Positions 1 to 64,000 of a stretch of 64,000 nt of DNA are shown piece after piece. The notes beneath the pieces were generated by a model. That model was given only the letters and a program-made list of their open reading frames with translations, was not told the origin of the DNA and made no database searches. Every line of letters starts with the position of its first letter. The first letter of the stretch is position 1. The position numbers and the translations under genes are program-made. Source of the stretch: Actinomycetota bacterium (GTDB taxonomy: Bacteria; Actinomycetota; Nitriliruptoria; Nitriliruptorales; JAHWKO01); the NCBI GenBank assembly GCA_019347675.1, contig JAHWKW010000001.1, forward strand, positions 62,001-126,000, read 5' to 3'.

Positions 1-2136
1 GCCGACCGCCTCGAGCAACGGCAGGTCGGAGTGGTTGTCGGCGTACGCGTACGAGGCGGCCAGGTCCGCCCCGGTCCTGTTCGCGTAGCGCCGCAGCCAC
101 GCGGAGCGGGCCTCGCCGACCAGCGGTGGGCGGATCAGGATCCCGGTGCAGATGCCGTCAGCGTCGGTGGCCAGCTCCGCGGCGACGATCTCGTCGAAGA
201 GCGGAGCCAGCGGAAGCGCCAGCAGATCGAGGGCACCGGTGATGAGGATCGTGCGGTGGCCGGCGCTACGGTGGGCACGGATGCGGCGGATCGCCTGCGG
301 TGATGCCCGTTGGAGGATCAGCTCGGCGACCTGGTCCTCGACGAGCCGACGCAGTGCCGCCAGGGACGCACCTTCGTAGCGGCGGTAGAAGTGACGCAGG
401 AACCCCTCGCGGGTTCGTCGCTCGGCAATCAGGTACCGGGGAGCATCCCATGCCAGCGTGCCCGCGTGGCGGACCCAACCCGCGCCGTCGGCCTCGGCCA
501 TGCGCAGCCACAGGTACGACTCGACCACGTTGGTGGCCACCACGGTCCCGTCGAGGTCGAAGATGGCCACCGCGGAACCGTTGGAGGGCAGTCCGTCGGC
601 GGGAGTCATCGACGGCCGCGACCGCGGCTGCGGCTCACGCAGCGACGCGGACACGCTGGGGCAGTGCACGTCCTTGAGGTAGTGGGGCCAGTCGAAACCG
701 GCCGCGTCGAACGGGAAGCGGCGTTGATCGTCCGGGTCCAGTGACCGCAGCAGCCTGTGGGTGCGATCGTCGGTGTAGATCACCTCGATGTCGACGTAGG
801 CACCGTAGAGGTCGGCGTACCGGCGCATGAACTCCACCTGGCGGCGGCGGCGGTAGATGCGCCGAGCGAGCGTCCGCGTCCGTTCCGACCGCGGCAGCCA
901 CTCCACGGCCGTGTCGGCGAACTCGACCAGCCGCTCGCCCGCACGCAGCAGCCGCATCACCCGGGAGGTGCCCGGGAACTCCCAGCGGGGCGGGTCGACC
1001 GGACCGTGGTCGCGGTCAGGGATGGGATGTTCGACGAAGTACTCGCGGACCAGCTCGTACAGCGTGCGGAAACGCAACGGGTTCCGTGCGCCGGAGCACA
1101 CGTGGTAGTAGGCATGTCCCGAGTCCTGCGGCGGGTTGGCGGCGATCGCGATCAGGGCGTTGACGACCAGGTCGACCGGGATGAAGTCGATCACGCCGTC
1201 GGGGATCCCGGGGAACTCGACCAGCGCCCCGCGTCCGAAGCCGAGGATGATCGGCTCGGCCATCTTGAACCCCACGATCCATCCCGGCCGCGGATGGCGC
1301 AGCGCCGACTCGATGATCGAAGGCCGCACGACCGACAGCGGCAGGTCGGCGCAGACCTCCTCGGCGCAGCGCTCCCCCAGCGCCTTGGTGAAGGTGTACA
1401 CGTCCGGCCAGCCCAGGCTCTGGGCACGCTTCCGCCCCCGCTCGACGAGGTGGTCGTCCACCCACTCGCGGCGGCGGCGCTCCGCGTCATCGGCAACCGC
1501 TTTGGGACCGGCCTTGCGGTTCTCGCCGCGCGCGTCGTCCAGCAGACGCTCGAGGAGCTCGGACTCGCGCGAACGGCGCTCGACGTGCTGGCGGGCGTGG
1601 CTGGCAGCGTCCGCTTCCGCCCGCCAATCGACAGCGTGCTCGAGCGGCGATTCCGGGATCACGCCCTGGGTCACACCGGCGACGTAGGCGGTGGAGACGT
1701 GCACGACGTGCGGTGCGCCACCGGCCTCCTGCACCGACCGGTACAGCCGCTGCACCCCGACGACGTTCGTGCGGAAGGCCGCATCGATGGGCGAATCGAA
1801 CTCGACGCTGCCGGCGAGGTGGATCACCACGTCGATGTCGCCGGGGATGGACGGCGGCTCACCGGTGACGTCGCCCTCGACGACCTCGATGCGTTCGTCG
1901 AGGAACGCGTCGACCGCCTCTGCACCGATCCGGTCACGCAGCGGCTCGAACACGGGTGCGGTCAGCAGCTGGGCGACCCGGTCGCGGGCGGCCACCCCAT
2001 CCTTGGAGCGGACCAGCAGGACCAGGCGGGTCTCGGGAAGGTCAGCGAGGACCCGCTCCAGCAGTGCCTGACCGAGGAAGCCCGTGACCCCGGTCAGGAA
2101 CATCCGCTTCCCGGCCAGCCGGTCAGCGATCGGCAC
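1..2136 (-). CDS. Fatty acyl-CoA reductase / HAD hydrolase fusion (3' end cut off)
   Basis: The first ~500 residues are an extended SDR of the male-sterility/fatty acyl-CoA reductase type: a TGVTGFLG dinucleotide-binding motif near residue 12 and the catalytic YTFTK (YxxxK) near residue 247. From about residue 520 a second domain starts with IFDLDGT, the HAD nucleophile motif, and reaches ADNHSDLPLL, the HAD motif IV, just before the window ends, so only a C-terminal tail is missing. Such SDR-HAD fusions are known in actinobacteria and are linked to reduction of long-chain acyl thioesters for lipid or wax synthesis; the HAD partner's substrate is unknown. Start is GTG at 2136 behind GGAGG. 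712 codons are visible. The role is inferred from family; the domain order is seen. Confidence 0.85.
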   Translation of the reverse strand, partial: MPIADRLAGKRMFLTGVTGFLGQALLERVLADLPETRLVLLVRSKDGVAARDRVAQLLTAPVFEPLRDRIGAEAVDAFLDERIEVVEGDVTGEPPSIPGDIDVVIHLAGSVEFDSPIDAAFRTNVVGVQRLYRSVQEAGGAPHVVHVSTAYVAGVTQGVIPESPLEHAVDWRAEADAASHARQHVERRSRESELLERLLDDARGENRKAGPKAVADDAERRRREWVDDHLVERGRKRAQSLGWPDVYTFTKALGERCAEEVCADLPLSVVRPSIIESALRHPRPGWIVGFKMAEPIILGFGRGALVEFPGIPDGVIDFIPVDLVVNALIAIAANPPQDSGHAYYHVCSGARNPLRFRTLYELVREYFVEHPIPDRDHGPVDPPRWEFPGTSRVMRLLRAGERLVEFADTAVEWLPRSERTRTLARRIYRRRRQVEFMRRYADLYGAYVDIEVIYTDDRTHRLLRSLDPDDQRRFPFDAAGFDWPHYLKDVHCPSVSASLREPQPRSRPSMTPADGLPSNGSAVAIFDLDGTVVATNVVESYLWLRMAEADGAGWVRHAGTLAWDAPRYLIAERRTREGFLRHFYRRYEGASLAALRRLVEDQVAELILQRASPQAIRRIRAHRSAGHRTILITGALDLLALPLAPLFDEIVAAELATDADGICTGILIRPPLVGEARSAWLRRYANRTGADLAASYAYADNHSDLPLLEAVG

Positions 2137-2316
2137 CGTTGCCTCCCCAAGCCACTCGAGCAGCTTCGCGGCGTGATGGCCCCGTCGACCACTCGAGGAG
2201 CAGCCGTCACCGGTGGTGACCAGGGGCGCACCACGGTGACGACCCTATACCGCACGGGCGCTGAAGATCGCTGGCCGACCGCCGCGGGCGGCCCCCACGA
2301 CGTTGATCAGCGGGCG

Positions 2317-3948
2317 TCAGTCGGCGATGGCAGAGGAGCGATCGGACGAGAGCATCAGCTGGCGCACCGGGAGGTCACAGGGCCGGCACAGGCCGAAGCC
2401 CTGTCCGCAGTGCACGCCGAGGTCCTGCAGCGTGCGTAACTCCTCGGGGTGTTCGATGCCCTCGGCGACCAGCCGCTTGCCGTTCTCGTGTGCGAACGTG
2501 ACCAGCGACAGAGCCAGCGAGCGACGCACGGGATCGATGTGGACGTCACGCGTGAGGCTGAGATCCAGCTTGATGATCGTCGGATCGAGACGGACGACGT
2601 GACGGAGGCTGGCGAACCCGGCCCCGGCGTCGTCCACGGCGAGGCGCACCCCGTGCTCCGCTAAGAGCCGCAGCGCCGCGTGGAGCGTGGAGTAGTCATC
2701 CACGGGAGCGTGCTCGGTCACCTCGAGCACCACGCGATCGCCGGGGTAGCGTGCGATCAGGTCGTGGAAGCGCTCGCTCTGCACCGTCGACGGCGAGACG
2801 TTCACGGCGAGGTACGCGTCGGGAGGCAGCTGCGCCATCCCGTCCAGTGCTTTGCGCGCCGCCGCGACCTCCAGCTCGAGCCCCAGACCGCCCTCGTGTG
2901 CGTCGTCGAACCAGGCGTGGGGCGGGCGGTTCGGCAGGGTGAGGAACCGGCTGAGTGCCTCGACCCCCACCAGCTCCCCGGATCGCAGGTCGTAGATCGG
3001 TTGGTAGACGGTGCCCGGGTCGCCTGCGTCGAGCGCGCGGCGCACCCGCCCGAAGGCTTCCTCGCGTGCTTGGTGCTCGGCGGTGTTGCCGGACTGCAGC
3101 GTGTACGCCAAGGCGAGCTCCTGGTTGAGCCGCTCCGCGAGGGAACGTTCGTGACGGTCGAGCGCCTCGGTGATCTTCACGTACTGAGAGAGCAGGCCGG
3201 CGGCGGGGACGGCGAACTGCGCACCCCGCAGCAGCACGCTGGCCCACCACAACGCCCCGAAGAAGCGGTACGCGGCGACGTCGAGCGCGAGATCCCACAA
3301 CAGGAACGCCAGGCCGATGGTGATCCACGCCTCGGACCAGCTGGCGCGCTGCGCGACCCGGCGCATCCACGCCACGGTCACGGCGACCGCGGCGAACAGG
3401 AGTGCGGACACAGCGACGCGGTAGGTCGTGGTGAACGTCCCATCCGGGCGCGCGAGTCCAGGCATGGGCACCCCGACCGGCTCCAACGCCGCCAGGATGG
3501 TCACCCCGACGCCGATCGCGACCAGCCACCGTCGCCATGTGGCGGCTGGCTGCGGTTGCGCGAGCGCCGCCACCGCGAAGGCGATCAGCGTCGCGTGCCA
3601 CACCAGGTACAGGGCAGCGGCCGCGTTCGGTCCGGTGTTGAGCATGTCGCCACCGCGCAGGAAGCTCGGCAGGCTCACCGCGGTCAGGCCCACACCGAGG
3701 GCTGCCACGAAGTACCCGGGGGTCATCCACTCCAGCAGCGGCTCGTGACGGACCCGCGTGGTGACACCCAGCAGGTAGCCGACGAGGACAGCGGCGAGGA
3801 ACGCCACCGTGTAGACGATGACGGCCGTCGGCAAAAGACCCTGCAGCGGCTCAGCGACGGCCCCGACCAGCGCCACCACGACCGCCGCGACGATCGTCGC
3901 AACGGGGATCGCCACGGCGTTGACCGTGTGTGCCGGCCTCTCGTCCAT
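2317..3948 (-). CDS. Membrane-anchored EAL-domain c-di-GMP phosphodiesterase
   Basis: The N-terminal ~290 residues form about eight hydrophobic segments, followed by a short linker and a complete EAL domain. Active-site landmarks are present: GVEALSR (EAL motif), NVSPS, LEVTEH, DDAGAG (the DDFGTG equivalent), KLDLSL, VAEGIE and GQGFGL. The enzyme is therefore expected to hydrolyse c-di-GMP at the membrane in response to an unknown signal; no GGDEF domain is fused. I chose the ATG at 3948 because hydrophobic sequence follows at once and the upstream stretch (3949-4062) looks AT-richer and promoter-like. An in-frame GTG at 4062 would add 38 residues. Single gene between the acyl-CoA reductase and the radical SAM gene, all on the minus strand but well spaced. 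Confidence 0.85.
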   Translation of the reverse strand: MDERPAHTVNAVAIPVATIVAAVVVALVGAVAEPLQGLLPTAVIVYTVAFLAAVLVGYLLGVTTRVRHEPLLEWMTPGYFVAALGVGLTAVSLPSFLRGGDMLNTGPNAAAALYLVWHATLIAFAVAALAQPQPAATWRRWLVAIGVGVTILAALEPVGVPMPGLARPDGTFTTTYRVAVSALLFAAVAVTVAWMRRVAQRASWSEAWITIGLAFLLWDLALDVAAYRFFGALWWASVLLRGAQFAVPAAGLLSQYVKITEALDRHERSLAERLNQELALAYTLQSGNTAEHQAREEAFGRVRRALDAGDPGTVYQPIYDLRSGELVGVEALSRFLTLPNRPPHAWFDDAHEGGLGLELEVAAARKALDGMAQLPPDAYLAVNVSPSTVQSERFHDLIARYPGDRVVLEVTEHAPVDDYSTLHAALRLLAEHGVRLAVDDAGAGFASLRHVVRLDPTIIKLDLSLTRDVHIDPVRRSLALSLVTFAHENGKRLVAEGIEHPEELRTLQDLGVHCGQGFGLCRPCDLPVRQLMLSSDRSSAIAD

Positions 3949-4187
3949 CGGACGGTAGGCCGTGTTGACGTCTGAGCTGGTGTATTGGCCAACGTCCTGT
4001 GACAAACTTTCACCCCATGGGGATACCCATTCCGTGAGCGCCGCGGCACGCCGGCCGGTCACGGGTCCGCCGGGGAGGCCGCCCCCCGTTCACTCACAGC
4101 GATGCCGACACTACGCGCAGTAGCACCCGAGCGATCGGGCGTGCCCGTCCGAACGTGCAGTGGCGGCCCGGCCGTCGACGGGACGCG

Positions 4188-5201
4188 TCACCGCAACGCG
4201 GGCAGGCGGCGCCACCGCGTGTCCAGACGCCACAGCCCCGCCGCTCGCGCCGTCGCCAGTGCCTGGTCGAACTCCGACGAGGTGATCCGCCGGTCGATGT
4301 CGCCGTACCGGTCGGTGGTCGTCACCTTCCAGTCGGGGCGGTACTGGTCCATGATGTTCAGGTACAGGTCGGCCGAGAGTCCGGCGAGGAACTCGATGAT
4401 GGCGCGAGCGTCGTCGACGAGGCCGGGCATCACCAGGTGGCGGACCATCACACCGCGGAGCGCCAGTCCGTCACGGTCCACGATCAGGTCGCCGACCTGT
4501 GCGTGCATCGCCGTCACGACCCGCCGGGCGATCTGCGGGTAGTCGCGCATCCCCAGGTAGCGGTGGCAGTGCTCGGGATCCCACAGCTTCAGGTCCGGCA
4601 TGTAGACGTCGACGACCCCGTCCAGCAGCTTGATGCTGTCGAGGCTGTCGTAGGCGCTGGTGTTGTAGATGAGCGGCAGGTTCAGGCCACGCTCGACCGC
4701 CACCGGGAGCGCCTCGAGGACCTGCGGCACGACGTGCTCGGGGGTCACCACGTTGATGTTGTGACAGCCGGCGTCCTGTAGCCGGAGCATGATCGCGGCG
4801 AGGTCGGTGGCGGTGACCTCGTCGCCCACGGGGCGCTGGCTGATGTCGCCGTTCTGGCAGAACACGCAGCGCAGGTTGCACCCGGCGAAGAAGATCGTCC
4901 CTGAACCGCGCCAGCCGCGGAGCACATCCTCTTCTCCGAAGTGGGGGAAGGCGCTGGCGACCCGCGCGTGGCGGCCGATGCGGCAGGCGCCGAGGCGGTC
5001 GGCGAGGCGGTCGACGTCGCGGCAGGGTCGCGGGCACACCCGGCAGGGAGTCAGCAGATCGCCGGCGGCTTCGGCGCGTTGGGCCAGGACACCGGCTTCG
5101 TGCGCCTGCACGTAGGCGGGGACGAAGCCCGCGCGCGGCCGTTGGAACCGCCCGCGGCCGTCGACGTGGTCAGGGACCTTCCAGCTGCGGACACCGACCA
5201 T
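4188..5201 (-). CDS. Radical SAM protein of the PflA-like COG1313 type
   Basis: 337 residues. The radical SAM motif is C108-x3-C112-x2-C115 (GCNLRCVFCQ), which binds the 4Fe-4S cluster that cleaves S-adenosylmethionine. An additional N-terminal cysteine set (C53, C56, C60, C73) precedes it, as is usual in this PflA-like subfamily and suggestive of a second metal site. The remainder reads as a TIM-barrel-like domain (NVVTPEH, VYMPDLKLWD). Activating-enzyme relatives form glycyl radicals, but no glycyl-radical enzyme is next to it, so the substrate is not predictable. Start ATG 5201; a gap of about 240 bases separates it from the EAL gene. Confidence 0.8.
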   Translation of the reverse strand: MVGVRSWKVPDHVDGRGRFQRPRAGFVPAYVQAHEAGVLAQRAEAAGDLLTPCRVCPRPCRDVDRLADRLGACRIGRHARVASAFPHFGEEDVLRGWRGSGTIFFAGCNLRCVFCQNGDISQRPVGDEVTATDLAAIMLRLQDAGCHNINVVTPEHVVPQVLEALPVAVERGLNLPLIYNTSAYDSLDSIKLLDGVVDVYMPDLKLWDPEHCHRYLGMRDYPQIARRVVTAMHAQVGDLIVDRDGLALRGVMVRHLVMPGLVDDARAIIEFLAGLSADLYLNIMDQYRPDWKVTTTDRYGDIDRRITSSEFDQALATARAAGLWRLDTRWRRLPALR

Positions 5202-5363
5202 GTCGTCCCCCGACCGGGTCGCTGATCAGAGCGTCACGGGAGCGACGCTACCGGCCGGTGACGGGTCGGTGGGGTTCGGCGGCGCCGCCTTCTTCACGTG
5301 GCTGTGGTGTGCACGCCGCGTCGCCCGAGCGGGGGACGTGGCGCTGTGGTAGGAGGAGGTCGC

Positions 5364-6704
5364 ATGGAGACGCATGCGCCAGCTTTCACGATCCAGGACG
5401 CGATCGACGACATCGGGTTCGGGCCGTTCCAACGCAAGCTCATGCTCGTGGCCGGGCTCACGTGGGCCGCAGACGCCGCGGAGGTGCTGCTGATCGCCTT
5501 CGCACTCCCCGACATCACCCGGGAGTTCGGACTGGACTCCTTGCAGGCCAGCCTGATCGTGACCGCCACGTTCCTCGGGATGCTCGTCGGGGCGTGGTTC
5601 TGGGGGAACATCTCCGACCGCATCGGTCGGCGCACCGGCTTCCAGCTGACCGTCTTGATCTTCGCCGTGTTCGGTGCCGTATCGGCCCTCGCACCCAACG
5701 CGCTGTGGCTCGCGATCCTGCGGGCCATCACCGGATTCGGTCTCGGGGGGGCGTTGCCGCTGGACTTCTCGCTGTTCGCCGAGTACCTGCCCAGCCAGCG
5801 GCGTGGACGCTACCTGGTGCTGCTGGAGAGCTTCTGGGCGCTGGGAACGATCGTCGCCGCGGGACTCGCCTGGCTGCTGGTCCCCACGGTCGGGTGGCGG
5901 CCGCTGCTGGCCTCCACGGGGGTCGCGGCTTTCCTCGTGCTGTGGATCCGGGCGCAGATTCCCGAGTCGCCCCGCTACCTCGCCACGGCGGGGCGCCTCG
6001 ACGAGGCACGTGCCGTGCTGGCCAAGGTCGCCGAAGCCAACGACCGCCCGACGCCCCCGCTCGAGGAGGCCGTCCCCGCCACCCGCCCCGCCACGACGCC
6101 GGCGACGTTGTGGGAGCCGCGGTTCCGACGCCGCACCACCATGCTGTGGTTGGCGTGGTTCGGGATCTCGCTCGGCTACTACGGCATGTTCACCTGGCTG
6201 CCCAGCGTGTTCGTCGGCCGCGGTTTCACGTTCCTCGACACGTTCCAGTACACCTTCATCCTGGCGCTGGCCCAGATCCCCGGGTACTTCTCCGCCGCCT
6301 ACCTCGTCGAACGCTGGGGACGGAAGCCGACCTTGGCGTCCTACCTCGCGGTCGCGGGGGTCTTCACCTACCTGTTCGCCACCGTGTCCACCACCGCCTG
6401 GGTCGTCACCTCCGCGGTGCTGATGAGCTTCTTCGCCCTCGGGGCGTGGGGAGCGCTGTACGCCTACACCCCCGAGCTGTACCCGACCGAAGCACGTGCC
6501 ACCGGGGTGGGATGGGCCAGCGGCATGACCCGCATCGCCGGGGCGATCGCCCCGGTCGTGGGCGGGCTCCTGTTGCCCATCTCGCTGGTGGTGGCGCTCA
6601 CGATCTACGCCGTCGGGTTCGTGGCTGCGGCCGCCGCGGTCGCGCTGCTCGGTGTCGAGACGCGCGGCGAGCCCCTGCTCGACATCGGCGGCGGAGCAAC
6701 CTGA
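5364..6704 (+). CDS. MFS transporter, sugar/aromatic-acid symporter type
   Basis: 446 residues with about twelve membrane segments. MFS loop motifs are visible: GNISDRIGRR after TM2 and RITGFGLGGALPLDFSLFAEYLP-type sequence around TM4-5, then ERWGRK after TM8 and ELYPTEARATGVG late in the protein. This is the NiaP/sugar-porter-like branch, importing small organic acids, vitamins or sugars by cation symport; the substrate cannot be told. Start is ATG 5364, preceded by AGGAGGAGGT; a longer frame from 5298 has no better start. It converges on the GH13 gene with a 6-base gap. Confidence 0.85.
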   Translation: METHAPAFTIQDAIDDIGFGPFQRKLMLVAGLTWAADAAEVLLIAFALPDITREFGLDSLQASLIVTATFLGMLVGAWFWGNISDRIGRRTGFQLTVLIFAVFGAVSALAPNALWLAILRAITGFGLGGALPLDFSLFAEYLPSQRRGRYLVLLESFWALGTIVAAGLAWLLVPTVGWRPLLASTGVAAFLVLWIRAQIPESPRYLATAGRLDEARAVLAKVAEANDRPTPPLEEAVPATRPATTPATLWEPRFRRRTTMLWLAWFGISLGYYGMFTWLPSVFVGRGFTFLDTFQYTFILALAQIPGYFSAAYLVERWGRKPTLASYLAVAGVFTYLFATVSTTAWVVTSAVLMSFFALGAWGALYAYTPELYPTEARATGVGWASGMTRIAGAIAPVVGGLLLPISLVVALTIYAVGFVAAAAAVALLGVETRGEPLLDIGGGAT

Positions 6705-6710
6705 AGCGGT

Positions 6711-8360
6711 TCAACCGGTGGCCAGCGACCTGCCTCGGCCTTCCTCGCTGCGGCCCCGCAGCCAGCGGTAGCCGTACCCCTCGATCGCCAGGACCTGGCC
6801 CTCGGGCGGGGCGTACGCCGAATCGGCGAAAACGTCAGAGACGAACGCCAGCTCCGTGAGGATCCCGAGCTTGACCCGGCACGCCTCCGGCGAGAAGTTG
6901 GCCAGGACGATCACGACCTGGTCGAACAGGCGGTAGGCGATGGCCAGGACGCCGTCCACACCGGTGTCCAGCACGTCCCAGGTGCCGGAGCCGATCTCTG
7001 ACTGCTGCCGCCGCACGCGTATCAGCCTTTGCATCCAGTTGAGGAAGGAACCAGGGTCGACGCGCTGTGCGGCGACGTTCATATCCTCGTACCCGTACGG
7101 TCCTTCGCTGATGACCGGTCGTGCGATCGTCTCCGGATCGGCACTCGTGAAACCGGCGACCGCGTCGGACGACCACTGCATCACCGTCCGCACCGACATG
7201 CGTTCCCCGGCGGAGAGGTCGTCGCCCATGCCGATCTCCTCGCCGTAGCGCAGCATCGGCGCGCCCGGCAGCGACATCACCGCCGTGTAGGCCAGCTCGA
7301 GCCGGCGCCGGTCGCCGCCGAGCATGGGAGGAAGACGTCGGCGGATCCCTCGCTTGTAGACCTGCATGTGCGGCTCCGGCGCGAACGCGCCCATGACCTG
7401 CCCACGCTCGTCCTGGCTCAGCTTGGTGAGATCCAGCTCGTCGTGGTTCCGCGCCCAGTTGACGTAGACGCATCCGGTCGGAGGCACCGGCACGTCGTTC
7501 AGCCCCCGGCGCAGCGGTCCCGCGTCCTCACGAGCCAGCGCCAGGAACAGCTCGTTGTTCCACACGAAGTTGAACATCAGGTTCACGCGACGGCCGTCGC
7601 CGAAGAACGCGATGTAGTCGTCGGCGTCGACGTTCGCTTCGGCGAGGACGACACCTTCGTGTGTGTACTCGTCGACGATCGCTCTCATCTGTTCGATGAA
7701 CCACAGCCCGTCATCGGTCGGGTCGGCCCAACGCGCCTTGTGCGCGATGAACGGCGCAGCGTCGATGCGGAACCCCGCCACGCCGAGCTGCAACCAGAAC
7801 TCCATCACCTTGAAGATCTCGTCGCGCACCTGCCGGTTGGCGAGGTTGAGGTCGGGCTGGTGGGCGTAGAACCAGTGTAGGTAGTAGGCGTCGACCTTCT
7901 CCTCGTAGGTCCAGACACCCTCCTGAACCCCCGGGAAGACCGGGCCGTACCGCAGGTCCGCGACCGGCTCCTCACTCCAGACGTAGTAGTCGCGGAACTT
8001 CGAGTCGGGGTCGGCCAGTGCCTGCTGGAACCACAGGTGTTCACGCGATGTGTGGTTGATGACCAGGTCGATGATCACCCGGATGCCACGCTTCTCCGCG
8101 TCACGGACGACGCGGACGAAGTCGCCCAGGTTGCCCAGGCGCGGGTCGACGCTGTAGTAGTCGGTGATGTCGTACCCGGCGTCGCGGTTGGGAGACGGGA
8201 AGAACGGTTGGAGCCAGATGCAGTTGACGCCGAGCGCGGCCAGGTAGTCGAGGCGGGCGTGGACGCCGGACAGGTCACCGATGCCGTCACCTTCGCTGTC
8301 GTCGAACGCTTCGACGTCGATGGCGTAGAACGTCGCGTTCTCGTACCAGGCTCTTCTCAT
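6711..8360 (-). CDS. GH13 enzyme, trehalose synthase / alpha-amylase family
   Basis: 549 residues. The four GH13 regions are recognisable: DLVINHTS, GFRIDAAPF (catalytic Asp near 198), VLAEANV (catalytic Glu near 240) and NHDELD (transition-state Asp near 306). The N-terminus (FYAIDVEAFDDSEGDGIGDL) resembles trehalose synthases/maltosyltransferases, which interconvert maltose and trehalose, but the usual maltokinase partner is absent. Start ATG 8360 is supported by GGAGG ten bases upstream; the frame remains open far upstream but that part lies antisense to the next gene and is not coding. It is divergent from a second GH13 enzyme, sharing 113 bases of promoter region. Confidence 0.88.
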   Translation of the reverse strand: MRRAWYENATFYAIDVEAFDDSEGDGIGDLSGVHARLDYLAALGVNCIWLQPFFPSPNRDAGYDITDYYSVDPRLGNLGDFVRVVRDAEKRGIRVIIDLVINHTSREHLWFQQALADPDSKFRDYYVWSEEPVADLRYGPVFPGVQEGVWTYEEKVDAYYLHWFYAHQPDLNLANRQVRDEIFKVMEFWLQLGVAGFRIDAAPFIAHKARWADPTDDGLWFIEQMRAIVDEYTHEGVVLAEANVDADDYIAFFGDGRRVNLMFNFVWNNELFLALAREDAGPLRRGLNDVPVPPTGCVYVNWARNHDELDLTKLSQDERGQVMGAFAPEPHMQVYKRGIRRRLPPMLGGDRRRLELAYTAVMSLPGAPMLRYGEEIGMGDDLSAGERMSVRTVMQWSSDAVAGFTSADPETIARPVISEGPYGYEDMNVAAQRVDPGSFLNWMQRLIRVRRQQSEIGSGTWDVLDTGVDGVLAIAYRLFDQVVIVLANFSPEACRVKLGILTELAFVSDVFADSAYAPPEGQVLAIEGYGYRWLRGRSEEGRGRSLATG

Positions 8361-8473
8361 CCCGGCCTCCTGGCCATGCCGCTGCCGTGGCCACCAACCG
8401 TACGACGCGGACGGCGTTGCTCCGTTCGGACGCTCCCTACCCTTCAACAGACACAACCGCCGGACAGGTGTGG

Positions 8474-10057
8474 ATGGCTGAGCCCAGCGTCGTTCCCGAC
8501 CATCCACCGGCGACGGTCGTCGAGGAGCCCCTCCGACCGGCGTCGCCATGGTGGCGGTCGGGCGTCGTCTACCAGATCTACCCGCGATCGTTCGCGGACT
8601 TGGACGGAGACGGCGTCGGTGACCTGCCCGGCATCCGGGCCCGGCTCGAGTACCTGCGGTGGCTGGGGGTCGACGCGCTGTGGCTCTCACCGATCTACCG
8701 CTCTCCGATGGCGGATTTCGGGTACGACGTGTCCGACCACTGCGACATCGATCCGTTGTTCGGAACGATGCACGACTTCGACGCGCTTCTGCGTGACGCG
8801 CACGACCTGGGGATCCGGGTTCTGCTCGACTGGGTGTCCAACCACACCTCCGACCAGCATCCCTGGTTCGTGGAGTCGCGCCGGTCGCGGCGCTCACCGA
8901 AGCGCGATTGGTACATCTGGCGTGACGGGTCACCGGATCGGCCACCCAACAACTGGAGGGCAGCGTTCGGCGGATCGGCCTGGGCCCACGACGACCGCAC
9001 CGACCAGTGGTACCTGCACCTGTTCCTGCCCGAGCAGCCCGATCTGAACTGGGCCAACGCCGACGTCGAAGCCGCGATGCACGACGTGCTCCGGTTCTGG
9101 CTGGATCGAGGGGTCGACGGTTTCCGGGCCGACGTCGTGCACCTGATCGGGAAGGACCCTGCGCTTCCCGACCAGCCACCGGAGCTGGCCGACCGCGACC
9201 TCGTCTCCGTCCACGATCATCCGGGGACCCACGAACTGCTCAAGCGGGTACGCAAGGTCCTCGACGAGTACACGGGCGACCGGATGATGGTGGGAGAGGT
9301 CAACCTCGAATCGGTGGAGCGGATCGCGCCGTACTACGGCGACAGGGACCAGCTCAACTTGGTGTTCAACTTCTCGCCACTGCACGCGCCGTGGGACGCT
9401 GCGACGTGGCGCGACGCGATCGAGGCGGTCGTCGTCACGCTCCATCCCCGGCGGGCGTGGCCGACGTGGGTCCTGTCCAACCACGACGTGCCGCGTCACA
9501 GGAGCCGTTACGGCGGCTCGCTGCAGCGCGCACGTGCGGCAGCCGTGCTGTTGCTGACGTTGCCGGGGACACCGTTCCTGTACCAGGGTGAGGAGCTGGG
9601 TCTGCTCGACGCCGACGTTCCCGCCGATCGCCGTGTCGACCCCGGGGGGCGTGACCCGTGCCGGGCCCCCATGCCGTGGTCGGCCGACCCGCCGCACGGG
9701 TGGGCCGCTCGTCCGTGGCTACCGTGGCCGCCCGGCCCGGCCCGCCACGCCGTCGAGACGCAGCAACGGGACGCGACGTCGATCTTGCGGCTGTACCGGG
9801 ATCTGATCGCTGCGCGTCGGCGCTCCGTCGCCCTGGCGGTCGGCGACTGGACGCCTCTGGACACCGCCGATGGGGTCCTCGGCTACCGGCGGAGGGCGGC
9901 AAGCGACCAGCGCACGGTCCTGGTCAACTTCACCGACCGGCCACGGCGGGTCGAGCTCGACACGACCCCCGTGGTCGACATCTCCTCGGTTCGTCGCGGA
10001 GAAGGTGAACCCTTCACCGGTCAGCTGCCCGCTGACGGCGCCGTGGTGCTGCGGTAG
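8474..10057 (+). CDS. GH13 alpha-glucosidase
   Basis: 527 residues. GH13 motifs: DWVSNHTS, GFRADVVH (nucleophile Asp near 219), VGEVNL (acid/base Glu near 274) and LSNHDVPRH (Asp near 337). The short GGRDPCRAPMPW stretch is typical of oligo-1,6-glucosidase/alpha-glucosidase enzymes that release glucose from short alpha-glucosides in the cytoplasm; no signal peptide is present. ATG 8474 was preferred over an upstream in-frame GTG/ATG at 8387 because the added 29 residues are unlike the family and would occupy the divergent promoter. With the neighbour on the other strand it probably handles alpha-glucosides or trehalose. Confidence 0.88.
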   Translation: MAEPSVVPDHPPATVVEEPLRPASPWWRSGVVYQIYPRSFADLDGDGVGDLPGIRARLEYLRWLGVDALWLSPIYRSPMADFGYDVSDHCDIDPLFGTMHDFDALLRDAHDLGIRVLLDWVSNHTSDQHPWFVESRRSRRSPKRDWYIWRDGSPDRPPNNWRAAFGGSAWAHDDRTDQWYLHLFLPEQPDLNWANADVEAAMHDVLRFWLDRGVDGFRADVVHLIGKDPALPDQPPELADRDLVSVHDHPGTHELLKRVRKVLDEYTGDRMMVGEVNLESVERIAPYYGDRDQLNLVFNFSPLHAPWDAATWRDAIEAVVVTLHPRRAWPTWVLSNHDVPRHRSRYGGSLQRARAAAVLLLTLPGTPFLYQGEELGLLDADVPADRRVDPGGRDPCRAPMPWSADPPHGWAARPWLPWPPGPARHAVETQQRDATSILRLYRDLIAARRRSVALAVGDWTPLDTADGVLGYRRRAASDQRTVLVNFTDRPRRVELDTTPVVDISSVRRGEGEPFTGQLPADGAVVLR

Positions 10058-10120
10058 CGGTCCCGCTTGAAGCTCCGTTCGAGCCCGAGCGCCGCTGCAG
10101 GCGGTCAAAGGAGACAGCAC

Positions 10121-10996
10121 GTGAAGCAGCGGACAGCGATCGTCGCACTCGTCGCCGGGTTGGCTGCCGTGGCCGTCTCGACGGCGTGCGCAGGCGACGA
10201 CGAGCGAACGACGGTCGGGCGTCTGCCGCCGTCCCACCACGTCCACGCGCTGCGGGCGGCGGACGACGGCACGCTCCTGCTGGGCGTGCACGGGGCACTG
10301 TGGCGCTCCACCGACGCAGGCCTGACCTGGGAGGAGGTCGGCCTCGAGGGCGAGGACGCGATGGCGATCGGGATCGATCCCGGCACTGACGGGCCGCTGC
10401 TGGTCGCCGGTCACGGCCTGCTGGCTCGCGCGCCGCGCCCCACGGCTCCGTTCGACTCGCTGCGGCCCGACGAGCTCGGGTCGCTGGACGTCCACGCTCT
10501 GGCCCAGGCTCCGTCCGAACCGACCACCGCCTACGCGTTCGTGGTCGACGCCGGGCTGTTCATCACGGACGACGCCGGTGACTCGTGGACCCGGGTCGCA
10601 CCCCTCGGCGACGAGTTCGGCTCCGACATCACCGGGATGGCGGTGGATCCGGCCGACCCCGACACGCTGTTGATGGCCGGCGGGCGGACCGGGGTGGTGC
10701 ACTCGACCGACCGCGGCCGCACGTTCAACCGGGTCGTCGGGGCCGGCGGGTTCGCGGTCGCGTACGTCGGCGACCGATCCGACCAGGCGGTCGCCGTCAC
10801 GCAACGGGGCATCGAGACGTCACAGGACGGCGGCAGGACGTGGCAGGTGGTCACCCAGCCCGGCGTGTTGCCGGGGCGGCCAGCGGCCCTGGCTGGTGAC
10901 GGTCACGGCGCGGTGTGGGTGGTCACCGAGGAACCGCGCAGCCTGCAACGCAGCCACGACGGGGGACGAACCTGGGAGGAGATCGCTCGCGCGTGA
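10121..10996 (+). CDS. Exported BNR/sortilin-like beta-propeller lipoprotein
   Basis: 291 residues. A hydrophobic leader ends in VSTAC, a loose lipobox, so the protein is probably lipid-anchored outside the cell. The rest contains repeated Asp-box-like strands: STDAGLTWEEV, TDDAGDSWTRV, STDRGRTFNRV, SQDGGRTWQVV and SHDGGRTWEEI, which is the pattern of the F510_1955-type glycosylhydrolase/photosynthesis-system-assembly beta-propellers. No catalytic residues can be assigned. GTG 10121 follows AAAGGAGA and is far better than starts further upstream. Same strand as the glucosidase, 63 bases downstream. Confidence 0.8.
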   Translation: MKQRTAIVALVAGLAAVAVSTACAGDDERTTVGRLPPSHHVHALRAADDGTLLLGVHGALWRSTDAGLTWEEVGLEGEDAMAIGIDPGTDGPLLVAGHGLLARAPRPTAPFDSLRPDELGSLDVHALAQAPSEPTTAYAFVVDAGLFITDDAGDSWTRVAPLGDEFGSDITGMAVDPADPDTLLMAGGRTGVVHSTDRGRTFNRVVGAGGFAVAYVGDRSDQAVAVTQRGIETSQDGGRTWQVVTQPGVLPGRPAALAGDGHGAVWVVTEEPRSLQRSHDGGRTWEEIARA

Positions 10997-11025
10997 CCCT
11001 GCGATGTCGCCTGCGGTGACGTCGA

Positions 11026-12345
11026 TCAGCTGGCGGAGCGTTGGCCGACGGAATCGACCGTCGAGGCTATCGCCGCTGGCCGCTCGTGATCGGCCGTCAC
11101 CGACCAGGCGACCCCTCGGCGGATCCGGCTGCGCCTGGTGAGCAGGTCAACGGCGGTCGACCCCGTGGCCGCGACCGCCGCGGCCCAGCTCGGTCGCGCC
11201 CCGTCCAGGAGGTCGTTCCAGTACACCGCCCACCCGCTGGCCGCGGCGCGGCCGATCGCCGGGGCGGTCAGCACACGTCCCGCGGCCGCCGCCACGCGGG
11301 GACGGGGCAGCAGCGCCGCGTGGACTGCGGCGTTCGAGCCGTGGAACCGGGCGTAGGAGTCGGCGACGAAGCGCCGGTACGCGGGAGCGGGACACTCGGG
11401 CCGGGCGAGGATCGCCTCGGCCGCGCCCCGTCCGCTGCCCATGGCCTGGCAGATCCCCTCTCCCTGCAGCGGGTTGACCAGGCCGGCCGCGTCGCCGACG
11501 AGCAGGACCCGATCACGGCCGGGGACGGCTCCCACGATCCCGAGCCGCAGCCATCCTCCTCGCCGCGTCGCGGGGTCGGGAGGGCGTCGCAGGATGCCGC
11601 TGCGCTGGAGGTCAGCGAAGAAGCGATCGACCAGCGGGGCGAGCCGCGCGCCGCCACGCCGGTCGTGCAGCGCCCCGATCCCCAGCCCGACGTTGGCCCG
11701 ACCATACGGGCCGGGGAACAGCCAGCCGTAGCCGGGCAAAGCCCGCCACCGTTGCGGTTCCCACAGCACGATGGTCGGCACATCGACGTCCGCGTCGACG
11801 TACCAGCGGAGCGCCAGGCCCCACAGCGCCGCCGCCGGCGCCACGAGCCCCGTCGCCCGCCCGACCGTGCTCAGCGCCCCGTCCGCCCCCACGACCACGT
11901 CGGCGCGAACGCGGCTGCGGTCGGACAGCGCGAAGCCGGTCAGCCCGTCTCGCCCCATGATCGGTGTGGTCGCCGACGCGCGGCGGAAGTCGGCACCGGC
12001 CTCGCGTGCGGCTTCCAACAGGTGGGCGTCGAACCGGACGCGCGGGACGATGATCCCGTGGTCGGCGTAGGTCCGCCCGAGGTGACGAGGATGGTCAACG
12101 GCACGCCCGGTGGGACCGACCACCCGCATCCCGGTGACGTCGAGCGCGCCGGGCGGGTCGATCCCGAGCTCATCGAGGAGCCGCACCGCGCGTGGACCGA
12201 CCAGATCGCCGCAGGCCTTGTCGCGCGGGAAGCGCGCCTTGTCGACGATGGCCACGCGGGCGCCGGCCCTGGCCAGGACCAGCGCCGCCACGCACCCTGA
12301 AGGCCCAGCCCCGACGACCAGGACGTCACAACCATGCTGGCTCAC
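11026..12345 (-). CDS. Geranylgeranyl reductase family FAD-dependent oxidoreductase
   Basis: 439 residues. FAD-binding motif VVGAGPSGCVAALVLARAG at the N-terminus, DKACGDLVGPRAV (the PxxKxCG-like motif of the family) near residue 42, and GDAAGLVNPLQGEGI near residue 295. Members reduce isoprenoid double bonds, for example in archaeal lipids, chlorophyll side chains or, in mycobacteria, the second isoprene unit of menaquinone (MenJ). It is divergent from a UbiE/MenG methyltransferase by 34 bases, which makes a role in menaquinone tailoring the best inference. Start ATG 12345. Confidence 0.87.
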   Translation of the reverse strand: MSQHGCDVLVVGAGPSGCVAALVLARAGARVAIVDKARFPRDKACGDLVGPRAVRLLDELGIDPPGALDVTGMRVVGPTGRAVDHPRHLGRTYADHGIIVPRVRFDAHLLEAAREAGADFRRASATTPIMGRDGLTGFALSDRSRVRADVVVGADGALSTVGRATGLVAPAAALWGLALRWYVDADVDVPTIVLWEPQRWRALPGYGWLFPGPYGRANVGLGIGALHDRRGGARLAPLVDRFFADLQRSGILRRPPDPATRRGGWLRLGIVGAVPGRDRVLLVGDAAGLVNPLQGEGICQAMGSGRGAAEAILARPECPAPAYRRFVADSYARFHGSNAAVHAALLPRPRVAAAAGRVLTAPAIGRAAASGWAVYWNDLLDGARPSWAAAVAATGSTAVDLLTRRSRIRRGVAWSVTADHERPAAIASTVDSVGQRSAS

Positions 12346-12379
12346 GCCCCCACCTCCTCGCGTCTACGGTACGACGGCC

Positions 12380-13120
12380 ATGAGCGCACCTGCCCCACCG
12401 ACCGCCACCGACCGCAACGACTCCGCCCGGCGGCTGTTCCGTGGTCTACCGCCCCGTTACGACCTCCTGGCTGAGCTGCTGTCGTTCGGACAGAACGGCC
12501 GGTGGCGGCGGACGATGATCGACCAGGTCGTCGCGGCCCGGCCCGGCACGGTCCTGGACGTGGCCACCGGCACGGCTGGGGTGGCCCGTGAGCTGGCCCG
12601 CCGCGCGGGCGCGGACGTGACCGGGATCGACCTGACCGAGCAGATGCTGCGCCGGGGACAGGCAGCGGTCGCCGAGGACGGTCACGCAGACCGGATCCGG
12701 CTGGCGGTCGGGCGGGCGGAGCAGCTGCCGTTCGCCGACGCGACGTTCGATGCGCTGACCTTCACCTACCTGATGCGGTACGTCGCCGATCCACCGGCCA
12801 CGCTCCGGGAACTGGCGCGTGTGGTCCGGCCCGGTGGCGTGATCGCGTCGCTCGAGTTCCACATCCCCGCGCAGCCCGCGTGGCGCGGGCTGTGGTGGCT
12901 GTACACCCGGGTGGGTCTGCCCGCGCTGGGGGCTCTCGCGGGGCGGTCGTGGTACGAGGTGGGGCGTTTCCTCGGGCCCAGCATCAGCGAGCACGGCCGC
13001 CACTGGCCGGTGGCCCGGATGCTCGCGGCGTGGCACGAGGCCGGGATCGTCGCCGTCGACCACCACGTCATGAGCCTCGGTGGTGGCGTGGTGATGTGGG
13101 GGGTGAGAGCCGGTGGCTGA
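12380..13120 (+). CDS. ubiE: UbiE/MenG-like demethylmenaquinone methyltransferase
   Basis: 246 residues. Class I SAM-methyltransferase fold with VLDVATGTAGVA (motif I) near residue 55, the GIDLTEQML strand-2 acidic residue, and the UbiE hallmark LRELARVVRPGGV near 150. Also typical are the YDLLAELLSFGQNGRWRR start and FTYLMRYV. It would methylate demethylmenaquinone in the final step of menaquinone synthesis. ATG 12380 fits the family length; the frame is open upstream but antisense to the flavoprotein gene. Its end overlaps the next gene by 8 bases, so the two are translationally coupled. Confidence 0.88.
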   Translation: MSAPAPPTATDRNDSARRLFRGLPPRYDLLAELLSFGQNGRWRRTMIDQVVAARPGTVLDVATGTAGVARELARRAGADVTGIDLTEQMLRRGQAAVAEDGHADRIRLAVGRAEQLPFADATFDALTFTYLMRYVADPPATLRELARVVRPGGVIASLEFHIPAQPAWRGLWWLYTRVGLPALGALAGRSWYEVGRFLGPSISEHGRHWPVARMLAAWHEAGIVAVDHHVMSLGGGVVMWGVRAGG

Positions 13121-13892
13121 ACGCCCCGGACCGAACGCCGGGGACCGACGCCCCGCCTTCTACGCCGCCGGCTCCGGAGGCTGGCGGGACTGGTGGACGG
13201 TCCTGCACCCCCCGTACACCCTGTGGCATCTGAGCTACGTCGCGCTGGGTGCCGGCCTGGCGCCGCAGCTCGACGTGGGCAGGTTCGTGGCGACGCTGGT
13301 GGCGTTCTTCCTGGCCCTGGGGATCGCGGCGCACGCGCTCGACGAACTCAACGGTCGGCCGCTGTCGACCGCGATCTCCGACCGGGTGCTGATGGTGGCC
13401 TCCAGCGTGTCACTGGCCGCGGCGGCAGCGATCGGGATCGTGATGCTGATCCGTGTGGCTGGAAGCCCGGGGTTCGTGGTCGGGGCGATCGCGCTGATCG
13501 TGACCGGAGTCGTCCTCGTCGTCGGGTACAACCTGGAGCTGTTGGGGGGACGTCTGCACACCCACGCCGGTTTCGCGGCGGCGTGGGGCGCGTTCCCGGT
13601 CGTCACCGCCTACTACGCTCAGGCCGAGCGGCTGGCCGGGCCGGCGATCCTCGCGGCCGGCGCTGCGTTCGCGGTGTCGTGGGCGCAGCGGGCGCTGAGC
13701 ACACCCGCGCGGTTCGTGCGTCGGGAGACCGACCGGGTCGAGATCCACGTCGCCACCACCGAGGGCGCCTCGACGCGTCGCTTCGACGAGCGCTTCCTGC
13801 TGGCCCCGCTCGAGGATGCGCTGCGCGCGCTGTCGTGGGGGATGGTGCTCCTGGGGGCCGCGCTGGTCGCCGCCCGCTTGGCGTTCGGCTAG
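13113..13892 (+). CDS. Polytopic membrane protein, possibly UbiA-like
   Basis: 259 residues, GTG start inside the end of the methyltransferase gene. After a ~40-residue cytoplasmic start there are about seven hydrophobic segments. The first loop contains AHALDELNGRPL, reminiscent of an acidic loop of UbiA prenyltransferases but without the full NDxxDxxxD motif, so an enzymatic role is not established. A second possible loop is YNLELLGGRLHTHAGFAAAWGAFPV. Coupling to the UbiE homologue and closeness to the geranylgeranyl reductase suggest work on quinone or isoprenoid lipids. Function is inference only. Confidence 0.7.
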   Translation: MAERPGPNAGDRRPAFYAAGSGGWRDWWTVLHPPYTLWHLSYVALGAGLAPQLDVGRFVATLVAFFLALGIAAHALDELNGRPLSTAISDRVLMVASSVSLAAAAAIGIVMLIRVAGSPGFVVGAIALIVTGVVLVVGYNLELLGGRLHTHAGFAAAWGAFPVVTAYYAQAERLAGPAILAAGAAFAVSWAQRALSTPARFVRRETDRVEIHVATTEGASTRRFDERFLLAPLEDALRALSWGMVLLGAALVAARLAFG

Positions 13893-13904
13893 ACCCGGGA
13901 CGGC

Positions 13905-14393
13905 TCACTGCGCGAGCCCCTCCCGGCGGAGGTGGCGCCAGTAGCCGTCCACCGCCTGAAGGACGACATGGTCGTGGCCCCAGCGCAGCGCCGGGTACGC
14001 CACCCGGGCGGCCACCCGCATCGACGGCTTGCGCATCTCCAACCGCCACCCGATGCGTACACACGACCCGCCGTCGGCTGGGCGGATCCGCAGCCGCGCC
14101 GGGCCCCGCAGGTCACCGCGGACTGAGGCGTCGATCCGTTCGGCCCGACGACAGTCAACGAGTCGGATCCCCACCCGCATGGGGTAGGGCACGGGCGGGA
14201 CGATGACCCCGCGCAGAACCGTCCCCCGGCGGAGTCCCGAACCCTCCACCTCGACGTTGCGCAGCCATCGGAACCACTGCTCGTAGCGATCAAGCCGCTG
14301 GATGTCGCCCCACAGTTCCTCAGGGGGAAGCGGGAACACGAAGCAGCCGATGTATCCCATCTCGTAGGGTCGGCGGGCCTCGCCGAGGTCCAT
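13905..14393 (-). CDS. SRPBCC/polyketide-cyclase-like protein
   Basis: 162 residues, read from ATG 14393. The sequence fits a START/Bet v1-like barrel: FVFPLPPEELWGDIQRLDRYEQWF and later PADGGSCVRIGWRLEM. Proteins of this fold bind hydrophobic ligands or act as cyclases; the ligand is unknown. The frame is open to 14516, but the extra sequence contains the terminator hairpin and has no good start. It is convergent with the membrane gene (12-base gap) and separated from another SRPBCC gene by a terminator. Confidence 0.7.
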   Translation of the reverse strand: MDLGEARRPYEMGYIGCFVFPLPPEELWGDIQRLDRYEQWFRWLRNVEVEGSGLRRGTVLRGVIVPPVPYPMRVGIRLVDCRRAERIDASVRGDLRGPARLRIRPADGGSCVRIGWRLEMRKPSMRVAARVAYPALRWGHDHVVLQAVDGYWRHLRREGLAQ

Positions 14394-14435
14394 GCGCGCC
14401 TCCCGCTCGCCTGACCGTACGCGGTCGTGACGTGA

Positions 14436-14466
14436 ACGAGGCCCGGGCACCAGGCCCGGGCCTCGT
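14436..14466. terminator. Strong symmetric hairpin terminator
   Basis: A 13-bp perfect stem (ACGAGGCCCGGGC / GCCCGGGCCTCGT) with the 5-nt loop ACCAG. It lies 19 bases past the stop of the minus-strand SRPBCC gene at 14485 and is the likely terminator for that gene. T-runs on either side are short, as usual in high-GC actinobacteria. Confidence 0.75.
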
Positions 14467-14484
14467 TTGACGCACGACAGGTGG

Positions 14485-14958
14485 TTACTCGACCTCGTGC
14501 TCGTCTTCGACCTCACCGCGCCACGCGCCGGTCTCTTGACCGCCGCGCTCCTCGATGAACTCCTTGAAGCGCTCGAGGTCGCCCTGCACGCGACGGTCGG
14601 TCATGTTGACCGCGTCGGCGACCTTCTCGCGCCAGTCCTCGGGCTCGAACACCAGCTCGAGGCTCACGCGGGTGCGTTGGCCGTCGAGCGGCTCGAAGGT
14701 CACGGTGCCGGCCTGGGTGACCTCACCCTCAGCACGCCACGCAATGCGCTCGTTCGGCCGCTGCTCGGTGATCTTCGCGGTCCACTCGCGTTCCGCGCCG
14801 GCGATGTTGCCCTTCCAGTGCAGCGTCACGTCATCGACCTGCCGGACCTCCTCGACGTTGTTCATGAACTGCGGGAAGTCTTCGAACTGCGTCCACTGGT
14901 TGTACGCGGTCGTGCGGTCGACGTTGACCTCGATGCTCTTTCGGATCGTCGTCGGCAT
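14485..14958 (-). CDS. SRPBCC family protein (cyclase/dehydrase, YndB-like)
   Basis: 157 residues. Typical SRPBCC start (IRKSIEVNVDRTTAYNQWTQFEDFPQFMNNVEEV), a central HWKGNIAGAEREW strand, and a long C-terminal helix (GDLERFKEFIEERG). Close relatives are common stress- or membrane-associated proteins of unknown ligand in actinobacteria. Start ATG 14958 has AAGGAGTG at good spacing. The acidic tail (VEDEHEVE) is notable. It ends just before a strong hairpin terminator. Confidence 0.82.
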   Translation of the reverse strand: MPTTIRKSIEVNVDRTTAYNQWTQFEDFPQFMNNVEEVRQVDDVTLHWKGNIAGAEREWTAKITEQRPNERIAWRAEGEVTQAGTVTFEPLDGQRTRVSLELVFEPEDWREKVADAVNMTDRRVQGDLERFKEFIEERGGQETGAWRGEVEDEHEVE

Positions 14959-15111
14959 ATGTTCACTCCTTGGCTCGTCGTGGGTCTTGCGGCGTCGGTC
15001 TTGCGGCGTGCCTCACTAACAGAGTGGGGGATGGGACGTCGCGTCTCCACCTCCACCCCCCGACGGACGTGGGGGAAACGAACGGCCGTCCGACGAACGG
15101 GAAAGTGGGCG

Positions 15112-15516
15112 TCAGCCGCGCAGATCGTCGATGATCAGCGCCAGACCGATCCCCAACATCCACAGGTCCTTGGCGACACCGATCCCCTCCTGGGTCGGGC
15201 GGACGCTGTCCTCCTCGGTCATCCCGGGAGCGTTGAGGTACAGGCGCAGTGTGGCGATGGAGAAGGCCGTCAGTCCCAGGCCGGCCAGCCACGATGGGAC
15301 AACGGGAGCGAGCAGCGCCACGCCCAGTGCCGTCTCGCTCGCCGACAGCGCCCTGGTGAACCGTTCCGGCTCGATCTGCTCGACCGCGGGGACCGCGGCC
15401 GTCGCCATGCTGTGGAACATCTCCGCCTGTTGCCGGGGTGCCTGCCGCTTCCCGAGCCCGGAGTTCAGGAAGAACACGCCGGTCGTCACCCGTAGCGGCA
15501 CATGCGACAGCTTCAC
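15112..15516 (-). CDS. DoxX-like small membrane protein
   Basis: 134 residues with about four hydrophobic stretches (LRVTTGVFFLNSGLGKR, ALGVALLAPVVPSWLAGLGLTAFSIA, LWMLGIGLALIIDD). The leading GVFFLNSGLGK and the layout match DoxX/SURF4-type four-helix membrane proteins, whose function is mostly unknown. GTG 15516 follows GAGGTGAG; a longer frame up to 15579 has no better start. Monocistronic in appearance. Confidence 0.7.
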   Translation of the reverse strand: MKLSHVPLRVTTGVFFLNSGLGKRQAPRQQAEMFHSMATAAVPAVEQIEPERFTRALSASETALGVALLAPVVPSWLAGLGLTAFSIATLRLYLNAPGMTEEDSVRPTQEGIGVAKDLWMLGIGLALIIDDLRG

Positions 15517-15702
15517 GCTCACCTCGCCTCGTCGGTGGCTGCCAACGTACGAGGCGGAGCCCCGAAGACCCTCGCCCAACCTGGCCCACCGGCGACGTCC
15601 GTCAGCGTCGCAGCGATGACGGTGAGCGACGGCCGGGTCCTGGACGAGGGTCGGGACGGCGAGCGCTGTCGCCGCGGTCCGCGTTACCCCATGCGGTCGG
15701 CG

Positions 15703-15789
15703 TTACCCCATGTTGACGACGGCCCAAGCCGGGCTGGCCATCAGCGTGGCGAGGACGGTCACGAGCGTGGTTGTGACGATGCGACGCAT
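15703..15789 (-). CDS. Possible 28-residue secreted peptide
   Basis: A micro-ORF: ATG 15789 preceded by AAGGAGACCAA, an excellent ribosome-binding site, encoding MRRIVTTTLVTV then LATLMASPAWAVVNMG and a TAA stop. It looks like a complete Sec signal peptide with an AWA|V cleavage site, leaving only a four- or five-residue mature tail. The stop codon sits in a 13-base sequence GCGTTACCCCATG (plus-strand reading) that occurs twice, 19 bases apart (15681 and 15700). It may be a tiny secreted peptide, or the leftover head of an exported protein whose body was lost. The RBS and leader are seen; translation is inferred. Confidence 0.5.
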   Translation of the reverse strand: MRRIVTTTLVTVLATLMASPAWAVVNMG

Positions 15790-15894
15790 TTGGTCTCCTT
15801 GCGCTATGCGACGTTGCACCGCGCAAGATGACGCAGACCTATCTCGCTGCTATCTCACCGTGGGAGCCTGCCGCCCTCGACCACCATCTCACGT

Positions 15895-18800
15895 TCAGCC
15901 AACGCGGCTGCCGCGGGTATGGATCCGGTGACCCGCAGCTCGCAGGGCCTTGAGGTCCCGGTAGACGGTGGGGACGCTGACGTGGAGGAGACTCGCAAGA
16001 TCCTCGACGGTCGGGGCGGCGCCCTGCGCCCACGCCTCGTCGACGACCTGAACGAGGCGGCGACGACGGTCGTCGGCGGCGAGGCCGTGATCGTCGGCGA
16101 GGTGGAAGATCACGGGGACGCGCTCGTCGTCGCGCAGCGGCCGGCCCGTCGGAGCTGCAGCGGCGGCGAGCCGGACACGGATCTCCGGGGGGCGGCCCGA
16201 CTCCCAGTCCTCGACGATCGAACGGTGCTCGGCGACCCGCTCGATCGCGGCGTCGCGCTCGTTCTCAGGGAGATCCGCGAGCGCGTCGAGGAGTGCAGCG
16301 CGGGCACGGGCCAGTGACTCTTCGGCGTCCGCTGGCCGGCCGGCAGCCGACAACGCCCTGCGGTGGACGTCGTGGATCAGCCAGGGCCGAGGCACGCCCG
16401 GCCGTAGCTCCGCGACCGCATCCGTGGTCGCCGCCACAGCGTCGTGGACCCGTCCGATGCCCAGCAGTGCGAGCCCCCGTTGTGCCCGCACGGTGACGGC
16501 CAGGTCGGCGAAGCCGTGGTCGAGGCACGCGGAGGCGGCTTCGTTCAGGGACGTCAACGCCCGTCCGTGGTCGCCGGCGGACAGCTCAACGGTCGCAGCG
16601 CCAAGCGACAGCTGTGCGAGGATCCAGGCGTCACCCGCACTGGTCGCGAGCGCGACGGCGTCGACGAGCCGCTGCCGCGCGGCGTCCAGCCGCCCCCGCT
16701 GCCGCTCGATGTCGCCGAGGATCCCCAGGCAGAAGGCCTGCAGGCGCACGTCGCCGAGGTCACGGAAGTAGGCGAGGGCCGACTGGGCATCCCGTTCGGC
16801 GACGTCGACATCCCCCAACACGGTCTCGCGCAGCCAAGCGGCGTTCATCCGGACCATCGCCGTGCCCCGTCCGTGCCCGATGTCGCGGAAGATCGCCGCC
16901 GCGGCGCCGTACTGGTCGAGCGCTCCCTGCGGTCGGCCGGTCGACGCCAGGAGGTTCGCCAGGTTCAGGCGGTCGCGGCCCTCCGCCTCCCGGAAGCCGA
17001 TCCGGACGTCCAGTTCGACGGCAGCGCGGTAGCGCGCCTCCGCGCTGGCGCTGTCGCCGGTCTCCATGGCCACGGCAGCCAGCGCCCCCAGCGACAGCGC
17101 CCGTCCCCGCATGTCGCCGAGTTCGTCGAAGGTCTGCAGGGCGCGCGTGAGGGCGGCGGCGGCTGGTGGGTAGCGGCGCAGCTCGTGCAGGGCGGCGCCA
17201 AGCGCGCGGTTGGCCTCGGCCACAGCAGCGGGATCCCCCCCGAGTGAGACCGCCTCTTCCAAGCAGGCGGCGGCGTCGGGGACCCGACCGGCCCAGCGCA
17301 GGACCGTTCCCAGCGTCATCAGGGAGGCGTGCCGGCTGCCCTCGTCGAGGGCGAGGGCGGCACGGGCCTCTTGCTCGGCGAGGTCGAACCGGTCGGTGTG
17401 GGCGTAGAGCATCGCGCGGCGGCGGTGGACATCGGCCTGGCGTGCCGGGTCGCTCCCGGCCAGGACGGCGAGTTCGGCCAGGAGCCGATCCTGCTGCTGG
17501 CGGTCACCGAGCAGCTCGACGACCGTCTCGTGGGCCGCCAGTACGCGGTAGCGCTCGTCGACGGTGACCGGCACCCGGTCGAGGAGCGCGGTGGCCTGCG
17601 CGTAGTGGCGGGCCGCCGTCTCGAAGGCCGAGAGCGACTCGGCCCGTTCGGCCGCCGCGACCAGGTGCCGCAGGGCGGTGGGCAGCAGGTCACCGGCGAG
17701 CGCATGGTGAGCGAGGGCTTCGACGTCGCCCGGGCGGGTCTCGGCCAGCGTGGTCGCCAGACGCCGATGCAGGTCGATCTTGTCCGCGTCGTCGATCGTG
17801 CGTACGACAACCCGCCCGATCTGGTCGTGGGCGAAGCGGTACCCGTCGCCGCGCTCGGTCAGCAGGCCTCGTCGCAACAGCTCGTCCAACGCACCGAGGG
17901 CGCGGTCGACCGGGACGTCGGCCGACCGCCGGAGCGTCTCGAGGTCGACCGGCCCACCGTGCACGGCGGCGGTCGCCAGGACGGCGCGTGCGTCGCTGCC
18001 CAGGGTCGTCAACCGCGTGGCGATGACGTCCGCGATGGTCCGCGGCAGCGGCAGGGCGCCATGCACGGCGGCCTCCAGGGTCCCCTGCTCGACGAGCGCT
18101 TCGAGCGTCTCGAGGACGAACAGCGGGTTCCCGCCGGTCTCGGAGTGGAGCCGTGTCGAGAAGCGCGGCGGCAGGTCGCCACGACCGTGCAGGTTCCGCA
18201 GCAGCTCCGCGGTCCCGAACGCGGTGAGCGGCTCCAGCACCAGCCGGTCGGGTCTGCCGTGACGGTCGACCGCCCGGATGGCGTCCCACACGGCGGCCCG
18301 CTGCCGCGCGTCCTGACCGCGGTAGGTCAGCACGACCACCAGCGGGGCGCCGCCGAGTCGGGCGGTCACCGTCTCGAGCGACGCCAGCGTCGCCTCGTCC
18401 GCCCAGTGCAGGTCCTCGATGACCAGCACGGTCGGCACGAGACGGGCCAGCTCAACAAGCATCCGGGCGAACGCTTCGCGGACACGATGCGGTGTCTGTG
18501 CAGCAGCCAGACCGGGCAGCTGCGGCGCAACCCGTCGCAGTCGGGGAACGACCTGGGCGACGTCAGCGATCCACACCGGGTCGACACGGGAGGCCAGCTG
18601 CTCGACGCGCAGCGGCGAGAGCGCCCCGTCGATGGCCTCCGCCAGGGGTTCGTACGGGCAACCGTGCTCCCGGCAGGGACCCCACAGCACCGAGAAGCCG
18701 CGCCACTCGGCGTCGTCACCGAACTCCGCCACCAATCGGGATTTGCCGATGCCGGGTTCCCCCTCGATCAGGACCGTCGACCCCCGACCGCTGAGGGCAT

Positions 18801-19671
18801 GCTCCAGTCGATCCAACAGCACGCCCCGCTCGGGGTCGCGGCCGACCAGCGGGACGTCCGCCCGCACGGTCGTCGGCGCCACGTCGTCGGGCAGGCGCGA
18901 CCCGCCACTGACCCGGCGCTGGCGAGCGATCTTGTCGTACAGCTCCCTGGTGGCGGCTGCCGGCTCCTGGCCGAGCTCCTCGGCGAGCACACAGCGACAG
19001 CGTTCGTACTGGCGGAGGGCTTCGCTGGTCCGCCCCAGCAGGACGCACAGCCGCATGACCTCCCGGTGGGCTTCCTCGCGGAGGGGATCGTGGTGGGTGA
19101 CCCGCCGGGCGTAGGCCAACGCCTGCTGGTAATCCCCACCCCCTTTGCGCAGCCGTACCAGCTGTTGCAGTGCGTCGAGGTAGCGCTGCTGGAGGCGGTC
19201 CTGCTCGCGCACGACCCAGTCGTCGTAGAACCCGGACAGGAAATCACCACGGTACAGATCCACGGCGAGCTCGAGCGCTGCCAGCCGCTCTGCTTGCGAT
19301 AGCGGGTGGGTGCGGTCCTCGTCGAGCCCGGCGAGACAAGTCTCGAACTCCTCGACGTCGAGCCAGTACGGCGCGGCGTCGTTGAACGCCAACGCGTCCG
19401 TGGTGGCCTCGACGTACGGCTTGTCCCCCGACAGTTCCGACAGGGAGTCCTGCACCTGCCACAGGGTCTGCGAGAGCCGGCGCCGTGCGCGGGCTTCGGG
19501 CAGATCAGGCCAGAACTGGGCGGCTAGCTCCTCCCGCGGGTGAGCCCGGCAGCGGTGGACCAGGAGGTACGCCAGCAGTGACCGACCAGCACGCGACGGG
19601 ATCGGCGGCAGTGGTTCGCCGCCGGCCTCGACGTCGAACCCTCCCAGGAGCGAGACCCAGAGCGTCTCCAC
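15895..19671 (-). CDS. Giant SARP/BTAD regulator with AAA ATPase, TPR array and C-terminal HTH
   Basis: 1258 residues. Order of parts: an N-terminal winged-helix and bacterial transcriptional activator domain (GGFDVEAGGEPLPP through about residue 250); an AAA/STAND ATPase with Walker A GEPGIGKSRL near 306 and Walker B LVIEDLHWAD near 415; a long TPR-like helical region (about 650-1150); and a final helix-turn-helix (TVEDLASLLHVSVPTVYRDL near 1225). Relatives are signal-integrating activators of nearby genes. GTG 19671 is chosen because the family sequence begins directly there; no Shine-Dalgarno is seen, so leaderless translation is possible. A palindrome touches the start, suggesting self-control. 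The tyrosinase-like gene upstream on the same strand is a candidate target or partner. Confidence 0.88.
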   Translation of the reverse strand: METLWVSLLGGFDVEAGGEPLPPIPSRAGRSLLAYLLVHRCRAHPREELAAQFWPDLPEARARRRLSQTLWQVQDSLSELSGDKPYVEATTDALAFNDAAPYWLDVEEFETCLAGLDEDRTHPLSQAERLAALELAVDLYRGDFLSGFYDDWVVREQDRLQQRYLDALQQLVRLRKGGGDYQQALAYARRVTHHDPLREEAHREVMRLCVLLGRTSEALRQYERCRCVLAEELGQEPAAATRELYDKIARQRRVSGGSRLPDDVAPTTVRADVPLVGRDPERGVLLDRLEHALSGRGSTVLIEGEPGIGKSRLVAEFGDDAEWRGFSVLWGPCREHGCPYEPLAEAIDGALSPLRVEQLASRVDPVWIADVAQVVPRLRRVAPQLPGLAAAQTPHRVREAFARMLVELARLVPTVLVIEDLHWADEATLASLETVTARLGGAPLVVVLTYRGQDARQRAAVWDAIRAVDRHGRPDRLVLEPLTAFGTAELLRNLHGRGDLPPRFSTRLHSETGGNPLFVLETLEALVEQGTLEAAVHGALPLPRTIADVIATRLTTLGSDARAVLATAAVHGGPVDLETLRRSADVPVDRALGALDELLRRGLLTERGDGYRFAHDQIGRVVVRTIDDADKIDLHRRLATTLAETRPGDVEALAHHALAGDLLPTALRHLVAAAERAESLSAFETAARHYAQATALLDRVPVTVDERYRVLAAHETVVELLGDRQQQDRLLAELAVLAGSDPARQADVHRRRAMLYAHTDRFDLAEQEARAALALDEGSRHASLMTLGTVLRWAGRVPDAAACLEEAVSLGGDPAAVAEANRALGAALHELRRYPPAAAALTRALQTFDELGDMRGRALSLGALAAVAMETGDSASAEARYRAAVELDVRIGFREAEGRDRLNLANLLASTGRPQGALDQYGAAAAIFRDIGHGRGTAMVRMNAAWLRETVLGDVDVAERDAQSALAYFRDLGDVRLQAFCLGILGDIERQRGRLDAARQRLVDAVALATSAGDAWILAQLSLGAATVELSAGDHGRALTSLNEAASACLDHGFADLAVTVRAQRGLALLGIGRVHDAVAATTDAVAELRPGVPRPWLIHDVHRRALSAAGRPADAEESLARARAALLDALADLPENERDAAIERVAEHRSIVEDWESGRPPEIRVRLAAAAAPTGRPLRDDERVPVIFHLADDHGLAADDRRRRLVQVVDEAWAQGAAPTVEDLASLLHVSVPTVYRDLKALRAAGHRIHTRGSRVG

Positions 19672-19673
19672 GA

Positions 19674-19696
19674 GCGAAATGCTAACGCCATTTCGC
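19674..19696. promoter_or_regulatory. Perfect inverted repeat at the SARP gene start (operator candidate)
   Basis: GCGAAATG, a 7-base spacer (CTAACGC), then CATTTCGC: 8-bp perfect arms, two bases upstream of the GTG at 19671. A protein bound here would block transcription or initiation of the regulator gene. Binding by the regulator itself is only a guess. Confidence 0.55.
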
Positions 19697-19762
19697 AACT
19701 CCTCGTCGCGTCGTGGTGTCCTGTGCCGCCACTGCGATGTGCGACGGATCGCTGTCCGCTTG

Positions 19763-21199
19763 TCACGCCGGCTCTTGCCGGACTGTGACGCGGTAGGTGC
19801 CCGTCGCCGCGGGGCCGTGGCGGCGCACGCGGACGTAGTACACACCGGCGGCCAGGTCGAACGTGATCCGCGACTGGCGTTCAGGGCCGATGTCGTCGAT
19901 CGGGACCCGTGTCAGCTGGCTGTTGGGACCGAACAGGGTGGCGATGACCTCGGTCGGGCCGTCGATCGCGATCGTGTACGTGCCTGGCTCGGTCGCTGCG
20001 AAGCTGTACAGGTGGGCGACATCGACACCGTCGATGCTGTGGTCCGTCCCCGGTCCGTTGACTGCCATGGCGGTCAACGGCTGCGGTGAAGGTCGGCCAC
20101 GGACGGCCACGCTGTAGCGGCCGCGGTTGGGCCCGGGGTCGCCGTGGCGGATCCGGACCAGGTAGTTCCCGGCCGTGAGCCTGACTTCCATCCTCCGATC
20201 GGCATCACGATCGGCACCGTTGCTGTCAACGGCCAGCGTGGAGGCGTCGTCGGGTCCGTACAGCGCCAGTGCGGCATCCGCGACGCCCTCGGCCTCGATG
20301 ACGTAGATGCCCGCTGCGGCGGCGACGAACTGGTAGTGGTCCTGCTCGCCATCCGTCCCGATCGCTGTGCAGATGGGCGGCGCGCCGACCACCAGGGTCA
20401 CGGTGCCGGGCGGGAGGTCGGTGTCGTAGCGGTAGCCCAGCGCCCGATGGTGGAGCAGGTCGCGAGGCCGCTTCGTCAGGCTCCCGACGGTCAAGGTGTC
20501 GTCGAGCCGGTGTCCCACGGGCCCGTGACCCGGTTCCAAGTACGGCGCGTGGTCGGGATGGCGCTCCTGCCACACCGCCCACAACCGGTCCACGTTGCAG
20601 GCGTGCAACCAGAACGCCGGGTCGTTGGGGGCGGTTGCGGACGCCATCGTCCGACCGACCCAGGCGTGCACGCTGCTGTGGAGGACCTCGTCGAGGACAG
20701 CGGCGAAGCGGTCGAAGGGAGTGCAACCCAGCACGGCGTCCAGCTGGGCCGCGGTGGGTAGCGGCGGCGTGGGTCCGAGCCGGCGCCGCAGCGCCGGACC
20801 CGGATCGACGGGCGGGGACGTCTCAACCAACCGCCAGGCTCCCGCGGCGAAGGCGAACGGGCCGGTGGTCACCACCTCTTCGGACCCGTCGCCGCCACCA
20901 CCCAAGAAGTCGGTGCTCCACAGCGACGACCCGCCGGATCGATCCACGGTCCAATCCCAGTAGGGCAGGGTCACCGTGGGGTCGACGGCCTGCAGGTCGA
21001 GTTCGAACTGGTGCAGGAACTCCCGATTCCAGGCCAAGAAGGCCGGTCCCATGCGTGCCGGTCCGCCCGACGCGAAAACCCGTCGGCGCTCGGCCACGTA
21101 GCGGTCGTACGCCCCGTTCGCCTTGAGCTGCAGGAGCGCTCCGACGAACGCGCGACGCTGCTCAGGCGTCAGACGCCTGTGATCCTTCCTCTCACCCAT
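19763..21199 (-). CDS. Tyrosinase-fold protein without copper-A histidines, plus two PPC-like domains
   Basis: 478 residues. The N-terminal ~250 residues match the tyrosinase fold: the FLAWNREFLHQFE and VTLPYWDWTVD stretches, then the copper-B site with LHSSVHAWVG (HxxxH) near 171 and NDPAFWLHACNVDRLW near 196. In active tyrosinases the copper-A site uses three histidines, the last in a PWHR motif. Here these positions read R (VAERRRV), R (ARMGPAFL) and N (AWNREF). The remainder is two beta-sandwich segments like bacterial pre-peptidase C-terminal domains (AGNYLVRIRHGD, AGVYYVRVRRHG). No signal peptide is evident. ATG 21199 follows GGAGCCGT. Oxidase activity is doubtful; a binding or altered role is inferred. 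Confidence 0.82.
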   Translation of the reverse strand: MGERKDHRRLTPEQRRAFVGALLQLKANGAYDRYVAERRRVFASGGPARMGPAFLAWNREFLHQFELDLQAVDPTVTLPYWDWTVDRSGGSSLWSTDFLGGGGDGSEEVVTTGPFAFAAGAWRLVETSPPVDPGPALRRRLGPTPPLPTAAQLDAVLGCTPFDRFAAVLDEVLHSSVHAWVGRTMASATAPNDPAFWLHACNVDRLWAVWQERHPDHAPYLEPGHGPVGHRLDDTLTVGSLTKRPRDLLHHRALGYRYDTDLPPGTVTLVVGAPPICTAIGTDGEQDHYQFVAAAAGIYVIEAEGVADAALALYGPDDASTLAVDSNGADRDADRRMEVRLTAGNYLVRIRHGDPGPNRGRYSVAVRGRPSPQPLTAMAVNGPGTDHSIDGVDVAHLYSFAATEPGTYTIAIDGPTEVIATLFGPNSQLTRVPIDDIGPERQSRITFDLAAGVYYVRVRRHGPAATGTYRVTVRQEPA

Positions 21200-21504
21200 A
21201 CGGCTCCTACGACAGCTGGCGACTATGTGCGACCGCCCGAACTGGCGAGTCATCGCGCCGGTTCACGGCGCCGGTTCACGGCGCCGGTTCATGCGTCGCG
21301 TCACGAGGGTGGCCGCAGGGTGTCTCGAACCTGTCTCATCGCGATGCCGCGACAGCCCAACGACCCTCTCAGCGAGTTCCAGATGTCCGTTGACACGCCA
21401 CCGTGCGTGTCGCGTCTGGCCGGCCCGTCAGGCGCGCCCGGTCATCGTCGAGCGTGTGTCGAACATCGGCCGAGCCGTGGGCGCATCGCCGCCCCACGAT
21501 CGGC
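21200..21504. other. Intergenic region upstream of the tyrosinase-like gene
   Basis: About 300 bases without a convincing gene. It holds the three-copy 13-bp repeat at 21254-21292 and probably the promoter of the minus-strand tyrosinase-like gene. Open frames here (for example 21225-21866 plus strand) lack starts and family resemblance. Confidence 0.5.
21254..21292. repeat. Three tandem 13-bp repeats (GGCGCCGGTTCAC)
   Basis: Three head-to-tail copies: cGCGCCGGTTCAC, GGCGCCGGTTCAC and GGCGCCGGTTCAt, each including the GGCGCC palindrome. They lie 55-93 bases upstream of the tyrosinase-like start, in promoter position, and could be an iterated activator site. Confidence 0.6.
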
Positions 21505-21654
21505 GCGGCAGGAGGTCGCTGTGGAGGCCGTCAGCCGGCTTCTTCGCGGAGTCGGCGGACCTCCGAAGCCCGGTAGCGGGCGGCAGGAGGTCGCTGTGGA
21601 GGCCGTCAGCCGGCTTCTTCGCGGAGTCGGCGGACCTCCGAAGCCCGGTAGCGG
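21505..21654. repeat. 75-bp tandem duplication over the bldC 3' end
   Basis: Two back-to-back copies of a 75-base unit (21505-21579 and 21580-21654), apparently identical. The right-hand copy contains the last ~16 codons and stop of the BldC-type gene; the left-hand copy repeats those codons beyond the stop. The period is a multiple of three. Confidence 0.85.
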
Positions 21655-21815
21655 CGGTGGCCTCCCAGGGTCCGGATCGGTTGGAGCTTGCCCTGGTTCG
21701 CCCACCGCGTGACCGTCCTGGGGTCGACACCGAACACCTTGGCCACCTCGGCAGGCGTGAGCAGCTCGTCGTGGTCGTCGCGGTCGGGGCGCGGCGTTGT
21801 GTCATCGTTCGGCAC
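21606..21815 (-). CDS. bldC: BldC-like MerR-type HTH regulator
   Basis: 69 residues: a short disordered start and a single MerR/excisionase winged helix, LLTPAEVAKVFGVDPRTVTRWANQG, then the wing GGHRRYRASEVRRLREEAG. Length and sequence match BldC, the small actinobacterial developmental regulator that binds head-to-tail on direct repeats. The last part of the gene lies in the 75-bp tandem duplication. It is just downstream of the LuxR-type gene on the same strand (79-base gap), so they may be cotranscribed. Confidence 0.9.
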   Translation of the reverse strand: MPNDDTTPRPDRDDHDELLTPAEVAKVFGVDPRTVTRWANQGKLQPIRTLGGHRRYRASEVRRLREEAG

Positions 21816-21894
21816 GGTGAGCCCTTCGCTGCGCCGAGACGGTGTGTGCTCCGGTCGACAAGATAGGCGACAGCGGCCTGCGGGGCGCCGCAGG

Positions 21895-22566
21895 TCAGCG
21901 GATGAGGCCCAGTCGGAACCCTCGGGCGACGGCGCCGGTCCGGTCGGAGACGCCGAGCGTGGCCACCAGGTTGGCCACGTGGGTCTTGACCGTCCGCGGC
22001 GACAGCACCAGCCGTTCGGCGATCTGCTGGTTGGTCAGCCCATCGGCCAGCAGCCGGAGGACGTCGCGCTCGCGGGCGGTGAGCGACGGTGGTTCGGAAC
22101 CCGGTGCGTCGCCGCGCCCTGCCTCCACCAGGTGGATCGCCACCTGCGGCGGTATCACGGGTTCGCCCCGGGCGACGGCGGCGACCGCTTGGCACAGCTC
22201 TGCCAGCGGTGCCGACGTCACCACGAACCCGTCCGCGCCGGCCGAGACCGCGTCGCGGAGATCGGCTGCGGTGAAGTCGTCGGAGAGGAGCAGAACCGGC
22301 ACGTCGCCGCGGACGGTCTTGGCGGCTGCCACCGCCTGGAACGCTGCGGGGTCGTCGCCGCCCGACGCCACCACCACGACACGTGGTGATGTGGCACGCA
22401 CTGCTTCCGCGGTCTGCGACAGGGTCGCTTCCGCAACGACGTGGCCGGCACCGGTCAAGGCGGCACGCACCCCGGCACGGACCACCGGTCGGTCGTCGGC
22501 GACCGCGACCAACGCCCGAACTGACGGTGCGTCGCTGAGGTGATCGTCGGGGCACGTCGTTCGCAT
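21895..22566 (-). CDS. LuxR/NarL-type regulator with degenerate receiver domain
   Basis: 223 residues. The C-terminal LuxR HTH is intact (LTARERDVLRLLADGLTNQQIAERLVLSPRTVKTHV). The N-terminal half has the length and fold pattern of a receiver: an acidic pair in VAVADDRPVVRAGV and GADGFVV later. But the beta-3 phosphorylation site reads VVVVASGGDD instead of the usual VVLLD, and the conserved lysine position is T. It is therefore probably not switched by normal phosphorylation. ATG 22566 gives the family length; AGGG lies upstream. No sensor kinase is adjacent. Confidence 0.82.
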   Translation of the reverse strand: MRTTCPDDHLSDAPSVRALVAVADDRPVVRAGVRAALTGAGHVVAEATLSQTAEAVRATSPRVVVVASGGDDPAAFQAVAAAKTVRGDVPVLLLSDDFTAADLRDAVSAGADGFVVTSAPLAELCQAVAAVARGEPVIPPQVAIHLVEAGRGDAPGSEPPSLTARERDVLRLLADGLTNQQIAERLVLSPRTVKTHVANLVATLGVSDRTGAVARGFRLGLIR

Positions 22567-22784
22567 GGGGACCCTGCCACGGCTCGCGCGGTACCTGTCG
22601 CGCAGCGTGCCGTGGCATCGCGCCTGCCGACATCCCCAAGGTGGGCGGTTCTCGCGTGGTCGCGCCACACCGTCCCACTAGTCCACGAGATGGAGACACC
22701 CGTCGCTGGGATGTCCCCCCTCGTCGTTGGACGCGGTCAACCAGCGCTCGACGTGGCGGCCGTGGCACGCGAAGATGGTTGTCG

Positions 22785-23975
22785 ATGACCACCAGCCGCG
22801 ACGCCGACGTGGGCCAGGACGAGGCCTTCGCCGAGGTGCGCGACGTGCTCGTCGAGATCGGGACCGACGCAGAGCTGGCCGGGCTCGAGGCGCGACTGCG
22901 GGAGCTCGAGCACGACGTCGAGCGGCTCGCCGTCGACGCGGACAGCCGCGACGCCGCTCGGCGAGGACAACTCGACGTCATGCGCGCCCGCGTCGACGAT
23001 GCGCTCGAGGCGCTCGAAGCCGCCACCGACGAACATCGCGGATGGTCCGGTCGGATCGAACACCGCCTGACGGAACTGACGTCCGAGATCGAGCGATCCG
23101 TCGGGCGGCTCGTCGACGGAGTCCGCGACGAGCTGTCTGGGCCCGTTCACCGGGTCAGCGTGCAGCTGGAGGATCTCGAAGCCCGACTGGACGGTGAGCT
23201 CAACGCCGCCGCGGAGGCAGGCCGGTCGCGGATCGCGACGCTCCACGATGGGCTGGAAGCGGCCCGGGCGGAGGCCCGCGACGCGGTCGCCGCAGCCCAC
23301 CGCGACCTGGGCAGCGGGCTCGAAGCGCTGAGCGGGCGGCTGGCTGACATCGACTCGGCGGTGGAGCGCGACCGCGCCGACCGTGACCGCGCGGAAGTGG
23401 CGTGGCGTGAGCGCCTCGACGGCCTGATGAGCCGCATCGAGCAGGTCGACGCCCGCGCGGTCGCGCAGGTCGCACGTCACCTCACCGAGCTCGGGAACCT
23501 GCACCGGCACGTGGAGGAGCTCACCGGACGCGTCGAGGTGCTCGGTCGGCGCGTCGCCGACGCGGTGGACCGCATCGCCGGCGAGCTCGCGACGCGGGTG
23601 GGATCGGTGGTGGCGGAGCTGGAGGCGGTCCGCGAGGCACGCATCCGCCACGAGGAGCGACTCGCCGCGGTGGAGCACGCCGCCCGGCGGCTGCCCGAGG
23701 TGGAGTCCCGGCTCGAGGGCATCCACCGATCCACGCCCGTCGCGATCGATGAGCTGCGGGCCGTCCGCGGAGAGGTCGCCGACCTCAAGCGCCGCCTGGA
23801 AGCGGCCGAGGCACACAACCGCGAGCTGCACGACCGTGTGGAGGAGGCCGAGATGGTGGCTTCCACCGCCGGTCGTGCCGTCGCCGACGCCGTGCGGCGC
23901 GCCCGGGATCACGAGCCTGGTGGCAACAGCGGGCTGTCACCACCGGACAGCGTCACGGGATCTCGATCCGTTTGA
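22785..23975 (+). CDS. Long coiled-coil protein of unknown function
   Basis: 396 residues, nearly all charged heptad-like helix rich in Arg, Glu, Ala, Leu (for example LRELEHDVERLAVD, RVEVLGRRVADAVDRIAG). No membrane segment, signal peptide or enzymatic motif is visible. Similar apolipoprotein/SMC-like coiled coils serve structural or scaffolding roles, but no family assignment is possible here. ATG 22785 sits after GAAGATGG. Its stop overlaps the convergent greA stop by 23 bases. Confidence 0.65.
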   Translation: MTTSRDADVGQDEAFAEVRDVLVEIGTDAELAGLEARLRELEHDVERLAVDADSRDAARRGQLDVMRARVDDALEALEAATDEHRGWSGRIEHRLTELTSEIERSVGRLVDGVRDELSGPVHRVSVQLEDLEARLDGELNAAAEAGRSRIATLHDGLEAARAEARDAVAAAHRDLGSGLEALSGRLADIDSAVERDRADRDRAEVAWRERLDGLMSRIEQVDARAVAQVARHLTELGNLHRHVEELTGRVEVLGRRVADAVDRIAGELATRVGSVVAELEAVREARIRHEERLAAVEHAARRLPEVESRLEGIHRSTPVAIDELRAVRGEVADLKRRLEAAEAHNRELHDRVEEAEMVASTAGRAVADAVRRARDHEPGGNSGLSPPDSVTGSRSV

Positions 23976-24426
23976 CGGTCACCGAGAAGGATCCCCTCGG
24001 GGCCTGCACCGAGACGGTCTCACCGACCCCGCTGCCCAGCACGGCCCGACCGATCGGCGACACGATCGACAGCACGTCGAGCTCGGCGTGGCGCTCCTCG
24101 CGGCTGCCGGCCACCAGGTAGGTCTCCTCATCGCCGTCGACGTCGAGCGTGACGATCACGCCGGGCACGACCGCGTCAGCCGCAGGCCGCTGGCCGGGGT
24201 CACGAACGTGCGCTTCTCGCAGCAGCGCCTGCAGCTGTCGGACCCGTGCCTCGATGCGGCCCTGTTCCTCCTTGGCCGTCTGGTACTCGGCGTTCTCGCG
24301 GATGTCGCCGTGGGCGCGGGCCTCCTCGATCGTCTGGGCGATGCGGGTCCGACCGGTCGTCTTGAGCTCCTCGAGCTCAGCCGCGAGACGCGCGTACGCC
24401 TCCTGGCTCAGCGACGTGTGGGACAC
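23953..24426 (-). CDS. greA: Transcription elongation factor GreA
   Basis: 157 residues, the normal GreA length. The N-terminal coiled coil carries the acidic tip GDIRENAEYQTAKEEQ, which enters the RNA polymerase secondary channel and promotes cleavage of backtracked RNA. The C-terminal FKBP-like domain includes VSPIGRAVLGSGVGETVSVQAP. GTG 24426 is preceded by GAGGAGTT; an upstream in-frame ATG at 24468 would add residues not seen in the family. The 3' end overlaps the coiled-coil gene by 23 bases. Confidence 0.92.
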   Translation of the reverse strand: MSHTSLSQEAYARLAAELEELKTTGRTRIAQTIEEARAHGDIRENAEYQTAKEEQGRIEARVRQLQALLREAHVRDPGQRPAADAVVPGVIVTLDVDGDEETYLVAGSREERHAELDVLSIVSPIGRAVLGSGVGETVSVQAPRGSFSVTVKRIEIP

Positions 24427-24525
24427 CGCGAACTCCTCGAGAGGTGAGCGGCGAGGGTAGCCAGTCATCACGGTCCGGGGCGCGCCACGTGCGCCACCCT
24501 GGCCAGTTGCGGTAGGTGTCTGGCC

Positions 24526-25779
24526 GTGGCCCACCGTCCCTCGTCACTGCGCACGCCCGGTTTCCTCGGCGGGGTGGTCGGCACTGCGTTCACCGTCGCG
24601 GTCGGGTTCGGGCTGATCGTCCCGGCGCTCCCCGCGTTCGCCCGGGAGCTCGGGGCGTCCGTCGGCGCAACCAGCGCGGTGATCTCGACGTTCGCAGCGG
24701 TGCGCCTGGTGGCCGTTGGCCCCGCCGGTGCGGTCGTCGATCGCGTCGGCGCCCGCATCACCGTCGCGACCGGCCTGGTCCTGGTCGCGGCGTCGTCAGC
24801 TGCGACCGCACTCGCCGACCGGTACATGGAGCTGGTGTTCCTGCGCGGCGCCGGAGGGCTGGGCTCGGCGCTGTTCATCACCGGCCTCGGCCAGTACCTG
24901 GTCGTGGCGATCCCCGCTGGCCAGCGGGGCCGCGCCAACGGGCTGCTGCACGGCGCATTCCTCCTCGGCGGCGCCAGCGGCCCCGCCGTCGGTGGGCTGG
25001 TGATCGAGGCCCTGGGGATCCGCGCGCCGTTCCTGATCTACGCCGTGACGCTCCTGATCGCGACGGCGGTCACGCTGAACTACCTGCGGCCGCTCCCCGC
25101 GTCGGCGCGCGACCGCGGTGGGCAGGTCATCGAGCTGGAGGACTCGCCACCGCGGCTGGAGGCGACAGGAGCGCACGGCATCGCGCGGGGCGGGTCCGAG
25201 GTGGGCGCGCTGGTCCGCGACCGAACGTTCCTGGCGGTCCTGGGCGTCCACGCTGTCGTCAGCTGGGGCAGTCAGGGTGTGCGGTTCGTGGGAGTCCCGC
25301 TGTTCGGAGAGGAGGTCCTCGGCGCAACACCGGGACAGGTCGGTCTTGCGCTGGCGACCGCCAGCGTCGCGCACGGGCTGCTGCTGTGGCCCGCCAGCCA
25401 CGTCACCGACCGGCACGGCCGGCTGCTGCCCGTCCGGGTCGGGACGGCGGTCTTCGCGCTGGCACTGGCCGGTCTCGCGGCGACATCGACGGTGCCGATG
25501 CTGTTCGTGTGGATGGCGGTGCAGGGTGTGGCCACCGGGACGACCTCCACGGTCCCCGCCGCGATGGTCGGGGACCTGGCGCCTGCCGGTGCGGAGGGCC
25601 GTGCGGTCGGTGCGATGAACGTTGCGCGCGACGTCGGGGCGATCGCAGGGCCGTTGGCCACCGGTGTGGTCGCCGACGTGTTCGGCTTCCCGGCCGCGTT
25701 CGGGCTGGCCGCGATCCTCCTGGGCGCCGGCTTCGCCGCGACCTTCGCCATGCGCGAGACGCTGCCACCGTCGCGGTGA
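24526..25779 (+). CDS. MFS multidrug/metabolite transporter
   Basis: 417 residues, twelve predicted membrane segments. Motifs include the first-half GPAGAVVDRVGARITVA loop and GAFLLGGASGPAVGGLVIEALGIRAPF near TM5, as in the DHA1-type drug:proton antiporters; the second half repeats the fold (VTDRHGRLLPVRVG). The substrate is unknown. GTG 24526 begins the frame 99 bases from the divergent greA start. The Z-prenyl synthase follows 38 bases downstream. Confidence 0.85.
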   Translation: MAHRPSSLRTPGFLGGVVGTAFTVAVGFGLIVPALPAFARELGASVGATSAVISTFAAVRLVAVGPAGAVVDRVGARITVATGLVLVAASSAATALADRYMELVFLRGAGGLGSALFITGLGQYLVVAIPAGQRGRANGLLHGAFLLGGASGPAVGGLVIEALGIRAPFLIYAVTLLIATAVTLNYLRPLPASARDRGGQVIELEDSPPRLEATGAHGIARGGSEVGALVRDRTFLAVLGVHAVVSWGSQGVRFVGVPLFGEEVLGATPGQVGLALATASVAHGLLLWPASHVTDRHGRLLPVRVGTAVFALALAGLAATSTVPMLFVWMAVQGVATGTTSTVPAAMVGDLAPAGAEGRAVGAMNVARDVGAIAGPLATGVVADVFGFPAAFGLAAILLGAGFAATFAMRETLPPSR

Positions 25780-25817
25780 GCGACCCGGCGGCCACCGTCA
25801 GCGCTACGCTCGGCCGG

Positions 25818-26600
25818 ATGTTCAGTCCCGTCGACCTCGCCTACCGCCTGTACGAGCGGCGTCTGGCCCGTGAGATCGCGGCCGCGCCGCTACCGGGCCA
25901 CGTGGGGGTCATCCTCGATGGCAACCGCCGCTTCGCCCGTCAACGCGGCATGGACGATCCGACGTTGGGCCACCTCGCCGGGGCGCGGAAGATCGACGAG
26001 TTCCTCGACTGGTGCTGGGAGCTCGGCGTGCCCTACGTGACGCTGTGGTTGTTGTCGACCGACAACCTCGAACGTGACGCGGCTGAGGTCAACGGGCTAC
26101 TCCGCATCATCGAAGAGACCGTCCAGCGCATCGCCCACCACCCCAAGGCCCGTGAGCGACGCCTGAAGGTCTCAGCGCTCGGCGCTCTGGATCTCCTGCC
26201 GCACGAGACTCGCCGGGTGCTGAAGGAGGCCGAGGAGGCCACCGTCGACCACGACCGGTGCTTCCTGCAGGTCGCGGTCGGTTACGGCGGACGTCAGGAG
26301 ATCATCGACGCCCTGCGTAGCTTGCTGTGGGCCAAGGCACAGCAAGGAGCGACCCTGGAAGACGTCGCCGAGACGCTGGAACCCGAGGACATCGGGGATC
26401 ACCTGTACTCCAACGACTTCCCCGACCCCGACCTGATCATCCGCACGTCGGGGGAGCTGCGCCTGTCGGGCTTCCTGCTGTGGCAGAGCACCCACAGCGA
26501 GTTCTACTTCTGCGACCCGTACTGGCCCGATTTTCGCCGCATCGACTTCCTCCGTGCCCTGCGCGAGTACCAGCAGCGCCAGCGTCGCTTCGGCCGCTGA
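25818..26600 (+). CDS. uppS: Z-isoprenyl diphosphate synthase (UppS family)
   Basis: 260 residues. Family signature VILDGNRRFARQRG (catalytic Asp), then GHLAGARKIDEFLDWC, LWLLSTDNLERD, and the C-terminal DLIIRTSGELRLSGFLLWQSTHSEFYF block that binds isopentenyl diphosphate. The enzyme adds isoprene units in cis to make polyprenyl diphosphates for cell-wall carrier lipid. Shortened Z-farnesyl synthases look the same, so chain length cannot be read. ATG 25818; it converges on zwf with a 24-base gap. Confidence 0.9.
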   Translation: MFSPVDLAYRLYERRLAREIAAAPLPGHVGVILDGNRRFARQRGMDDPTLGHLAGARKIDEFLDWCWELGVPYVTLWLLSTDNLERDAAEVNGLLRIIEETVQRIAHHPKARERRLKVSALGALDLLPHETRRVLKEAEEATVDHDRCFLQVAVGYGGRQEIIDALRSLLWAKAQQGATLEDVAETLEPEDIGDHLYSNDFPDPDLIIRTSGELRLSGFLLWQSTHSEFYFCDPYWPDFRRIDFLRALREYQQRQRRFGR

Positions 26601-26624
26601 CACGGCACTTGCACAGGTTGCACC

Positions 26625-28019
26625 TCACGGCTCGGGTCGGTGCCAGCCACCGTCACGAGCGATCAGGTCGTCTGCCTGGGATGGTCCCCAGCTGCCCGGC
26701 CGATACGAGAACAGCTCACCGGGATGTTGCAGGACCGGCCCGACGATCTTCCAGGCCTCCTCCACCTCGTCGGCGCTGGCGAACAGCGTGTGATCGCCGT
26801 CCATGGCGTCGGACACCAGCCGGGCGTAGGCAGCTTCGTGGCGACCTTCCCGGCGCTCGTCGTAGGCGTAGACGAGGTCGACCGAGCGGCTGACCAGAGC
26901 GTCGCCGGGCTCTTTGATCTGGACCGACAGCGACACCCGCTCGCCCGGCGCGAGACGAAAGATCAGGTGGTTGGGGTGGGGCGACGGCGCGTCCTCACCC
27001 TTGAACAGCGACAGCGGCGGGCGGCGGAACTCCACCAGCACCTCCGTCACCGTCGCCGTCAGGCGCTTCCCGGCGCGGATGTAGAACGGCACGCCGGCCC
27101 ACCGCCACGAGTCCACACAGGCGCGTAGCGCAACGAACGTCTCGACGTCGGAGGACGGATCCACCCCTTCCTCACGACGGTAGCCGCGGTACTGGCCCCG
27201 GATGACGTCATGGGGCTCGAGCCGCCGCATCGAGCGCAGAACCTTCGACTTCTCCTCGTGCAGCGCGCGGGCGCCCGCGTCGACCGGGGGCTCCATCGTG
27301 ACCAACGTCAGGATCTGCAGCAGGTGGTTTTGCACCACGTCGCGGAGCGCGCCGACCTCCTCGTAGAAGCCACCACGGCCCTCGACCCCGATGTCCTCCG
27401 CCATCGTGATCTGCACGCTGTCGATGTAGTGGCCGTTCCACACCGGCTCCAGGAAGGTGTTGGACAGTCGGAACACCAGCAGGTCCAGCGTCTCCGCCTT
27501 GCCCAGGAAGTGGTCGATGCGGAACACCGCTTCCTCCGAGAAGGCATCCAGCACGCAGCGGTTGAGGTGCTGGGCGGAGTCCAGATCCCGGCCGAAGGGC
27601 TTCTCCACCACCAACCGCCCATCCTGGCTCAAGCCCGCGTCCGACAGTCCTGCGACCACCGTCTCGAACAGCGTCGGGGGCACCGCCAGGTACATCAGCG
27701 GCCGGGCGGCGTCGCCGACTGTCTCAGCCAGTGCCCTGTACGTCGCCTCGTCGCGGTAGTCGCCGCGGACGTAGTGCAGCCCACTCGCCAGCTTGGCGAA
27801 GACCTCCTCGTCGACATCGACGTCACCGAACCGCTCGATGCCGTCGCGGGCGTGGGCGCGTAACCGCTCGTGGTCCCAGTCGCTGCGCGCGACACCCACC
27901 ACGGGGATGCCATCGAGACGGCCGGCGGCAACGAGTTCGTACAGTGCCGGAAACAGCTTCCGGCGCGCCAGGTCGCCGGTGACACCGAACAGCACCACAG
28001 CCTGGCTGGTCGTCGTCAC
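26625..28019 (-). CDS. zwf: Glucose-6-phosphate 1-dehydrogenase
   Basis: 464 residues. NADP-binding FGVTGDLARRKLFPALY at the start, VEKPFGRD and the active-site signature RIDHFLGKAE near residue 165, and ALRDVVQNHLLQ in the middle. It oxidises glucose-6-phosphate in the first step of the pentose phosphate pathway. GTG 28019 overlaps the stop of the upstream gnd-type gene (GTGA), so the two are one operon, providing both NADPH steps, although gnd itself is damaged. Confidence 0.93.
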   Translation of the reverse strand: MTTTSQAVVLFGVTGDLARRKLFPALYELVAAGRLDGIPVVGVARSDWDHERLRAHARDGIERFGDVDVDEEVFAKLASGLHYVRGDYRDEATYRALAETVGDAARPLMYLAVPPTLFETVVAGLSDAGLSQDGRLVVEKPFGRDLDSAQHLNRCVLDAFSEEAVFRIDHFLGKAETLDLLVFRLSNTFLEPVWNGHYIDSVQITMAEDIGVEGRGGFYEEVGALRDVVQNHLLQILTLVTMEPPVDAGARALHEEKSKVLRSMRRLEPHDVIRGQYRGYRREEGVDPSSDVETFVALRACVDSWRWAGVPFYIRAGKRLTATVTEVLVEFRRPPLSLFKGEDAPSPHPNHLIFRLAPGERVSLSVQIKEPGDALVSRSVDLVYAYDERREGRHEAAYARLVSDAMDGDHTLFASADEVEEAWKIVGPVLQHPGELFSYRPGSWGPSQADDLIARDGGWHRPEP

Positions 28020-28830
28020 GACGGGATCTCGTGCCCGCCGAACCGGGCGCGCAGGATCGCGACCGCGCGCATGGCGGGTGATGACTCCTGGCGCGACGCG
28101 AACCGTGCGAACAGCGCAGAGGCGATCGCCGGGGCCGGGATCGCCAGCTCGATGGCGTCCTGGACCGCCCAGCGGCCTTCGCCGGGGTCCTCGGCGTCAC
28201 CCGTGACGCGGTCGAGCTCGGGATCGTCGGACAGCGCGTCAGCAAGCAGCTCCAGCAGCCACGAACGGATCACGCTGCCGTGGCGCCACACCTGGAACGT
28301 GGCCGCGAGGTCGATCTCCATGTCGGATGCGCGCAGGATCTCGTACCCCTCGGCGTAGGCCTGCATCATGCCGTACTCGATCCCGTTGTTGACCATCTTG
28401 GTGAAGTGGCCCGCACCCGCCGGGCCGACGTGGCTGTAGCCGCCGTCGGCCGCGAGCGCGCGCAGCAGCGGCTGCAGGTCTTGCACGTCGGCGGTGCGAC
28501 CACCCACCATCAGGCAGTAGCCGTCCTCGAGCCCCCACACGCCACCGCTGACGCCCACGTCGACGAAACCGATCCCGCGTTCGCCCAGCACGTCGCAGTG
28601 GGCCAGCGAGTGACGCCAGTTGCTGTTCCCAGCATCGACGACCAGGTCGCCGTCGTCGACCACACCCACCGCCGCGCCTCGCCGTCGAGCGCGGCCACCA
28701 GCGCCTCGAGCGAGCCCACCTCGCTGACGTTCGGATCGTGGTCGTAGCCGACCGCCGCGTGGCCGTGGCGGCGGAGACGCTCGGCCATGTTCCCGCCCAT
28801 GCGGCCCAGCCCGACCATCCCTGCCCTCAC
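28016..28830 (-). pseudogene. gnd: 6-phosphogluconate dehydrogenase, frameshifted with internal deletion
   Basis: Two reading frames together encode one YqeC/GndA-type protein. The first frame gives MRAGMVGLGRMGGNMAERLR with intact NADP-binding glycines as far as AALDGEARRWVW; the homology then continues in another frame at VDDGDLVVDAGNSN and runs normally through GFVDVGVSGGVWGLEDGYC to the end. Between the two, the ~30 residues containing the cofactor-contacting VMVPAG segment are missing, and the span (815 bases) is not a multiple of three. This is an out-of-frame deletion near 28655-28670, or an assembly error. If real, the cell needs another 6-phosphogluconate dehydrogenase. Confidence 0.82.
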
Positions 28831-28927
28831 GTGAGCGGCTCTTTGAGCGACCGTGGGTGATCACCGCCCGCGGTGGGCGCGCCCGCGCGGCCCCGCCACG
28901 CCAGCAGCCGCGACGACCAGGCGAGGA

Positions 28928-29245
28928 TCAGGTCCGCAGATCGATCGTCCGCTGTTCACTGAGCAGCTCCCGGACGCGGCGCACCCCACGTAGGGTCAGC
29001 GTACGGACCGTCGACACCCCGCAACCGAGGAGCGCGGCGACCTGGCGGTCGGTCAGTCCCTGACCGAAGCGCAACCGCAACGTGACCCGCTGGCGGGCGG
29101 GGAGGCGGCGCAGCAGCTGCTGGACGGTGTCGGTGTTGAACGGCACGGCGAACGGGCTGGTGACATCCATGGCCTCGCGGCGTCGACGCCGGGTGTGCGC
29201 CGACGTGGCGAGCGCCATCCAACGCCGCGGCCGGCTCAGCGTCAT
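28928..29245 (-). CDS. Sigma-70 region 4-only protein (truncated ECF-like sigma factor)
   Basis: 105 residues. The sequence starts in the linker after sigma region 2 (RRWMALATSAHTRRRRREAM resembles the end of ECF region 2) and carries a full region 4: LPARQRVTLRLRFGQGLTDRQVAALLGCGVSTVRTL, ending RRVRELL. Region 2, which binds the core polymerase and the -10 element, is absent, because the end of the neighbouring gene lies immediately upstream. It is either a sigma remnant or a small DNA-binding protein. ATG 29245 follows GGCGG. Expression and function are uncertain. Confidence 0.6.
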   Translation of the reverse strand: MTLSRPRRWMALATSAHTRRRRREAMDVTSPFAVPFNTDTVQQLLRRLPARQRVTLRLRFGQGLTDRQVAALLGCGVSTVRTLTLRGVRRVRELLSEQRTIDLRT

Positions 29246-29275
29246 CCGCCGTTCGGCCAGGGTCTTCGCCGCGCG

Positions 29276-30124
29276 TCAGTTCATCTTGGCACGGGCGCGC
29301 AGTGCCAGGCGCGAGAGCTCATCCGCGTCGACGCTGTCGCCAACCTCCGCCACGAACGCCTCGACCGTCTCGGCCGCCGAGCGGTAACGGCCGAGCTGGA
29401 CCAGCAGCTGACCCGCGACACGGGCGTCCTCGACACCGGTGTCGGGCAGGAGCCGCTTGAGCTCGACCGTCCACAGGGCGTCCTCGGTGTCGCCCTGCGC
29501 CAGGAAGTCCCGGGTGAGGTTGTTGAGCAGACGGCGTACAACCTGCACCGGCGGTGCGGGGCTCAACATCCCGCGGTGTAGGCGGGACATGCCTCCGGTT
29601 GCCTGCTGGATACGTTGATCGATCTCGTGCTCGGTCACCACCGCCCCGCCATGGAACGGATCGATCACCACGGCCTCCTCGGCGTCAGGTACCGGGCCGA
29701 CCCCGACCAGGAAGTGGCCGGGGGTGGCGATCCCGTGGGCTCGGATTCCCACTCGGGAACCGACCGCCATGTAGAGGATCGCCAGCGTGATCGGCAACCC
29801 GCGCCGCCGGTCGAGCACACGGGTGAGCAGGGCGTTCTGCGGATCGTGGTACGACTCGTGGTCGCCAACGAAGCCCAGCGTCTCCCCCAGGTAGGTGCCC
29901 AGTGCCTTGGCGTCCCGGCGCGGCCCCGAGGGCTCGAACCCCGACGTGCGTAGCCGGTCGGCCAGCGCATCGACCCGCAGCAGCTCGCCGTCCACATCGA
30001 GGTCCGGCTCGACCTCCACGCAGCACAGCAGCGCCGCCTCAGCCACATCGCAGTCGCGGTCGCGCACGATCCGCGCCAAGCGGCGTCGGGCGGGCGTGGA
30101 GCCAGGCAGGTTCAACACGACCAC
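29276..30124 (-). CDS. SirB1/transglutaminase-like protein with TPR tail
   Basis: 282 residues. The central region (LTRVLDRRRGLPITLAILYMAVGSRVGIRAHGIATPGHFLVGV) is characteristic of the SirB1 family, a transglutaminase-related fold; the C-terminal part is helical with TPR character (DALWTVELKRLL, GQLLVQLGRYRSAAETVEAF). Family function is poorly known. Start at 30124. Downstream on the same strand are the sigma fragment and the damaged gnd. Confidence 0.78.
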   Translation of the reverse strand: MVVLNLPGSTPARRRLARIVRDRDCDVAEAALLCCVEVEPDLDVDGELLRVDALADRLRTSGFEPSGPRRDAKALGTYLGETLGFVGDHESYHDPQNALLTRVLDRRRGLPITLAILYMAVGSRVGIRAHGIATPGHFLVGVGPVPDAEEAVVIDPFHGGAVVTEHEIDQRIQQATGGMSRLHRGMLSPAPPVQVVRRLLNNLTRDFLAQGDTEDALWTVELKRLLPDTGVEDARVAGQLLVQLGRYRSAAETVEAFVAEVGDSVDADELSRLALRARAKMN

Positions 30125-30208
30125 AGGCTATCCGCGAAGTAGCCTCCAGCCGGCCGCGCCACGCTGGCGCTGACCCGGGCGACCGCCGGCGATGGACAGG
30201 AGCTGGGA

Positions 30209-30976
30209 GTGGCCGACCCGCCGCCGTTGCTGTTGACAGACCATGCGCTCGATGACGGGCAGGTCATCCGGATCGTGCGCATGCACCGCCCCGCCGCGCG
30301 GAACGCCATGGACACCGCCATGCTCGAGGCGCTGGTCGACGCGCTCGACCAAGCCGGGACCGACGACCGTGTCCGTGGGATCTTGCTGGCCGGCGACAGC
30401 GACGTGTTCAGCGCCGGGGCCGACGTCCACGAGGAGCTGACGGACGGTGGCGCGCGTCGCACGGAGCTGTTCACGCTCTTCTACGAGCTGCTGTCGCTGC
30501 ACCCCAAGCCCACCGCCGCGGCGGTGCGCGGCCCCGCGGTCGGTGGCGGCGCCGAGGCCGCCGCGGCGTGCGACATCCGCTGCGCCACGCCGTCCGCCCG
30601 TTTCCGGTTCCCCGGGGCCCTCTACGGCATCCCGGTCGGGGCGGCCCGCACGCTGGGCCAGGTCGGTCTGGGTGTCGCCAAGGACTGGGTGCTGTCAAGC
30701 CGGGACGTCTGTGCTGACGAGGCGGCCGCGGCCGGGTTCGTGCAACGGCTGGTCGCTGACGACCAGGCCGAGGACACAGCGCTGGCCTGGCTCGCCACCG
30801 TGGCGTCACGCGACCGTGCAACGGTCGCACGTCTGAAGCAGGTCCTCAACGCCTTCGCGGGCGTCCCCGACCGGGTCGCATGGGAGAACGATGCGCTGCG
30901 GTCGCACGTCGAGGAAGGCGGTGTCCCACCAGGGCCGGGTGCGTTCGGCATCTCGGACACCGCGCAGCGGGCGTGA
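30209..30976 (+). CDS. Enoyl-CoA hydratase/isomerase family protein
   Basis: 255 residues. Crotonase fold: RPAARNAMDTAML near the N-terminus, the oxyanion-hole segment FSAGADVHEE near 70, and the second oxyanion segment KPTAAVRGPAVGGGAEAAAACDIR near 110. The usual catalytic acids of hydratases are not both evident, so isomerase or other acyl-CoA activity is possible. GTG 30209 follows GGAGCTGGGA. It precedes glpX by 55 bases. Confidence 0.85.
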   Translation: MADPPPLLLTDHALDDGQVIRIVRMHRPAARNAMDTAMLEALVDALDQAGTDDRVRGILLAGDSDVFSAGADVHEELTDGGARRTELFTLFYELLSLHPKPTAAAVRGPAVGGGAEAAAACDIRCATPSARFRFPGALYGIPVGAARTLGQVGLGVAKDWVLSSRDVCADEAAAAGFVQRLVADDQAEDTALAWLATVASRDRATVARLKQVLNAFAGVPDRVAWENDALRSHVEEGGVPPGPGAFGISDTAQRA

Positions 30977-31031
30977 CCAGCCGCGGGCTGGTTACAGTCG
31001 ACCGAGACGGCCGCGAACAGGGAGCGCCGCG

Positions 31032-32024
31032 ATGGTCCCCAGGGAGAGTCCAGACCGCAACCTCGCGCTCGAGCTCGTCCGCGTGACCGAGGCGGCTGCG
31101 CTCGCGGCCGCCAGATGGCAGGGACGCGGCGACAAGGAGTCGGGTGACCAGGCGGCGGTGGATGCCATGCGGATGATGCTGTCGACCGTCGACATGGACG
31201 GGATCGTGGTGATCGGCGAGGGAGAGAAGGACGAGGCGCCGATGCTGTACAACGGCGAGCGCATCGGGACCGGCCATGCCCCACCGGTCGACATCGCCGT
31301 CGACCCCGTCGAGGGGACGACCCTGCTGGCCGAGGGCCGCCCCGGCGCGATCGCGGTGATGGCCATGGCGCCGCGGGGCACCATGTTCGATCCCGGGCCG
31401 TGCGTGTACATGGAGAAGCTTGTCGTGGACCGCGAGACGGCCGGCGTGGTCGACCTCGATGCGCCGATCGCTGAGAACCTGCAGGCGATCGCGAAGGCCA
31501 AAGGCAAGGAGGTCCGCGACGTCACGGTCGTCATGCTCGACCGCGATCGCCACGCCGACCTGGTGCGCGGTATCCGCGAGGCTGGTGCGCGTCTGCAGCT
31601 GATCACCCACGGTGACGTCGCCGCCGCCCTGCGCGCCGTCTGGGAGGAACGCCCCGACGTCGACCTGCTGATCGGGATCGGGGGGACCCCCGAAGGCGTC
31701 ATCGCCGCCTGCGCCGTCAAGTGCCTCGACGGGCAGATGCTGGGCCGGCTGTGGCCCCGCTCCGACGAGGAGCGCGTGGCCGCACAGGACGAGGGCTACG
31801 ACCTGGATGCGATCCTCACCGCCGACGACCTGGTCCGCAGCGACGACGTCTTCTTCGTCTGCACCGGGATCACCGGTGGTGGCCTGGTCGAGGGCGTGCA
31901 CTTCGACCGCCGCGGCGCCGCGACCGAATCGGTGGTGATGCGGTCCAAGAGCGGCACGATCCGCTTCGTCCGCGCCAGCCACCGGCTCGGGAAGCTCCGG
32001 GAGTACGCGGCGATCGACTACTGA
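31032..32024 (+). CDS. glpX: Class II fructose-1,6-bisphosphatase GlpX
   Basis: 330 residues. Motifs: WQGRGDKESGDQAAVDAMR, the metal-binding GEGEKDEAPML, DPVEGTT, and GIGGTPEGVIAACAVKCLDG. The enzyme makes fructose-6-phosphate in gluconeogenesis and is the main FBPase of many actinobacteria. ATG 31032 was chosen; upstream frame is antisense or overlaps the hydratase. A small membrane gene follows 31 bases downstream. Confidence 0.93.
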   Translation: MVPRESPDRNLALELVRVTEAAALAAARWQGRGDKESGDQAAVDAMRMMLSTVDMDGIVVIGEGEKDEAPMLYNGERIGTGHAPPVDIAVDPVEGTTLLAEGRPGAIAVMAMAPRGTMFDPGPCVYMEKLVVDRETAGVVDLDAPIAENLQAIAKAKGKEVRDVTVVMLDRDRHADLVRGIREAGARLQLITHGDVAAALRAVWEERPDVDLLIGIGGTPEGVIAACAVKCLDGQMLGRLWPRSDEERVAAQDEGYDLDAILTADDLVRSDDVFFVCTGITGGGLVEGVHFDRRGAATESVVMRSKSGTIRFVRASHRLGKLREYAAIDY

Positions 32025-32055
32025 GCCGACCGGTTCCGGCGGTCCACCATCGCCC

Positions 32056-32577
32056 GTGTTGACCGAGCCGGCCCGTACCGTCCTGGCCTGGGCCGCCCTC
32101 GGCGTCGCGTTCGGCATCGCCGGTGCCGTGGCCGTCGCGGTCGTCCTCGCCACCCGCCCACCCGCGGCGCGGAGCGTCGGCGCCGACCAGGTGCTCCTGA
32201 TCCTCCCGGTACCGGTCGGGTTCGTCAGTGGCCTGGCCGCCGGCACGGTCGTCGCCGCGGAGCGCGGCGCCACCGCGATCACCGTGGCAGCTGCCGTGAC
32301 CGCACTGGTTGGTGCGGCCTACCCGCCGCTGGCGCCCGCGCCCGTGACGCTCGGGACGGCGGCCAGCCGGCTCGTCGGCGCGGGCTGGCGGCGTGGCGTC
32401 GCCGTCGCCACCGTCGGGATGTCGGCCGGGGTCGGCCTGGTCGGGGTCCCGGCGCAGGCGGTGCTGGGCGCCAGGGGGGGTCCGCCAGCGGTGGCCCTGG
32501 TCGGCGGAGCGCTCGTGGGCCTGTTGGGCGCGGCGGTCGCGCTGCCCGGGGAGACGCGCATGACACAGCGCCGGTGA
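32056..32577 (+). CDS. Small integral membrane protein of unknown function
   Basis: 173 residues, about four or five hydrophobic segments (VLAWAALGVAFGIAGAVAVAVVLA, LLILPVPVGFVSGLAAGTVVA, ITVAAAVTALVGAAY, VALVGGALVGLLGAAVALPG), with no recognised motif. It starts with GTG TTG at 32056, 31 bases after glpX, and may share its transcript. The reading is supported by codon bias and hydrophobic pattern only. Confidence 0.55.
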   Translation: MLTEPARTVLAWAALGVAFGIAGAVAVAVVLATRPPAARSVGADQVLLILPVPVGFVSGLAAGTVVAAERGATAITVAAAVTALVGAAYPPLAPAPVTLGTAASRLVGAGWRRGVAVATVGMSAGVGLVGVPAQAVLGARGGPPAVALVGGALVGLLGAAVALPGETRMTQRR

Positions 32578-32616
32578 CGAAAGGCGGCGGACCATCTCGA
32601 CCGACCGCGAGGCAGC

Positions 32617-32638
32617 GTTCACTTTGCGTTCACCTTGG
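32617..32638 (+). promoter_or_regulatory. PHO box (two 11-bp direct repeats) upstream of pstS
   Basis: GTTCACTTTGC followed directly by GTTCACCTTGG, two in-phase 11-base units fitting the Streptomyces PhoP direct-repeat unit. They end 69 bases before the pstS start. This predicts activation of the pst operon by the PhoP/RegX3-like regulator encoded at 37345-38031 when phosphate is scarce. Confidence 0.8.
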
Positions 32639-32707
32639 CGTTGGGGCGTGGACACCTGTCCCCCGTACGGTTCGCACGCCTGACGGTGCGCGGACGGAGG
32701 ACACACG

Positions 32708-33679
32708 GTGACCACCTGGCGTTGGATGACGGTCGTCACCGCTGTCGCGGTGGTCGCGACCGGGTGTGGCAGCGCCCGGCAACCCGACGCCGGTGCACCG
32801 GACGCGACCAGCCCGACCGCGGGGAGCAGGCTGACGGGCAGGATCGAGGTCGACGGTTCCTCGACCGTCTTCCCGGTCACCCAGCTGGCCGCCGAACGTT
32901 TCAAGGCGATGCATCCCCAGGTGGACATCGCGGTCGGCTTCTCGGGGACCGGTGGCGGTTTCAAGAAGCTGTGCGCCGGCGACATCCACATCGCCGATGC
33001 CTCGCGCCCGATCAAGGACGATGAGCGGGAGGTCTGCGAACGGGGCGGGATCTCCTACATCGAGATGCGGGTCGGACTGGACGGCATCACCAACATCGTC
33101 GACGCCGACAACGAGTTCGTCAGCTGCCTGACCACCGATCAGCTCGAGGCCATCTGGGTGCAGGGCTCGTCGGTCACCCGGTGGCGCCAGGTCGCCCCGT
33201 CCTTCCCGGACACCGGACTGCAGCTGTTCGGGCCGGGCCCGGACTCGGGGACCTACGACTTCTTCATCGAGGAGATCATCGGCGATCCCGACGAGGGTGC
33301 CCGGCCACGCACCGACTACAGCGCCTCCGAGGACGACAACGTCATCGTGCAGGGGGTCGCCGGCACACCGGGGGCGCTGGGCTACGTCGGGTTCGCGTAC
33401 TACGCCGAGAACCGCGCCCGTCTCAAGGGGCTCGCGGTCGACGCCGGGGACGGCTGCGTCGAGCCGACCGAGGAGACGATCGAGGACGGCCAGTACCACC
33501 TGTCCCGTCCGCTGTTCGTCTACGTCGCCGAGCGCGCCTTGGAGATGCCCCACGTGCACGAGTTCCTGCGCTACTACGTGCAGCGCAGCGGCGAGCTGGC
33601 CTCCGCGGCCGGGTACGTCCCGCTGTCGGAGCAGGCACAGCAGGACGCGCTCGACACGCTCCAGCAAGCGTCGTCATGA
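32708..33679 (+). CDS. pstS: Phosphate ABC transporter substrate-binding lipoprotein PstS
   Basis: 323 residues. Lipoprotein signal VVTAVAVVATGC with cleavage before the Cys. Phosphate-binding residues appear in VDGSSTVFPVT, GTGGGFKKL and ASRPIK. The VDADNEF, LTTDQLEAIW and PDSGTYDFF stretches are PstS hallmarks. It captures phosphate outside the membrane and hands it to PstCA. GTG 32708; preceded by a PHO box. First gene of pstSCAB. Confidence 0.95.
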   Translation: MTTWRWMTVVTAVAVVATGCGSARQPDAGAPDATSPTAGSRLTGRIEVDGSSTVFPVTQLAAERFKAMHPQVDIAVGFSGTGGGFKKLCAGDIHIADASRPIKDDEREVCERGGISYIEMRVGLDGITNIVDADNEFVSCLTTDQLEAIWVQGSSVTRWRQVAPSFPDTGLQLFGPGPDSGTYDFFIEEIIGDPDEGARPRTDYSASEDDNVIVQGVAGTPGALGYVGFAYYAENRARLKGLAVDAGDGCVEPTEETIEDGQYHLSRPLFVYVAERALEMPHVHEFLRYYVQRSGELASAAGYVPLSEQAQQDALDTLQQASS

Positions 33680-33737
33680 CCGGCTGTGGCACGCCGTCAT
33701 GGCGGCGGGTGCGTCGGCTTGGACCCTGAGCCAGACC

Positions 33738-34664
33738 ATGCCCGTCGACACCAACGTCCTACTGGCCAGGGCCCGCCGCCCGGGGGAGCGGGCCATCGAG
33801 GCGCTGCTGCTCGCGGCCGCCGCTCTGACCATCGCGATCACCGCCGGGATCGTGCTGGCACTGCTGAGCGAAACGGTCGAGTTCTTCCGGCTGGTCCCGG
33901 TCGGCGAGTTCCTCGCCCCCGGGACCTGGGACGCGCTGTTCTGCGAGTCCGTCGGTCAGGGCTGCTCCTACTCGATCTGGCCGTTGCTGGCTGGGACGCT
34001 GTGGGTCACCGCCATCGCCATGGCGGTGGCGGTCCCCACCGGCCTGGCGGCCGCCGTGTACCTGTCGGAGTACGCCGGCCCGCGCGTCCTCGGCGTGGTC
34101 AGACCGACGCTCGAGGTGCTGGCCGGGATACCGACCGTGGTGTACGGCTACTTCGCCCTGACCTTCATCACCCCGAACGTCATCGAGCCGCTGTTCGGGC
34201 AGGTCGGGACCTTCAACGTCCTGGCGGGCGGACTGGTGGTTGGGATCCTGGTCCTGCCACTGGTCTCGTCGATCTCCCAGGATGCGCTGTCGTCGGTGCC
34301 GCTGGCGCTGCGCGCCGGTGGGCTGGCGCTCGGGGCGCGCAAGGCCCGGGTCACCGTCCGGATCGTCGTCCCGGCCGCTCTCTCGGGCATCATCGCCTCG
34401 GCGATCCTGGCCGCCTCGCGGGCGATCGGCGAGACCATGGCGGTGACCCTTGCTGCGGGCAAGACCCCCAACCTCAGCGCCAACCCCTTGGAGCCGATGC
34501 AGACAATGACCGCCTACATCGTGCAGGTCAGCCTCGGTGAGACGCCGCAGACCGACGTACGCTTCAACACGCTGTTCGCGGTCGGCATGACCCTGTTCGT
34601 GATCACCTTCGGGCTCAACATGGTCAGCGCCGCCCTCGTCCGCAGGTTCAAGGAGGAGTACTGA
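33738..34664 (+). CDS. pstC: Phosphate ABC transporter permease PstC
   Basis: 308 residues with six membrane segments and the EAA-type loop RAGGLALGARKARVTVRIVVPAALSGI. The GTWDALF segment, LSEYAGPR and TVVYGYFALTF fit PstC. ATG 33738 is selected; an in-frame ATG at 33699 is possible. It overlaps pstA by the shared base of TGATG, so the permeases are translationally coupled. Confidence 0.93.
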   Translation: MPVDTNVLLARARRPGERAIEALLLAAAALTIAITAGIVLALLSETVEFFRLVPVGEFLAPGTWDALFCESVGQGCSYSIWPLLAGTLWVTAIAMAVAVPTGLAAAVYLSEYAGPRVLGVVRPTLEVLAGIPTVVYGYFALTFITPNVIEPLFGQVGTFNVLAGGLVVGILVLPLVSSISQDALSSVPLALRAGGLALGARKARVTVRIVVPAALSGIIASAILAASRAIGETMAVTLAAGKTPNLSANPLEPMQTMTAYIVQVSLGETPQTDVRFNTLFAVGMTLFVITFGLNMVSAALVRRFKEEY

Positions 34665-35545
34665 TGGCGTCGGTCGAGGCGCTGGTCGGTGGGCGCCGCC
34701 GCCGCGGTGTGCAACTCAAGGACGGGGCCTTCGAGGCGTTGCTGATCGTTGCCACACTGGTGGGGATTGCGACGCTGTTCGTCCTCATCGCCGCTGTCCT
34801 GCAGCAGGGCCTGCCCTGGCTCGACACCGCCACGGTCTTCAACCAGCCGAGCGCCGACCCTGATCGGGCGGGCGTGTGGGGGCCGTTGGTCGGGTCGCTT
34901 TGGATCATGGGGATCACGGCCGGGGTGGCGTTCCCCGTCGGCGTCGGCGCTGCGATCTACCTGACCGAGTACGCGCCCGACACGCGCTTCTGGCGGCTCG
35001 TGCGGGTCAACGTCGCGAACCTCGCCGCGGTCCCGTCGATCGTGTACGGCATCCTGGGTCTGGCGTTCTTCGTGCGCCTCGCTGCCCTCGGCCGGTCGGT
35101 TGCCGCCGGCGGGCTGACCATGGCGATCCTGGTCCTGCCGATCGTCATCATCGCCAGCCGTGAGGCGATGCTGGCCGTCCCCAGCGAGCTGCGGCACGGG
35201 GCGCTCGGCCTGGGCGCGACGCGCTGGCGGACGACCTCCCGCGTGGTGCTCCCCGCGGCGATGCCCGGGATCCTCACCGGCACCATCCTGTCGCTGTCAC
35301 GTGCGATCGGCGAGACCGCTCCGCTGATCCTCGCAGGGGCCGTCGCGTACGTCACCTCGACCCCCACGTCGCTGTCGAGCTCGTTCACGGTCCTGCCGCT
35401 GCAGGTGTTCGACTGGGCATCGCGGCCCCAGCCGGCCTTCCGGAGCGGGCTCGCGGGAGCGGCGATCGTCATCCTGCTCACCGTGTTGCTCACGATGAAC
35501 GCCGGGGCGATCCTGCTGCGCAACCGACTGCAGGACCGAGGCTGA
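34664..35545 (+). CDS. pstA: Phosphate ABC transporter permease PstA
   Basis: 293 residues, six membrane segments. Typical PstA stretches are [30 protein letters not shown] and the EAA loop [27 protein letters not shown]. It forms the channel with PstC. The ATG overlaps the pstC stop by one base. Only 2 bases separate it from pstB. Confidence 0.94.
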
Positions 35546-35547
35546 CC

Positions 35548-36426
35548 GTGGCCCCACAACCGCCTGCAGGTGCCACGACCGGCGACACCAGACCCACGCT
35601 CGTTCGAACCGCCTCGGACGTCGCCGACGTCCACGCCGCACCCGCCCGGAACGTCTCGGACCAGGCCATCTTCGAGGTCGAGGGGCTCAACGTGCACTAC
35701 GGCGACTTCCACGCGGTCCGCGACATCACGATGCAGATCCCCCGTCGGAACGTCACCGCGTTGATCGGGCCGTCGGGATGCGGAAAGTCCACCGTCCTGC
35801 GCAGCTTCAACCGGATGAACGACCTGATCCCCGGTGCGCGGGTCACCGGGTCCGTGCGGCTCGGCGGTCAAGACGTCTACGCGCCCAGGGTCGATCCCGT
35901 CGCGCTGCGCCGGCTGGTGGGCATGGTCTTCCAGAAGCCCAACCCCTTCCCCAAGTCGGTGTACGACAACGTGGCGTTCGGCCCGCGGGCGGTGGGGATG
36001 ACCGACGACCTCGACACACGCGTCGAGCGGGCGCTGCGCGACGCGGCTCTGTGGGACGAGGTCAAGGACAAGTTGAACCACATCGGCACGGGACTGTCGG
36101 GCGGCCAGCAGCAGCGGCTGTGCATCGCCCGTGCGATCGCGGTGGAGCCACAGGTCATCCTGATGGACGAGCCGTGCTCGTCGCTCGACCCGATCGCGAC
36201 GCTCAAGATCGAGGACCTGATCCGCGATCTGACGACCGACTACTCGATCGTGATCGTGACCCACAACATGCAGCAGGCCGCCCGGGTCTCGGATCACACG
36301 GCGTTCTTCACGATCGCCGAAGGGACGCGCACCGGGGAGTTGGTGGAGTTCTCCACGACCGACAAGCTGTTCACCAACGCCGACGACGAGCGCACCGAGG
36401 CCTACATCACCGGCCGTTTCGGCTAG
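35548..36426 (+). CDS. pstB: Phosphate ABC transporter ATP-binding protein PstB
   Basis: 292 residues. Walker [13 protein letters not shown] signature LSGGQQQRL, Walker [16 protein letters not shown] and the switch His in VTHNMQQA. The ~40-residue N-terminal extension before the nucleotide-binding domain is longer than in E. coli PstB, so a later start is possible, but no clear RBS decides it. Its TAG stop is the first CTAG of the 38-bp repeat array. Confidence 0.94.
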
Positions 36427-36578
36427 GACCGGGTCACTACCGCTTCGCTACTTGAGTGACCTAGGACCGGGTCACTACCGCTTCGCTACTTGAGTGACCT
36501 AGGACCGGGTCACTACCGCTTCGCTACTTGAGTGACCTAGGACCGGGTCACTACCGCTTCGCTACTTGAGTGACCTAG
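36423..36578. repeat. Four perfect 38-bp tandem repeats between pstB and phoU
   Basis: Units start at 36423, 36461, 36499 and 36537, each CTAGGACCGG... ending TTGAGTGAC, followed by a final CTAG; all four look identical. Every unit contains inverted arms GGTCACT and AGTGACC, 16 bases apart, so each can form a hairpin on either strand. The array runs from the pstB stop codon into the last codons of phoU. A tandem bidirectional terminator is the simplest reading. Confidence 0.93.
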
Positions 36579-37287
36579 CCGACGTCGCTGGGCGGTCCGA
36601 CACGCCTGCCTCAGCCGTGTCCGGCGGGGCGTTGCTGGACAGCTCCACGGTCTCGCCGGTCACCGCGAAGATGGTCGCCTCCCCGATGTCGACCGCGTGG
36701 TCGCTCCAGCGCTCCAGCTGGCGGGCCACGAGGATCATCCGCGTCGCCCACTCCAGGTAGGACTCGTCGCGTGAGGCGAGGCGCACCAGGCGGTGGAACA
36801 TCCCGATGTTCAGCCGGTTCACGGCGGCGTCCGCGGCGGGCAGACCATAGGCCGCTTCGAGGTTGCGGTGTGTGAACGCCGCCAGGGCCCGTCGTGCCAC
36901 GTCGATCGCGATGGTGCGCATCTCACGGAGCTGGTCGACGAGCTCCGGCTCGCCGGGGAACGCGGCGGACAGCTTGCCCATCTTGGCGATGTTGACCGCG
37001 TAGTCACCCATGCGCTCGAGGTGGATGTCGATGTGCAGCATCGCCGACAGCAGGCGCAGGTCACTGGCGACCGGCGCCTGCAACGCCATGGTCCGCACCA
37101 GCCGCTGCTGGACGTCGGCGTAGACGGCGTCGACGTCGTTGTCCATCCTGATCACGGTGTCTGCCAGCTCGACATCGTGGCGAGACACCGACTCGACGCT
37201 GCGGTCGAGCATCTCGATCACGGTCTCGCCCACCGAGAGCAGCTCATCGATGAGCCGGTCCATCTCGGCGTGGAAGTCGTTGCGCAC
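36562..37287 (-). CDS. phoU: Phosphate signalling protein PhoU
   Basis: 241 residues. Two PhoU repeats of three helices, with metal-cluster motifs ERMGDYAVNIAKMG (near 85) and ERWSDHAVDIGEATIF (near 190), matching the ExxxD family pattern. PhoU links Pst transport to the PhoR kinase and represses the regulon in high phosphate. GTG 37287 is preceded by AAGGAGA. The last codons and the TAG stop lie within the fourth tandem repeat. It is divergent from the response regulator gene, 57 bases apart. Confidence 0.94.
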   Translation of the reverse strand: MRNDFHAEMDRLIDELLSVGETVIEMLDRSVESVSRHDVELADTVIRMDNDVDAVYADVQQRLVRTMALQAPVASDLRLLSAMLHIDIHLERMGDYAVNIAKMGKLSAAFPGEPELVDQLREMRTIAIDVARRALAAFTHRNLEAAYGLPAADAAVNRLNIGMFHRLVRLASRDESYLEWATRMILVARQLERWSDHAVDIGEATIFAVTGETVELSSNAPPDTAEAGVSDRPATSARSLK

Positions 37288-37344
37288 GCCGTCTCCTTGG
37301 TCTCGCCCCCATCGTACGCAGAGTCGGTCGGTACGCTGAACGCC

Positions 37345-38031
37345 ATGCCGACGATCCTCTTGGTGGAGGACGAGGCCGCGATCGCCGAAGGGCTCACAGC
37401 GTCCCTGGAGGCCGACGGTTTCCGTCCGGTGTGGGTCAGCAGCGGGGACGCAGCGATCAGTGCCTGGGAGCGGGAGCGGCCGGATCTCGTCCTCCTCGAC
37501 CTGATGCTCCCCGGCACATCGGGCACGGAGGTGTGTCGGCGGCTGCGCGCCCGTAGCAACGTGCCGATCATCATGGTGACCGCCCGCGGCGCTGAGGTCG
37601 ACCGCGTCGTCGGGCTCGAGCTCGGGGCGGACGACTACGTGACGAAGCCGTTCTCGACGCGTGAGCTGATCGCCCGGATCCGCGCCGTCCTGCGCCGTGA
37701 CGTCCGCACCAACGCCCCCGGGTCCGATGAGGTGGTCGAGGCCGCCGGCGTGCGGGTCGACCCTGCTCGCCGGGAGGTGACGGTCAGCGGGCGCGTCCTT
37801 CAGCTGCCGCCCAAGGAGTTCGACCTCCTCGAGGTGCTCGTGCGCAACGCCGGCCTGGTGCGCACCCGCACGCAACTCGTCGACGAGGTGTGGGGGAACG
37901 ACTACGTGGGTGACACCCGCACCCTCGACGTGCACATCGCACGCCTGCGGCGCCGGATCGAGCAGGACCCGCACCACCCGACCCGGATCCGGACGGTCCG
38001 AGGTGTCGGGTACCGGTTCGCCGACCGTTGA
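37345..38031 (+). CDS. PhoP/RegX3-like OmpR-family response regulator
   Basis: 228 residues. Receiver domain with acidic VEDE, phosphorylation site D52 in LLDLMLPG, and lysine in VTKPFSTREL; then an OmpR/PhoB winged helix (LQLPPKEFDLLEVLVRNAG, RTLDVHIARLRRRIE, VRGVGYRF). It sits between phoU and a sensor kinase, and a PHO box precedes pstS, so it is the likely phosphate regulator. ATG 37345. Confidence 0.93.
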   Translation: MPTILLVEDEAAIAEGLTASLEADGFRPVWVSSGDAAISAWERERPDLVLLDLMLPGTSGTEVCRRLRARSNVPIIMVTARGAEVDRVVGLELGADDYVTKPFSTRELIARIRAVLRRDVRTNAPGSDEVVEAAGVRVDPARREVTVSGRVLQLPPKEFDLLEVLVRNAGLVRTRTQLVDEVWGNDYVGDTRTLDVHIARLRRRIEQDPHHPTRIRTVRGVGYRFADR

Positions 38032-38073
38032 TCCGAGGCTCTTGGGGCGCGGCTGCGCCGTTACGCTCGGCGT

Positions 38074-39363
38074 GTGACGCGGACGGCAGTACTGATCATC
38101 CCCGCGGCGACGCTGGTGGCTGCGATCCTCGCCCGCGGACCGACCGCCGCCGCCGTGATCGTCGGCCTCGCGGTCGGTGCGGTGGCCGCCTCGGTGGCGT
38201 GGACGCTGCAGCGCCGCCGGCTGACCGCCCTCGCCGACGAGATCAACCGGTGGATGGCGCTCGAGGAGCACCAGCCGGTGCGGGTCCCCACCGGCGCGGT
38301 CTGGCAGCCGCTGGCGGTGGCCCTCAACGTCCTCGGCGCGTCCTACGACCGGCGAGGACGCCGACTGCGTCGTGCCCGCCAGCGACGCGTCCAGCTGGTC
38401 GACGCGCTCCCGGACCCAGCGCTCCTCGTCGACGAGGACGGGTACGTCCTCAACGCCAACCAGGCAGCACGGCGGCGCTTCGGGATCCCCGAGGCCAGCT
38501 CGCTCACCGCCGCGCAGGCGCTGGCGAGCGCGCACGTCGCGCGCGCGGCCGACGAAGCGCGCGACATCGGCGACAGGGTCGACGTCGATATCGAGTTGGG
38601 CGGATCCGAGGTGTCCGTCGCGGCCGTCCCGGTCGGGGACGAGGTGCTGCTGCTGCTCTCCGACCGTGGTGAGCGCCGTCGCGTCGAGGCGGTCCGCCGC
38701 GACTTCGTCGTCAACGCCAGCCACGAGCTCAAGACACCGGTCGCGGGGATCCAGGCCCTGGCCGACGCGCTGGACGTCACGGTCGGGCGAGATCCGGACC
38801 GGGCCGGTGAACTGGTGCGTCGGCTGGGAGACGAGACCGATCGCCTGGCGAAGCTGGTCCACGACCTGCTGGACCTACGGCGCCTCGAAGAGGACAGTGA
38901 CACGCCCGGGCGCGCCCCGGTGGATCTGGCGGCGCTCGTCCGCCGCGAGGGCGACCGGCTGCGGCCGGTCGCCGGCGAGCGCGACGTCGCGGTCACCATG
39001 GACCTACCCGACCGTGCTGTCGTGACCGGCGACGAGGACGACCTGCGCCTGATCGTCGCCAACCTGCTCGACAACGCCGTCGGGTACAACCGGCCCGGCG
39101 GCGACGTGCACGTGAGACTGGAACGCAGTGACGGCGCCTGGGCGCTGCACGTGCGCGACAGCGGCATCGGGGTGGCGCGTCACGACCTGGACCGGATCTT
39201 CGAGCGGTTCTACCGGGTCGACGTCGCACGGTCGCGGGCGACCGGCGGGACCGGGCTGGGCCTGTCGATCGTCCGCCACGCCGTCGAACGCCACGGCGGC
39301 TCGCTGCACGTCGACAGCGTCCTCGGTGAGGGCAGCGAGTTCACCGTCGTCCTCCCCACGTGA
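38074..39363 (+). CDS. PhoR/SenX3-like sensor histidine kinase
   Basis: 429 residues. Two N-terminal membrane helices with almost no external loop, then a PAS-like region (LPDPALLVDEDGYVLNAN), the H-box NASHELKTPVAG with His near 217, N-box NLLDNAVGY, and G-boxes DSGIGVARHDL and GGTGLGLSI. The lack of a large periplasmic sensor is typical of SenX3/PhoR-type phosphate kinases that sense through Pst/PhoU. GTG 38074, 42 bases after the regulator gene. Confidence 0.92.
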   Translation: MTRTAVLIIPAATLVAAILARGPTAAAVIVGLAVGAVAASVAWTLQRRRLTALADEINRWMALEEHQPVRVPTGAVWQPLAVALNVLGASYDRRGRRLRRARQRRVQLVDALPDPALLVDEDGYVLNANQAARRRFGIPEASSLTAAQALASAHVARAADEARDIGDRVDVDIELGGSEVSVAAVPVGDEVLLLLSDRGERRRVEAVRRDFVVNASHELKTPVAGIQALADALDVTVGRDPDRAGELVRRLGDETDRLAKLVHDLLDLRRLEEDSDTPGRAPVDLAALVRREGDRLRPVAGERDVAVTMDLPDRAVVTGDEDDLRLIVANLLDNAVGYNRPGGDVHVRLERSDGAWALHVRDSGIGVARHDLDRIFERFYRVDVARSRATGGTGLGLSIVRHAVERHGGSLHVDSVLGEGSEFTVVLPT

Positions 39364-39477
39364 AGGGTCGGGCCAGGATCCGGCGACCGGGTAGCCGAGC
39401 GGCTGGGCGAGCCGCGTTTGCGTGTGACGCTGCCGGCGCAGGTCGCTGGTCGCGGCTCGCCGGTAGGCTCCGCGGCC

Positions 39478-40161
39478 GTGGGCGGGCTCGGGCGCGATTC
39501 ACGGAAGGCGCAACGGGCGCCGGTCATCCTCGACCGGCTCGCTGAGGCCTACCCGGACGCGCGGATCGCGCTGCGGTTCTCCGATCCGTGGCAGCTGCTG
39601 GTCGCCACGATCCTGTCGGCGCAATGCACCGACGAGAAGGTGAACGAGGTCACCGCGACGTTCTTCCCGCTGTACCCCGGTCCGGAGGCGGTTGCGGGAG
39701 CCGACCTCGACGACCTCGAGGGGCATCTGCGCCCGACCGGGTTCTTCCGCCAGAAGGCGCGCAACATCCGGGCGGCGGCGCGGCAGCTGCTGGACGAACA
39801 CGGCGGTGACGTGCCCGACACGATGGACGCCCTGACCGACCTGGCCGGGGTGGCCCGCAAGACCGCGAACGTGGTCCTGTCGAACGCGTTCGGGGAGCAC
39901 GCCGGGATCGCGGTCGACACCCACGTGCGGCGCATCTCCCGGCGGCTGGCCCTGACCCGCCACGACGACCCGGTGCGGATCGAACGCGACCTGGTCGCGC
40001 TCTTCCCGCAGGAGCGTTGGCTCGAGGTCTCCGACCTGTTCATCGCGCACGGCCGGCGGACCTGCGAGGCGCGAAGACCCCGCTGCGACGCGTGTGCGGT
40101 GGAGGATCTGTGCCCGTCGAGCCAGGTCGCGGGGCGCCGTGACCGCCACAAGGCCAGCTGA
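39478..40161 (+). CDS. nth: Endonuclease III
   Basis: 227 residues. HhH-GPD glycosylase: LVATILSAQCTDEKVN, catalytic Lys in GVARKTANVVL and Asp in VDTHVRRI; the 4Fe-4S cysteines follow the C-x6-C-x2-C-x5-C pattern (CEARRPRCDACAVEDLC). It removes oxidised pyrimidines and nicks the abasic site. GTG 39478 gives the expected length; the frame is open 60 bases further up. Convergent with the next gene. Confidence 0.93.
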   Translation: MGGLGRDSRKAQRAPVILDRLAEAYPDARIALRFSDPWQLLVATILSAQCTDEKVNEVTATFFPLYPGPEAVAGADLDDLEGHLRPTGFFRQKARNIRAAARQLLDEHGGDVPDTMDALTDLAGVARKTANVVLSNAFGEHAGIAVDTHVRRISRRLALTRHDDPVRIERDLVALFPQERWLEVSDLFIAHGRRTCEARRPRCDACAVEDLCPSSQVAGRRDRHKAS

Positions 40162-40175
40162 CCGCGGCGGCCGGC

Positions 40176-40913
40176 TCAGCGCGGTCGAGACGCTCGCCGC
40201 TCGTAGGCGGTGAGCGCGAGGGCCGCCATCAACACGACCGCCGCCACGACCGCCTGACGGGTGTGCAGCGGCGGTTCCAGGGTGACCGCCTGGGCCACGA
40301 TGGTGGCGCGGTTGGCGCGGAGCGTGAGGCCACCTCCGTCGGCGTTGTCCGCCCGGTGGATGTGGCCCTCGACGCGGACGACGTCGCCCCGCCGGCCCGG
40401 ACGCCCTGGAGTGAGCTGTCCGACCTCGATCCGATCGGCGGGCAGCCACACGGCCAGCCCGGTGTTCGTCCCGCTCAGCTCGGCGTGGGCCGGGAGCGGT
40501 CCGGTCTCCAACGCGTAGGCGTCGTCGTTGAGCAGGACCCAGGCACCGCGGTCGCGTCGGAGCACGTCTCCGATGACCTCGCCGACGAAGACGACGGCAG
40601 GAGCGCCTCGCCCCGACGGCGAGAAGGTGTCGGGGCAGGCGATCACCTCTGAAGAGCGGGCCAGACCGACGGGTTCTGGGACCGGCCCGAAGCCTTCGAG
40701 CTGCGCGGGACGGTCGGCGAGCGTGCGCTGGCACGTGGCGACGGTCGGCTGACCGCCGCGCTGGCTCTGCGCCGCCGGCGCGACCGGCTCGAGCCGCCGC
40801 GACGGGGCCGTGGCACGCAGGTGGCTGAGCAACCCCACCACCAGCGCCACCACGACGGCGGCCAGGGCGAGTTGGGCGATCGAGCGACGGCTCACAGCGG
40901 GGCGGCGGGTCAC
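40176..40913 (-). CDS. Membrane-anchored protein of unknown function in the trk operon
   Basis: 245 residues. N-terminal hydrophobic anchor (IAQLALAAVVVALVVGLLSHL), an exported ~190-residue domain and a C-terminal membrane helix (QAVVAAVVLMAALALTAYERR). The domain has repeated small beta-strand blocks (VVFVGEVIGDVLRR, VVRVEGHIHRADN) that could be OB-like. No catalytic motif seen. GTG 40913 overlaps the trkH stop (GTGA), so it is the last gene of the trk operon, but a potassium role is inference. Confidence 0.7.
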   Translation of the reverse strand: MTRRPAVSRRSIAQLALAAVVVALVVGLLSHLRATAPSRRLEPVAPAAQSQRGGQPTVATCQRTLADRPAQLEGFGPVPEPVGLARSSEVIACPDTFSPSGRGAPAVVFVGEVIGDVLRRDRGAWVLLNDDAYALETGPLPAHAELSGTNTGLAVWLPADRIEVGQLTPGRPGRRGDVVRVEGHIHRADNADGGGLTLRANRATIVAQAVTLEPPLHTRQAVVAAVVLMAALALTAYERRASRPR

Positions 40914-42415
40914 GTCCGCCCCCGGACTGCGGCCAGCAGGGTCGCCAGCAGAGCGAACACGGCCATGAACTCCAACCGGCCGATCCACATCTGGACGATG
41001 TAGCTGACCTTCAACGGCGTGGCCAGGTCCGGTCCGGTGATCCCCACCGACAGCCCGACGTTCGCCGAGGCGGAGGTGGATTCGAACATCGCCTCGGTGA
41101 AGTCGAAGCCGTAGAACAGGCCGAGGATGCCACCGGCGATGTAGGTCAGCAGGTACAGGAGCAGGACGGTCACCGACGAGCGGACCTGGTCGTCGCGGAG
41201 GATGCGCCGGCGCTGCGAGTGGTAGGTCGCGACGACCAGGGCGGACTCGGGCAGGACGACGCGCCGGATGTCCTTCCACAGGCCCTTGGCGGTGATGCCG
41301 ACGCGGATCGCCTTGATCCCTCCGGCCGTGGACGACGCCATCCCGCCCAGCGCCATCGCCCCGACGATCGCGGCCGGGGCAAGCAGCCCCCAGTCGGTGA
41401 TGAACAGCCGCGGCGCGGTGACCGCAAAGCCGGTCCCGGTGTGTGCCGACAGGACCGTGAAGAAGCCCTTGCGGAACAGCGGGATCGCGTCGCCGTAGGT
41501 GCCGGCACGGCCGAGACCGATCATGGTCAGCACGGCCAGGACGAGCAGGGTCGCCGCGATCGTGCGGGTCTCGACGTTACGCAGCAGCTCCACGCGGTTG
41601 CCGCGCCACAGCTGGTAGTGCAGGCCGAACGACATCGTCCCCGCCACCATCAGGGCCACGATCACCCCCTCGACCGCCGCCGAGTGGTAGTACGCGATGC
41701 TGCTCGACTGGGGGGTGAAGCCGCCGGTGTCGAAGGCGGCCATGAACAGCTCCACCGACTGGATCAGCGCGCGGCCCGGCCCGAGGCCGGCCGCGACCAG
41801 GACGGCCAGCAGAGAGGCGGTCCCGATGGCCAGGTAGCCGAACGACACGCGCCAGATGAAGCGGGCGGTGCGGACGACGTTGGGCATGATCCGCTCGTCG
41901 CGTGCCTCGCCCAAGTACAGGGTGCCGGCCTGGCCGACCGCCCCGCCGAACAGGCTCAGCATCGCCAGGACCATCCCCTGTCCGCCGGCGAAGTGCATCA
42001 GATGGCGCCACAGGTTGACCGAGTACGCGAGGTGATCCAGGTCGTGCAGCACCGTCAGCCCGGACGTGGTCAGCCCCGACATCGCCTCGAACATCGCGTC
42101 GACGAAGCCGCTCACGTGGCCGGACAGGTACAGCGGGATCGCGGCGAAGACCGAGCCCACCAGCCACGACAGTGATGCGATCAGCATCCCGTGCGACCAG
42201 TCCAACGGTGCCCGCGTGTGCAGCCGGAGTTCGGTCACGCGCCCGGCGCCGATCGCCAGGGCCATGCTGATCAGGAACGCCGTGAACGCGTTCCACTCGC
42301 CGAGGCCCAGCGCCACCAGTGCCGGCAGCGCCTGGATCGCGCCCAGGATCGTGACGACCCTGCCGACGTAGAAGGCGACCAGGCGTGCATCGTCGCGATC
42401 CGGCCGGAGGAACAC
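40910..42415 (-). CDS. trkH: TrkH-type potassium uptake channel subunit
   Basis: 501 residues with the four pore-loop repeats of the Trk/Ktr superfamily: MSGLTTSGLTVL, FDTGGFTPQSSS, SAHTGTGFAVT and STSASANVGLSVG, each supplying a selectivity-filter glycine. It conducts K+ with the TrkA gating ring. GTG 42415 was chosen; it is 9 bases past the stop of the 46-aa membrane gene, with no strong RBS, so translational coupling is likely. The open frame upstream of 42415 is antisense-like in composition and overlaps that small gene. Confidence 0.92.
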   Translation of the reverse strand: MFLRPDRDDARLVAFYVGRVVTILGAIQALPALVALGLGEWNAFTAFLISMALAIGAGRVTELRLHTRAPLDWSHGMLIASLSWLVGSVFAAIPLYLSGHVSGFVDAMFEAMSGLTTSGLTVLHDLDHLAYSVNLWRHLMHFAGGQGMVLAMLSLFGGAVGQAGTLYLGEARDERIMPNVVRTARFIWRVSFGYLAIGTASLLAVLVAAGLGPGRALIQSVELFMAAFDTGGFTPQSSSIAYYHSAAVEGVIVALMVAGTMSFGLHYQLWRGNRVELLRNVETRTIAATLLVLAVLTMIGLGRAGTYGDAIPLFRKGFFTVLSAHTGTGFAVTAPRLFITDWGLLAPAAIVGAMALGGMASSTAGGIKAIRVGITAKGLWKDIRRVVLPESALVVATYHSQRRRILRDDQVRSSVTVLLLYLLTYIAGGILGLFYGFDFTEAMFESTSASANVGLSVGITGPDLATPLKVSYIVQMWIGRLEFMAVFALLATLLAAVRGRT

Positions 42416-42423
42416 GCGGGCGC

Positions 42424-42564
42424 CTAGAAGACCAGCGACACCACGACGGCGATGGCGAACGCGATCACGCTGATCGCCGCCGCAGCCAACGCGACGAAGC
42501 CGATGCCGAGGACCGGCTCGGCGAGGGTGACGGAGCGTTCCCGGACCGGGTCGCGGACGGTCAT
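42424..42564 (-). CDS. 46-residue single-pass membrane protein between trkA and trkH
   Basis: ATG 42564 overlaps the trkA stop (ATGA) and the frame ends TAG at 42424, nine bases before the trkH start. It encodes an N-terminal cytoplasmic part MTVRDPVRERSVTLAEPVLG and a long hydrophobic helix, IGFVALAAAAISVIAFA and onward to VVVSLVF. Both overlaps, together with the hydrophobicity, support a real gene. Its place suggests a small subunit or regulator of the Trk channel, comparable in idea to KdpF for Kdp; that is inference. Confidence 0.7.
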   Translation of the reverse strand: MTVRDPVRERSVTLAEPVLGIGFVALAAAAISVIAFAIAVVVSLVF

Positions 42565-43253
42565 CGCCGCGCGGTCCGGCCGACCAGCATCCGGCGCAGC
42601 TCATCCTCGAGCTCCGGGGTGGTGAGCGCGATCACCTCGTCGCCGGGGAGGATCTGGGTGGAGCCGCGCGGGATGATGGTCTGCTCCGACCCGGCGTCGC
42701 CGCGGAAGATCGCGACCAGGACCGCGTCGAGTGGCAGGTCGAGTTCCTGGACGGTCCGCGGCGGCGGTGCGTCGGCAGCGTCGTGGTCGGGGATCCTCAC
42801 CTCCACCAGATCGACCTTGCCGGCCTTGAGCGTGTAGAGGTGGATCAGTTCCCCGACCGTGACCTCCTCCTCGAGCAGCCGCGAGATCAGTGTGGTGGAC
42901 GACACCGCCTCGATTCCCATCAGCTCGAAGATCTCGACGTTCTTGGGTGAGTTGACCCGCGAGATCACCCTTCTCACGCCGAACTCGGCTCGGGCCAGCT
43001 GGCAGGCCACCAGGTTGTCATCGTCCTCACGGGTCGTGGCGACGAACACGTCGGCGCGGTCGACGCGGGCCTGCTCCAGGTAGCGCACATCGCAGGCGTC
43101 GCCCTCGATGACCAGCACCGGGTACTGGGCGACGAGCGACTCGCAGCGTCCCCGCTGGCGTTCGATGATGCTGACCTCGTGGCCGCGCTCGATCAGGTCG
43201 GCGGCGATGTACCGACCGACCTTCCCGCCACCGGCGATGACGACGAACATCAC
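42561..43253 (-). CDS. trkA: TrkA potassium channel regulatory subunit (RCK), copy 1
   Basis: 230 residues. RCK N-domain with VVIAGGGKVGRYIA glycine motif and IEGDACD; C-domain ends LPGDEVIALTTPELEDELRRML. It binds NAD(H)/ATP and gates TrkH. GTG 43253 overlaps the preceding trkA stop, and its own stop overlaps the 46-aa gene's ATG. Single-RCK actinobacterial form. Confidence 0.92.
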   Translation of the reverse strand: MMFVVIAGGGKVGRYIAADLIERGHEVSIIERQRGRCESLVAQYPVLVIEGDACDVRYLEQARVDRADVFVATTREDDDNLVACQLARAEFGVRRVISRVNSPKNVEIFELMGIEAVSSTTLISRLLEEEVTVGELIHLYTLKAGKVDLVEVRIPDHDAADAPPPRTVQELDLPLDAVLVAIFRGDAGSEQTIIPRGSTQILPGDEVIALTTPELEDELRRMLVGRTARR

Positions 43254-43948
43254 CGCCCACCGTGGACGTGGGCGCGGGGTCGTCGTTCGTCGACCACGAG
43301 GTGGCGGACACGGGGGTGGACCCCGCGGCGTGCTGCGGCGACCACCAGGTCACCGCGCTCGAGGCGGTCGGTGGGGCCGGGGATGAAGACGCGCTCGCCG
43401 CGCTGCACGGCGCTGACCCGCAGCTTCCCGCTGATCTCGAACCGGTCCACGGTCAACCCGTTGGCGGCATCCGCCAGGATCATCTCGACGACCTCCACGT
43501 CGGGGTCCTCGAACGCCAGGTGCTGGCGGAACGTGGCCTCGCGGAACTCGTTGAGGAACTGCTTGGCCAGCAGCCCGGTCGCGGACACGTACCGGACGCC
43601 GAGCTTGCGGTAGCTCGCCTCCCGTTCCGGGTTGAACAGGCGGGCAACCGCACGTCGCACGCCGTAGATGTGGACGCCGATCTCCACGGCCATCAGGTTG
43701 GCGTTGTCGAAGCGGGTCACCGCCAGCAGCCCGTCGGCGTGGCCGATCTCCGCTCGTTCCAGGGTGTCACGGTCGGTGACGCTGCCGACCAGGGTCTCGC
43801 CGTTGAACGTGGTGCCCAGCCGGTCGAACGCGGTTGCGTGCACGTCGATGACGATCACGTCCTCGCCCTCGCTGGACAGCCGGGTGGCGATCTCGGCGCC
43901 CAGCCGACCACAGCCTCCCACGATCACGTGCACGCGTTCCTCCGGCAA
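43250..43948 (-). CDS. TrkA potassium channel regulatory subunit (RCK), copy 2
   Basis: 232 residues, paralogous to the next gene: VIVGGCGRLGAEIA glycine motif, NLMAVEIGVHIYGVRRAVARLFNP, and the C-domain FIPGPTDRLERGDLVVAAA. Two adjacent trkA genes may form a heteromeric gating ring, as the ceoB-ceoC pair of mycobacteria is thought to do. First gene of the trkA-trkA-small-trkH operon, divergent from ispH by 104 bases. Confidence 0.9.
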   Translation of the reverse strand: MPEERVHVIVGGCGRLGAEIATRLSSEGEDVIVIDVHATAFDRLGTTFNGETLVGSVTDRDTLERAEIGHADGLLAVTRFDNANLMAVEIGVHIYGVRRAVARLFNPEREASYRKLGVRYVSATGLLAKQFLNEFREATFRQHLAFEDPDVEVVEMILADAANGLTVDRFEISGKLRVSAVQRGERVFIPGPTDRLERGDLVVAAARRGVHPRVRHLVVDERRPRAHVHGGR

Positions 43949-44052
43949 CGACCGTCGGTGTATGGAACCACAGCCTCCCCGGCAGCACCGCCAGGACCTG
44001 CGGCGACCCCGGTACCCTTCGGCCAGATCGCCGCGACCAGCCAGGATCCCAC

Positions 44053-45009
44053 GTGCCCGTCACGCCACACACCCTGTTGCTCGCTGCTCCCCGCGGGTTC
44101 TGCGCCGGGGTGGACCGTGCCGTGGTGATCGTCGAGAGGGCGCTCGAAGCCTACGGGCCGCCGGTGTACGTCCGTCATGAGATCGTGCACAACACCCACG
44201 TGGTCGAGTCGCTGCGCCGGCGGGGTGCGGTGTTCATCGAGGACGAAGGCGAGGCCCCCGACGGGGCGGTGATCGTCTTCAGCGCCCACGGCTCACCGGC
44301 TTCGGCCTACCAGCGATCCGGCGAGCGTCACCACACGCTGATCGATGCCACCTGCCCGCTGGTCACCAAGGTGCACGCCGAGGCACGCCGCTACGCCGAC
44401 CACCACCACGACATCGTGCTGATCGGCCACCAGGGTCACCAGGAGGTGATCGGCACGATGGGTCAGGTCCCGGGCCGGGTCACGTTGATCGAGACGCCCG
44501 ACGAGGTGGAAACCCTGCCCTTCCCCCGCGACGCGTCCGTGGCGTACATCACGCAGACGACGCTGTCGATGGACGACACCGCGGAGGTCGTCCGCCGCCT
44601 GAACGGGCGGTTCCCGCACCTCGTGCGTCCCAAGAGCGACGACATCTGCTACGCCACACAGAACCGCCAGGACGCGGTGAAAGCGCTGGCGGGGCGGTGT
44701 GACCTGGTGCTGGTCGTGGGATCCCAGACCTCGTCGAACTCGAAGCGGCTGGTCGAGGTGGCCCGCGACCGGGGCGTCGCGGCGGAGCTGATCGACGACC
44801 TCACCGAGATCGACGAGCGGTGGCTCGATCGTGTGGACGTCGTCGGACTGACCTCGGGCGCCAGTGCGCCGGAGGTCCTGGTCGAGCAGGTGGTCGACTG
44901 GTTCCGCGCCCGTGGGACCCGGACGGTGGACACCGTCCACCTGGTCGATGAGGACGTCGAGTTCCAGCTGCCGGCCGTCTTGGCCCGCAAGCTCGCCGAG
45001 GCCGGTTGA
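44053..45009 (+). CDS. ispH: 4-hydroxy-3-methylbut-2-enyl diphosphate reductase
   Basis: 318 residues. The iron-sulfur cysteines are in PRGFCAGV, ATCPLVTKVH and DICYATQNRQ; active-site residues appear in HEIVHNTHVV, GHQGHQEVIGT and SSNSKRL. It is the last enzyme of the MEP isoprenoid pathway, producing IPP and DMAPP. GTG 44053. Monocistronic. Confidence 0.95.
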   Translation: MPVTPHTLLLAAPRGFCAGVDRAVVIVERALEAYGPPVYVRHEIVHNTHVVESLRRRGAVFIEDEGEAPDGAVIVFSAHGSPASAYQRSGERHHTLIDATCPLVTKVHAEARRYADHHHDIVLIGHQGHQEVIGTMGQVPGRVTLIETPDEVETLPFPRDASVAYITQTTLSMDDTAEVVRRLNGRFPHLVRPKSDDICYATQNRQDAVKALAGRCDLVLVVGSQTSSNSKRLVEVARDRGVAAELIDDLTEIDERWLDRVDVVGLTSGASAPEVLVEQVVDWFRARGTRTVDTVHLVDEDVEFQLPAVLARKLAEAG

Positions 45010-45050
45010 GCATCGGGTCGTGCGGCGCGCCTGGGAGCGACCGGGGTGCG

Positions 45051-46166
45051 TCACGTGCCGGTGTACGCCTCCCACAGCACATCCGCCAGGAGGTCGCGCT
45101 GCCACGGACGCAGCCCAGCCGCCTCGACCAGCTCGTCGGGCGACGCGGGGTCGCTCAGCGCTGCGGTCCAAAGCACCCGCCCCGGGCACAGGAATCCGGG
45201 GTCGACGCCGAGCTGGTCGGCGACGCGGGCGCGCGCCCGGCGCATCCGGTCGTGTGCCGCACGGTCGTCGTCGTCTGCCCGTCGCAGCCCCGATGGGCTG
45301 GGCTCGTCGGGGGATGAGGCGCCGCGGCGGACGGCGGCCAGGAGGCGGTGGCCGTGTTGCCGGATCTGGCGGCCGTCGAGCCCGCGTCGCTGCAGGACGT
45401 TCAGCGTCGCGGGGGGGTGGGCCGCGATCGCGATCAGCGTGTCGTCGCGGGCGATGCGTTGCGGCGCGAGGTCCTCCTCGCGCGCGATCGCTTCGCGCTC
45501 GTCCCAGACCGCCTTGAGGACCGCCCGGCCGTGCCCGTCGAGGCGGCCGAGCCCTCTCGTCCGACCCCAGGACCGGGCCTGGATGTGGACGTGTTCCACC
45601 GTGGCGGTGAGCTCCTGCTCGTACCAGCTCGTGCGGGCGAGGTCCTCCAGGTGCGTCGACAGGGCCTCCCACAGTCGCGGCAGGTGCACCACGTCGCCGG
45701 CTGCGTAGGCGAGCATGTCGTCCGTGAGCGGCCGCCGCGACCAGTCGGCCCGCTGGTAGTGCGCCTTGTCGCCGCTGAGCCGCACGTTCAGAACCTGCTC
45801 GAGGAGCGGTGCGAGCCCGGTCGGCAGGCCGAGCACGGCCGCTGCGATGGCCGTGTCGGCCAGTCGCGCCGGCGTACAGTGATCGACCAGCGCTGCGCCA
45901 GCGCTCGCCAGCGGCTCGACGTCGTTCTCGAGCGCGTGCAGAACCACCAGGCGCTCCCCCAGGAAGGACCCGAGCGGCTCGAGGTCGTCCAGTGCGAGCG
46001 GATCCAGGATGATGCAGCACCCGTCCACCCCGACCTGGACGAGGGCGGCTTCGCGGACGTAGCGGTGGCCGTCGGCCCGTTCCACGTCGATTCCCACTGT
46101 CGGGGCGTCGACCGCCGTGAGGGCTTGCATGACCTCGGCGGGTTCGTCGACCAGACGGACCTCCAC
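45051..46166 (-). CDS. rnd: Ribonuclease D
   Basis: 371 residues. DEDD exonuclease motifs: VGIDVERA (Asp, Glu), VLHALENDVEPL and YAAGDVVHLPRLW (Tyr, Asp); then an HRDC-type helical domain (LVEAAGLRPWQRDLLADVLW near the C-terminus). It trims 3' ends of tRNA precursors. GTG 46166, divergent from the PIG-L gene with 50 bases between. Confidence 0.9.
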   Translation of the reverse strand: MEVRLVDEPAEVMQALTAVDAPTVGIDVERADGHRYVREAALVQVGVDGCCIILDPLALDDLEPLGSFLGERLVVLHALENDVEPLASAGAALVDHCTPARLADTAIAAAVLGLPTGLAPLLEQVLNVRLSGDKAHYQRADWSRRPLTDDMLAYAAGDVVHLPRLWEALSTHLEDLARTSWYEQELTATVEHVHIQARSWGRTRGLGRLDGHGRAVLKAVWDEREAIAREEDLAPQRIARDDTLIAIAAHPPATLNVLQRRGLDGRQIRQHGHRLLAAVRRGASSPDEPSPSGLRRADDDDRAAHDRMRRARARVADQLGVDPGFLCPGRVLWTAALSDPASPDELVEAAGLRPWQRDLLADVLWEAYTGT

Positions 46167-46216
46167 GAGCAGGCAGGCTATCGGCGGTGTCAGGATGTGG
46201 TGTGGAGGAGGCTGGC

Positions 46217-47092
46217 GTGACCGACCGCCCCGACACCCTCGGGCTGCTGTGCGTGCACCCGCACCCCGACGACGAGTCGATCGCGTGTGGTGGGGTGCTG
46301 GCCCGGTACGCCGACGAGGGCCTGCGCGTGGGGGTGGTGACGTGTACCGGCGGGGAGGAGGGCGAGAACCTGTCGGGCATCGACCTCGGCGACGAGGACA
46401 TGGCGGTTGTCCGCCGCCGTGAGCTCGCAGCAGCCATCGCCGTTCTGGGCGTGACCGACCACCGCACCCTGGGGTACCGCGACAGCGGCATGGCCGGCGC
46501 GACCAGCAACGAACATCCCGACAGCTTCCACCGGGCGGACCTGGACGAGGCGGCCGCCCGGCTGGCCGCCATCATCCGTGACTTCCGCCCCGCGGCGGTC
46601 GTCAGCGACGACGACCGCGGGACCTACGGCCACCCGGACCACCTCAAGGCCCACACCGTCACCGGCCGCGCGATCGAGCTCGCCGCCGACCCCGATGCTG
46701 CACTGCCGGCGATCCCGTGGGACGTCGCCAAGTGGTACGTGCACGTGCTGCCGCGCAGCCGGCTCCACGCGCTGCACCGGCGGTTGCTGGATGCCGGGAT
46801 CGCGTCGCCGTTCGGGCGTGGTCCCGTGCCCGATGGCGAGGACATGCCGTTCGGGGTCGCCGACGAGCGGGTCACCACAGCCGTGGACGTGCGTCCCTGG
46901 CTGGGGAGGAAGCGTGCGGCCATGCGTGCTCACGGTTCCCAGATCGGGGCGGATTCGTTCTTCCTCAACCTGCCGGATGACGTCAGCCAGGACGTGTTCG
47001 GGATGGAGTACTTCGTCGTCGAGCGGGGGACGCCCGCGAGCGCGGACGTGGAGGACGATCTGTTCGCGGGGCTGCGTGGGGCGGATCGGTGA
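46217..47092 (+). CDS. PIG-L family deacetylase (MshB/Mca-like)
   Basis: 291 residues. Zinc-binding HPHPDDESI at residue ~13 and the later GTYGHPDHLKAH, as in MshB and mycothiol S-conjugate amidase Mca. It would deacetylate a GlcNAc-inositol or process mycothiol conjugates. GTG 46217 after GGAGGAGG decides the start over a GTG 30 bases up. Its stop overlaps the flavin-reductase start (GTGA), then YjbQ follows likewise, making a three-gene operon. Confidence 0.88.
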   Translation: MTDRPDTLGLLCVHPHPDDESIACGGVLARYADEGLRVGVVTCTGGEEGENLSGIDLGDEDMAVVRRRELAAAIAVLGVTDHRTLGYRDSGMAGATSNEHPDSFHRADLDEAAARLAAIIRDFRPAAVVSDDDRGTYGHPDHLKAHTVTGRAIELAADPDAALPAIPWDVAKWYVHVLPRSRLHALHRRLLDAGIASPFGRGPVPDGEDMPFGVADERVTTAVDVRPWLGRKRAAMRAHGSQIGADSFFLNLPDDVSQDVFGMEYFVVERGTPASADVEDDLFAGLRGADR

Positions 47093-47610
47093 GCCGCCCG
47101 CAACGCCGCGCCGACCTGACCCCGCGCGCGTTCCGTGACGTGATGGCGCGGTTCGCGACCGGCGTCGCGGTCATGACCACCGTCGCCGACGGGGTCCCCC
47201 ACGGCATGACCGCCAACGCCGTGTGTTCGGTGTCGCTTGACCCTCTGCTCGTGCTGGTGTGCGTGGAGCGGGGGTCCACCATGGCCCACGCGGTCGGTGA
47301 CAGCCAGGTGTTCGCCCTGTCGGTCCTGCACGAGGACGACGAGGGTCTGGCGATGCACTTCGCTGATCCCTACCGGCCCCACGGGGACACCGAGTTCAAC
47401 CGCATCGCCACCCGCAAGGAGGTGACGGGCTCGCCGGTGCTGGACGTGGCGATCGCGTTCGTCGACTGCCGGGTGTGGGCTGTGTACGACGGAGGCGACC
47501 ACCTCGTCGTGGTCGGCGAGGTCGCCGCGCTCGGCCTCGCAGACGACGACGACCCGCTGCTGTTCTACCGTGGCGCCTACCGGGGGGTGCGACCGGAAGG
47601 GTCGGGATGA
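47089..47610 (+). CDS. Flavin reductase family protein
   Basis: 173 residues. Split-barrel flavin reductase: FRDVMARFATGVAVMTT, ANAVCSVSLDPLLVLVCVERGSTM and VVVGEVAALG. It likely reduces FMN/FAD with NAD(P)H for a monooxygenase or acts in redox metabolism. GTG 47089 overlaps the previous stop by four bases, and its own stop overlaps the YjbQ start, so all are coupled. Confidence 0.88.
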   Translation: MSRPQRRADLTPRAFRDVMARFATGVAVMTTVADGVPHGMTANAVCSVSLDPLLVLVCVERGSTMAHAVGDSQVFALSVLHEDDEGLAMHFADPYRPHGDTEFNRIATRKEVTGSPVLDVAIAFVDCRVWAVYDGGDHLVVVGEVAALGLADDDDPLLFYRGAYRGVRPEGSG

Positions 47611-48020
47611 TGGAGAGCCGCGAGGTGCAGCTCGACACCCGTGGGCAGCGCGTGACGGACGTCACCGACCAGGTCCGCAGCTTCGCCCGCGACGTGGGCG
47701 GCGATGGCCTGCTCCACGTCTTCCTCCCGCACGCCACAGCCGGGTTGGCGCTGATGGAGACCGGAAGCGGATCGGAGCGTGATCTCGAGGAGGCGCTCGA
47801 GCAGGAGCTGCTCCCGCGCGACGATCGCTACACGCACCGCCACGGCTCGGTCGGCCACGGCGCCGACCACCTGGTGCCCGTCCTGGTGTCGCCGACGCTG
47901 GTCCTCGCGGTGCAGGGTGGCGACGTGGTGCTGGGCACCTGGCAGAGCATCTGTGTGGTCGACACCAACCGCGACAACGACCGCCGCCGCTTGCGTCTGA
48001 CGGTGTTGCGTTCCGCCTGA
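47607..48020 (+). CDS. YjbQ family protein (secondary thiamine-phosphate synthase-like)
   Basis: 137 residues. Family hallmarks are FLPHATAGLALME, the HGSVGHGADHLVPVLVSPTLVLAV stretch and GTWQSICVVDTNRDN. The E. coli member has weak thiamine-phosphate synthase activity; the physiological role is unclear. ATG 47607 overlaps the previous stop (ATGA); a second ATG follows it at once. Confidence 0.88.
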   Translation: MMESREVQLDTRGQRVTDVTDQVRSFARDVGGDGLLHVFLPHATAGLALMETGSGSERDLEEALEQELLPRDDRYTHRHGSVGHGADHLVPVLVSPTLVLAVQGGDVVLGTWQSICVVDTNRDNDRRRLRLTVLRSA

Positions 48021-48023
48021 CCG

Positions 48024-49145
48024 GTGACGGCCGAGCGACGCGTCTGTTCGAGCCGTGCCCGCTCCTGCGAGCGGCGGTGGATCGTGGCGCTCGTCGTGCT
48101 GACCGTGATGGCGCCCGCGTGCCGTCCGGGGACCGAGCCTCGGCCGGGCCAGACGCCGACCGACACGACCCCCTTCACACCGTCTCCCCCCGCACGCGGA
48201 CTCACCGTCGGGATCGTGCTGGCGCCTCCGACCGAGCTGATCGCCTCGTTGCAGAGCGACATCGTGCGGTCGACCGCGGAACGGCTCCACGACGTCATCG
48301 ACCACGACGTGCGGGCCGTCCGAGTGCTCGAACCGCCGCAGGAGGACTTTCGGGGCGACCAGCTCGCGTTCCTGGCGGACGAAGGCTTCACGCTGGTCTG
48401 CACGGTCGGCCAGGCAGGCGCCGACGACGTGGCGCGGCTGGCGCCCCAGTACCCGGCCACCCGGTTCTGTCTCCTCGACGGCCGGCTCGCCGACCCGCCT
48501 GCCAACGCCATGTCGGTGAGCTGGCGCGTCGAGGAGGGTGCCTTCCTGGCCGGGGCTGCCGGGGCGCTCGTCACATCGGTGGGTGCGACCGGGATCGTCA
48601 GCGCCGTCCCTCCCGGGTCGGCGGACCGCGTGCGCATCGGATTCGAGGCCGGCGCGCGGTTCATCCGCAGTGACATCCCGGTCGTGATGGCGCCGGCCAC
48701 CGTCGACCAGGACGTCGCGATGTCCGTCGCCGTCCGCACGGCGCGGGAAGCAGCCACCGCGCAGTTCGACGCCGGCGTGCCCACGCCGTGCCTGATGCCG
48801 GTGGGCGGGACCGCCGTCGTCCGTGGGGTCGGCGAAGCCGCGGCCGCCTCCGACGGGCTGGTGCTCGGTTGGGCAGTCGACGTGACCCGTCTGCTGGACG
48901 AAGACACCGGTGTGGCCCACGTCCTGGGATCGGTGACGAAGCGGTTCGACACCGCCCTGGCGCTGGTCGTGGAAAGCGCCTTCGAGGGCGGCGATCGTGA
49001 CATCCGGCTCGGGTTCGCCGAGGACGGGTTCGCGTTCGTCCCCGGTCCCAGCCCCAGCTACGGCCCGATCGCCGCTCAGCTGCGTGAGGTCGCCGACGCC
49101 ATCGAAGAGCGCCGGGTCATCGTCCCTGGCCGCGAACAGCGGTGA
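48024..49145 (+). CDS. BMP-like substrate-binding lipoprotein
   Basis: 373 residues. A Cys after VMAPA (VLTVMAPAC) suggests a lipoprotein, followed by a Pro/Thr-rich linker. The body resembles basic membrane protein/PnrA-like periplasmic binders: VGIVLAPP, FTLVCTVGQAGADDVARLAPQYP and SWRVEEGAFLAGAAGALV. No transporter genes are adjacent, so the ligand is unknown. GTG 48024, three bases after the YjbQ stop. Confidence 0.8.
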   Translation: MTAERRVCSSRARSCERRWIVALVVLTVMAPACRPGTEPRPGQTPTDTTPFTPSPPARGLTVGIVLAPPTELIASLQSDIVRSTAERLHDVIDHDVRAVRVLEPPQEDFRGDQLAFLADEGFTLVCTVGQAGADDVARLAPQYPATRFCLLDGRLADPPANAMSVSWRVEEGAFLAGAAGALVTSVGATGIVSAVPPGSADRVRIGFEAGARFIRSDIPVVMAPATVDQDVAMSVAVRTAREAATAQFDAGVPTPCLMPVGGTAVVRGVGEAAAASDGLVLGWAVDVTRLLDEDTGVAHVLGSVTKRFDTALALVVESAFEGGDRDIRLGFAEDGFAFVPGPSPSYGPIAAQLREVADAIEERRVIVPGREQR

Positions 49146-49208
49146 CGCCGACCGTGCCTCCCTTCGGACCGGCGCGCGTCCTCAAGCCCCACGACCCCCC
49201 GGCCTACG

Positions 49209-50681
49209 ATGACCTCATCGGACGAGCGGAGGCCGCGGGTGCGTCGCGCGAAGATCATCGCGACCCTGGGGCCGGCCCTCGACGACCCTGCCCGGCTCCG
49301 GGCGGCCCTGTTCGCGGGGATCGACGTGGTCCGGTTGAACTTCTCCCACGGGACGCACGAGACGCACGCGGAGCGCTTGGAGCGGGTCCACAAGCTGGCC
49401 CCCGAGATCGGCCGCCCGATCGGCAGCCTCGGCGACCTGCAGGGTCCCAAGATCCGCCTCGGGGAGCTCCCCAGCGACGGGGTCGAGCTCGTCGACGGCG
49501 GCGACGTCGTCCTCATGGGGGGGAGCGAACGGCTCGACAGCTACCACGACGGCGCCGGGACGCCGCTCCTGCCGGTGGTGTACGAGGGGTTGAGTGGGGA
49601 CGTCGAGCCCGGGGCGCTCGTGCTCATGGACGACGGTCTGCTGCGGCTGGTCGCGTCCCGGATCACCGACGGCGAGGTCCACTGCCGGGTCGTGGCCGGC
49701 GGCGTGGCCCGGTCGCGCAAGGGCGTCAACCTGCCCGGGGTGGCGGTGTCAGCCAAGAGCCTGACCGCCAAGGACCGCGAGGACCTGGCCGCCATGCTCG
49801 ACATGGGGGTCGACTGGGTCGCGCTCTCGTTCGTTCGTCGACCGGAAGACATCAACGAGGTCCGCCAGTTCATCCGCGAGCGCGGAGGCGAGCAGCCGGT
49901 GGTGTCCAAGCTGGAGCGGCCGGAGATCCTCGACAACCTCCCCGCGATCGTCAAAGCCTCGGACGCCGTGATGGTGGCGCGCGGTGATATGGGGGTAGAG
50001 GTCGGTCCCGAGCGCGTCCCGGCCCTGCAGAAGGAGATCATCGCGATGGCCAACTCGACTGGCCGACCGGTGATCACCGCCACCGAGATGCTCGACTCGA
50101 TGATCCGCAGCCCCCGACCAACGCGCGCTGAGGCGTCGGACGTGGCCAACGCCGTCTTCGACGGCACCGACGCGTTGATGCTGTCGGGCGAGACGGCGGC
50201 CGGGCGGTACCCGGTCGAGGCGGTGCGGACCATGGCCAGGATCATCGAGGTGGCCGAGAGCAGCCGCCACCTCGTGCACCCACCGGAGCCCGGTGCCGAC
50301 GACATGGCGATCGATCGTGTGGTCGCACGGGCCGCGGTGCAAGCGGCCGAGGACGCCCGGGCCAAAGCCGTGGTCGTGTTCAGCCTGAGCGGCTCGTCGG
50401 TGCAGCTGGTGTCGAAGTTCCGTCCCAACGTCCCGATCGTGGGGTTGACCCCTCGCGAGGACACCGTCCGGCGGTTGACGCTGATGTGGGGGACCGCGGG
50501 TGAACTCGTCCCCGAAAAGGACCACACCCGTGACCTCATCGTGTCCGCCGAGGAGGTCTGCCTGGGATCCGGGTACGGCCAGCGCGGTGATGCGGTCGTC
50601 ATCGTCTCGGGGATCCCTGGGGGCCACGGCGGGACGAACCGGATCCTGGTCCACCGTCTCGGCCACACCCCGGGTGACTGA
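49209..50681 (+). CDS. pyk: Pyruvate kinase
   Basis: 490 residues. KIIATLGPALDDP start, RLNFSHGTHETH, LQGPKIRLGEL, the metal/substrate region VMVARGDMGVEVGPERVP, and ATEMLDSMIRSPRPTRAEASDVANAV. C-terminal regulatory domain present. It makes ATP and pyruvate at the end of glycolysis. ATG 49209. Confidence 0.94.
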   Translation: MTSSDERRPRVRRAKIIATLGPALDDPARLRAALFAGIDVVRLNFSHGTHETHAERLERVHKLAPEIGRPIGSLGDLQGPKIRLGELPSDGVELVDGGDVVLMGGSERLDSYHDGAGTPLLPVVYEGLSGDVEPGALVLMDDGLLRLVASRITDGEVHCRVVAGGVARSRKGVNLPGVAVSAKSLTAKDREDLAAMLDMGVDWVALSFVRRPEDINEVRQFIRERGGEQPVVSKLERPEILDNLPAIVKASDAVMVARGDMGVEVGPERVPALQKEIIAMANSTGRPVITATEMLDSMIRSPRPTRAEASDVANAVFDGTDALMLSGETAAGRYPVEAVRTMARIIEVAESSRHLVHPPEPGADDMAIDRVVARAAVQAAEDARAKAVVVFSLSGSSVQLVSKFRPNVPIVGLTPREDTVRRLTLMWGTAGELVPEKDHTRDLIVSAEEVCLGSGYGQRGDAVVIVSGIPGGHGGTNRILVHRLGHTPGD

Positions 50682-50726
50682 ACTGATGCCGGGACGGCAT
50701 CTGAAGTTCCCGGGCCAGCGCGTGAC

Positions 50727-51785
50727 GTGACGGCCGCCCGGCCCCGCCTGAAGGAGCCGTCAGGCCAGCGTCCGCACGGCCGGGAACGGCCGCGCCCCCC
50801 GCGCTGGCCGGCCGTCTTCGCCGGCGTGTACGCCGCCGTGACCGCCGCCACAATCGTGGCGTGGTTCCTGGTCGGCGATCTGTGGTGGACCCAGCCGGTG
50901 CACGCCACGACGTTCTACTGGCCGCTCCCGGCCGTGCCGCTGGCGGCACTGGCCCTGGTGCGTCGTCGGTGGCGGGTTGCGCTCCTCCTCGCGGTGCCCG
51001 CCGGCCTCTTCGTGACGGCCTACGGGGGGCTGTTCGTCGGCGCGTCCCCGGCCGTCGACGGTGACGTCCGGGTCGCCTCGTACAACACCTACATCCGGTC
51101 GTCGGACCTGTCGCACGTGTTCAGCATCGCACGCGCCGAGAGGCCGGATGTGCTCCTGGTCCAGGAGATCACGCCGCGGCGCGCGGCGGAGCTCGAAGCT
51201 GAGCTGGGCGACACGTACCCGCATCGCTGGTTCGGGGACGAGGTCGGGCGCGTCGGCGGGGTCGGTGTGCTGTCGCGCTTCCCGATCGTCGCGCTCCGTC
51301 CGGTCCCACCCCCGCGACCAGCGTCACGGCCCACCGCGGTGGTCCACCTCGACGTCGGCGGCCGACCGTTGCAGATCGTCCCCGTGCACCTGACGTCGCC
51401 CTGTCCGGACTGTGGGGCGTCGTTGCTCGGCCGACAGCGGCTCGAGGTCGATGTCCGCCGGGCCGAGATCGACGCGGCCCTGGCCGAACTGGATCCGGAC
51501 ATCCCCGCAGTCGTCGGCGGCGACCTGAACTCGACCCGGCGGTCGGACCCCTACCGCCACCTGGTCGCGGCCGGGTTCCGTGACCCCCAGATCGAGGCGG
51601 GGGCCGGGCCGGGGTTCACGTGGCCCGCTGGCACCGATCGGCTGCCTGACCGGCCTCTGCTGCGCATCGACTGGGTCATGGCACGCGGGATGATCCCCGT
51701 TGACGCGTGGGTCGCGTCGACCGACGGCTCCGACCACCGCCCCGTCCTGGCCGATCTCGCCTGGCCGGGAGGGGCGGGGGGATGA
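50727..51785 (+). CDS. Membrane endonuclease/exonuclease/phosphatase family protein
   Basis: 352 residues. Three N-terminal membrane helices (AVFAGVYAAVTAATIVAWFLV, FYWPLPAVPLAALALV, VALLLAVPAGLFVTAYGGLFV) precede an EEP domain with VASYNTYIR, VLLVQEITP (catalytic Glu), GGDLNSTR and GSDHRPVLADL. The catalytic part should face the outside. The substrate may be nucleic acid or phospholipid. GTG 50727; overlaps the next gene by ATGA. Confidence 0.85.
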   Translation: MTAARPRLKEPSGQRPHGRERPRPPRWPAVFAGVYAAVTAATIVAWFLVGDLWWTQPVHATTFYWPLPAVPLAALALVRRRWRVALLLAVPAGLFVTAYGGLFVGASPAVDGDVRVASYNTYIRSSDLSHVFSIARAERPDVLLVQEITPRRAAELEAELGDTYPHRWFGDEVGRVGGVGVLSRFPIVALRPVPPPRPASRPTAVVHLDVGGRPLQIVPVHLTSPCPDCGASLLGRQRLEVDVRRAEIDAALAELDPDIPAVVGGDLNSTRRSDPYRHLVAAGFRDPQIEAGAGPGFTWPAGTDRLPDRPLLRIDWVMARGMIPVDAWVASTDGSDHRPVLADLAWPGGAGG

Positions 51786-52153
51786 CCGAGGTCCCCGACG
51801 AGCTCCGCGATGAGCGGTACTGCTACCTCACCACCACCCAGCGGGTGACCGGCCGGCGGCATACCGCCGAGCTGTGGTTCGTCCCGGCCGAGGGAGGGGT
51901 GTACCTGTTCAGCGGCTCCGGGGGGCTGACCACCTGGTGCCTGAACCTGCAGGCGTCCGAGCAGGGCGTGCTGCGCATCGACGGGCGGTCGTGGTTGGCG
52001 CGGGCGGCGTTCCTGGGTGAGGACGACGATCGGCGGGTCGAGGCCCTCAACGCCTTCCACGGCAAGTACGACCCGCCCGGCAAGGACCGCACCGGTCCGT
52101 GGATCCGGAACGCGGTGGTCGCCCACGTCGTGCTGGTCCGTGAGGTCGCCTGA
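51782..52153 (+). CDS. PNPOx/deazaflavin-type split-barrel oxidoreductase-like protein
   Basis: 123 residues, a split beta-barrel: ERYCYLTTTQRVTGRRHTAELWFVPAEGGVYLFSG is the conserved N-terminal half of F420-dependent nitroreductase/PNPOx relatives. It may use F420 or a flavin. ATG 51782 overlaps the EEP stop. Cofactor use is inference. Confidence 0.75.
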   Translation: MTEVPDELRDERYCYLTTTQRVTGRRHTAELWFVPAEGGVYLFSGSGGLTTWCLNLQASEQGVLRIDGRSWLARAAFLGEDDDRRVEALNAFHGKYDPPGKDRTGPWIRNAVVAHVVLVREVA

Positions 52154-52168
52154 CCCCTTAGCCCGGCC

Positions 52169-53695
52169 TTAGCCCGGTAGCACGACCGTCTTGAGCGCGG
52201 TGCACTCGTCGATTGAGTAGCCCAGCCCCTCCCGGCCGACGCCGGAGTCGGGGGTGCGGCCCCCGAACGGGAAGTGGCCCACCCCGTGCGACGGGGCGTC
52301 GTTGACGGTGACCATCCCGACCTCCAACGCGCCGGCCACGCGCCACGCCCGGTTCAGGTCTGACGTGAACACCGCGGAGTCCAGCCCGTACCGCGACCGG
52401 TTCGCCACATCGAGGGCGTCGTCCTCGTCGCGGACCTTGACGATCGTCAGGACCGGACCGAACGTCTCCTCCCACACGATGTCCGCGTCGAGGGGGACCG
52501 CGGCCAGGACGGTGGGTTGGTGGTAGGCCGCGTCGGTCTCGCCACCGGCGAGCAGCTCCGCACCCTTGTCGAGGGCGTCGCGGACCAGGCCGTGCACGGT
52601 CTCGCAGGCTTCGGCGTTGACCAGAGGCCCGATGCCGACGCCGTCCGCGCGCGGGTCGCCGGCCGTCCAGGTCTGGGCCTCACCCAGCGCCCGCTGCACG
52701 TACTCGTCGTACACCGCCTCCTCGACCAGGATGCGGCTCAGTCCGGAGCAGCGCTGGCCTGCCAGCTTGAACGCCCCGGCCACGGTCTTGGCCGCCGCGT
52801 CCTCGACGTCGGCGTCGGACAGCACGATCCCGGCACCGTTGCCGCCCAGCTCCAGGTGGATCGGCTTGGGCCCGGCTGCGCGGGCGAGTGCACGCCCCGC
52901 CGTGCTCGACCCCGTGAACGACACCATGGAGATGTCCGGGTGGGACGCCAGCGCGTCGCCGAGCTCACTGCCGGGTCCGGTGACGACGTTCAGCGCGCCC
53001 GCGGGCAGACCCGCCTCCTCCAGGGCCCGGGCGAACATCAGCAACGCGACCGGGGCGTCCGAGGGTGCCTTGGCCACGACGGTGTTCCCGGCCGCGAGCG
53101 CCGGGATGATCTTGGAGGCGGGGATGAACAGGGGGTAGTTGAACGGGCCGATCGCTGCGACCGTGCCGAGCGGCTCGCGCAGCACCACGCCGCGTTTGCC
53201 GATCGTCCCGGGGATCCAGTCGCCGGGGATGTACTCGCCGAAGATCTTCCGGACCTCCTCACGGACGAGGTCGAGCCGCTCGATGGTCGTGCCGGCCTCG
53301 GAGTCCGCTGACGCTGCGGTCTTGCCCAGGTCGATCGTGATCGTGTGCTGGAAGGCGCTGCGGGAGCCAGCCATCACCTGGGCCGCGTCCTCGCAGATCC
53401 GCAGGCGCTCGGCGGCGGGGACCTCCAGGAAGCCGGTCCTGGCGGCGGTGGCCGCCGCGATGGCACGCTCGACGTCGCCCTTCCCGCCCCGTTGCGCGCG
53501 GGCGATCAAGGTGCCGTCGATCGGCGAACGGACCTCGAAGTCCTCGCCCGTGTCCGCCGCCTGCCACTCGCCTCCGACCAGGATGCGCAAGGTCGGCACC
53601 CCATCGGTCGTCGACGCCACGATCGGCTCGAACAGGTCCGGCAGGTCCAGTTGGGGGGCGCCGATGGCGGACGGCTGCGGGTCGACGAACGTCAT
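52169..53695 (-). CDS. Aldehyde dehydrogenase, GapN/lactaldehyde-type
   Basis: 508 residues. Catalytic Cys in GQRCSGLSRILVEE and Glu in LELGGNGAG; NAD(P) site residues at TGSSTAGR and GPFNYPLF. The sequence is closest in style to non-phosphorylating glyceraldehyde-3-phosphate dehydrogenase (GapN) and lactaldehyde dehydrogenases. ATG 53695 follows AGGAGACACCG. Its TAA stop lies in a duplicated CCTTAGCCCGG. It neighbours the CooC-like gene on the same strand, 85 bases downstream. Confidence 0.88.
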   Translation of the reverse strand: MTFVDPQPSAIGAPQLDLPDLFEPIVASTTDGVPTLRILVGGEWQAADTGEDFEVRSPIDGTLIARAQRGGKGDVERAIAAATAARTGFLEVPAAERLRICEDAAQVMAGSRSAFQHTITIDLGKTAASADSEAGTTIERLDLVREEVRKIFGEYIPGDWIPGTIGKRGVVLREPLGTVAAIGPFNYPLFIPASKIIPALAAGNTVVAKAPSDAPVALLMFARALEEAGLPAGALNVVTGPGSELGDALASHPDISMVSFTGSSTAGRALARAAGPKPIHLELGGNGAGIVLSDADVEDAAAKTVAGAFKLAGQRCSGLSRILVEEAVYDEYVQRALGEAQTWTAGDPRADGVGIGPLVNAEACETVHGLVRDALDKGAELLAGGETDAAYHQPTVLAAVPLDADIVWEETFGPVLTIVKVRDEDDALDVANRSRYGLDSAVFTSDLNRAWRVAGALEVGMVTVNDAPSHGVGHFPFGGRTPDSGVGREGLGYSIDECTALKTVVLPG

Positions 53696-53780
53696 CGGTG
53701 TCTCCTGTCGGTGTCTCGCTTGTGAGGATGGCATGCGAGGGCCGACCGCACCGATCGCGCGGGTGTCCGTCCGGGGGCGG

Positions 53781-54551
53781 TCAGATGGTGGGCTGTCCTG
53801 CCGTGAGCAGGCGCGGTGCGAGGTCTGCGAGCGCTTGGACGACCTCGGCCCCGTCGGCGTGCTCGATCAGCGGGACGCCGGCCCGGTCGGCGTCGACCAC
53901 CGCATCGCTCCACGGCAGCTGGGCGACGAGCTCGAAGCCGTGGCGCGCACAGAACTCCGCGATCGCCTCGGCGTCCGCGGGGGAGCGCACCTTGTTGGCC
54001 ACCACCCCCAACCGCGCGATCGGCAGCTCCTGGGCGAGCGCCGCCATGCGCCGCACCGTCTCCAGGGACCGGAAGTAGGGCTCGGCGACGAGCAGCAGCA
54101 CGTCGACGTGGCGGGCGGTGCCGCGGCTCAGGTGCTCCGGGGAGGCCTCCATGTCCACGATCGTGGTGATCCGCGGGCTGGCGCCGAGGTCACCGAGCAC
54201 GGCGCTGACGGTGGCGTGCGCGGAGCACAGGCAGCCCTCGTTGGCGTGGGCGGGCATGCCCATCAACGTCAGACGGACCCCGTCGGGTGCCCTGACCGTG
54301 TGATGGTCGAGGACGTCATCGACCGGTTCGACGAGAGCGGGGCCCTGCAACCGGCGTGACACGATCGAGGACGGCAGGATCGCGGGCTCGCCCTCACTCT
54401 CGCGGTCCACGCCCAGCGCCGTGGCCAGGTTCGGGTTGCTGTCGGCGTCGATCGCGACCACCGGCGCCCCGGAGCGTGCCAGCAGGCGGGCCAGGGTGGC
54501 CGAGATGGTGGTCTTGCCCGCCCCGCCCTTCCCGGCGACGGCGATCCTCAT
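53781..54551 (-). CDS. CooC/MinD-type ATPase (metal-insertion accessory)
   Basis: 256 residues. Deviant Walker A GKGGAGKTTI, DADSNPNLATALG, and a CxC motif in EGCLCSAHATV, as in CooC, the nickel-inserting ATPase of CO dehydrogenase. No CODH is present; the neighbour is a [NiFe] hydrogenase, so a role in nickel or cofactor handling for it is the best inference. ATG 54551 overlaps the PadR stop by ATGA, coupling the two. Confidence 0.87.
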   Translation of the reverse strand: MRIAVAGKGGAGKTTISATLARLLARSGAPVVAIDADSNPNLATALGVDRESEGEPAILPSSIVSRRLQGPALVEPVDDVLDHHTVRAPDGVRLTLMGMPAHANEGCLCSAHATVSAVLGDLGASPRITTIVDMEASPEHLSRGTARHVDVLLLVAEPYFRSLETVRRMAALAQELPIARLGVVANKVRSPADAEAIAEFCARHGFELVAQLPWSDAVVDADRAGVPLIEHADGAEVVQALADLAPRLLTAGQPTI

Positions 54552-54916
54552 GGCATGACCTCCACGCTCGCGCCCTCGAACAGTTCCTCGTAGCGGTCGA
54601 GGTAGCGTCCCAGCAGCCGGCGGACCTCACGCAGGGAACCGGACCACGCATGCAGCCAGTCGCGGCCGTCGTCGGTCACGACGTACGTGCGCCGCGCGGG
54701 ACCCGAGTCCGACGGCTCCCACCACGACTGGATCAGCCGTTCCTGCTCCATGGCTCGCAGTGCCCGGTACAGCCCGCCCGGGTCGGTCTGTTCCAGACCC
54801 AGGTCCGTCAACTGCTCCAGCAGGTCGTAGCCGTGCGACGGCTGCTCGGCCAGGAGCAGCAGCAGGCACGGCCGCAGGAAGTTGCGGGGCAGTCCGCTGG
54901 GGGCGTCGGAGGCCAT
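54548..54916 (-). CDS. PadR-family transcriptional regulator
   Basis: 122 residues. Winged-helix PadR domain: LLLLLAEQPSHGYDLLEQL, DPGGLYRALRAMEQERLI and RTYVVTDDGRDWL. It probably controls the divergent hydrogenase genes or its own operon. Start at 54916, overlapping the stop of the Cys/His protein gene by one base; its stop overlaps the CooC-like start. Confidence 0.88.
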   Translation of the reverse strand: MASDAPSGLPRNFLRPCLLLLLAEQPSHGYDLLEQLTDLGLEQTDPGGLYRALRAMEQERLIQSWWEPSDSGPARRTYVVTDDGRDWLHAWSGSLREVRRLLGRYLDRYEELFEGASVEVMP

Positions 54917-55374
54917 CAGTGTTGGTGCGCGTGCTGGGCGCGCTCCGCGGCGCAGGCCTCAGCCTCTTCGACCGACGCGTGGCACCAGCAGTCGGCGCTG
55001 CAGTCGCCGTGCGCCGGCTGGGTCAGGTCGGAGAAGGACGCGGAGAACTCGTCGGCGCCCTCCTTCAGGCCCGTGGCCGACAGGCGGAACCCGTCGCCCA
55101 CCACCTCCAGGTAGCCGTCGTCGACCAGCCGCTGCAGGTAGGTGATCCCGATCCCGGCGTCCACGCCGAGGAACCGCTCGATCAGGTCGGCGGTGACCAC
55201 ATCCCCGAAGTCGGCCACCCTGCCTCCGCTCTCCTCCTGAACCGACTCGGCCTCGCCCCGCAGCCAGTACATCACCTGCAGGATCTCGCTCCGCCAGTAC
55301 AGGGCTCGCAGCGATTCGGACTTGGGGACGTGTAGCTGCTCCACGGCGGCTCTCCCGCGATCGAACGTCGACAT
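54916..55374 (-). CDS. Winged-helix-like protein with Cys/His-rich C-terminal tail
   Basis: 152 residues. A helical start (RALYWRSEILQVMYWLRGE) and a likely winged-helix (LIERFLGVDAGIGITYLQRLVDDGYLEV) are followed by a tail GDCSADCWCHASVEEAEACAAERAQHAHQH with four cysteines and several histidines. That tail could bind a metal such as nickel or zinc, fitting the hydrogenase context. Not matched to a known family. ATG 55374 begins the minus-strand operon divergent from the hydrogenase. Confidence 0.7.
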   Translation of the reverse strand: MSTFDRGRAAVEQLHVPKSESLRALYWRSEILQVMYWLRGEAESVQEESGGRVADFGDVVTADLIERFLGVDAGIGITYLQRLVDDGYLEVVGDGFRLSATGLKEGADEFSASFSDLTQPAHGDCSADCWCHASVEEAEACAAERAQHAHQH

Positions 55375-55426
55375 GATGTCGCGTTGTGAAGGCAGCGTAG
55401 CGCCACCGCGGCGGTGCGGCAGGGGC

Positions 55427-55446
55427 GTCGCTTACAGTCGCTTACA
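55427..55446 (+). promoter_or_regulatory. Two tandem 10-bp repeats in the hydrogenase/PadR divergent promoter
   Basis: GTCGCTTACA occurs twice back to back, one helical turn apart, in the 208-base gap between the divergent operons. A regulator such as PadR or the adjacent winged-helix protein might bind. No factor is proven. Confidence 0.5.
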
Positions 55447-55582
55447 GACGGCCGCTTGGGTGGCGGAGGGACACCTGACCGCGCTGGACATCGCGAGGGG
55501 TAGGTGTAGGCTGCACATAGGCCCACCGTCGCTACTGCGGTTACGCGGCGGGGGACGCACACACGACGGGAGAGAGTCGCAG

Positions 55583-56989
55583 ATGGCAGTTCCACGGGAA
55601 GCCAAACAGGTCCCCAGCAGGACGCCGGCTCAGCAGCTCCTCGACTACGCCGGACCGGCCAGCCGGTTCAGGCTCGATGAGGACTCCCACGAGATCGGGG
55701 ACTTCGGGAACCCGACGCGGTCCTTCATGGAGTTTATGCTCGAGCCCGCCGCCAAGGCCAGTACCGGCAAGCGGCTGGGACCGCTGGAGAAGGTCCACGC
55801 GTTCTGGTTCGCCGGGATGAGCTGTGACGGGTGCACGGTGACGGTCAGCGGCGCCCACGCACCGTCGGTCGAGAGCCTGCTGCTCGGGGCGCACCCGGGC
55901 ATCCCCCGGGTCGCCCTGCACCACCCGGTCGTCCAGATCGAGTCGGGCCCCAACTACTTCTACGCCCACGAGCTGGCGGTCAAGGGGGAGCTCGACGCCC
56001 CGTACGTGATCATCCTCGAGGGCTCGATCAGCGACGAGGTCCGTGCCTACGAGACAGGTGGGTACTGGTCGGGTGCCGGCGAGGAGCCCTGGGGTCGCGG
56101 TGGCGAGCACCGCACCGTGTCGATCGACGAGTGGATCGCCCGGATGGCGCCCGGTGCGGCGGCGTCGATCGCGATCGGGACCTGCGCCACCTGGGGCGGC
56201 ATCCCCTCGGCGGAGGGCAACCCCACCGGGGCGATGAGCCTGATGGACTTCCTCGGGAAGGACTACCGCAGCGCCTACGGCGTCCCGGTCGTCAACATCC
56301 CCGGCTGCGCCCCGATCGGTGACAACTTCACCGAGACGGTCGCGGCCGTCCTGTACTTCCTGCAGGGCTACGGTCCTCTCCCCGAGTTCGACGAGATCGG
56401 TCGGCCGGCGTGGCTGTTCGGCGAGACCGTGCACCGCCACTGCGTCCGCGGCGCGTACTACGAGGAGGGCACCTACGCCAAGCACTTCGGCGACCCCGAG
56501 TGCCTGGTCGAGATCGGGTGCTGGGGGCCGGTGGTGAACTGCAACATCACCTCCCGCGGCGCCATCAACGGCTACGGCGGCTGCATGAACTCCGGTGGGG
56601 CGTGCATCGGGTGCACCATGCCCGGCTTCCCCGACAAGTTCACCCCCTTCTACAAGAAGCCGCCGGGGACGTTGGTGTCATCGAGCATCTCGCGGCTGGT
56701 CGGCAGCTTCGTCCGCCCGATGCGCAAGTACACCAACAACCACCTCAACCGTGAGACGCGGTGGGACGAGCACGGCGCGGTGCCCAGCGGCTGGGCCCGC
56801 GCGCAGTCCGAGCCAGGGTTCTTCAACGACCTCGGCCACAAGTTCTACGACCGCTTGCGCCGCGGCACCGACACCGGTCGGCGGCGTGGCGACGAGTGGG
56901 GCAAGGGCGGCTCCGACACCGTCTGGACCGAGGTGCGTGACCCGTCGCGGGAGGAGGACCTCTCGCTGCGGCCCGGCAGCCGGCGCTGA
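55583..56989 (+). CDS. hhyS: Group 1h [NiFe] hydrogenase small subunit
   Basis: 468 residues without a Tat signal, typical of the actinobacterial group 1h enzyme that oxidises atmospheric H2. The proximal cluster motif is GMSCDGCTV, with Asp where other groups have a third Cys, matching the unusual Asp-ligated cluster reported for the Ralstonia actinobacterial-type enzyme. Further cluster ligands appear in GTCATWGG, NIPGCAPIG, and the C-terminal HRHCVRGAYYEEGTYAKH to GGACIGCTMPGFPDKF stretch. It carries electrons from the large subunit. ATG 55583; large subunit follows. Confidence 0.93.
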   Translation: MAVPREAKQVPSRTPAQQLLDYAGPASRFRLDEDSHEIGDFGNPTRSFMEFMLEPAAKASTGKRLGPLEKVHAFWFAGMSCDGCTVTVSGAHAPSVESLLLGAHPGIPRVALHHPVVQIESGPNYFYAHELAVKGELDAPYVIILEGSISDEVRAYETGGYWSGAGEEPWGRGGEHRTVSIDEWIARMAPGAAASIAIGTCATWGGIPSAEGNPTGAMSLMDFLGKDYRSAYGVPVVNIPGCAPIGDNFTETVAAVLYFLQGYGPLPEFDEIGRPAWLFGETVHRHCVRGAYYEEGTYAKHFGDPECLVEIGCWGPVVNCNITSRGAINGYGGCMNSGGACIGCTMPGFPDKFTPFYKKPPGTLVSSSISRLVGSFVRPMRKYTNNHLNRETRWDEHGAVPSGWARAQSEPGFFNDLGHKFYDRLRRGTDTGRRRGDEWGKGGSDTVWTEVRDPSREEDLSLRPGSRR

Positions 56990-57031
56990 ACGCGGGGCTC
57001 CACCCGTAAACGACCAAGGAGAGCGGCAAAC

Positions 57032-58936
57032 ATGTGCTTCAAGAACCTCCCCATCGAGTTCGACGCCGCGGGGAACGCGTCCTGGAAGGGCGGGATCCCC
57101 GATCCCCAGTCGGTGACGATCGCGCGGCCTGAGCTGTCACTATCCGAGGACGAGCGCCAGGAGCAGATCCGCCGCTTGGTGGCCCGCAACGGGCACATCA
57201 AGGACCTCAACATGGACCCGATCACGCGTGTGGCGGGCGCGCTGGCGATCCACGTCGTGGCTGACCTCGACGAGGGTGTGTACCTCGATTCGCATTCGCA
57301 GGCGACCCTGTTCCGCGGCTACGAGGTGATCCTGATGGGCCGCGACCCCCGGGACGCGATCTTCGTGTCGTCGCGGGCGTGCGGCGTGTGCGGAGGCGTG
57401 CACGCGCACGCCGCGGCCTACGCGATCGAGATGGCGATGGGTCTGACCCCGCCACCGCTGGGCACGGTCGTGCGCAACCTCGGCGAGACTGCCGAGATGG
57501 GCTACGACAACCCGCTGCACCTGTACCTGCTGGCCGGTCCGGACTACTCGGAGTCCGTCGTCAAGCAGACCAACCCCGAACTGTGGCCCAAGGCCGAGAA
57601 GTGGAAGTGCCCGGGTGCGAACACCCACGGGTTCAAGACGATGGCCGACCTGATGCATGCCCTGAACCCGCTGACGGGTGCCCTGTACCGGGAGGGTCTG
57701 GACTTCACGCGGCACTTCCGTGAGTCGTTCGCGCTGCTGCACGGCAAGTACCCGCACCCGCAGACGATCGTGCCCGGCGGCGTGTCGACCACGCTCACGC
57801 TCCAGACGCTGAACGAGTACCACTCGCGGCTGGGGAAGGGCTACGACTACGCGCGGCGGATGATCGCCGTGTGGGACGACATCTACGCCTTCTTCATGGA
57901 GGCCGACGAGCGCAACATGTGGGTCGGGTACCGTCCGACCAACCACATCGAGCCGGGCTTCTGGGACGACCCCTACGCGTACGACGCCACCTACCAGAAC
58001 TGCAACGAGTGGGGGTTGCGTCGCTGGTCGACCCCGGGTGTCGTCGTCGACGGCGAGCTGAAGACCAACCGCCTGACCGACATCAACATCGGCTGGGAGG
58101 AGTTCGTCGACCACGCGTACTACGACCCGTCCACCACCAGGCGCTACTCGACCGACCCGCTGGGCAACCCGATCACCGAGCACCACCCGTGGAACAAGCG
58201 GACCCTGCCCCGCCCGGGCGCGAAGGACTTCCGCGGGAAGTACACCTGGTCGACGGCGCCCCGCTGGGACCGCACCGTCGTGGAGACCGGGGCGTACTCG
58301 CGCCTGCTGATGACCGCTCTGTCGCAGCAGCTGCCCGAGAACGACTTCATCGAGGCGACCGGGCACTCGCTGCGGATGGTCATCCCCAAGGCCGAGACCC
58401 ACGAGACCGAGGTCGAGTGGCACGTCCCGGAGGTGTGGAACGCGCTGGAGCGCAACCGCAGCCGCGCGTACCACTTCCTGTTCTCGCAGCTCGTGGCGAT
58501 GAACAACCTGCTGCTGGCGTACCGACTGCTCAAGTCGGGCGAGAGGCGCGTCGCTGCCGTCAAGCCAGACGAGCTCGACGACTACATCCCCCGGGAGGAG
58601 ACCCGCAGCGTCGGCTTCTGGGGAGCGGGTCGTGGCTGGCTGCTGCACCACCTGGTCATGGACCAGGGCAAGATCGTCAACTACCAGATCACGACGCCGT
58701 CGACGATCAACGCCTCGCCGCGGGACGCCTTCGACCAGCCGGGTCCCTACGAGGAGGCGGTCATCAACACGCCGATCCTCGAGGACATCTCGGACCCGTC
58801 GAAGTTCACCTCGATCGACATGATGCGTTCGGTCCGCAGCTTCGACCCGTGCATGCCGTGCACCACGCACGTGTACACGGGTCAGGGGACCGTGACCCGC
58901 GAGGTGAACACCTGCGCTTGCGGCGCGGACCTGTAG
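57032..58936 (+). CDS. hhyL: Group 1h [NiFe] hydrogenase large subunit
   Basis: 634 residues. Nickel-binding motifs L1 RACGVCGGVHAHA near 116 and L2 FDPCMPCTTH near 605, four cysteines in all; the ~25 residues after L2 (to CACGADL) are presumably removed by the maturation protease. The start MCFKNLPIEFD and ITRVAGALAIHV also fit group 1h. It splits H2 to supply electrons for respiration during starvation. ATG 57032 after AAGGAGAG; 42 bases from the small subunit gene. The hyp genes are not in the window. Confidence 0.94.
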   Translation: MCFKNLPIEFDAAGNASWKGGIPDPQSVTIARPELSLSEDERQEQIRRLVARNGHIKDLNMDPITRVAGALAIHVVADLDEGVYLDSHSQATLFRGYEVILMGRDPRDAIFVSSRACGVCGGVHAHAAAYAIEMAMGLTPPPLGTVVRNLGETAEMGYDNPLHLYLLAGPDYSESVVKQTNPELWPKAEKWKCPGANTHGFKTMADLMHALNPLTGALYREGLDFTRHFRESFALLHGKYPHPQTIVPGGVSTTLTLQTLNEYHSRLGKGYDYARRMIAVWDDIYAFFMEADERNMWVGYRPTNHIEPGFWDDPYAYDATYQNCNEWGLRRWSTPGVVVDGELKTNRLTDINIGWEEFVDHAYYDPSTTRRYSTDPLGNPITEHHPWNKRTLPRPGAKDFRGKYTWSTAPRWDRTVVETGAYSRLLMTALSQQLPENDFIEATGHSLRMVIPKAETHETEVEWHVPEVWNALERNRSRAYHFLFSQLVAMNNLLLAYRLLKSGERRVAAVKPDELDDYIPREETRSVGFWGAGRGWLLHHLVMDQGKIVNYQITTPSTINASPRDAFDQPGPYEEAVINTPILEDISDPSKFTSIDMMRSVRSFDPCMPCTTHVYTGQGTVTREVNTCACGADL

Positions 58937-58957
58937 TACGCAGCGGGTGAGTACTTC

Positions 58958-58997
58958 GGACCTGCGGCACCCGGACGTGCCGGGTGCCCGCAGGTCC
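58958..58997 (+). terminator. Hairpin terminator after the hydrogenase large subunit
   Basis: A 17-bp stem (GGACCTGCGGCACCCGG with CCGGGTGCCCGCAGGTCC, one bulged C) and loop ACGTG, 21 bases after the hhyL stop. It may end or attenuate transcription before the two downstream genes. Confidence 0.65.
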
Positions 58998-59128
58998 ACG
59001 CACAGCACAACAGCCAGCGGGGCGCCGGGCTGGGGGGCTGGTGTGGCCGCCGACGTGACGTCGAGCGTGCCCGCCGTTCGCTGCGGGGCCCTCGCGAACC
59101 GAGCACGAACGTTGAGGGGGGACCCACG

Positions 59129-59767
59129 GTGACCAGCTTCGCCTTCCCGGGCCTGACGAACGTCTTCCTCCAGATCATCCAGGCGCCAACCGCCAACCCG
59201 AGCGGGGCCCGTCAGGTCTGGGAGCGTTGGCACGAGAACCTGGCCTCTGGTGCCATCGGGTGGCAGGAGTCCATCGCCGGGGTCACCGATGACGGGCAGT
59301 TCATCGCGTTGGTGGAGTTCGTCTCGGAGGAGGCGGCCCGGAACAACCAACAGCGCCCCGAGCAGGATCTGTGGTGGCGTGACATGTCCGCGCAGCTGCA
59401 AGGTGACGCGACCTTCCACGAGTGCTCCAGCGTCTCGCAGTACGGTGAGGCTCTCGACGACAGGGCGACGTTCGTTCAGGTCGTCCAGGGACGCGCCGCG
59501 CAGATCGAACGGCTGCTGGGCGAGGTACCGCAGCGCGAGCACCACCATGCCTACGAGACCGATCTGGACCTGCTCGGTGGGCTGATCGGCATCCACGACG
59601 GGGGGGAGTTCACCGAGGTCGTGTACTACCCGTCGGAGGACGCGGCCCGCGACCCCGAGACCGGCCGGTCCCGTGAGCGCGGCGTTTCGATGATCGAGTT
59701 CCTGGCCGACCACATCTCCGACATCCGGTACCTGAACATCCGCGACCCCTGGATCCACCGCCACTGA
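59129..59767 (+). CDS. Hydrogenase-associated two-barrel hypothetical protein
   Basis: 212 residues. Two similar halves can be seen: IGWQESIAGVTDDGQFIALVEFVSEEAARN (residues ~43-72) and LLGGLIGIHDGGEFTEVVYYPSEDAARD (~150-177). The pattern suggests two dimeric alpha/beta-barrel (ABM-like) units. It lies between hydrogenase and maturation protease and is probably an accessory or electron-transfer partner; function unknown. GTG 59129. Confidence 0.7.
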   Translation: MTSFAFPGLTNVFLQIIQAPTANPSGARQVWERWHENLASGAIGWQESIAGVTDDGQFIALVEFVSEEAARNNQQRPEQDLWWRDMSAQLQGDATFHECSSVSQYGEALDDRATFVQVVQGRAAQIERLLGEVPQREHHHAYETDLDLLGGLIGIHDGGEFTEVVYYPSEDAARDPETGRSRERGVSMIEFLADHISDIRYLNIRDPWIHRH

Positions 59768-59804
59768 TGCGGCCGTCGGTGCCGATCCCCGGCCGGTAGG
59801 GCCC

Positions 59805-60569
59805 GTGAGCATCATTGTCGGGGCGGTCAGCCAGCTCTACCAGGGTGACCTGGACGTGGGGCGTCACGTCCTGGAGGAGTTGGCCAGAGACGACCTGGGC
59901 GACAACGTCTCCCTCGAGGACTTCCACTACGGGGCGGTGGCGGTCACCCAGCGCCTCGAGGAGCTCGATCCGTACACGTTGGTGATCGTCGGTCCCGAGG
60001 AGCGCGATCGCGAGCCCGGCACCGTCGAGCGACGCAGGATCGATTCGCTCGACATCGACCCGGCCGACGTGCAGGTTGCGATCGGCGACGCAGGGACAGG
60101 GTACGTCACGGTCGGGTTGCTCCTGGAAGTGGCCTGGGGGCTGGAGGCGCTGCCACCCCGGACGGTGACGATCGAGTTGGAGCCGGTCCTCGTGGGGCCG
60201 GGCGAGGAGATGTCAGCCGAGGCTCGGGCCGCCGTGCCTCAGTTGGCTGACCTCGTCCGGGCGGAGGTGCGGCGAGCCCCCCTCCTGGAGCTCGCCGACC
60301 GGATCCGCGGACGGTTGGAAGTCGAAGGCGACCGGCTGGAACCCTCGCCTGCCGTGGAGGCCCTCGAGGCACTCCTCGACGAGCTCGAGATCGTGGATCG
60401 CGAAGGACGGTGGGGCCGGACCTTCGCCGAGCGCGACCGGCTGAAGCTGCGCATCTCGATGGGTGAGACCGGGGAGGGCATGGACCAGCTGGACTGGGGC
60501 ATGTGGTGGGGTCTGATCGAGGAGATCGATCGCATCCAGCCGCTCGAGTCACAGCCTCCGTACCACTGA
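59805..60569 (+). CDS. Hydrogenase maturation protease with long C-terminal extension
   Basis: 254 residues. The N-terminal half fits HyaD/HybD-type endopeptidases, which cut the large-subunit C-terminus: VGAVSQLYQGDLDVGRHVLEEL, DFHYGAVAVTQRLEELDPYTLVIVG, then GYVTVGLLLEVAWGL. The usual GN.L..DDG motif is degenerate. From about residue 130 it carries an extra ~120-residue helical extension (VRAEVRRAPLLELADRIRGRL, ending LESQPPYH). GTG 59805 follows the hypothetical gene by 37 bases. Assignment rests on context plus partial motif. Confidence 0.72.
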   Translation: MSIIVGAVSQLYQGDLDVGRHVLEELARDDLGDNVSLEDFHYGAVAVTQRLEELDPYTLVIVGPEERDREPGTVERRRIDSLDIDPADVQVAIGDAGTGYVTVGLLLEVAWGLEALPPRTVTIELEPVLVGPGEEMSAEARAAVPQLADLVRAEVRRAPLLELADRIRGRLEVEGDRLEPSPAVEALEALLDELEIVDREGRWGRTFAERDRLKLRISMGETGEGMDQLDWGMWWGLIEEIDRIQPLESQPPYH

Positions 60570-60634
60570 CCCGCTCCGCAGTGACCCCCCTCCGCAGTGA
60601 CCCTTGACCCCGTCCACTGCCCGTCCGTCGCCGT

Positions 60635-61180
60635 CTACGGCGAGGTCCTGTGCAGCCACTGCGCCACCGAGGAGGCCGGGATGGCCAACGCGTACCTCGT
60701 GTCCCGTCCCACGGCGTAGACCACACCGACGAGCTCACCGCGTGCGTTGAGCACCGGCCCGCCCGAGTAGCCTGGGAGCACGACCGCCTTCACGCGCAGC
60801 ACGTTGGACGGTTCACCCAGAACGGGCCCTTGAAGCTGGTCGATCACGATGCCCTTCATGGCGGTGAACTCGCCCCCGAGTGGGTACCCGACCACCCGGA
60901 CGATCTCGCCGGTGCGGGGCGGATGGCGGGCGAACGCGACCGGGTGTCGCAGCGGCCGTGTTGTCCGCAGCACCGCCAGGTCGTGAGCGTCTGCCATGCG
61001 CAGGACCTCGACGCCGAGCGCGCGCCCGTCCCACGTCGAGACCTCCAGTGGGCCGGCTCCGTCCACGACGTGCCGGGCCGTGACCAGCAGCCGCGCACCG
61101 ATGGCGGTGGCGACCCCATGGACGTCCTGGCGTTGTGACACGGTGACGCGGAACGTCGACTCGCGTGCCACCTGTGGCAT
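60635..61180 (-). CDS. Trypsin-like serine protease (S1C/HtrA-type core)
   Basis: 181 residues with the full triad: His in VTARHVVDG, Asp in DAHDLAVLR and Ser in PGYSGGPV. No signal peptide, PDZ domain or membrane anchor is seen. The frame stays open about 120 bases upstream, encoding an Arg-then-Pro-rich stretch (WRWLRRRGR, APPPHQPPP) but offers no standard start codon before a stop. ATG 61180 is thus used. A cytoplasmic location or a missed start are both possible. Confidence 0.82.
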   Translation of the reverse strand: MPQVARESTFRVTVSQRQDVHGVATAIGARLLVTARHVVDGAGPLEVSTWDGRALGVEVLRMADAHDLAVLRTTRPLRHPVAFARHPPRTGEIVRVVGYPLGGEFTAMKGIVIDQLQGPVLGEPSNVLRVKAVVLPGYSGGPVLNARGELVGVVYAVGRDTRYALAIPASSVAQWLHRTSP

Positions 61181-61340
61181 CAGATCGGCGGGACGTGCCG
61201 GAGGTGGTTGGTGGGGCGGCGGCGCCTCGGCGGGGACGGCACGTCCACGGCGTCGCAGCCACCGCCATGCGCCGGCGACGCGAGTGTGGATGCCGCCTCG
61301 CGTGGTCCCTCCTCATGGCATCACGGTCGACCGGTAAGGA

Positions 61341-61367
61341 TGGCCCCGCAGCATAGCTGCGGGGCCA
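61341..61367. terminator. Perfect 12-bp hairpin
   Basis: TGGCCCCGCAGC, loop ATA, GCTGCGGGGCCA: 12-bp perfect stem. On the minus strand it follows the DUF1059 gene by 68 bases and precedes the protease gene, so it probably ends the small-membrane-protein operon. No long T-run. Confidence 0.7.
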
Positions 61368-61434
61368 CACGCTGGCCTGTTCGCCTTTGCACGGGGGCCC
61401 GCACGGGGCCCGCTGCCGACACTCACGCGGCGGT

Positions 61435-61611
61435 CTAGCGCTCCTGGGCGACGCGACGGACGTAGTTGCTCAGCGTCTTGCTCATGGTGTGGATGTCGTG
61501 CTTTTCCCTCAGGTGCTGCTCGACCTCACGCTGAAGCTGCTCCTCCGTCCCGGCACTGAAGCGCCCGCTGCAGTCGGCACCGGCGTCCCTTCAGCGGAAC
61601 TCGTACGCCAT
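61435..61611 (-). CDS. DUF1059 protein with in-frame UGA at the first conserved cysteine
   Basis: 59 codons: ATG 61611 preceded by AAGGGAG, then MAYEFR, UGA (61591-61593), RDAGADCSGRFSAGTEEQ, continuing QREVEQHLREKH to VAQER and TAG. The DUF1059 family has a Cys-x6-Cys motif at this place (CRDxGxDC); here UGA replaces the first Cys while everything after it fits the family and has normal codon bias. Reading through as selenocysteine would give a 58-residue product; a TGC-to-TGA mutation or a sequencing error are the alternatives. A hairpin covers the UGA. The gene is the last of a six-gene minus-strand cluster. Confidence 0.72.
61554..61596 (-). promoter_or_regulatory. Hairpin spanning the UGA codon (SECIS-like candidate)
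   Basis: In the mRNA, CG-CUGAAG (61596-61589) pairs with CUUCAG-UG (61561-61554), eight pairs including one G-U, with the UGA inside the lower stem. Above a GGA bulge, CGCC pairs with GGCG, then UGC with GCA around the loop CGACU, whose second base is G. This resembles the layout of bacterial SECIS elements, but short GC-rich stems arise easily by chance. Confidence 0.35.
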
Positions 61612-61712
61612 GCTGGCTCCCTTCTGTGGTGTCTCCGGTCTCGCCCGAGGTTGCGGCGGGCGACGTGCGGGTCAGGTGTGGGGCGCCCCGTCCGGTTCGA
61701 GTGGCGGGGGCG

Positions 61713-62027
61713 CTACCGCCGGGCTGAGCTGGCCTTCTTGGCGGCCTTCTTGCGGCGCCGACGCGGCGGCTCCGGCGGTTCCTCTTGCGCCTTCCGCTCC
61801 AGGAGGTTCTCGAGGCTCCTGCGTGCGCCCTCGATCTCGCGGACCATGTCGCTCATGACCGGCTGCAACGGCTCGGTCTGGTTCACGATCGCGCGCAGTC
61901 CCGCGATGATCGTGCCGAGGGTGTTGACGACGTGCCTGAGGTGCATCGCCACGCGCGTCAGATAGATCGCCAAGGCGGCAACCGTGATGGCGGTCGCGAT
62001 GAGGGTTCCGATGGCGGCGGCTGGCAT
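61713..62027 (-). CDS. Small membrane-anchored coiled-coil protein 5
   Basis: 104 residues: one N-terminal membrane helix (AIGTLIATAITVAALAIYL), a cytoplasmic helix (LRHVVNTLGTIIAGLRAIVNQ, VREIEGARRSLENLLERK) and a Lys/Arg-rich tail (PRRRRKKAAKKASSARR) that could bind acidic lipid, RNA or DNA. The helix resembles that of the protein encoded at 62326-62586 (LR-x-I/V, G-x-RA-V/I, Q-x3-I/L-x-P). GAGGGGAA serves as RBS. Fifth of five such genes; DUF948-like in character, function unknown. Confidence 0.7.
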   Translation of the reverse strand: MPAAAIGTLIATAITVAALAIYLTRVAMHLRHVVNTLGTIIAGLRAIVNQTEPLQPVMSDMVREIEGARRSLENLLERKAQEEPPEPPRRRRKKAAKKASSARR

Positions 62028-62042
62028 GTCGTATTCCCCTCT

Positions 62043-62291
62043 CTACAGCACGTGGTCGAGAGCGGCGGCGTACCGCTGCACGCCGTTGCTCGTTTCCCTC
62101 ACCAGACTCCGCGTGTCGAGGAGTCCTTCCACATCGTCGAGCGCCGCGAGAACGTTCTGCGCGTGGTCCAAGGCGTCGTCGGCGTAGATCCGGATCTCCT
62201 CGATGGGACTCAGAAGGGCGCTCAGCAGCATCAGCACAGCCGGGATCACCACGAACAGGAAGATCAGATTCGCGATCCACCACAGCACCAT
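62043..62291 (-). CDS. Small membrane-anchored coiled-coil protein 4
   Basis: 82 residues: an N-terminal hydrophobic helix (MVLWWIANLIFLFVVIPAVLM) followed by a charged helix (YADDALDHAQNVLAALDDVEGLL, VQRYAAALDHVL). The ALDDVEGLL stretch resembles AIDALDDGY in the first protein of the cluster. A strong RBS (AGGAGGTAAC) precedes ATG 62291. Short gaps to both neighbours. Confidence 0.72.
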   Translation of the reverse strand: MVLWWIANLIFLFVVIPAVLMLLSALLSPIEEIRIYADDALDHAQNVLAALDDVEGLLDTRSLVRETSNGVQRYAAALDHVL

Positions 62292-62325
62292 GGTCGTTAC
62301 CTCCTGTCGGTCGTTCGGCGGCCGG

Positions 62326-62586
62326 TCAGCGCGCCAGCTGTTCCGCCCTCTGCGCGACGCGGGGCAGGGTTCCGTTGATGTCGCGCAGGAGCCGGTTGAC
62401 CTCCGTGACCCCCGGTCCGATCGCGCTGACCTGCGTCTCGACGGCGCGCACGCCGAACGCCACCCGAGCGAGGTTGGCGGCGATCGAGCGCAACTGGCGC
62501 GTCACCATCGTCACCATGATCGCCAGGACCAGCACGAGCAGCACGATCTCGATGACCGTCAGCGTGACCAGCAGCACGAAACTCAC
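62326..62586 (-). CDS. Small membrane-anchored coiled-coil protein 3
   Basis: 86 residues. GTG 62586 after GAGGGGGGAC; the longer frame to 62757 is antisense-like. A membrane helix (FVLLVTLTVIEIVLLVLVLAIMVTMV) leads into LRSIAANLARVAFGVRAVETQ and VTEVNRLLRDINGTLPRVAQ, similar to DUF948-type stress proteins and to the fifth protein of this cluster. Function unknown. Confidence 0.68.
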   Translation of the reverse strand: MSFVLLVTLTVIEIVLLVLVLAIMVTMVTRQLRSIAANLARVAFGVRAVETQVSAIGPGVTEVNRLLRDINGTLPRVAQRAEQLAR

Positions 62587-62620
62587 GGTGTCCCCCCTCG
62601 CCTGTATCGTCGGCTGCGGC

Positions 62621-62902
62621 TCACAGCCTGCTATCCAGAAGTTGTTCGTGAGCTTGCATCTCTTCGCGGAGCGATTGCAGCGTGTGGGACAGCTCGCGCA
62701 ACTGCCATGTGGTGGCCGTGTTCGACGCGAAGCGCGTCGCGGTCTCCCACACCTCACGGACCCCTCGGTCGATCTGCTGCACGATGCGCAGCAGGAGGGT
62801 CAGCAGCGCGATCACGACCAGGAGGACGACCGCACCGATCCCCAGTGAGATTGTCCAAAACGTCTCGTATTCAGAAACCAGCGCCAGCAGATTCGGATCC
62901 AT
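62621..62902 (-). CDS. Small membrane-anchored coiled-coil protein 2
   Basis: 93 residues. Short outside N-terminus (MDPNLLALVSEYETFW), membrane helix (SLGIGAVVLLVVIALLTLLL) and a cytoplasmic helix (QIDRGVREVWETATRFASNTA, LRELSHTLQSLREEMQAHEQ). RBS GGGGGGATG upstream of ATG 62902, which is three bases after the stop of the first gene of the cluster. Confidence 0.72.
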   Translation of the reverse strand: MDPNLLALVSEYETFWTISLGIGAVVLLVVIALLTLLLRIVQQIDRGVREVWETATRFASNTATTWQLRELSHTLQSLREEMQAHEQLLDSRL

Positions 62903-62905
62903 GTC

Positions 62906-63196
62906 TCATCCCCCCAGAACTTGGCGAACGCTCTGCGCACTTTGCAGGATGTGCGTGGCGTGCTCGTCGACCGTCGAGACATCCCACATGCCCAGCGTGT
63001 TGCGGTACCCATCGTCGAGCGCGTCGATCGCCACTCGGGCCTGCTGGTTGATCGTCTGCGCCGAGTTCAGGATCGACGCCACGACGACGACGACCACCAA
63101 GACGATTGCGAACCCGATCGCCAGCCCCACATACCAGCCGCCGAGAGGGGGGCCTGCCGGGGCGTCCTGCTGCAACAGCGTCAGTATCAATGACAT
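62906..63196 (-). CDS. Small membrane-anchored coiled-coil protein 1
   Basis: 96 residues. A possible outside segment (LLQQDAPAGPPLGG), a membrane helix (WYVGLAIGFAIVLVVVVVVASIL) and a helix with AQTINQQARVAIDALDDGYRN and ATHILQSAQSVRQVL. ATG 63196 follows GGAGGCACCG; the frame upstream is non-coding. First gene of the cluster, behind the palindromic sites at 63251-63281. Confidence 0.72.
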   Translation of the reverse strand: MSLILTLLQQDAPAGPPLGGWYVGLAIGFAIVLVVVVVVASILNSAQTINQQARVAIDALDDGYRNTLGMWDVSTVDEHATHILQSAQSVRQVLGG

Positions 63197-63250
63197 CGGT
63201 GCCTCCCAAGCGACGACCGAAGCGCTCATGCGACCCGGCCCCACACCGGT

Positions 63251-63281
63251 ATGTGTCGCACACATGTAACCCTAGCATGTG
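63251..63281. promoter_or_regulatory. Overlapping palindromes in the divergent promoter
   Basis: ATGTGT-CGC-ACACAT (63251-63265) overlaps CACATG...CATGTG (63261-63281), 55-85 bases upstream of the first small-membrane-protein gene and about 170 bases from the divergent DUF2510 gene. Looks like a dimeric repressor site. The rest of the 255-base gap shows no gene. Confidence 0.5.
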
Positions 63282-63451
63282 CGGACGCGCCGCGTGCCAG
63301 TCGTTGGCGTCAGCTGGCCAACTCTCGTGCGTCGTTCCGGCAGCGCGTCGCAGAAAAGAGGCGGGCACGATTTTTCTCGCATCGTGACGGACGGCATCTC
63401 GGCGCGTGCGGTCGTATGGTGGTCAGGTGAAGCACCGTCTGGGGGAAGTCG

Positions 63452-64000
63452 ATGATGGGACCGCAGCCGGGTTGGCGACCGGGCCCCGGTGCGCAACGTC
63501 CTCCCGGGTGGGGCCCGGATCCCAGCGGCCGGTACGAGGAACGCTTCTTCGACGGTCACAACTGGACCGCACGTATCCGGATGGGCGGCTCGGAGGCCAT
63601 CGAGCGCGAGGTGGATGCGGGGCCGGGGGCCGGACGTTGGTTCCCCGACCCGACAGGCCGTTTCCAGGAGCGCCTGTTCGACGGGCGCCGCTGGACCAAG
63701 ATCGTCCGGGTGGCCGGGACCGAGGCCATCGACATCCGGGGTGTCCCGGCCGGGACCGCACGCCCACGCGGAGAGGCTGCGGCGCCATCGTCGGCGACAC
63801 AACCGCCCGGCTGGTACCCCGACCCGTCGGGCGAGTACCCGCAAGGGGAGCGGTTCTTCGACGGTTTCCAGTGGACGGCGAAGGCCAGGCCCGGCGGGCG
63901 TCGGGCCCCGGTTTCGCCGTACCCGCGTGCAGTGCTCGCGACGGGTGTGGTCGCCGTGCTGATCCTGGTGATCGCGATCGTGGCGGTGATCGCTCTGATG
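63452..64000 (+). CDS. DUF2510 triple-repeat membrane protein (3' end cut off)
   Basis: 183 codons in the window, no stop reached. Three DUF2510 motifs of the W-x-DP-x-G-x-R-FDG-x-WT kind: WGPDPSGRYEERFFDGHNWT, WFPDPTGRFQERLFDGRRWT and WYPDPSGEYPQGERFFDGFQWT-like near residue 125. A hydrophobic helix begins at AVLATGVVAVLILVIAIVAVI. DUF2510 is an actinobacterial surface- or membrane-protein module of unknown role. ATG 63452 (or 63455) after GGGGGAA. Divergent from the small-protein operon. Confidence 0.82.
   Translation, partial: MMGPQPGWRPGPGAQRPPGWGPDPSGRYEERFFDGHNWTARIRMGGSEAIEREVDAGPGAGRWFPDPTGRFQERLFDGRRWTKIVRVAGTEAIDIRGVPAGTARPRGEAAAPSSATQPPGWYPDPSGEYPQGERFFDGFQWTAKARPGGRRAPVSPYPRAVLATGVVAVLILVIAIVAVIALM

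Follow-up and report, generated by a model that had tools for sequence, protein, structure and literature searches.

Does the UGA at codon 7 of a short DUF1059-like reading frame end the gene, or is it read as selenocysteine (Sec)? The question is raised by a locus on the minus strand of the window, by which we mean the whole 64,000-nucleotide stretch of DNA that was analysed. Read through the UGA, the frame gives a 58-residue product, MAYEFRURDAGADCSGRFSAGTEEQLQREVEQHLREKHDIHTMSKTLSNYVRRVAQER, that matches Pfam PF06348 (DUF1059) with E=3.9e-13 and 49.9 bits against a gathering cut-off of 21.1. On genomic evidence, and without protein data, we consider it very likely that this gene encodes a selenoprotein of the DUF1059 family. 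The features of the gene are as follows.

61435..61611, minus strand: DUF1059 gene, very likely Sec-containing, 58 aa, ATG to TAG; a paralogue and 24 homologues have the same UGA
61617..61624, minus strand: Shine-Dalgarno-like GAAGGGAG, 5' of the ATG
61609-61611, minus strand: ATG
61591..61593, minus strand: in-frame UGA, read as Sec7, aligning with the first Cys of Cys forms
61570..61572, minus strand: codon of Cys14, invariant in 35 aligned sequences
61513..61515, minus strand: codon of His33, nearly invariant in the same alignment (Cys in one homologue)
61498..61500, minus strand: codon of His38, invariant in the same alignment
61435-61437, minus strand: TAG, true end of the gene
61341..61368, minus strand: GC-rich hairpin 3' of the gene, GGCCCCGCAGC...GCTGCGGGGCC, without a T run and hence without a terminator score

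A first-pass annotation, made from sequence alone, had described a ribosome-binding site, a start and a read-through DUF1059 frame with its UGA at the first Cys of the family's Cys-x6-Cys motif; all of this held, with an ATG start, GAAGGGAG and the PF06348 match. Stopped at the UGA, the apparent product has only 6 residues, so gene callers drop Sec-DUF1059 genes.

DUF1059 is matched exactly twice in the source genome (G000; 3.49 Mb in 76 contigs, 97% complete), each time with one internal TGA, at the same codon. Its high GC, its gene set and the parallel in the literature hint tentatively at an actinobacterial lineage. The second gene, on contig C39 (L001:1495-1671), reads through as MAYEFRURDAGAHCSGHFKAATDDELQRKVEEHLRDKHEIHTISQTLMSYVRKVAQDR and is 71% identical to the window protein. 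A near-identical GGCCCCGCAGC...GCTGCGGGGCC hairpin also lies 3' of this paralogue (L001, about 1769-1795), despite the separate contigs. The Sec machinery is complete in this genome, comprising selA, which adjoins selB on contig C16, selC (tRNA-Sec; 77.2 bits against an Rfam cut-off of 47, called by ARAGORN as tRNA-SeC with anticodon UCA) and two full-length selD genes (C43:1054-1977 and C37:15553-16485). Both selD genes carry an in-frame UGA in the motif GAGUACK, a known Sec position of SelD, which serves as a positive control. As the first-pass annotation had noted, no sel gene was found in the 64-kb window; the sel genes are on contigs C10, C16, C37 and C43. An absence of selB and selC would have refuted the selenoprotein reading, and this outcome did not occur.

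Of the 33 window genes that were read, 26 end in TGA. Apart from the DUF1059 and selD sites, UGA thus serves as the normal stop, and the code is therefore not reassigned; genome-wide reassignment of UGA was rejected as a candidate explanation.

Relatives were searched with PF06348 (66 genomes from within the class, 396 from within the phylum) and the DNA then read, and 24 genomes of a second class were searched with an alignment of the DUF1059 family. Relatives do not uniformly have TGC at the site: TGA stands at the first conserved Cys codon of 26 DUF1059 genes in 14 related genomes, the window genome included (two each in G000, G001, G150, G238 and G296; one each in G002, G014, G167, G170, G267 and G306; three each in G160 and G218; four in G179). 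Internal stops in the DUF1059 matches of the class, the phylum and the second class were all TGA and never TAA or TAG. Nearly all 26 Sec genes have a purine-rich, RBS-like sequence and an ATG or GTG start, and they avoid the recoded stop at their true ends, which are TAG in 17, TAA in 8 and TGA in 1 (TAG or TAA in 25 of 26), whereas TGA predominates among the window genes. Codons 3' of the UGA are under purifying selection, with pN/pS of 0.04-0.45 in 15 pairs.

These data address the possibility that the TGA marks a pseudogene or a sequencing error, the main alternative named in the first-pass annotation. In its favour, TGC differs from TGA by one base. Against it stand two paralogues and 24 homologues with TGA at the exact codon, none with TAA or TAG, and purifying selection that persists 3' of the TGA. 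The sharing of the UGA by two paralogues and 24 further genes rules out a local read error, and we regard this alternative as all but excluded. The reading of the gene as a candidate selenoprotein is thus strongly supported.

The DUF1059 genes of the relatives are varied. One genus has up to four Sec-DUF1059 paralogues per genome. Sec and Cys DUF1059 genes stand in tandem, Sec first, in G179 (contig C25, L101:1112-1539) and in G160 (contig C70, L104:989-1402), and offer a natural pair for comparing Sec with Cys chemistry. A distinct subfamily, MPPEVGUADVGADTC, has seven residues between Sec and Cys (L109-L113, from G160, G179, G218 and G296). Short DUF1059-like proteins that begin with CxCG or CG lack the U/C-x6-C pattern (L118-L125, L127, L136 and L137).

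At the first conserved position, the DUF1059 family switches from Sec to Cys or back. A tree of 51 proteins, only partly resolved because the proteins are short, needs no fewer than 6 changes between the Sec and Cys labels, and strongly supported branches force 2 of these. The same two small membrane-protein genes precede a Sec form in G170 and a Cys form (MAYEFSCVDAGAAC...) in G258.

The Sec machinery of the relatives is less informative. Of the 14 Sec genomes, 13 gave a SelA match, but so did many genomes whose DUF1059 genes are all Cys forms, and co-occurrence with SelA alone is therefore weak evidence. tRNA-Sec scored above the cut-off in 9 of these 14, and no match at the cut-off used was obtained in G002, G014, G238, G296 and G306, all of them draft genomes; in G014 (78% complete), SelA was also not found.

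Wider searches did not extend the set. A Sec-motif pattern scan of 84,980 species genomes gave 20 matches, none of them DUF1059 and about the number expected by chance. No stop was seen inside any DUF1059 match in 400 genomes from the phylum of a Caldilineaceae MAG, or in 396 genomes from the phylum of an Acidobacteria MAG, with the proviso for both that inspection of matches starting after the first Cys was incomplete. Plasmid records encode no relative. DUF1059/PF06348 is also absent from a catalogue of May 2026 that covers 119 families of prokaryotic selenoproteins (PMC13188914), NCBIfam 20.0 has no model matching Sec-DUF1059, and DUF1059 and selenoprotein never appeared together in the open-access literature searched, which does not exclude unpublished or subscription-only reports. 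We conclude that DUF1059 is a previously uncatalogued selenoprotein family.

Bacterial selenoprotein genes are expected to have a SECIS hairpin just after the UGA, and one had been proposed here.

61557..61593, minus strand: candidate SECIS hairpin with the UGA in its lower stem (UGAAG...CUUCA), -18.4 kcal/mol, unproven

That proposal held only in part: the hairpin exists, but it is neither above the shuffle background nor conserved. It was not more stable than synonymous-codon shuffles (z=-0.52; P 0.12 in a second scan), and the mean z from such shuffles was -0.26 for the 26 Sec genes versus 0.00 for 9 Cys genes. With 17 gap-free sequences as input, RNAalifold recovered 2 pairs only and no conserved consensus structure, a scan constrained much like the published bSECIS model failed to tell Sec genes from Cys genes, and synonymous change near and after the UGA was not reduced, giving no sign of extra constraint. 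Many bacterial SECIS elements are unlike each other, according to a 2026 review (PMC13188914), and the missing consensus is therefore a gap rather than a refutation.

The same gap leaves room for a second alternative, in which an unusual tRNA decodes the UGA as Cys or another residue and the protein contains no selenium. The occurrence of Cys forms throughout the DUF1059 family and the lack of a demonstrated SECIS speak for it. Against it, the genome has the full set of selA, selB, tRNA-Sec and selD, and a UGA stands at the usual Sec site of SelD itself, making non-Sec decoding very unlikely in our judgement. Under the preferred reading, the UGA at codon 7 would be decoded as selenocysteine through the host SelA, SelB, SelC and SelD, a step that rests on genomics and not on protein.

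What the Sec does is less certain. In 35 aligned proteins, Sec/Cys7, Gly11, Cys14 and His38 are invariant and His33 is nearly so, with one His-to-Cys replacement. An AlphaFold2 model (pLDDT 80.5, pTM 0.58) places strands at 3-6 and 17-20 and helices at 23-37 and 45-57, so ordered strand-strand-helix, and gives the four conserved residues an arrangement similar to that of a beta-beta-alpha C2H2 zinc finger. A Foldseek search of the PDB with the DUF1059 model returned nothing significant, so a zinc-finger fold is unproven, and a PDB sequence search found no significant relative of the protein. We lean, by a modest margin, towards Sec7, Cys14, His33 and His38 forming a C2H2-zinc-finger-like metal site in which selenium is one ligand; in the absence of a significant fold match, this is an inference.

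The rival to this step, in which the protein remains a selenoprotein, is that the Sec is redox-active, forming with Cys14 a selenenylsulfide switch for sensing or reducing, either with a metal that is released on oxidation or without any metal. Redox proteins make up most of the catalogued selenoproteins (PMC13188914), position 7 (Sec or Cys) and Cys14 are both invariant, and Cys and Sec interchange on the tree, all of which favour it. Its weaknesses are that a U-x6-C or U-x7-C spacing is unusual for a redox motif and that a plain redox pair does not need the two co-conserved His residues, one of which is replaced by Cys in a homologue. We consider it less likely than not, and behind the metal-ligand reading. 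The redox-cysteine interpretation of the first-pass annotation is accordingly not the sole option, as the Sec belongs to a conserved U/C, C, H, H set that resembles a metal site.

The genes around the DUF1059 gene suggest a setting in which such a site might act.

53781..54551, minus strand: P-loop ATPase of the CbiA/ParA families, with homologues 68-71% identical beside DUF1059 in G001 and G002
55700..56989, plus strand: [NiFe]-hydrogenase small subunit (PF14720, PF01058), true start not fixed
57032..58936, plus strand: [NiFe]-hydrogenase large subunit (PF00374), no in-frame TGA
61713..62027, minus strand: small membrane protein, 104 aa, directly 5' of the DUF1059 gene, with a homologue in the same place in G001, G002, G014, G170 and G258
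62043..62291, minus strand: small membrane protein, 82 aa, order kept in relatives
62326..62586, minus strand: small membrane protein, about 86 aa, GTG start; the homologous stretch starts near residue 87 of a longer ORF
62621..62902, minus strand: small membrane protein, 93 aa, compared by tblastn with the relatives' regions
62906..63265, minus strand: small membrane protein, up to 119 aa, compared in the same way

A minus-strand run of five small membrane-protein genes, from 63265 to 61713, thus leads into the DUF1059 gene. The ATPase is one that we take to be CooC-like. The best solved relative of the hydrogenase large subunit is 5aa5 (E=1.3e-138), the group 1h enzyme of Cupriavidus necator (PMC9561532). 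The window's large subunit is open throughout without a UGA and ends ...DPCMPCTTH....

Window proteins were compared by tblastn with the regions of other Sec-DUF1059 genes and of the G258 Cys form. Membrane-protein homologues lie directly 5' of DUF1059 in G001, G002 and G014, and two of them do so in G170 and G258; hydrogenase subunits were found near DUF1059 in G001, G002 and G167; and the P-loop ATPase was found in G001, G002, G170 and G167, with a fragment at a contig end in G258. In whole or in part, the hydrogenase and small-membrane-protein neighbourhood is therefore common to G001, G002, G014, G170, G258 and G167. The G170 and G258 genes are flanked by proteins that, by eye and from their starts, we take to be HypC-like and HypD-like. 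The regions of G001 (L150) and G002 (L151) have two different large-subunit matches near Sec-DUF1059, about 51% and 40-43% identical to that of the window. Most Sec paralogues of other families have no hydrogenase homologues nearby, and beside some of them are genes, again named by eye, that we take to be RtcB-like or ClpB-like; with these paralogues elsewhere, a role purely in hydrogenases cannot apply to every member of the DUF1059 family.

From the conserved neighbourhood we infer, with slightly less than even confidence, that in this lineage the window DUF1059 serves the neighbouring hydrogenase cluster. During assembly of the hydrogenase it probably handles metal or senses redox state, which is likewise an inference and leaves unresolved whether the step served is nickel delivery, assembly or redox sensing. 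In the mechanism that we propose, Sec7, Cys14, His33 and His38 would hold a metal with selenium among the ligands; the protein would be an assembly factor that handles metal or senses redox state, together with the P-loop ATPase and the small membrane proteins; and its client would be the adjoining [NiFe]-hydrogenase cluster, of high-affinity type. A bolder reading is possible, though less likely than not, namely that the Sec is a metal ligand and not catalytic, and that in one lineage the protein helps to assemble, or brings metal to, a hydrogenase scavenging atmospheric H2, which would tie selenium supply to atmospheric hydrogen oxidation. If the proposals are true, a selenoprotein family with up to four Sec paralogues per genome is gained, nature offers a test of selenium ligation in a zinc-finger-like site, and selenium is connected to a hydrogenase cluster of a kind linked to trace-gas oxidation.

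Several known systems can be compared with the protein. The window protein matches DUF1059 (PF06348) over its full length, with the same Cys and His positions, but has Sec for the first Cys. Like known bacterial selenoproteins, it combines an in-frame UGA at a Cys position with full Sec machinery; unlike them, its Sec sits in a U-x6/7-C plus H-x4-H set, and no SECIS fitting a common model has been shown. The conserved residues and modelled secondary structure of DUF1059 are compatible with a C2H2 zinc finger, with its two Cys-type and two His ligands in beta-beta-alpha order, but without a significant fold match the resemblance is only suggestive. The group 1m [NiFe]-hydrogenase cluster typically includes a CooC-type ATPase, a HybD peptidase, BirA, DUF1059 and two small membrane proteins, its gene list also naming TPR and 5AA5-like subunits (PMC9561532). 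The window likewise has a P-loop ATPase, DUF1059, small membrane proteins and a 5aa5-like large subunit, but no BirA or TPR was identified near the window gene, HybD was unconfirmed by Pfam, and membership of group 1m is without a phylogeny; selenium is not mentioned for the group 1m cluster in that study. Finally, [NiFeSe]-hydrogenases also link selenium with a [NiFe]-hydrogenase, but in those enzymes the catalytic subunit carries the Sec, whereas in the window it would reside in a separate small protein, beside a large subunit that has no UGA.
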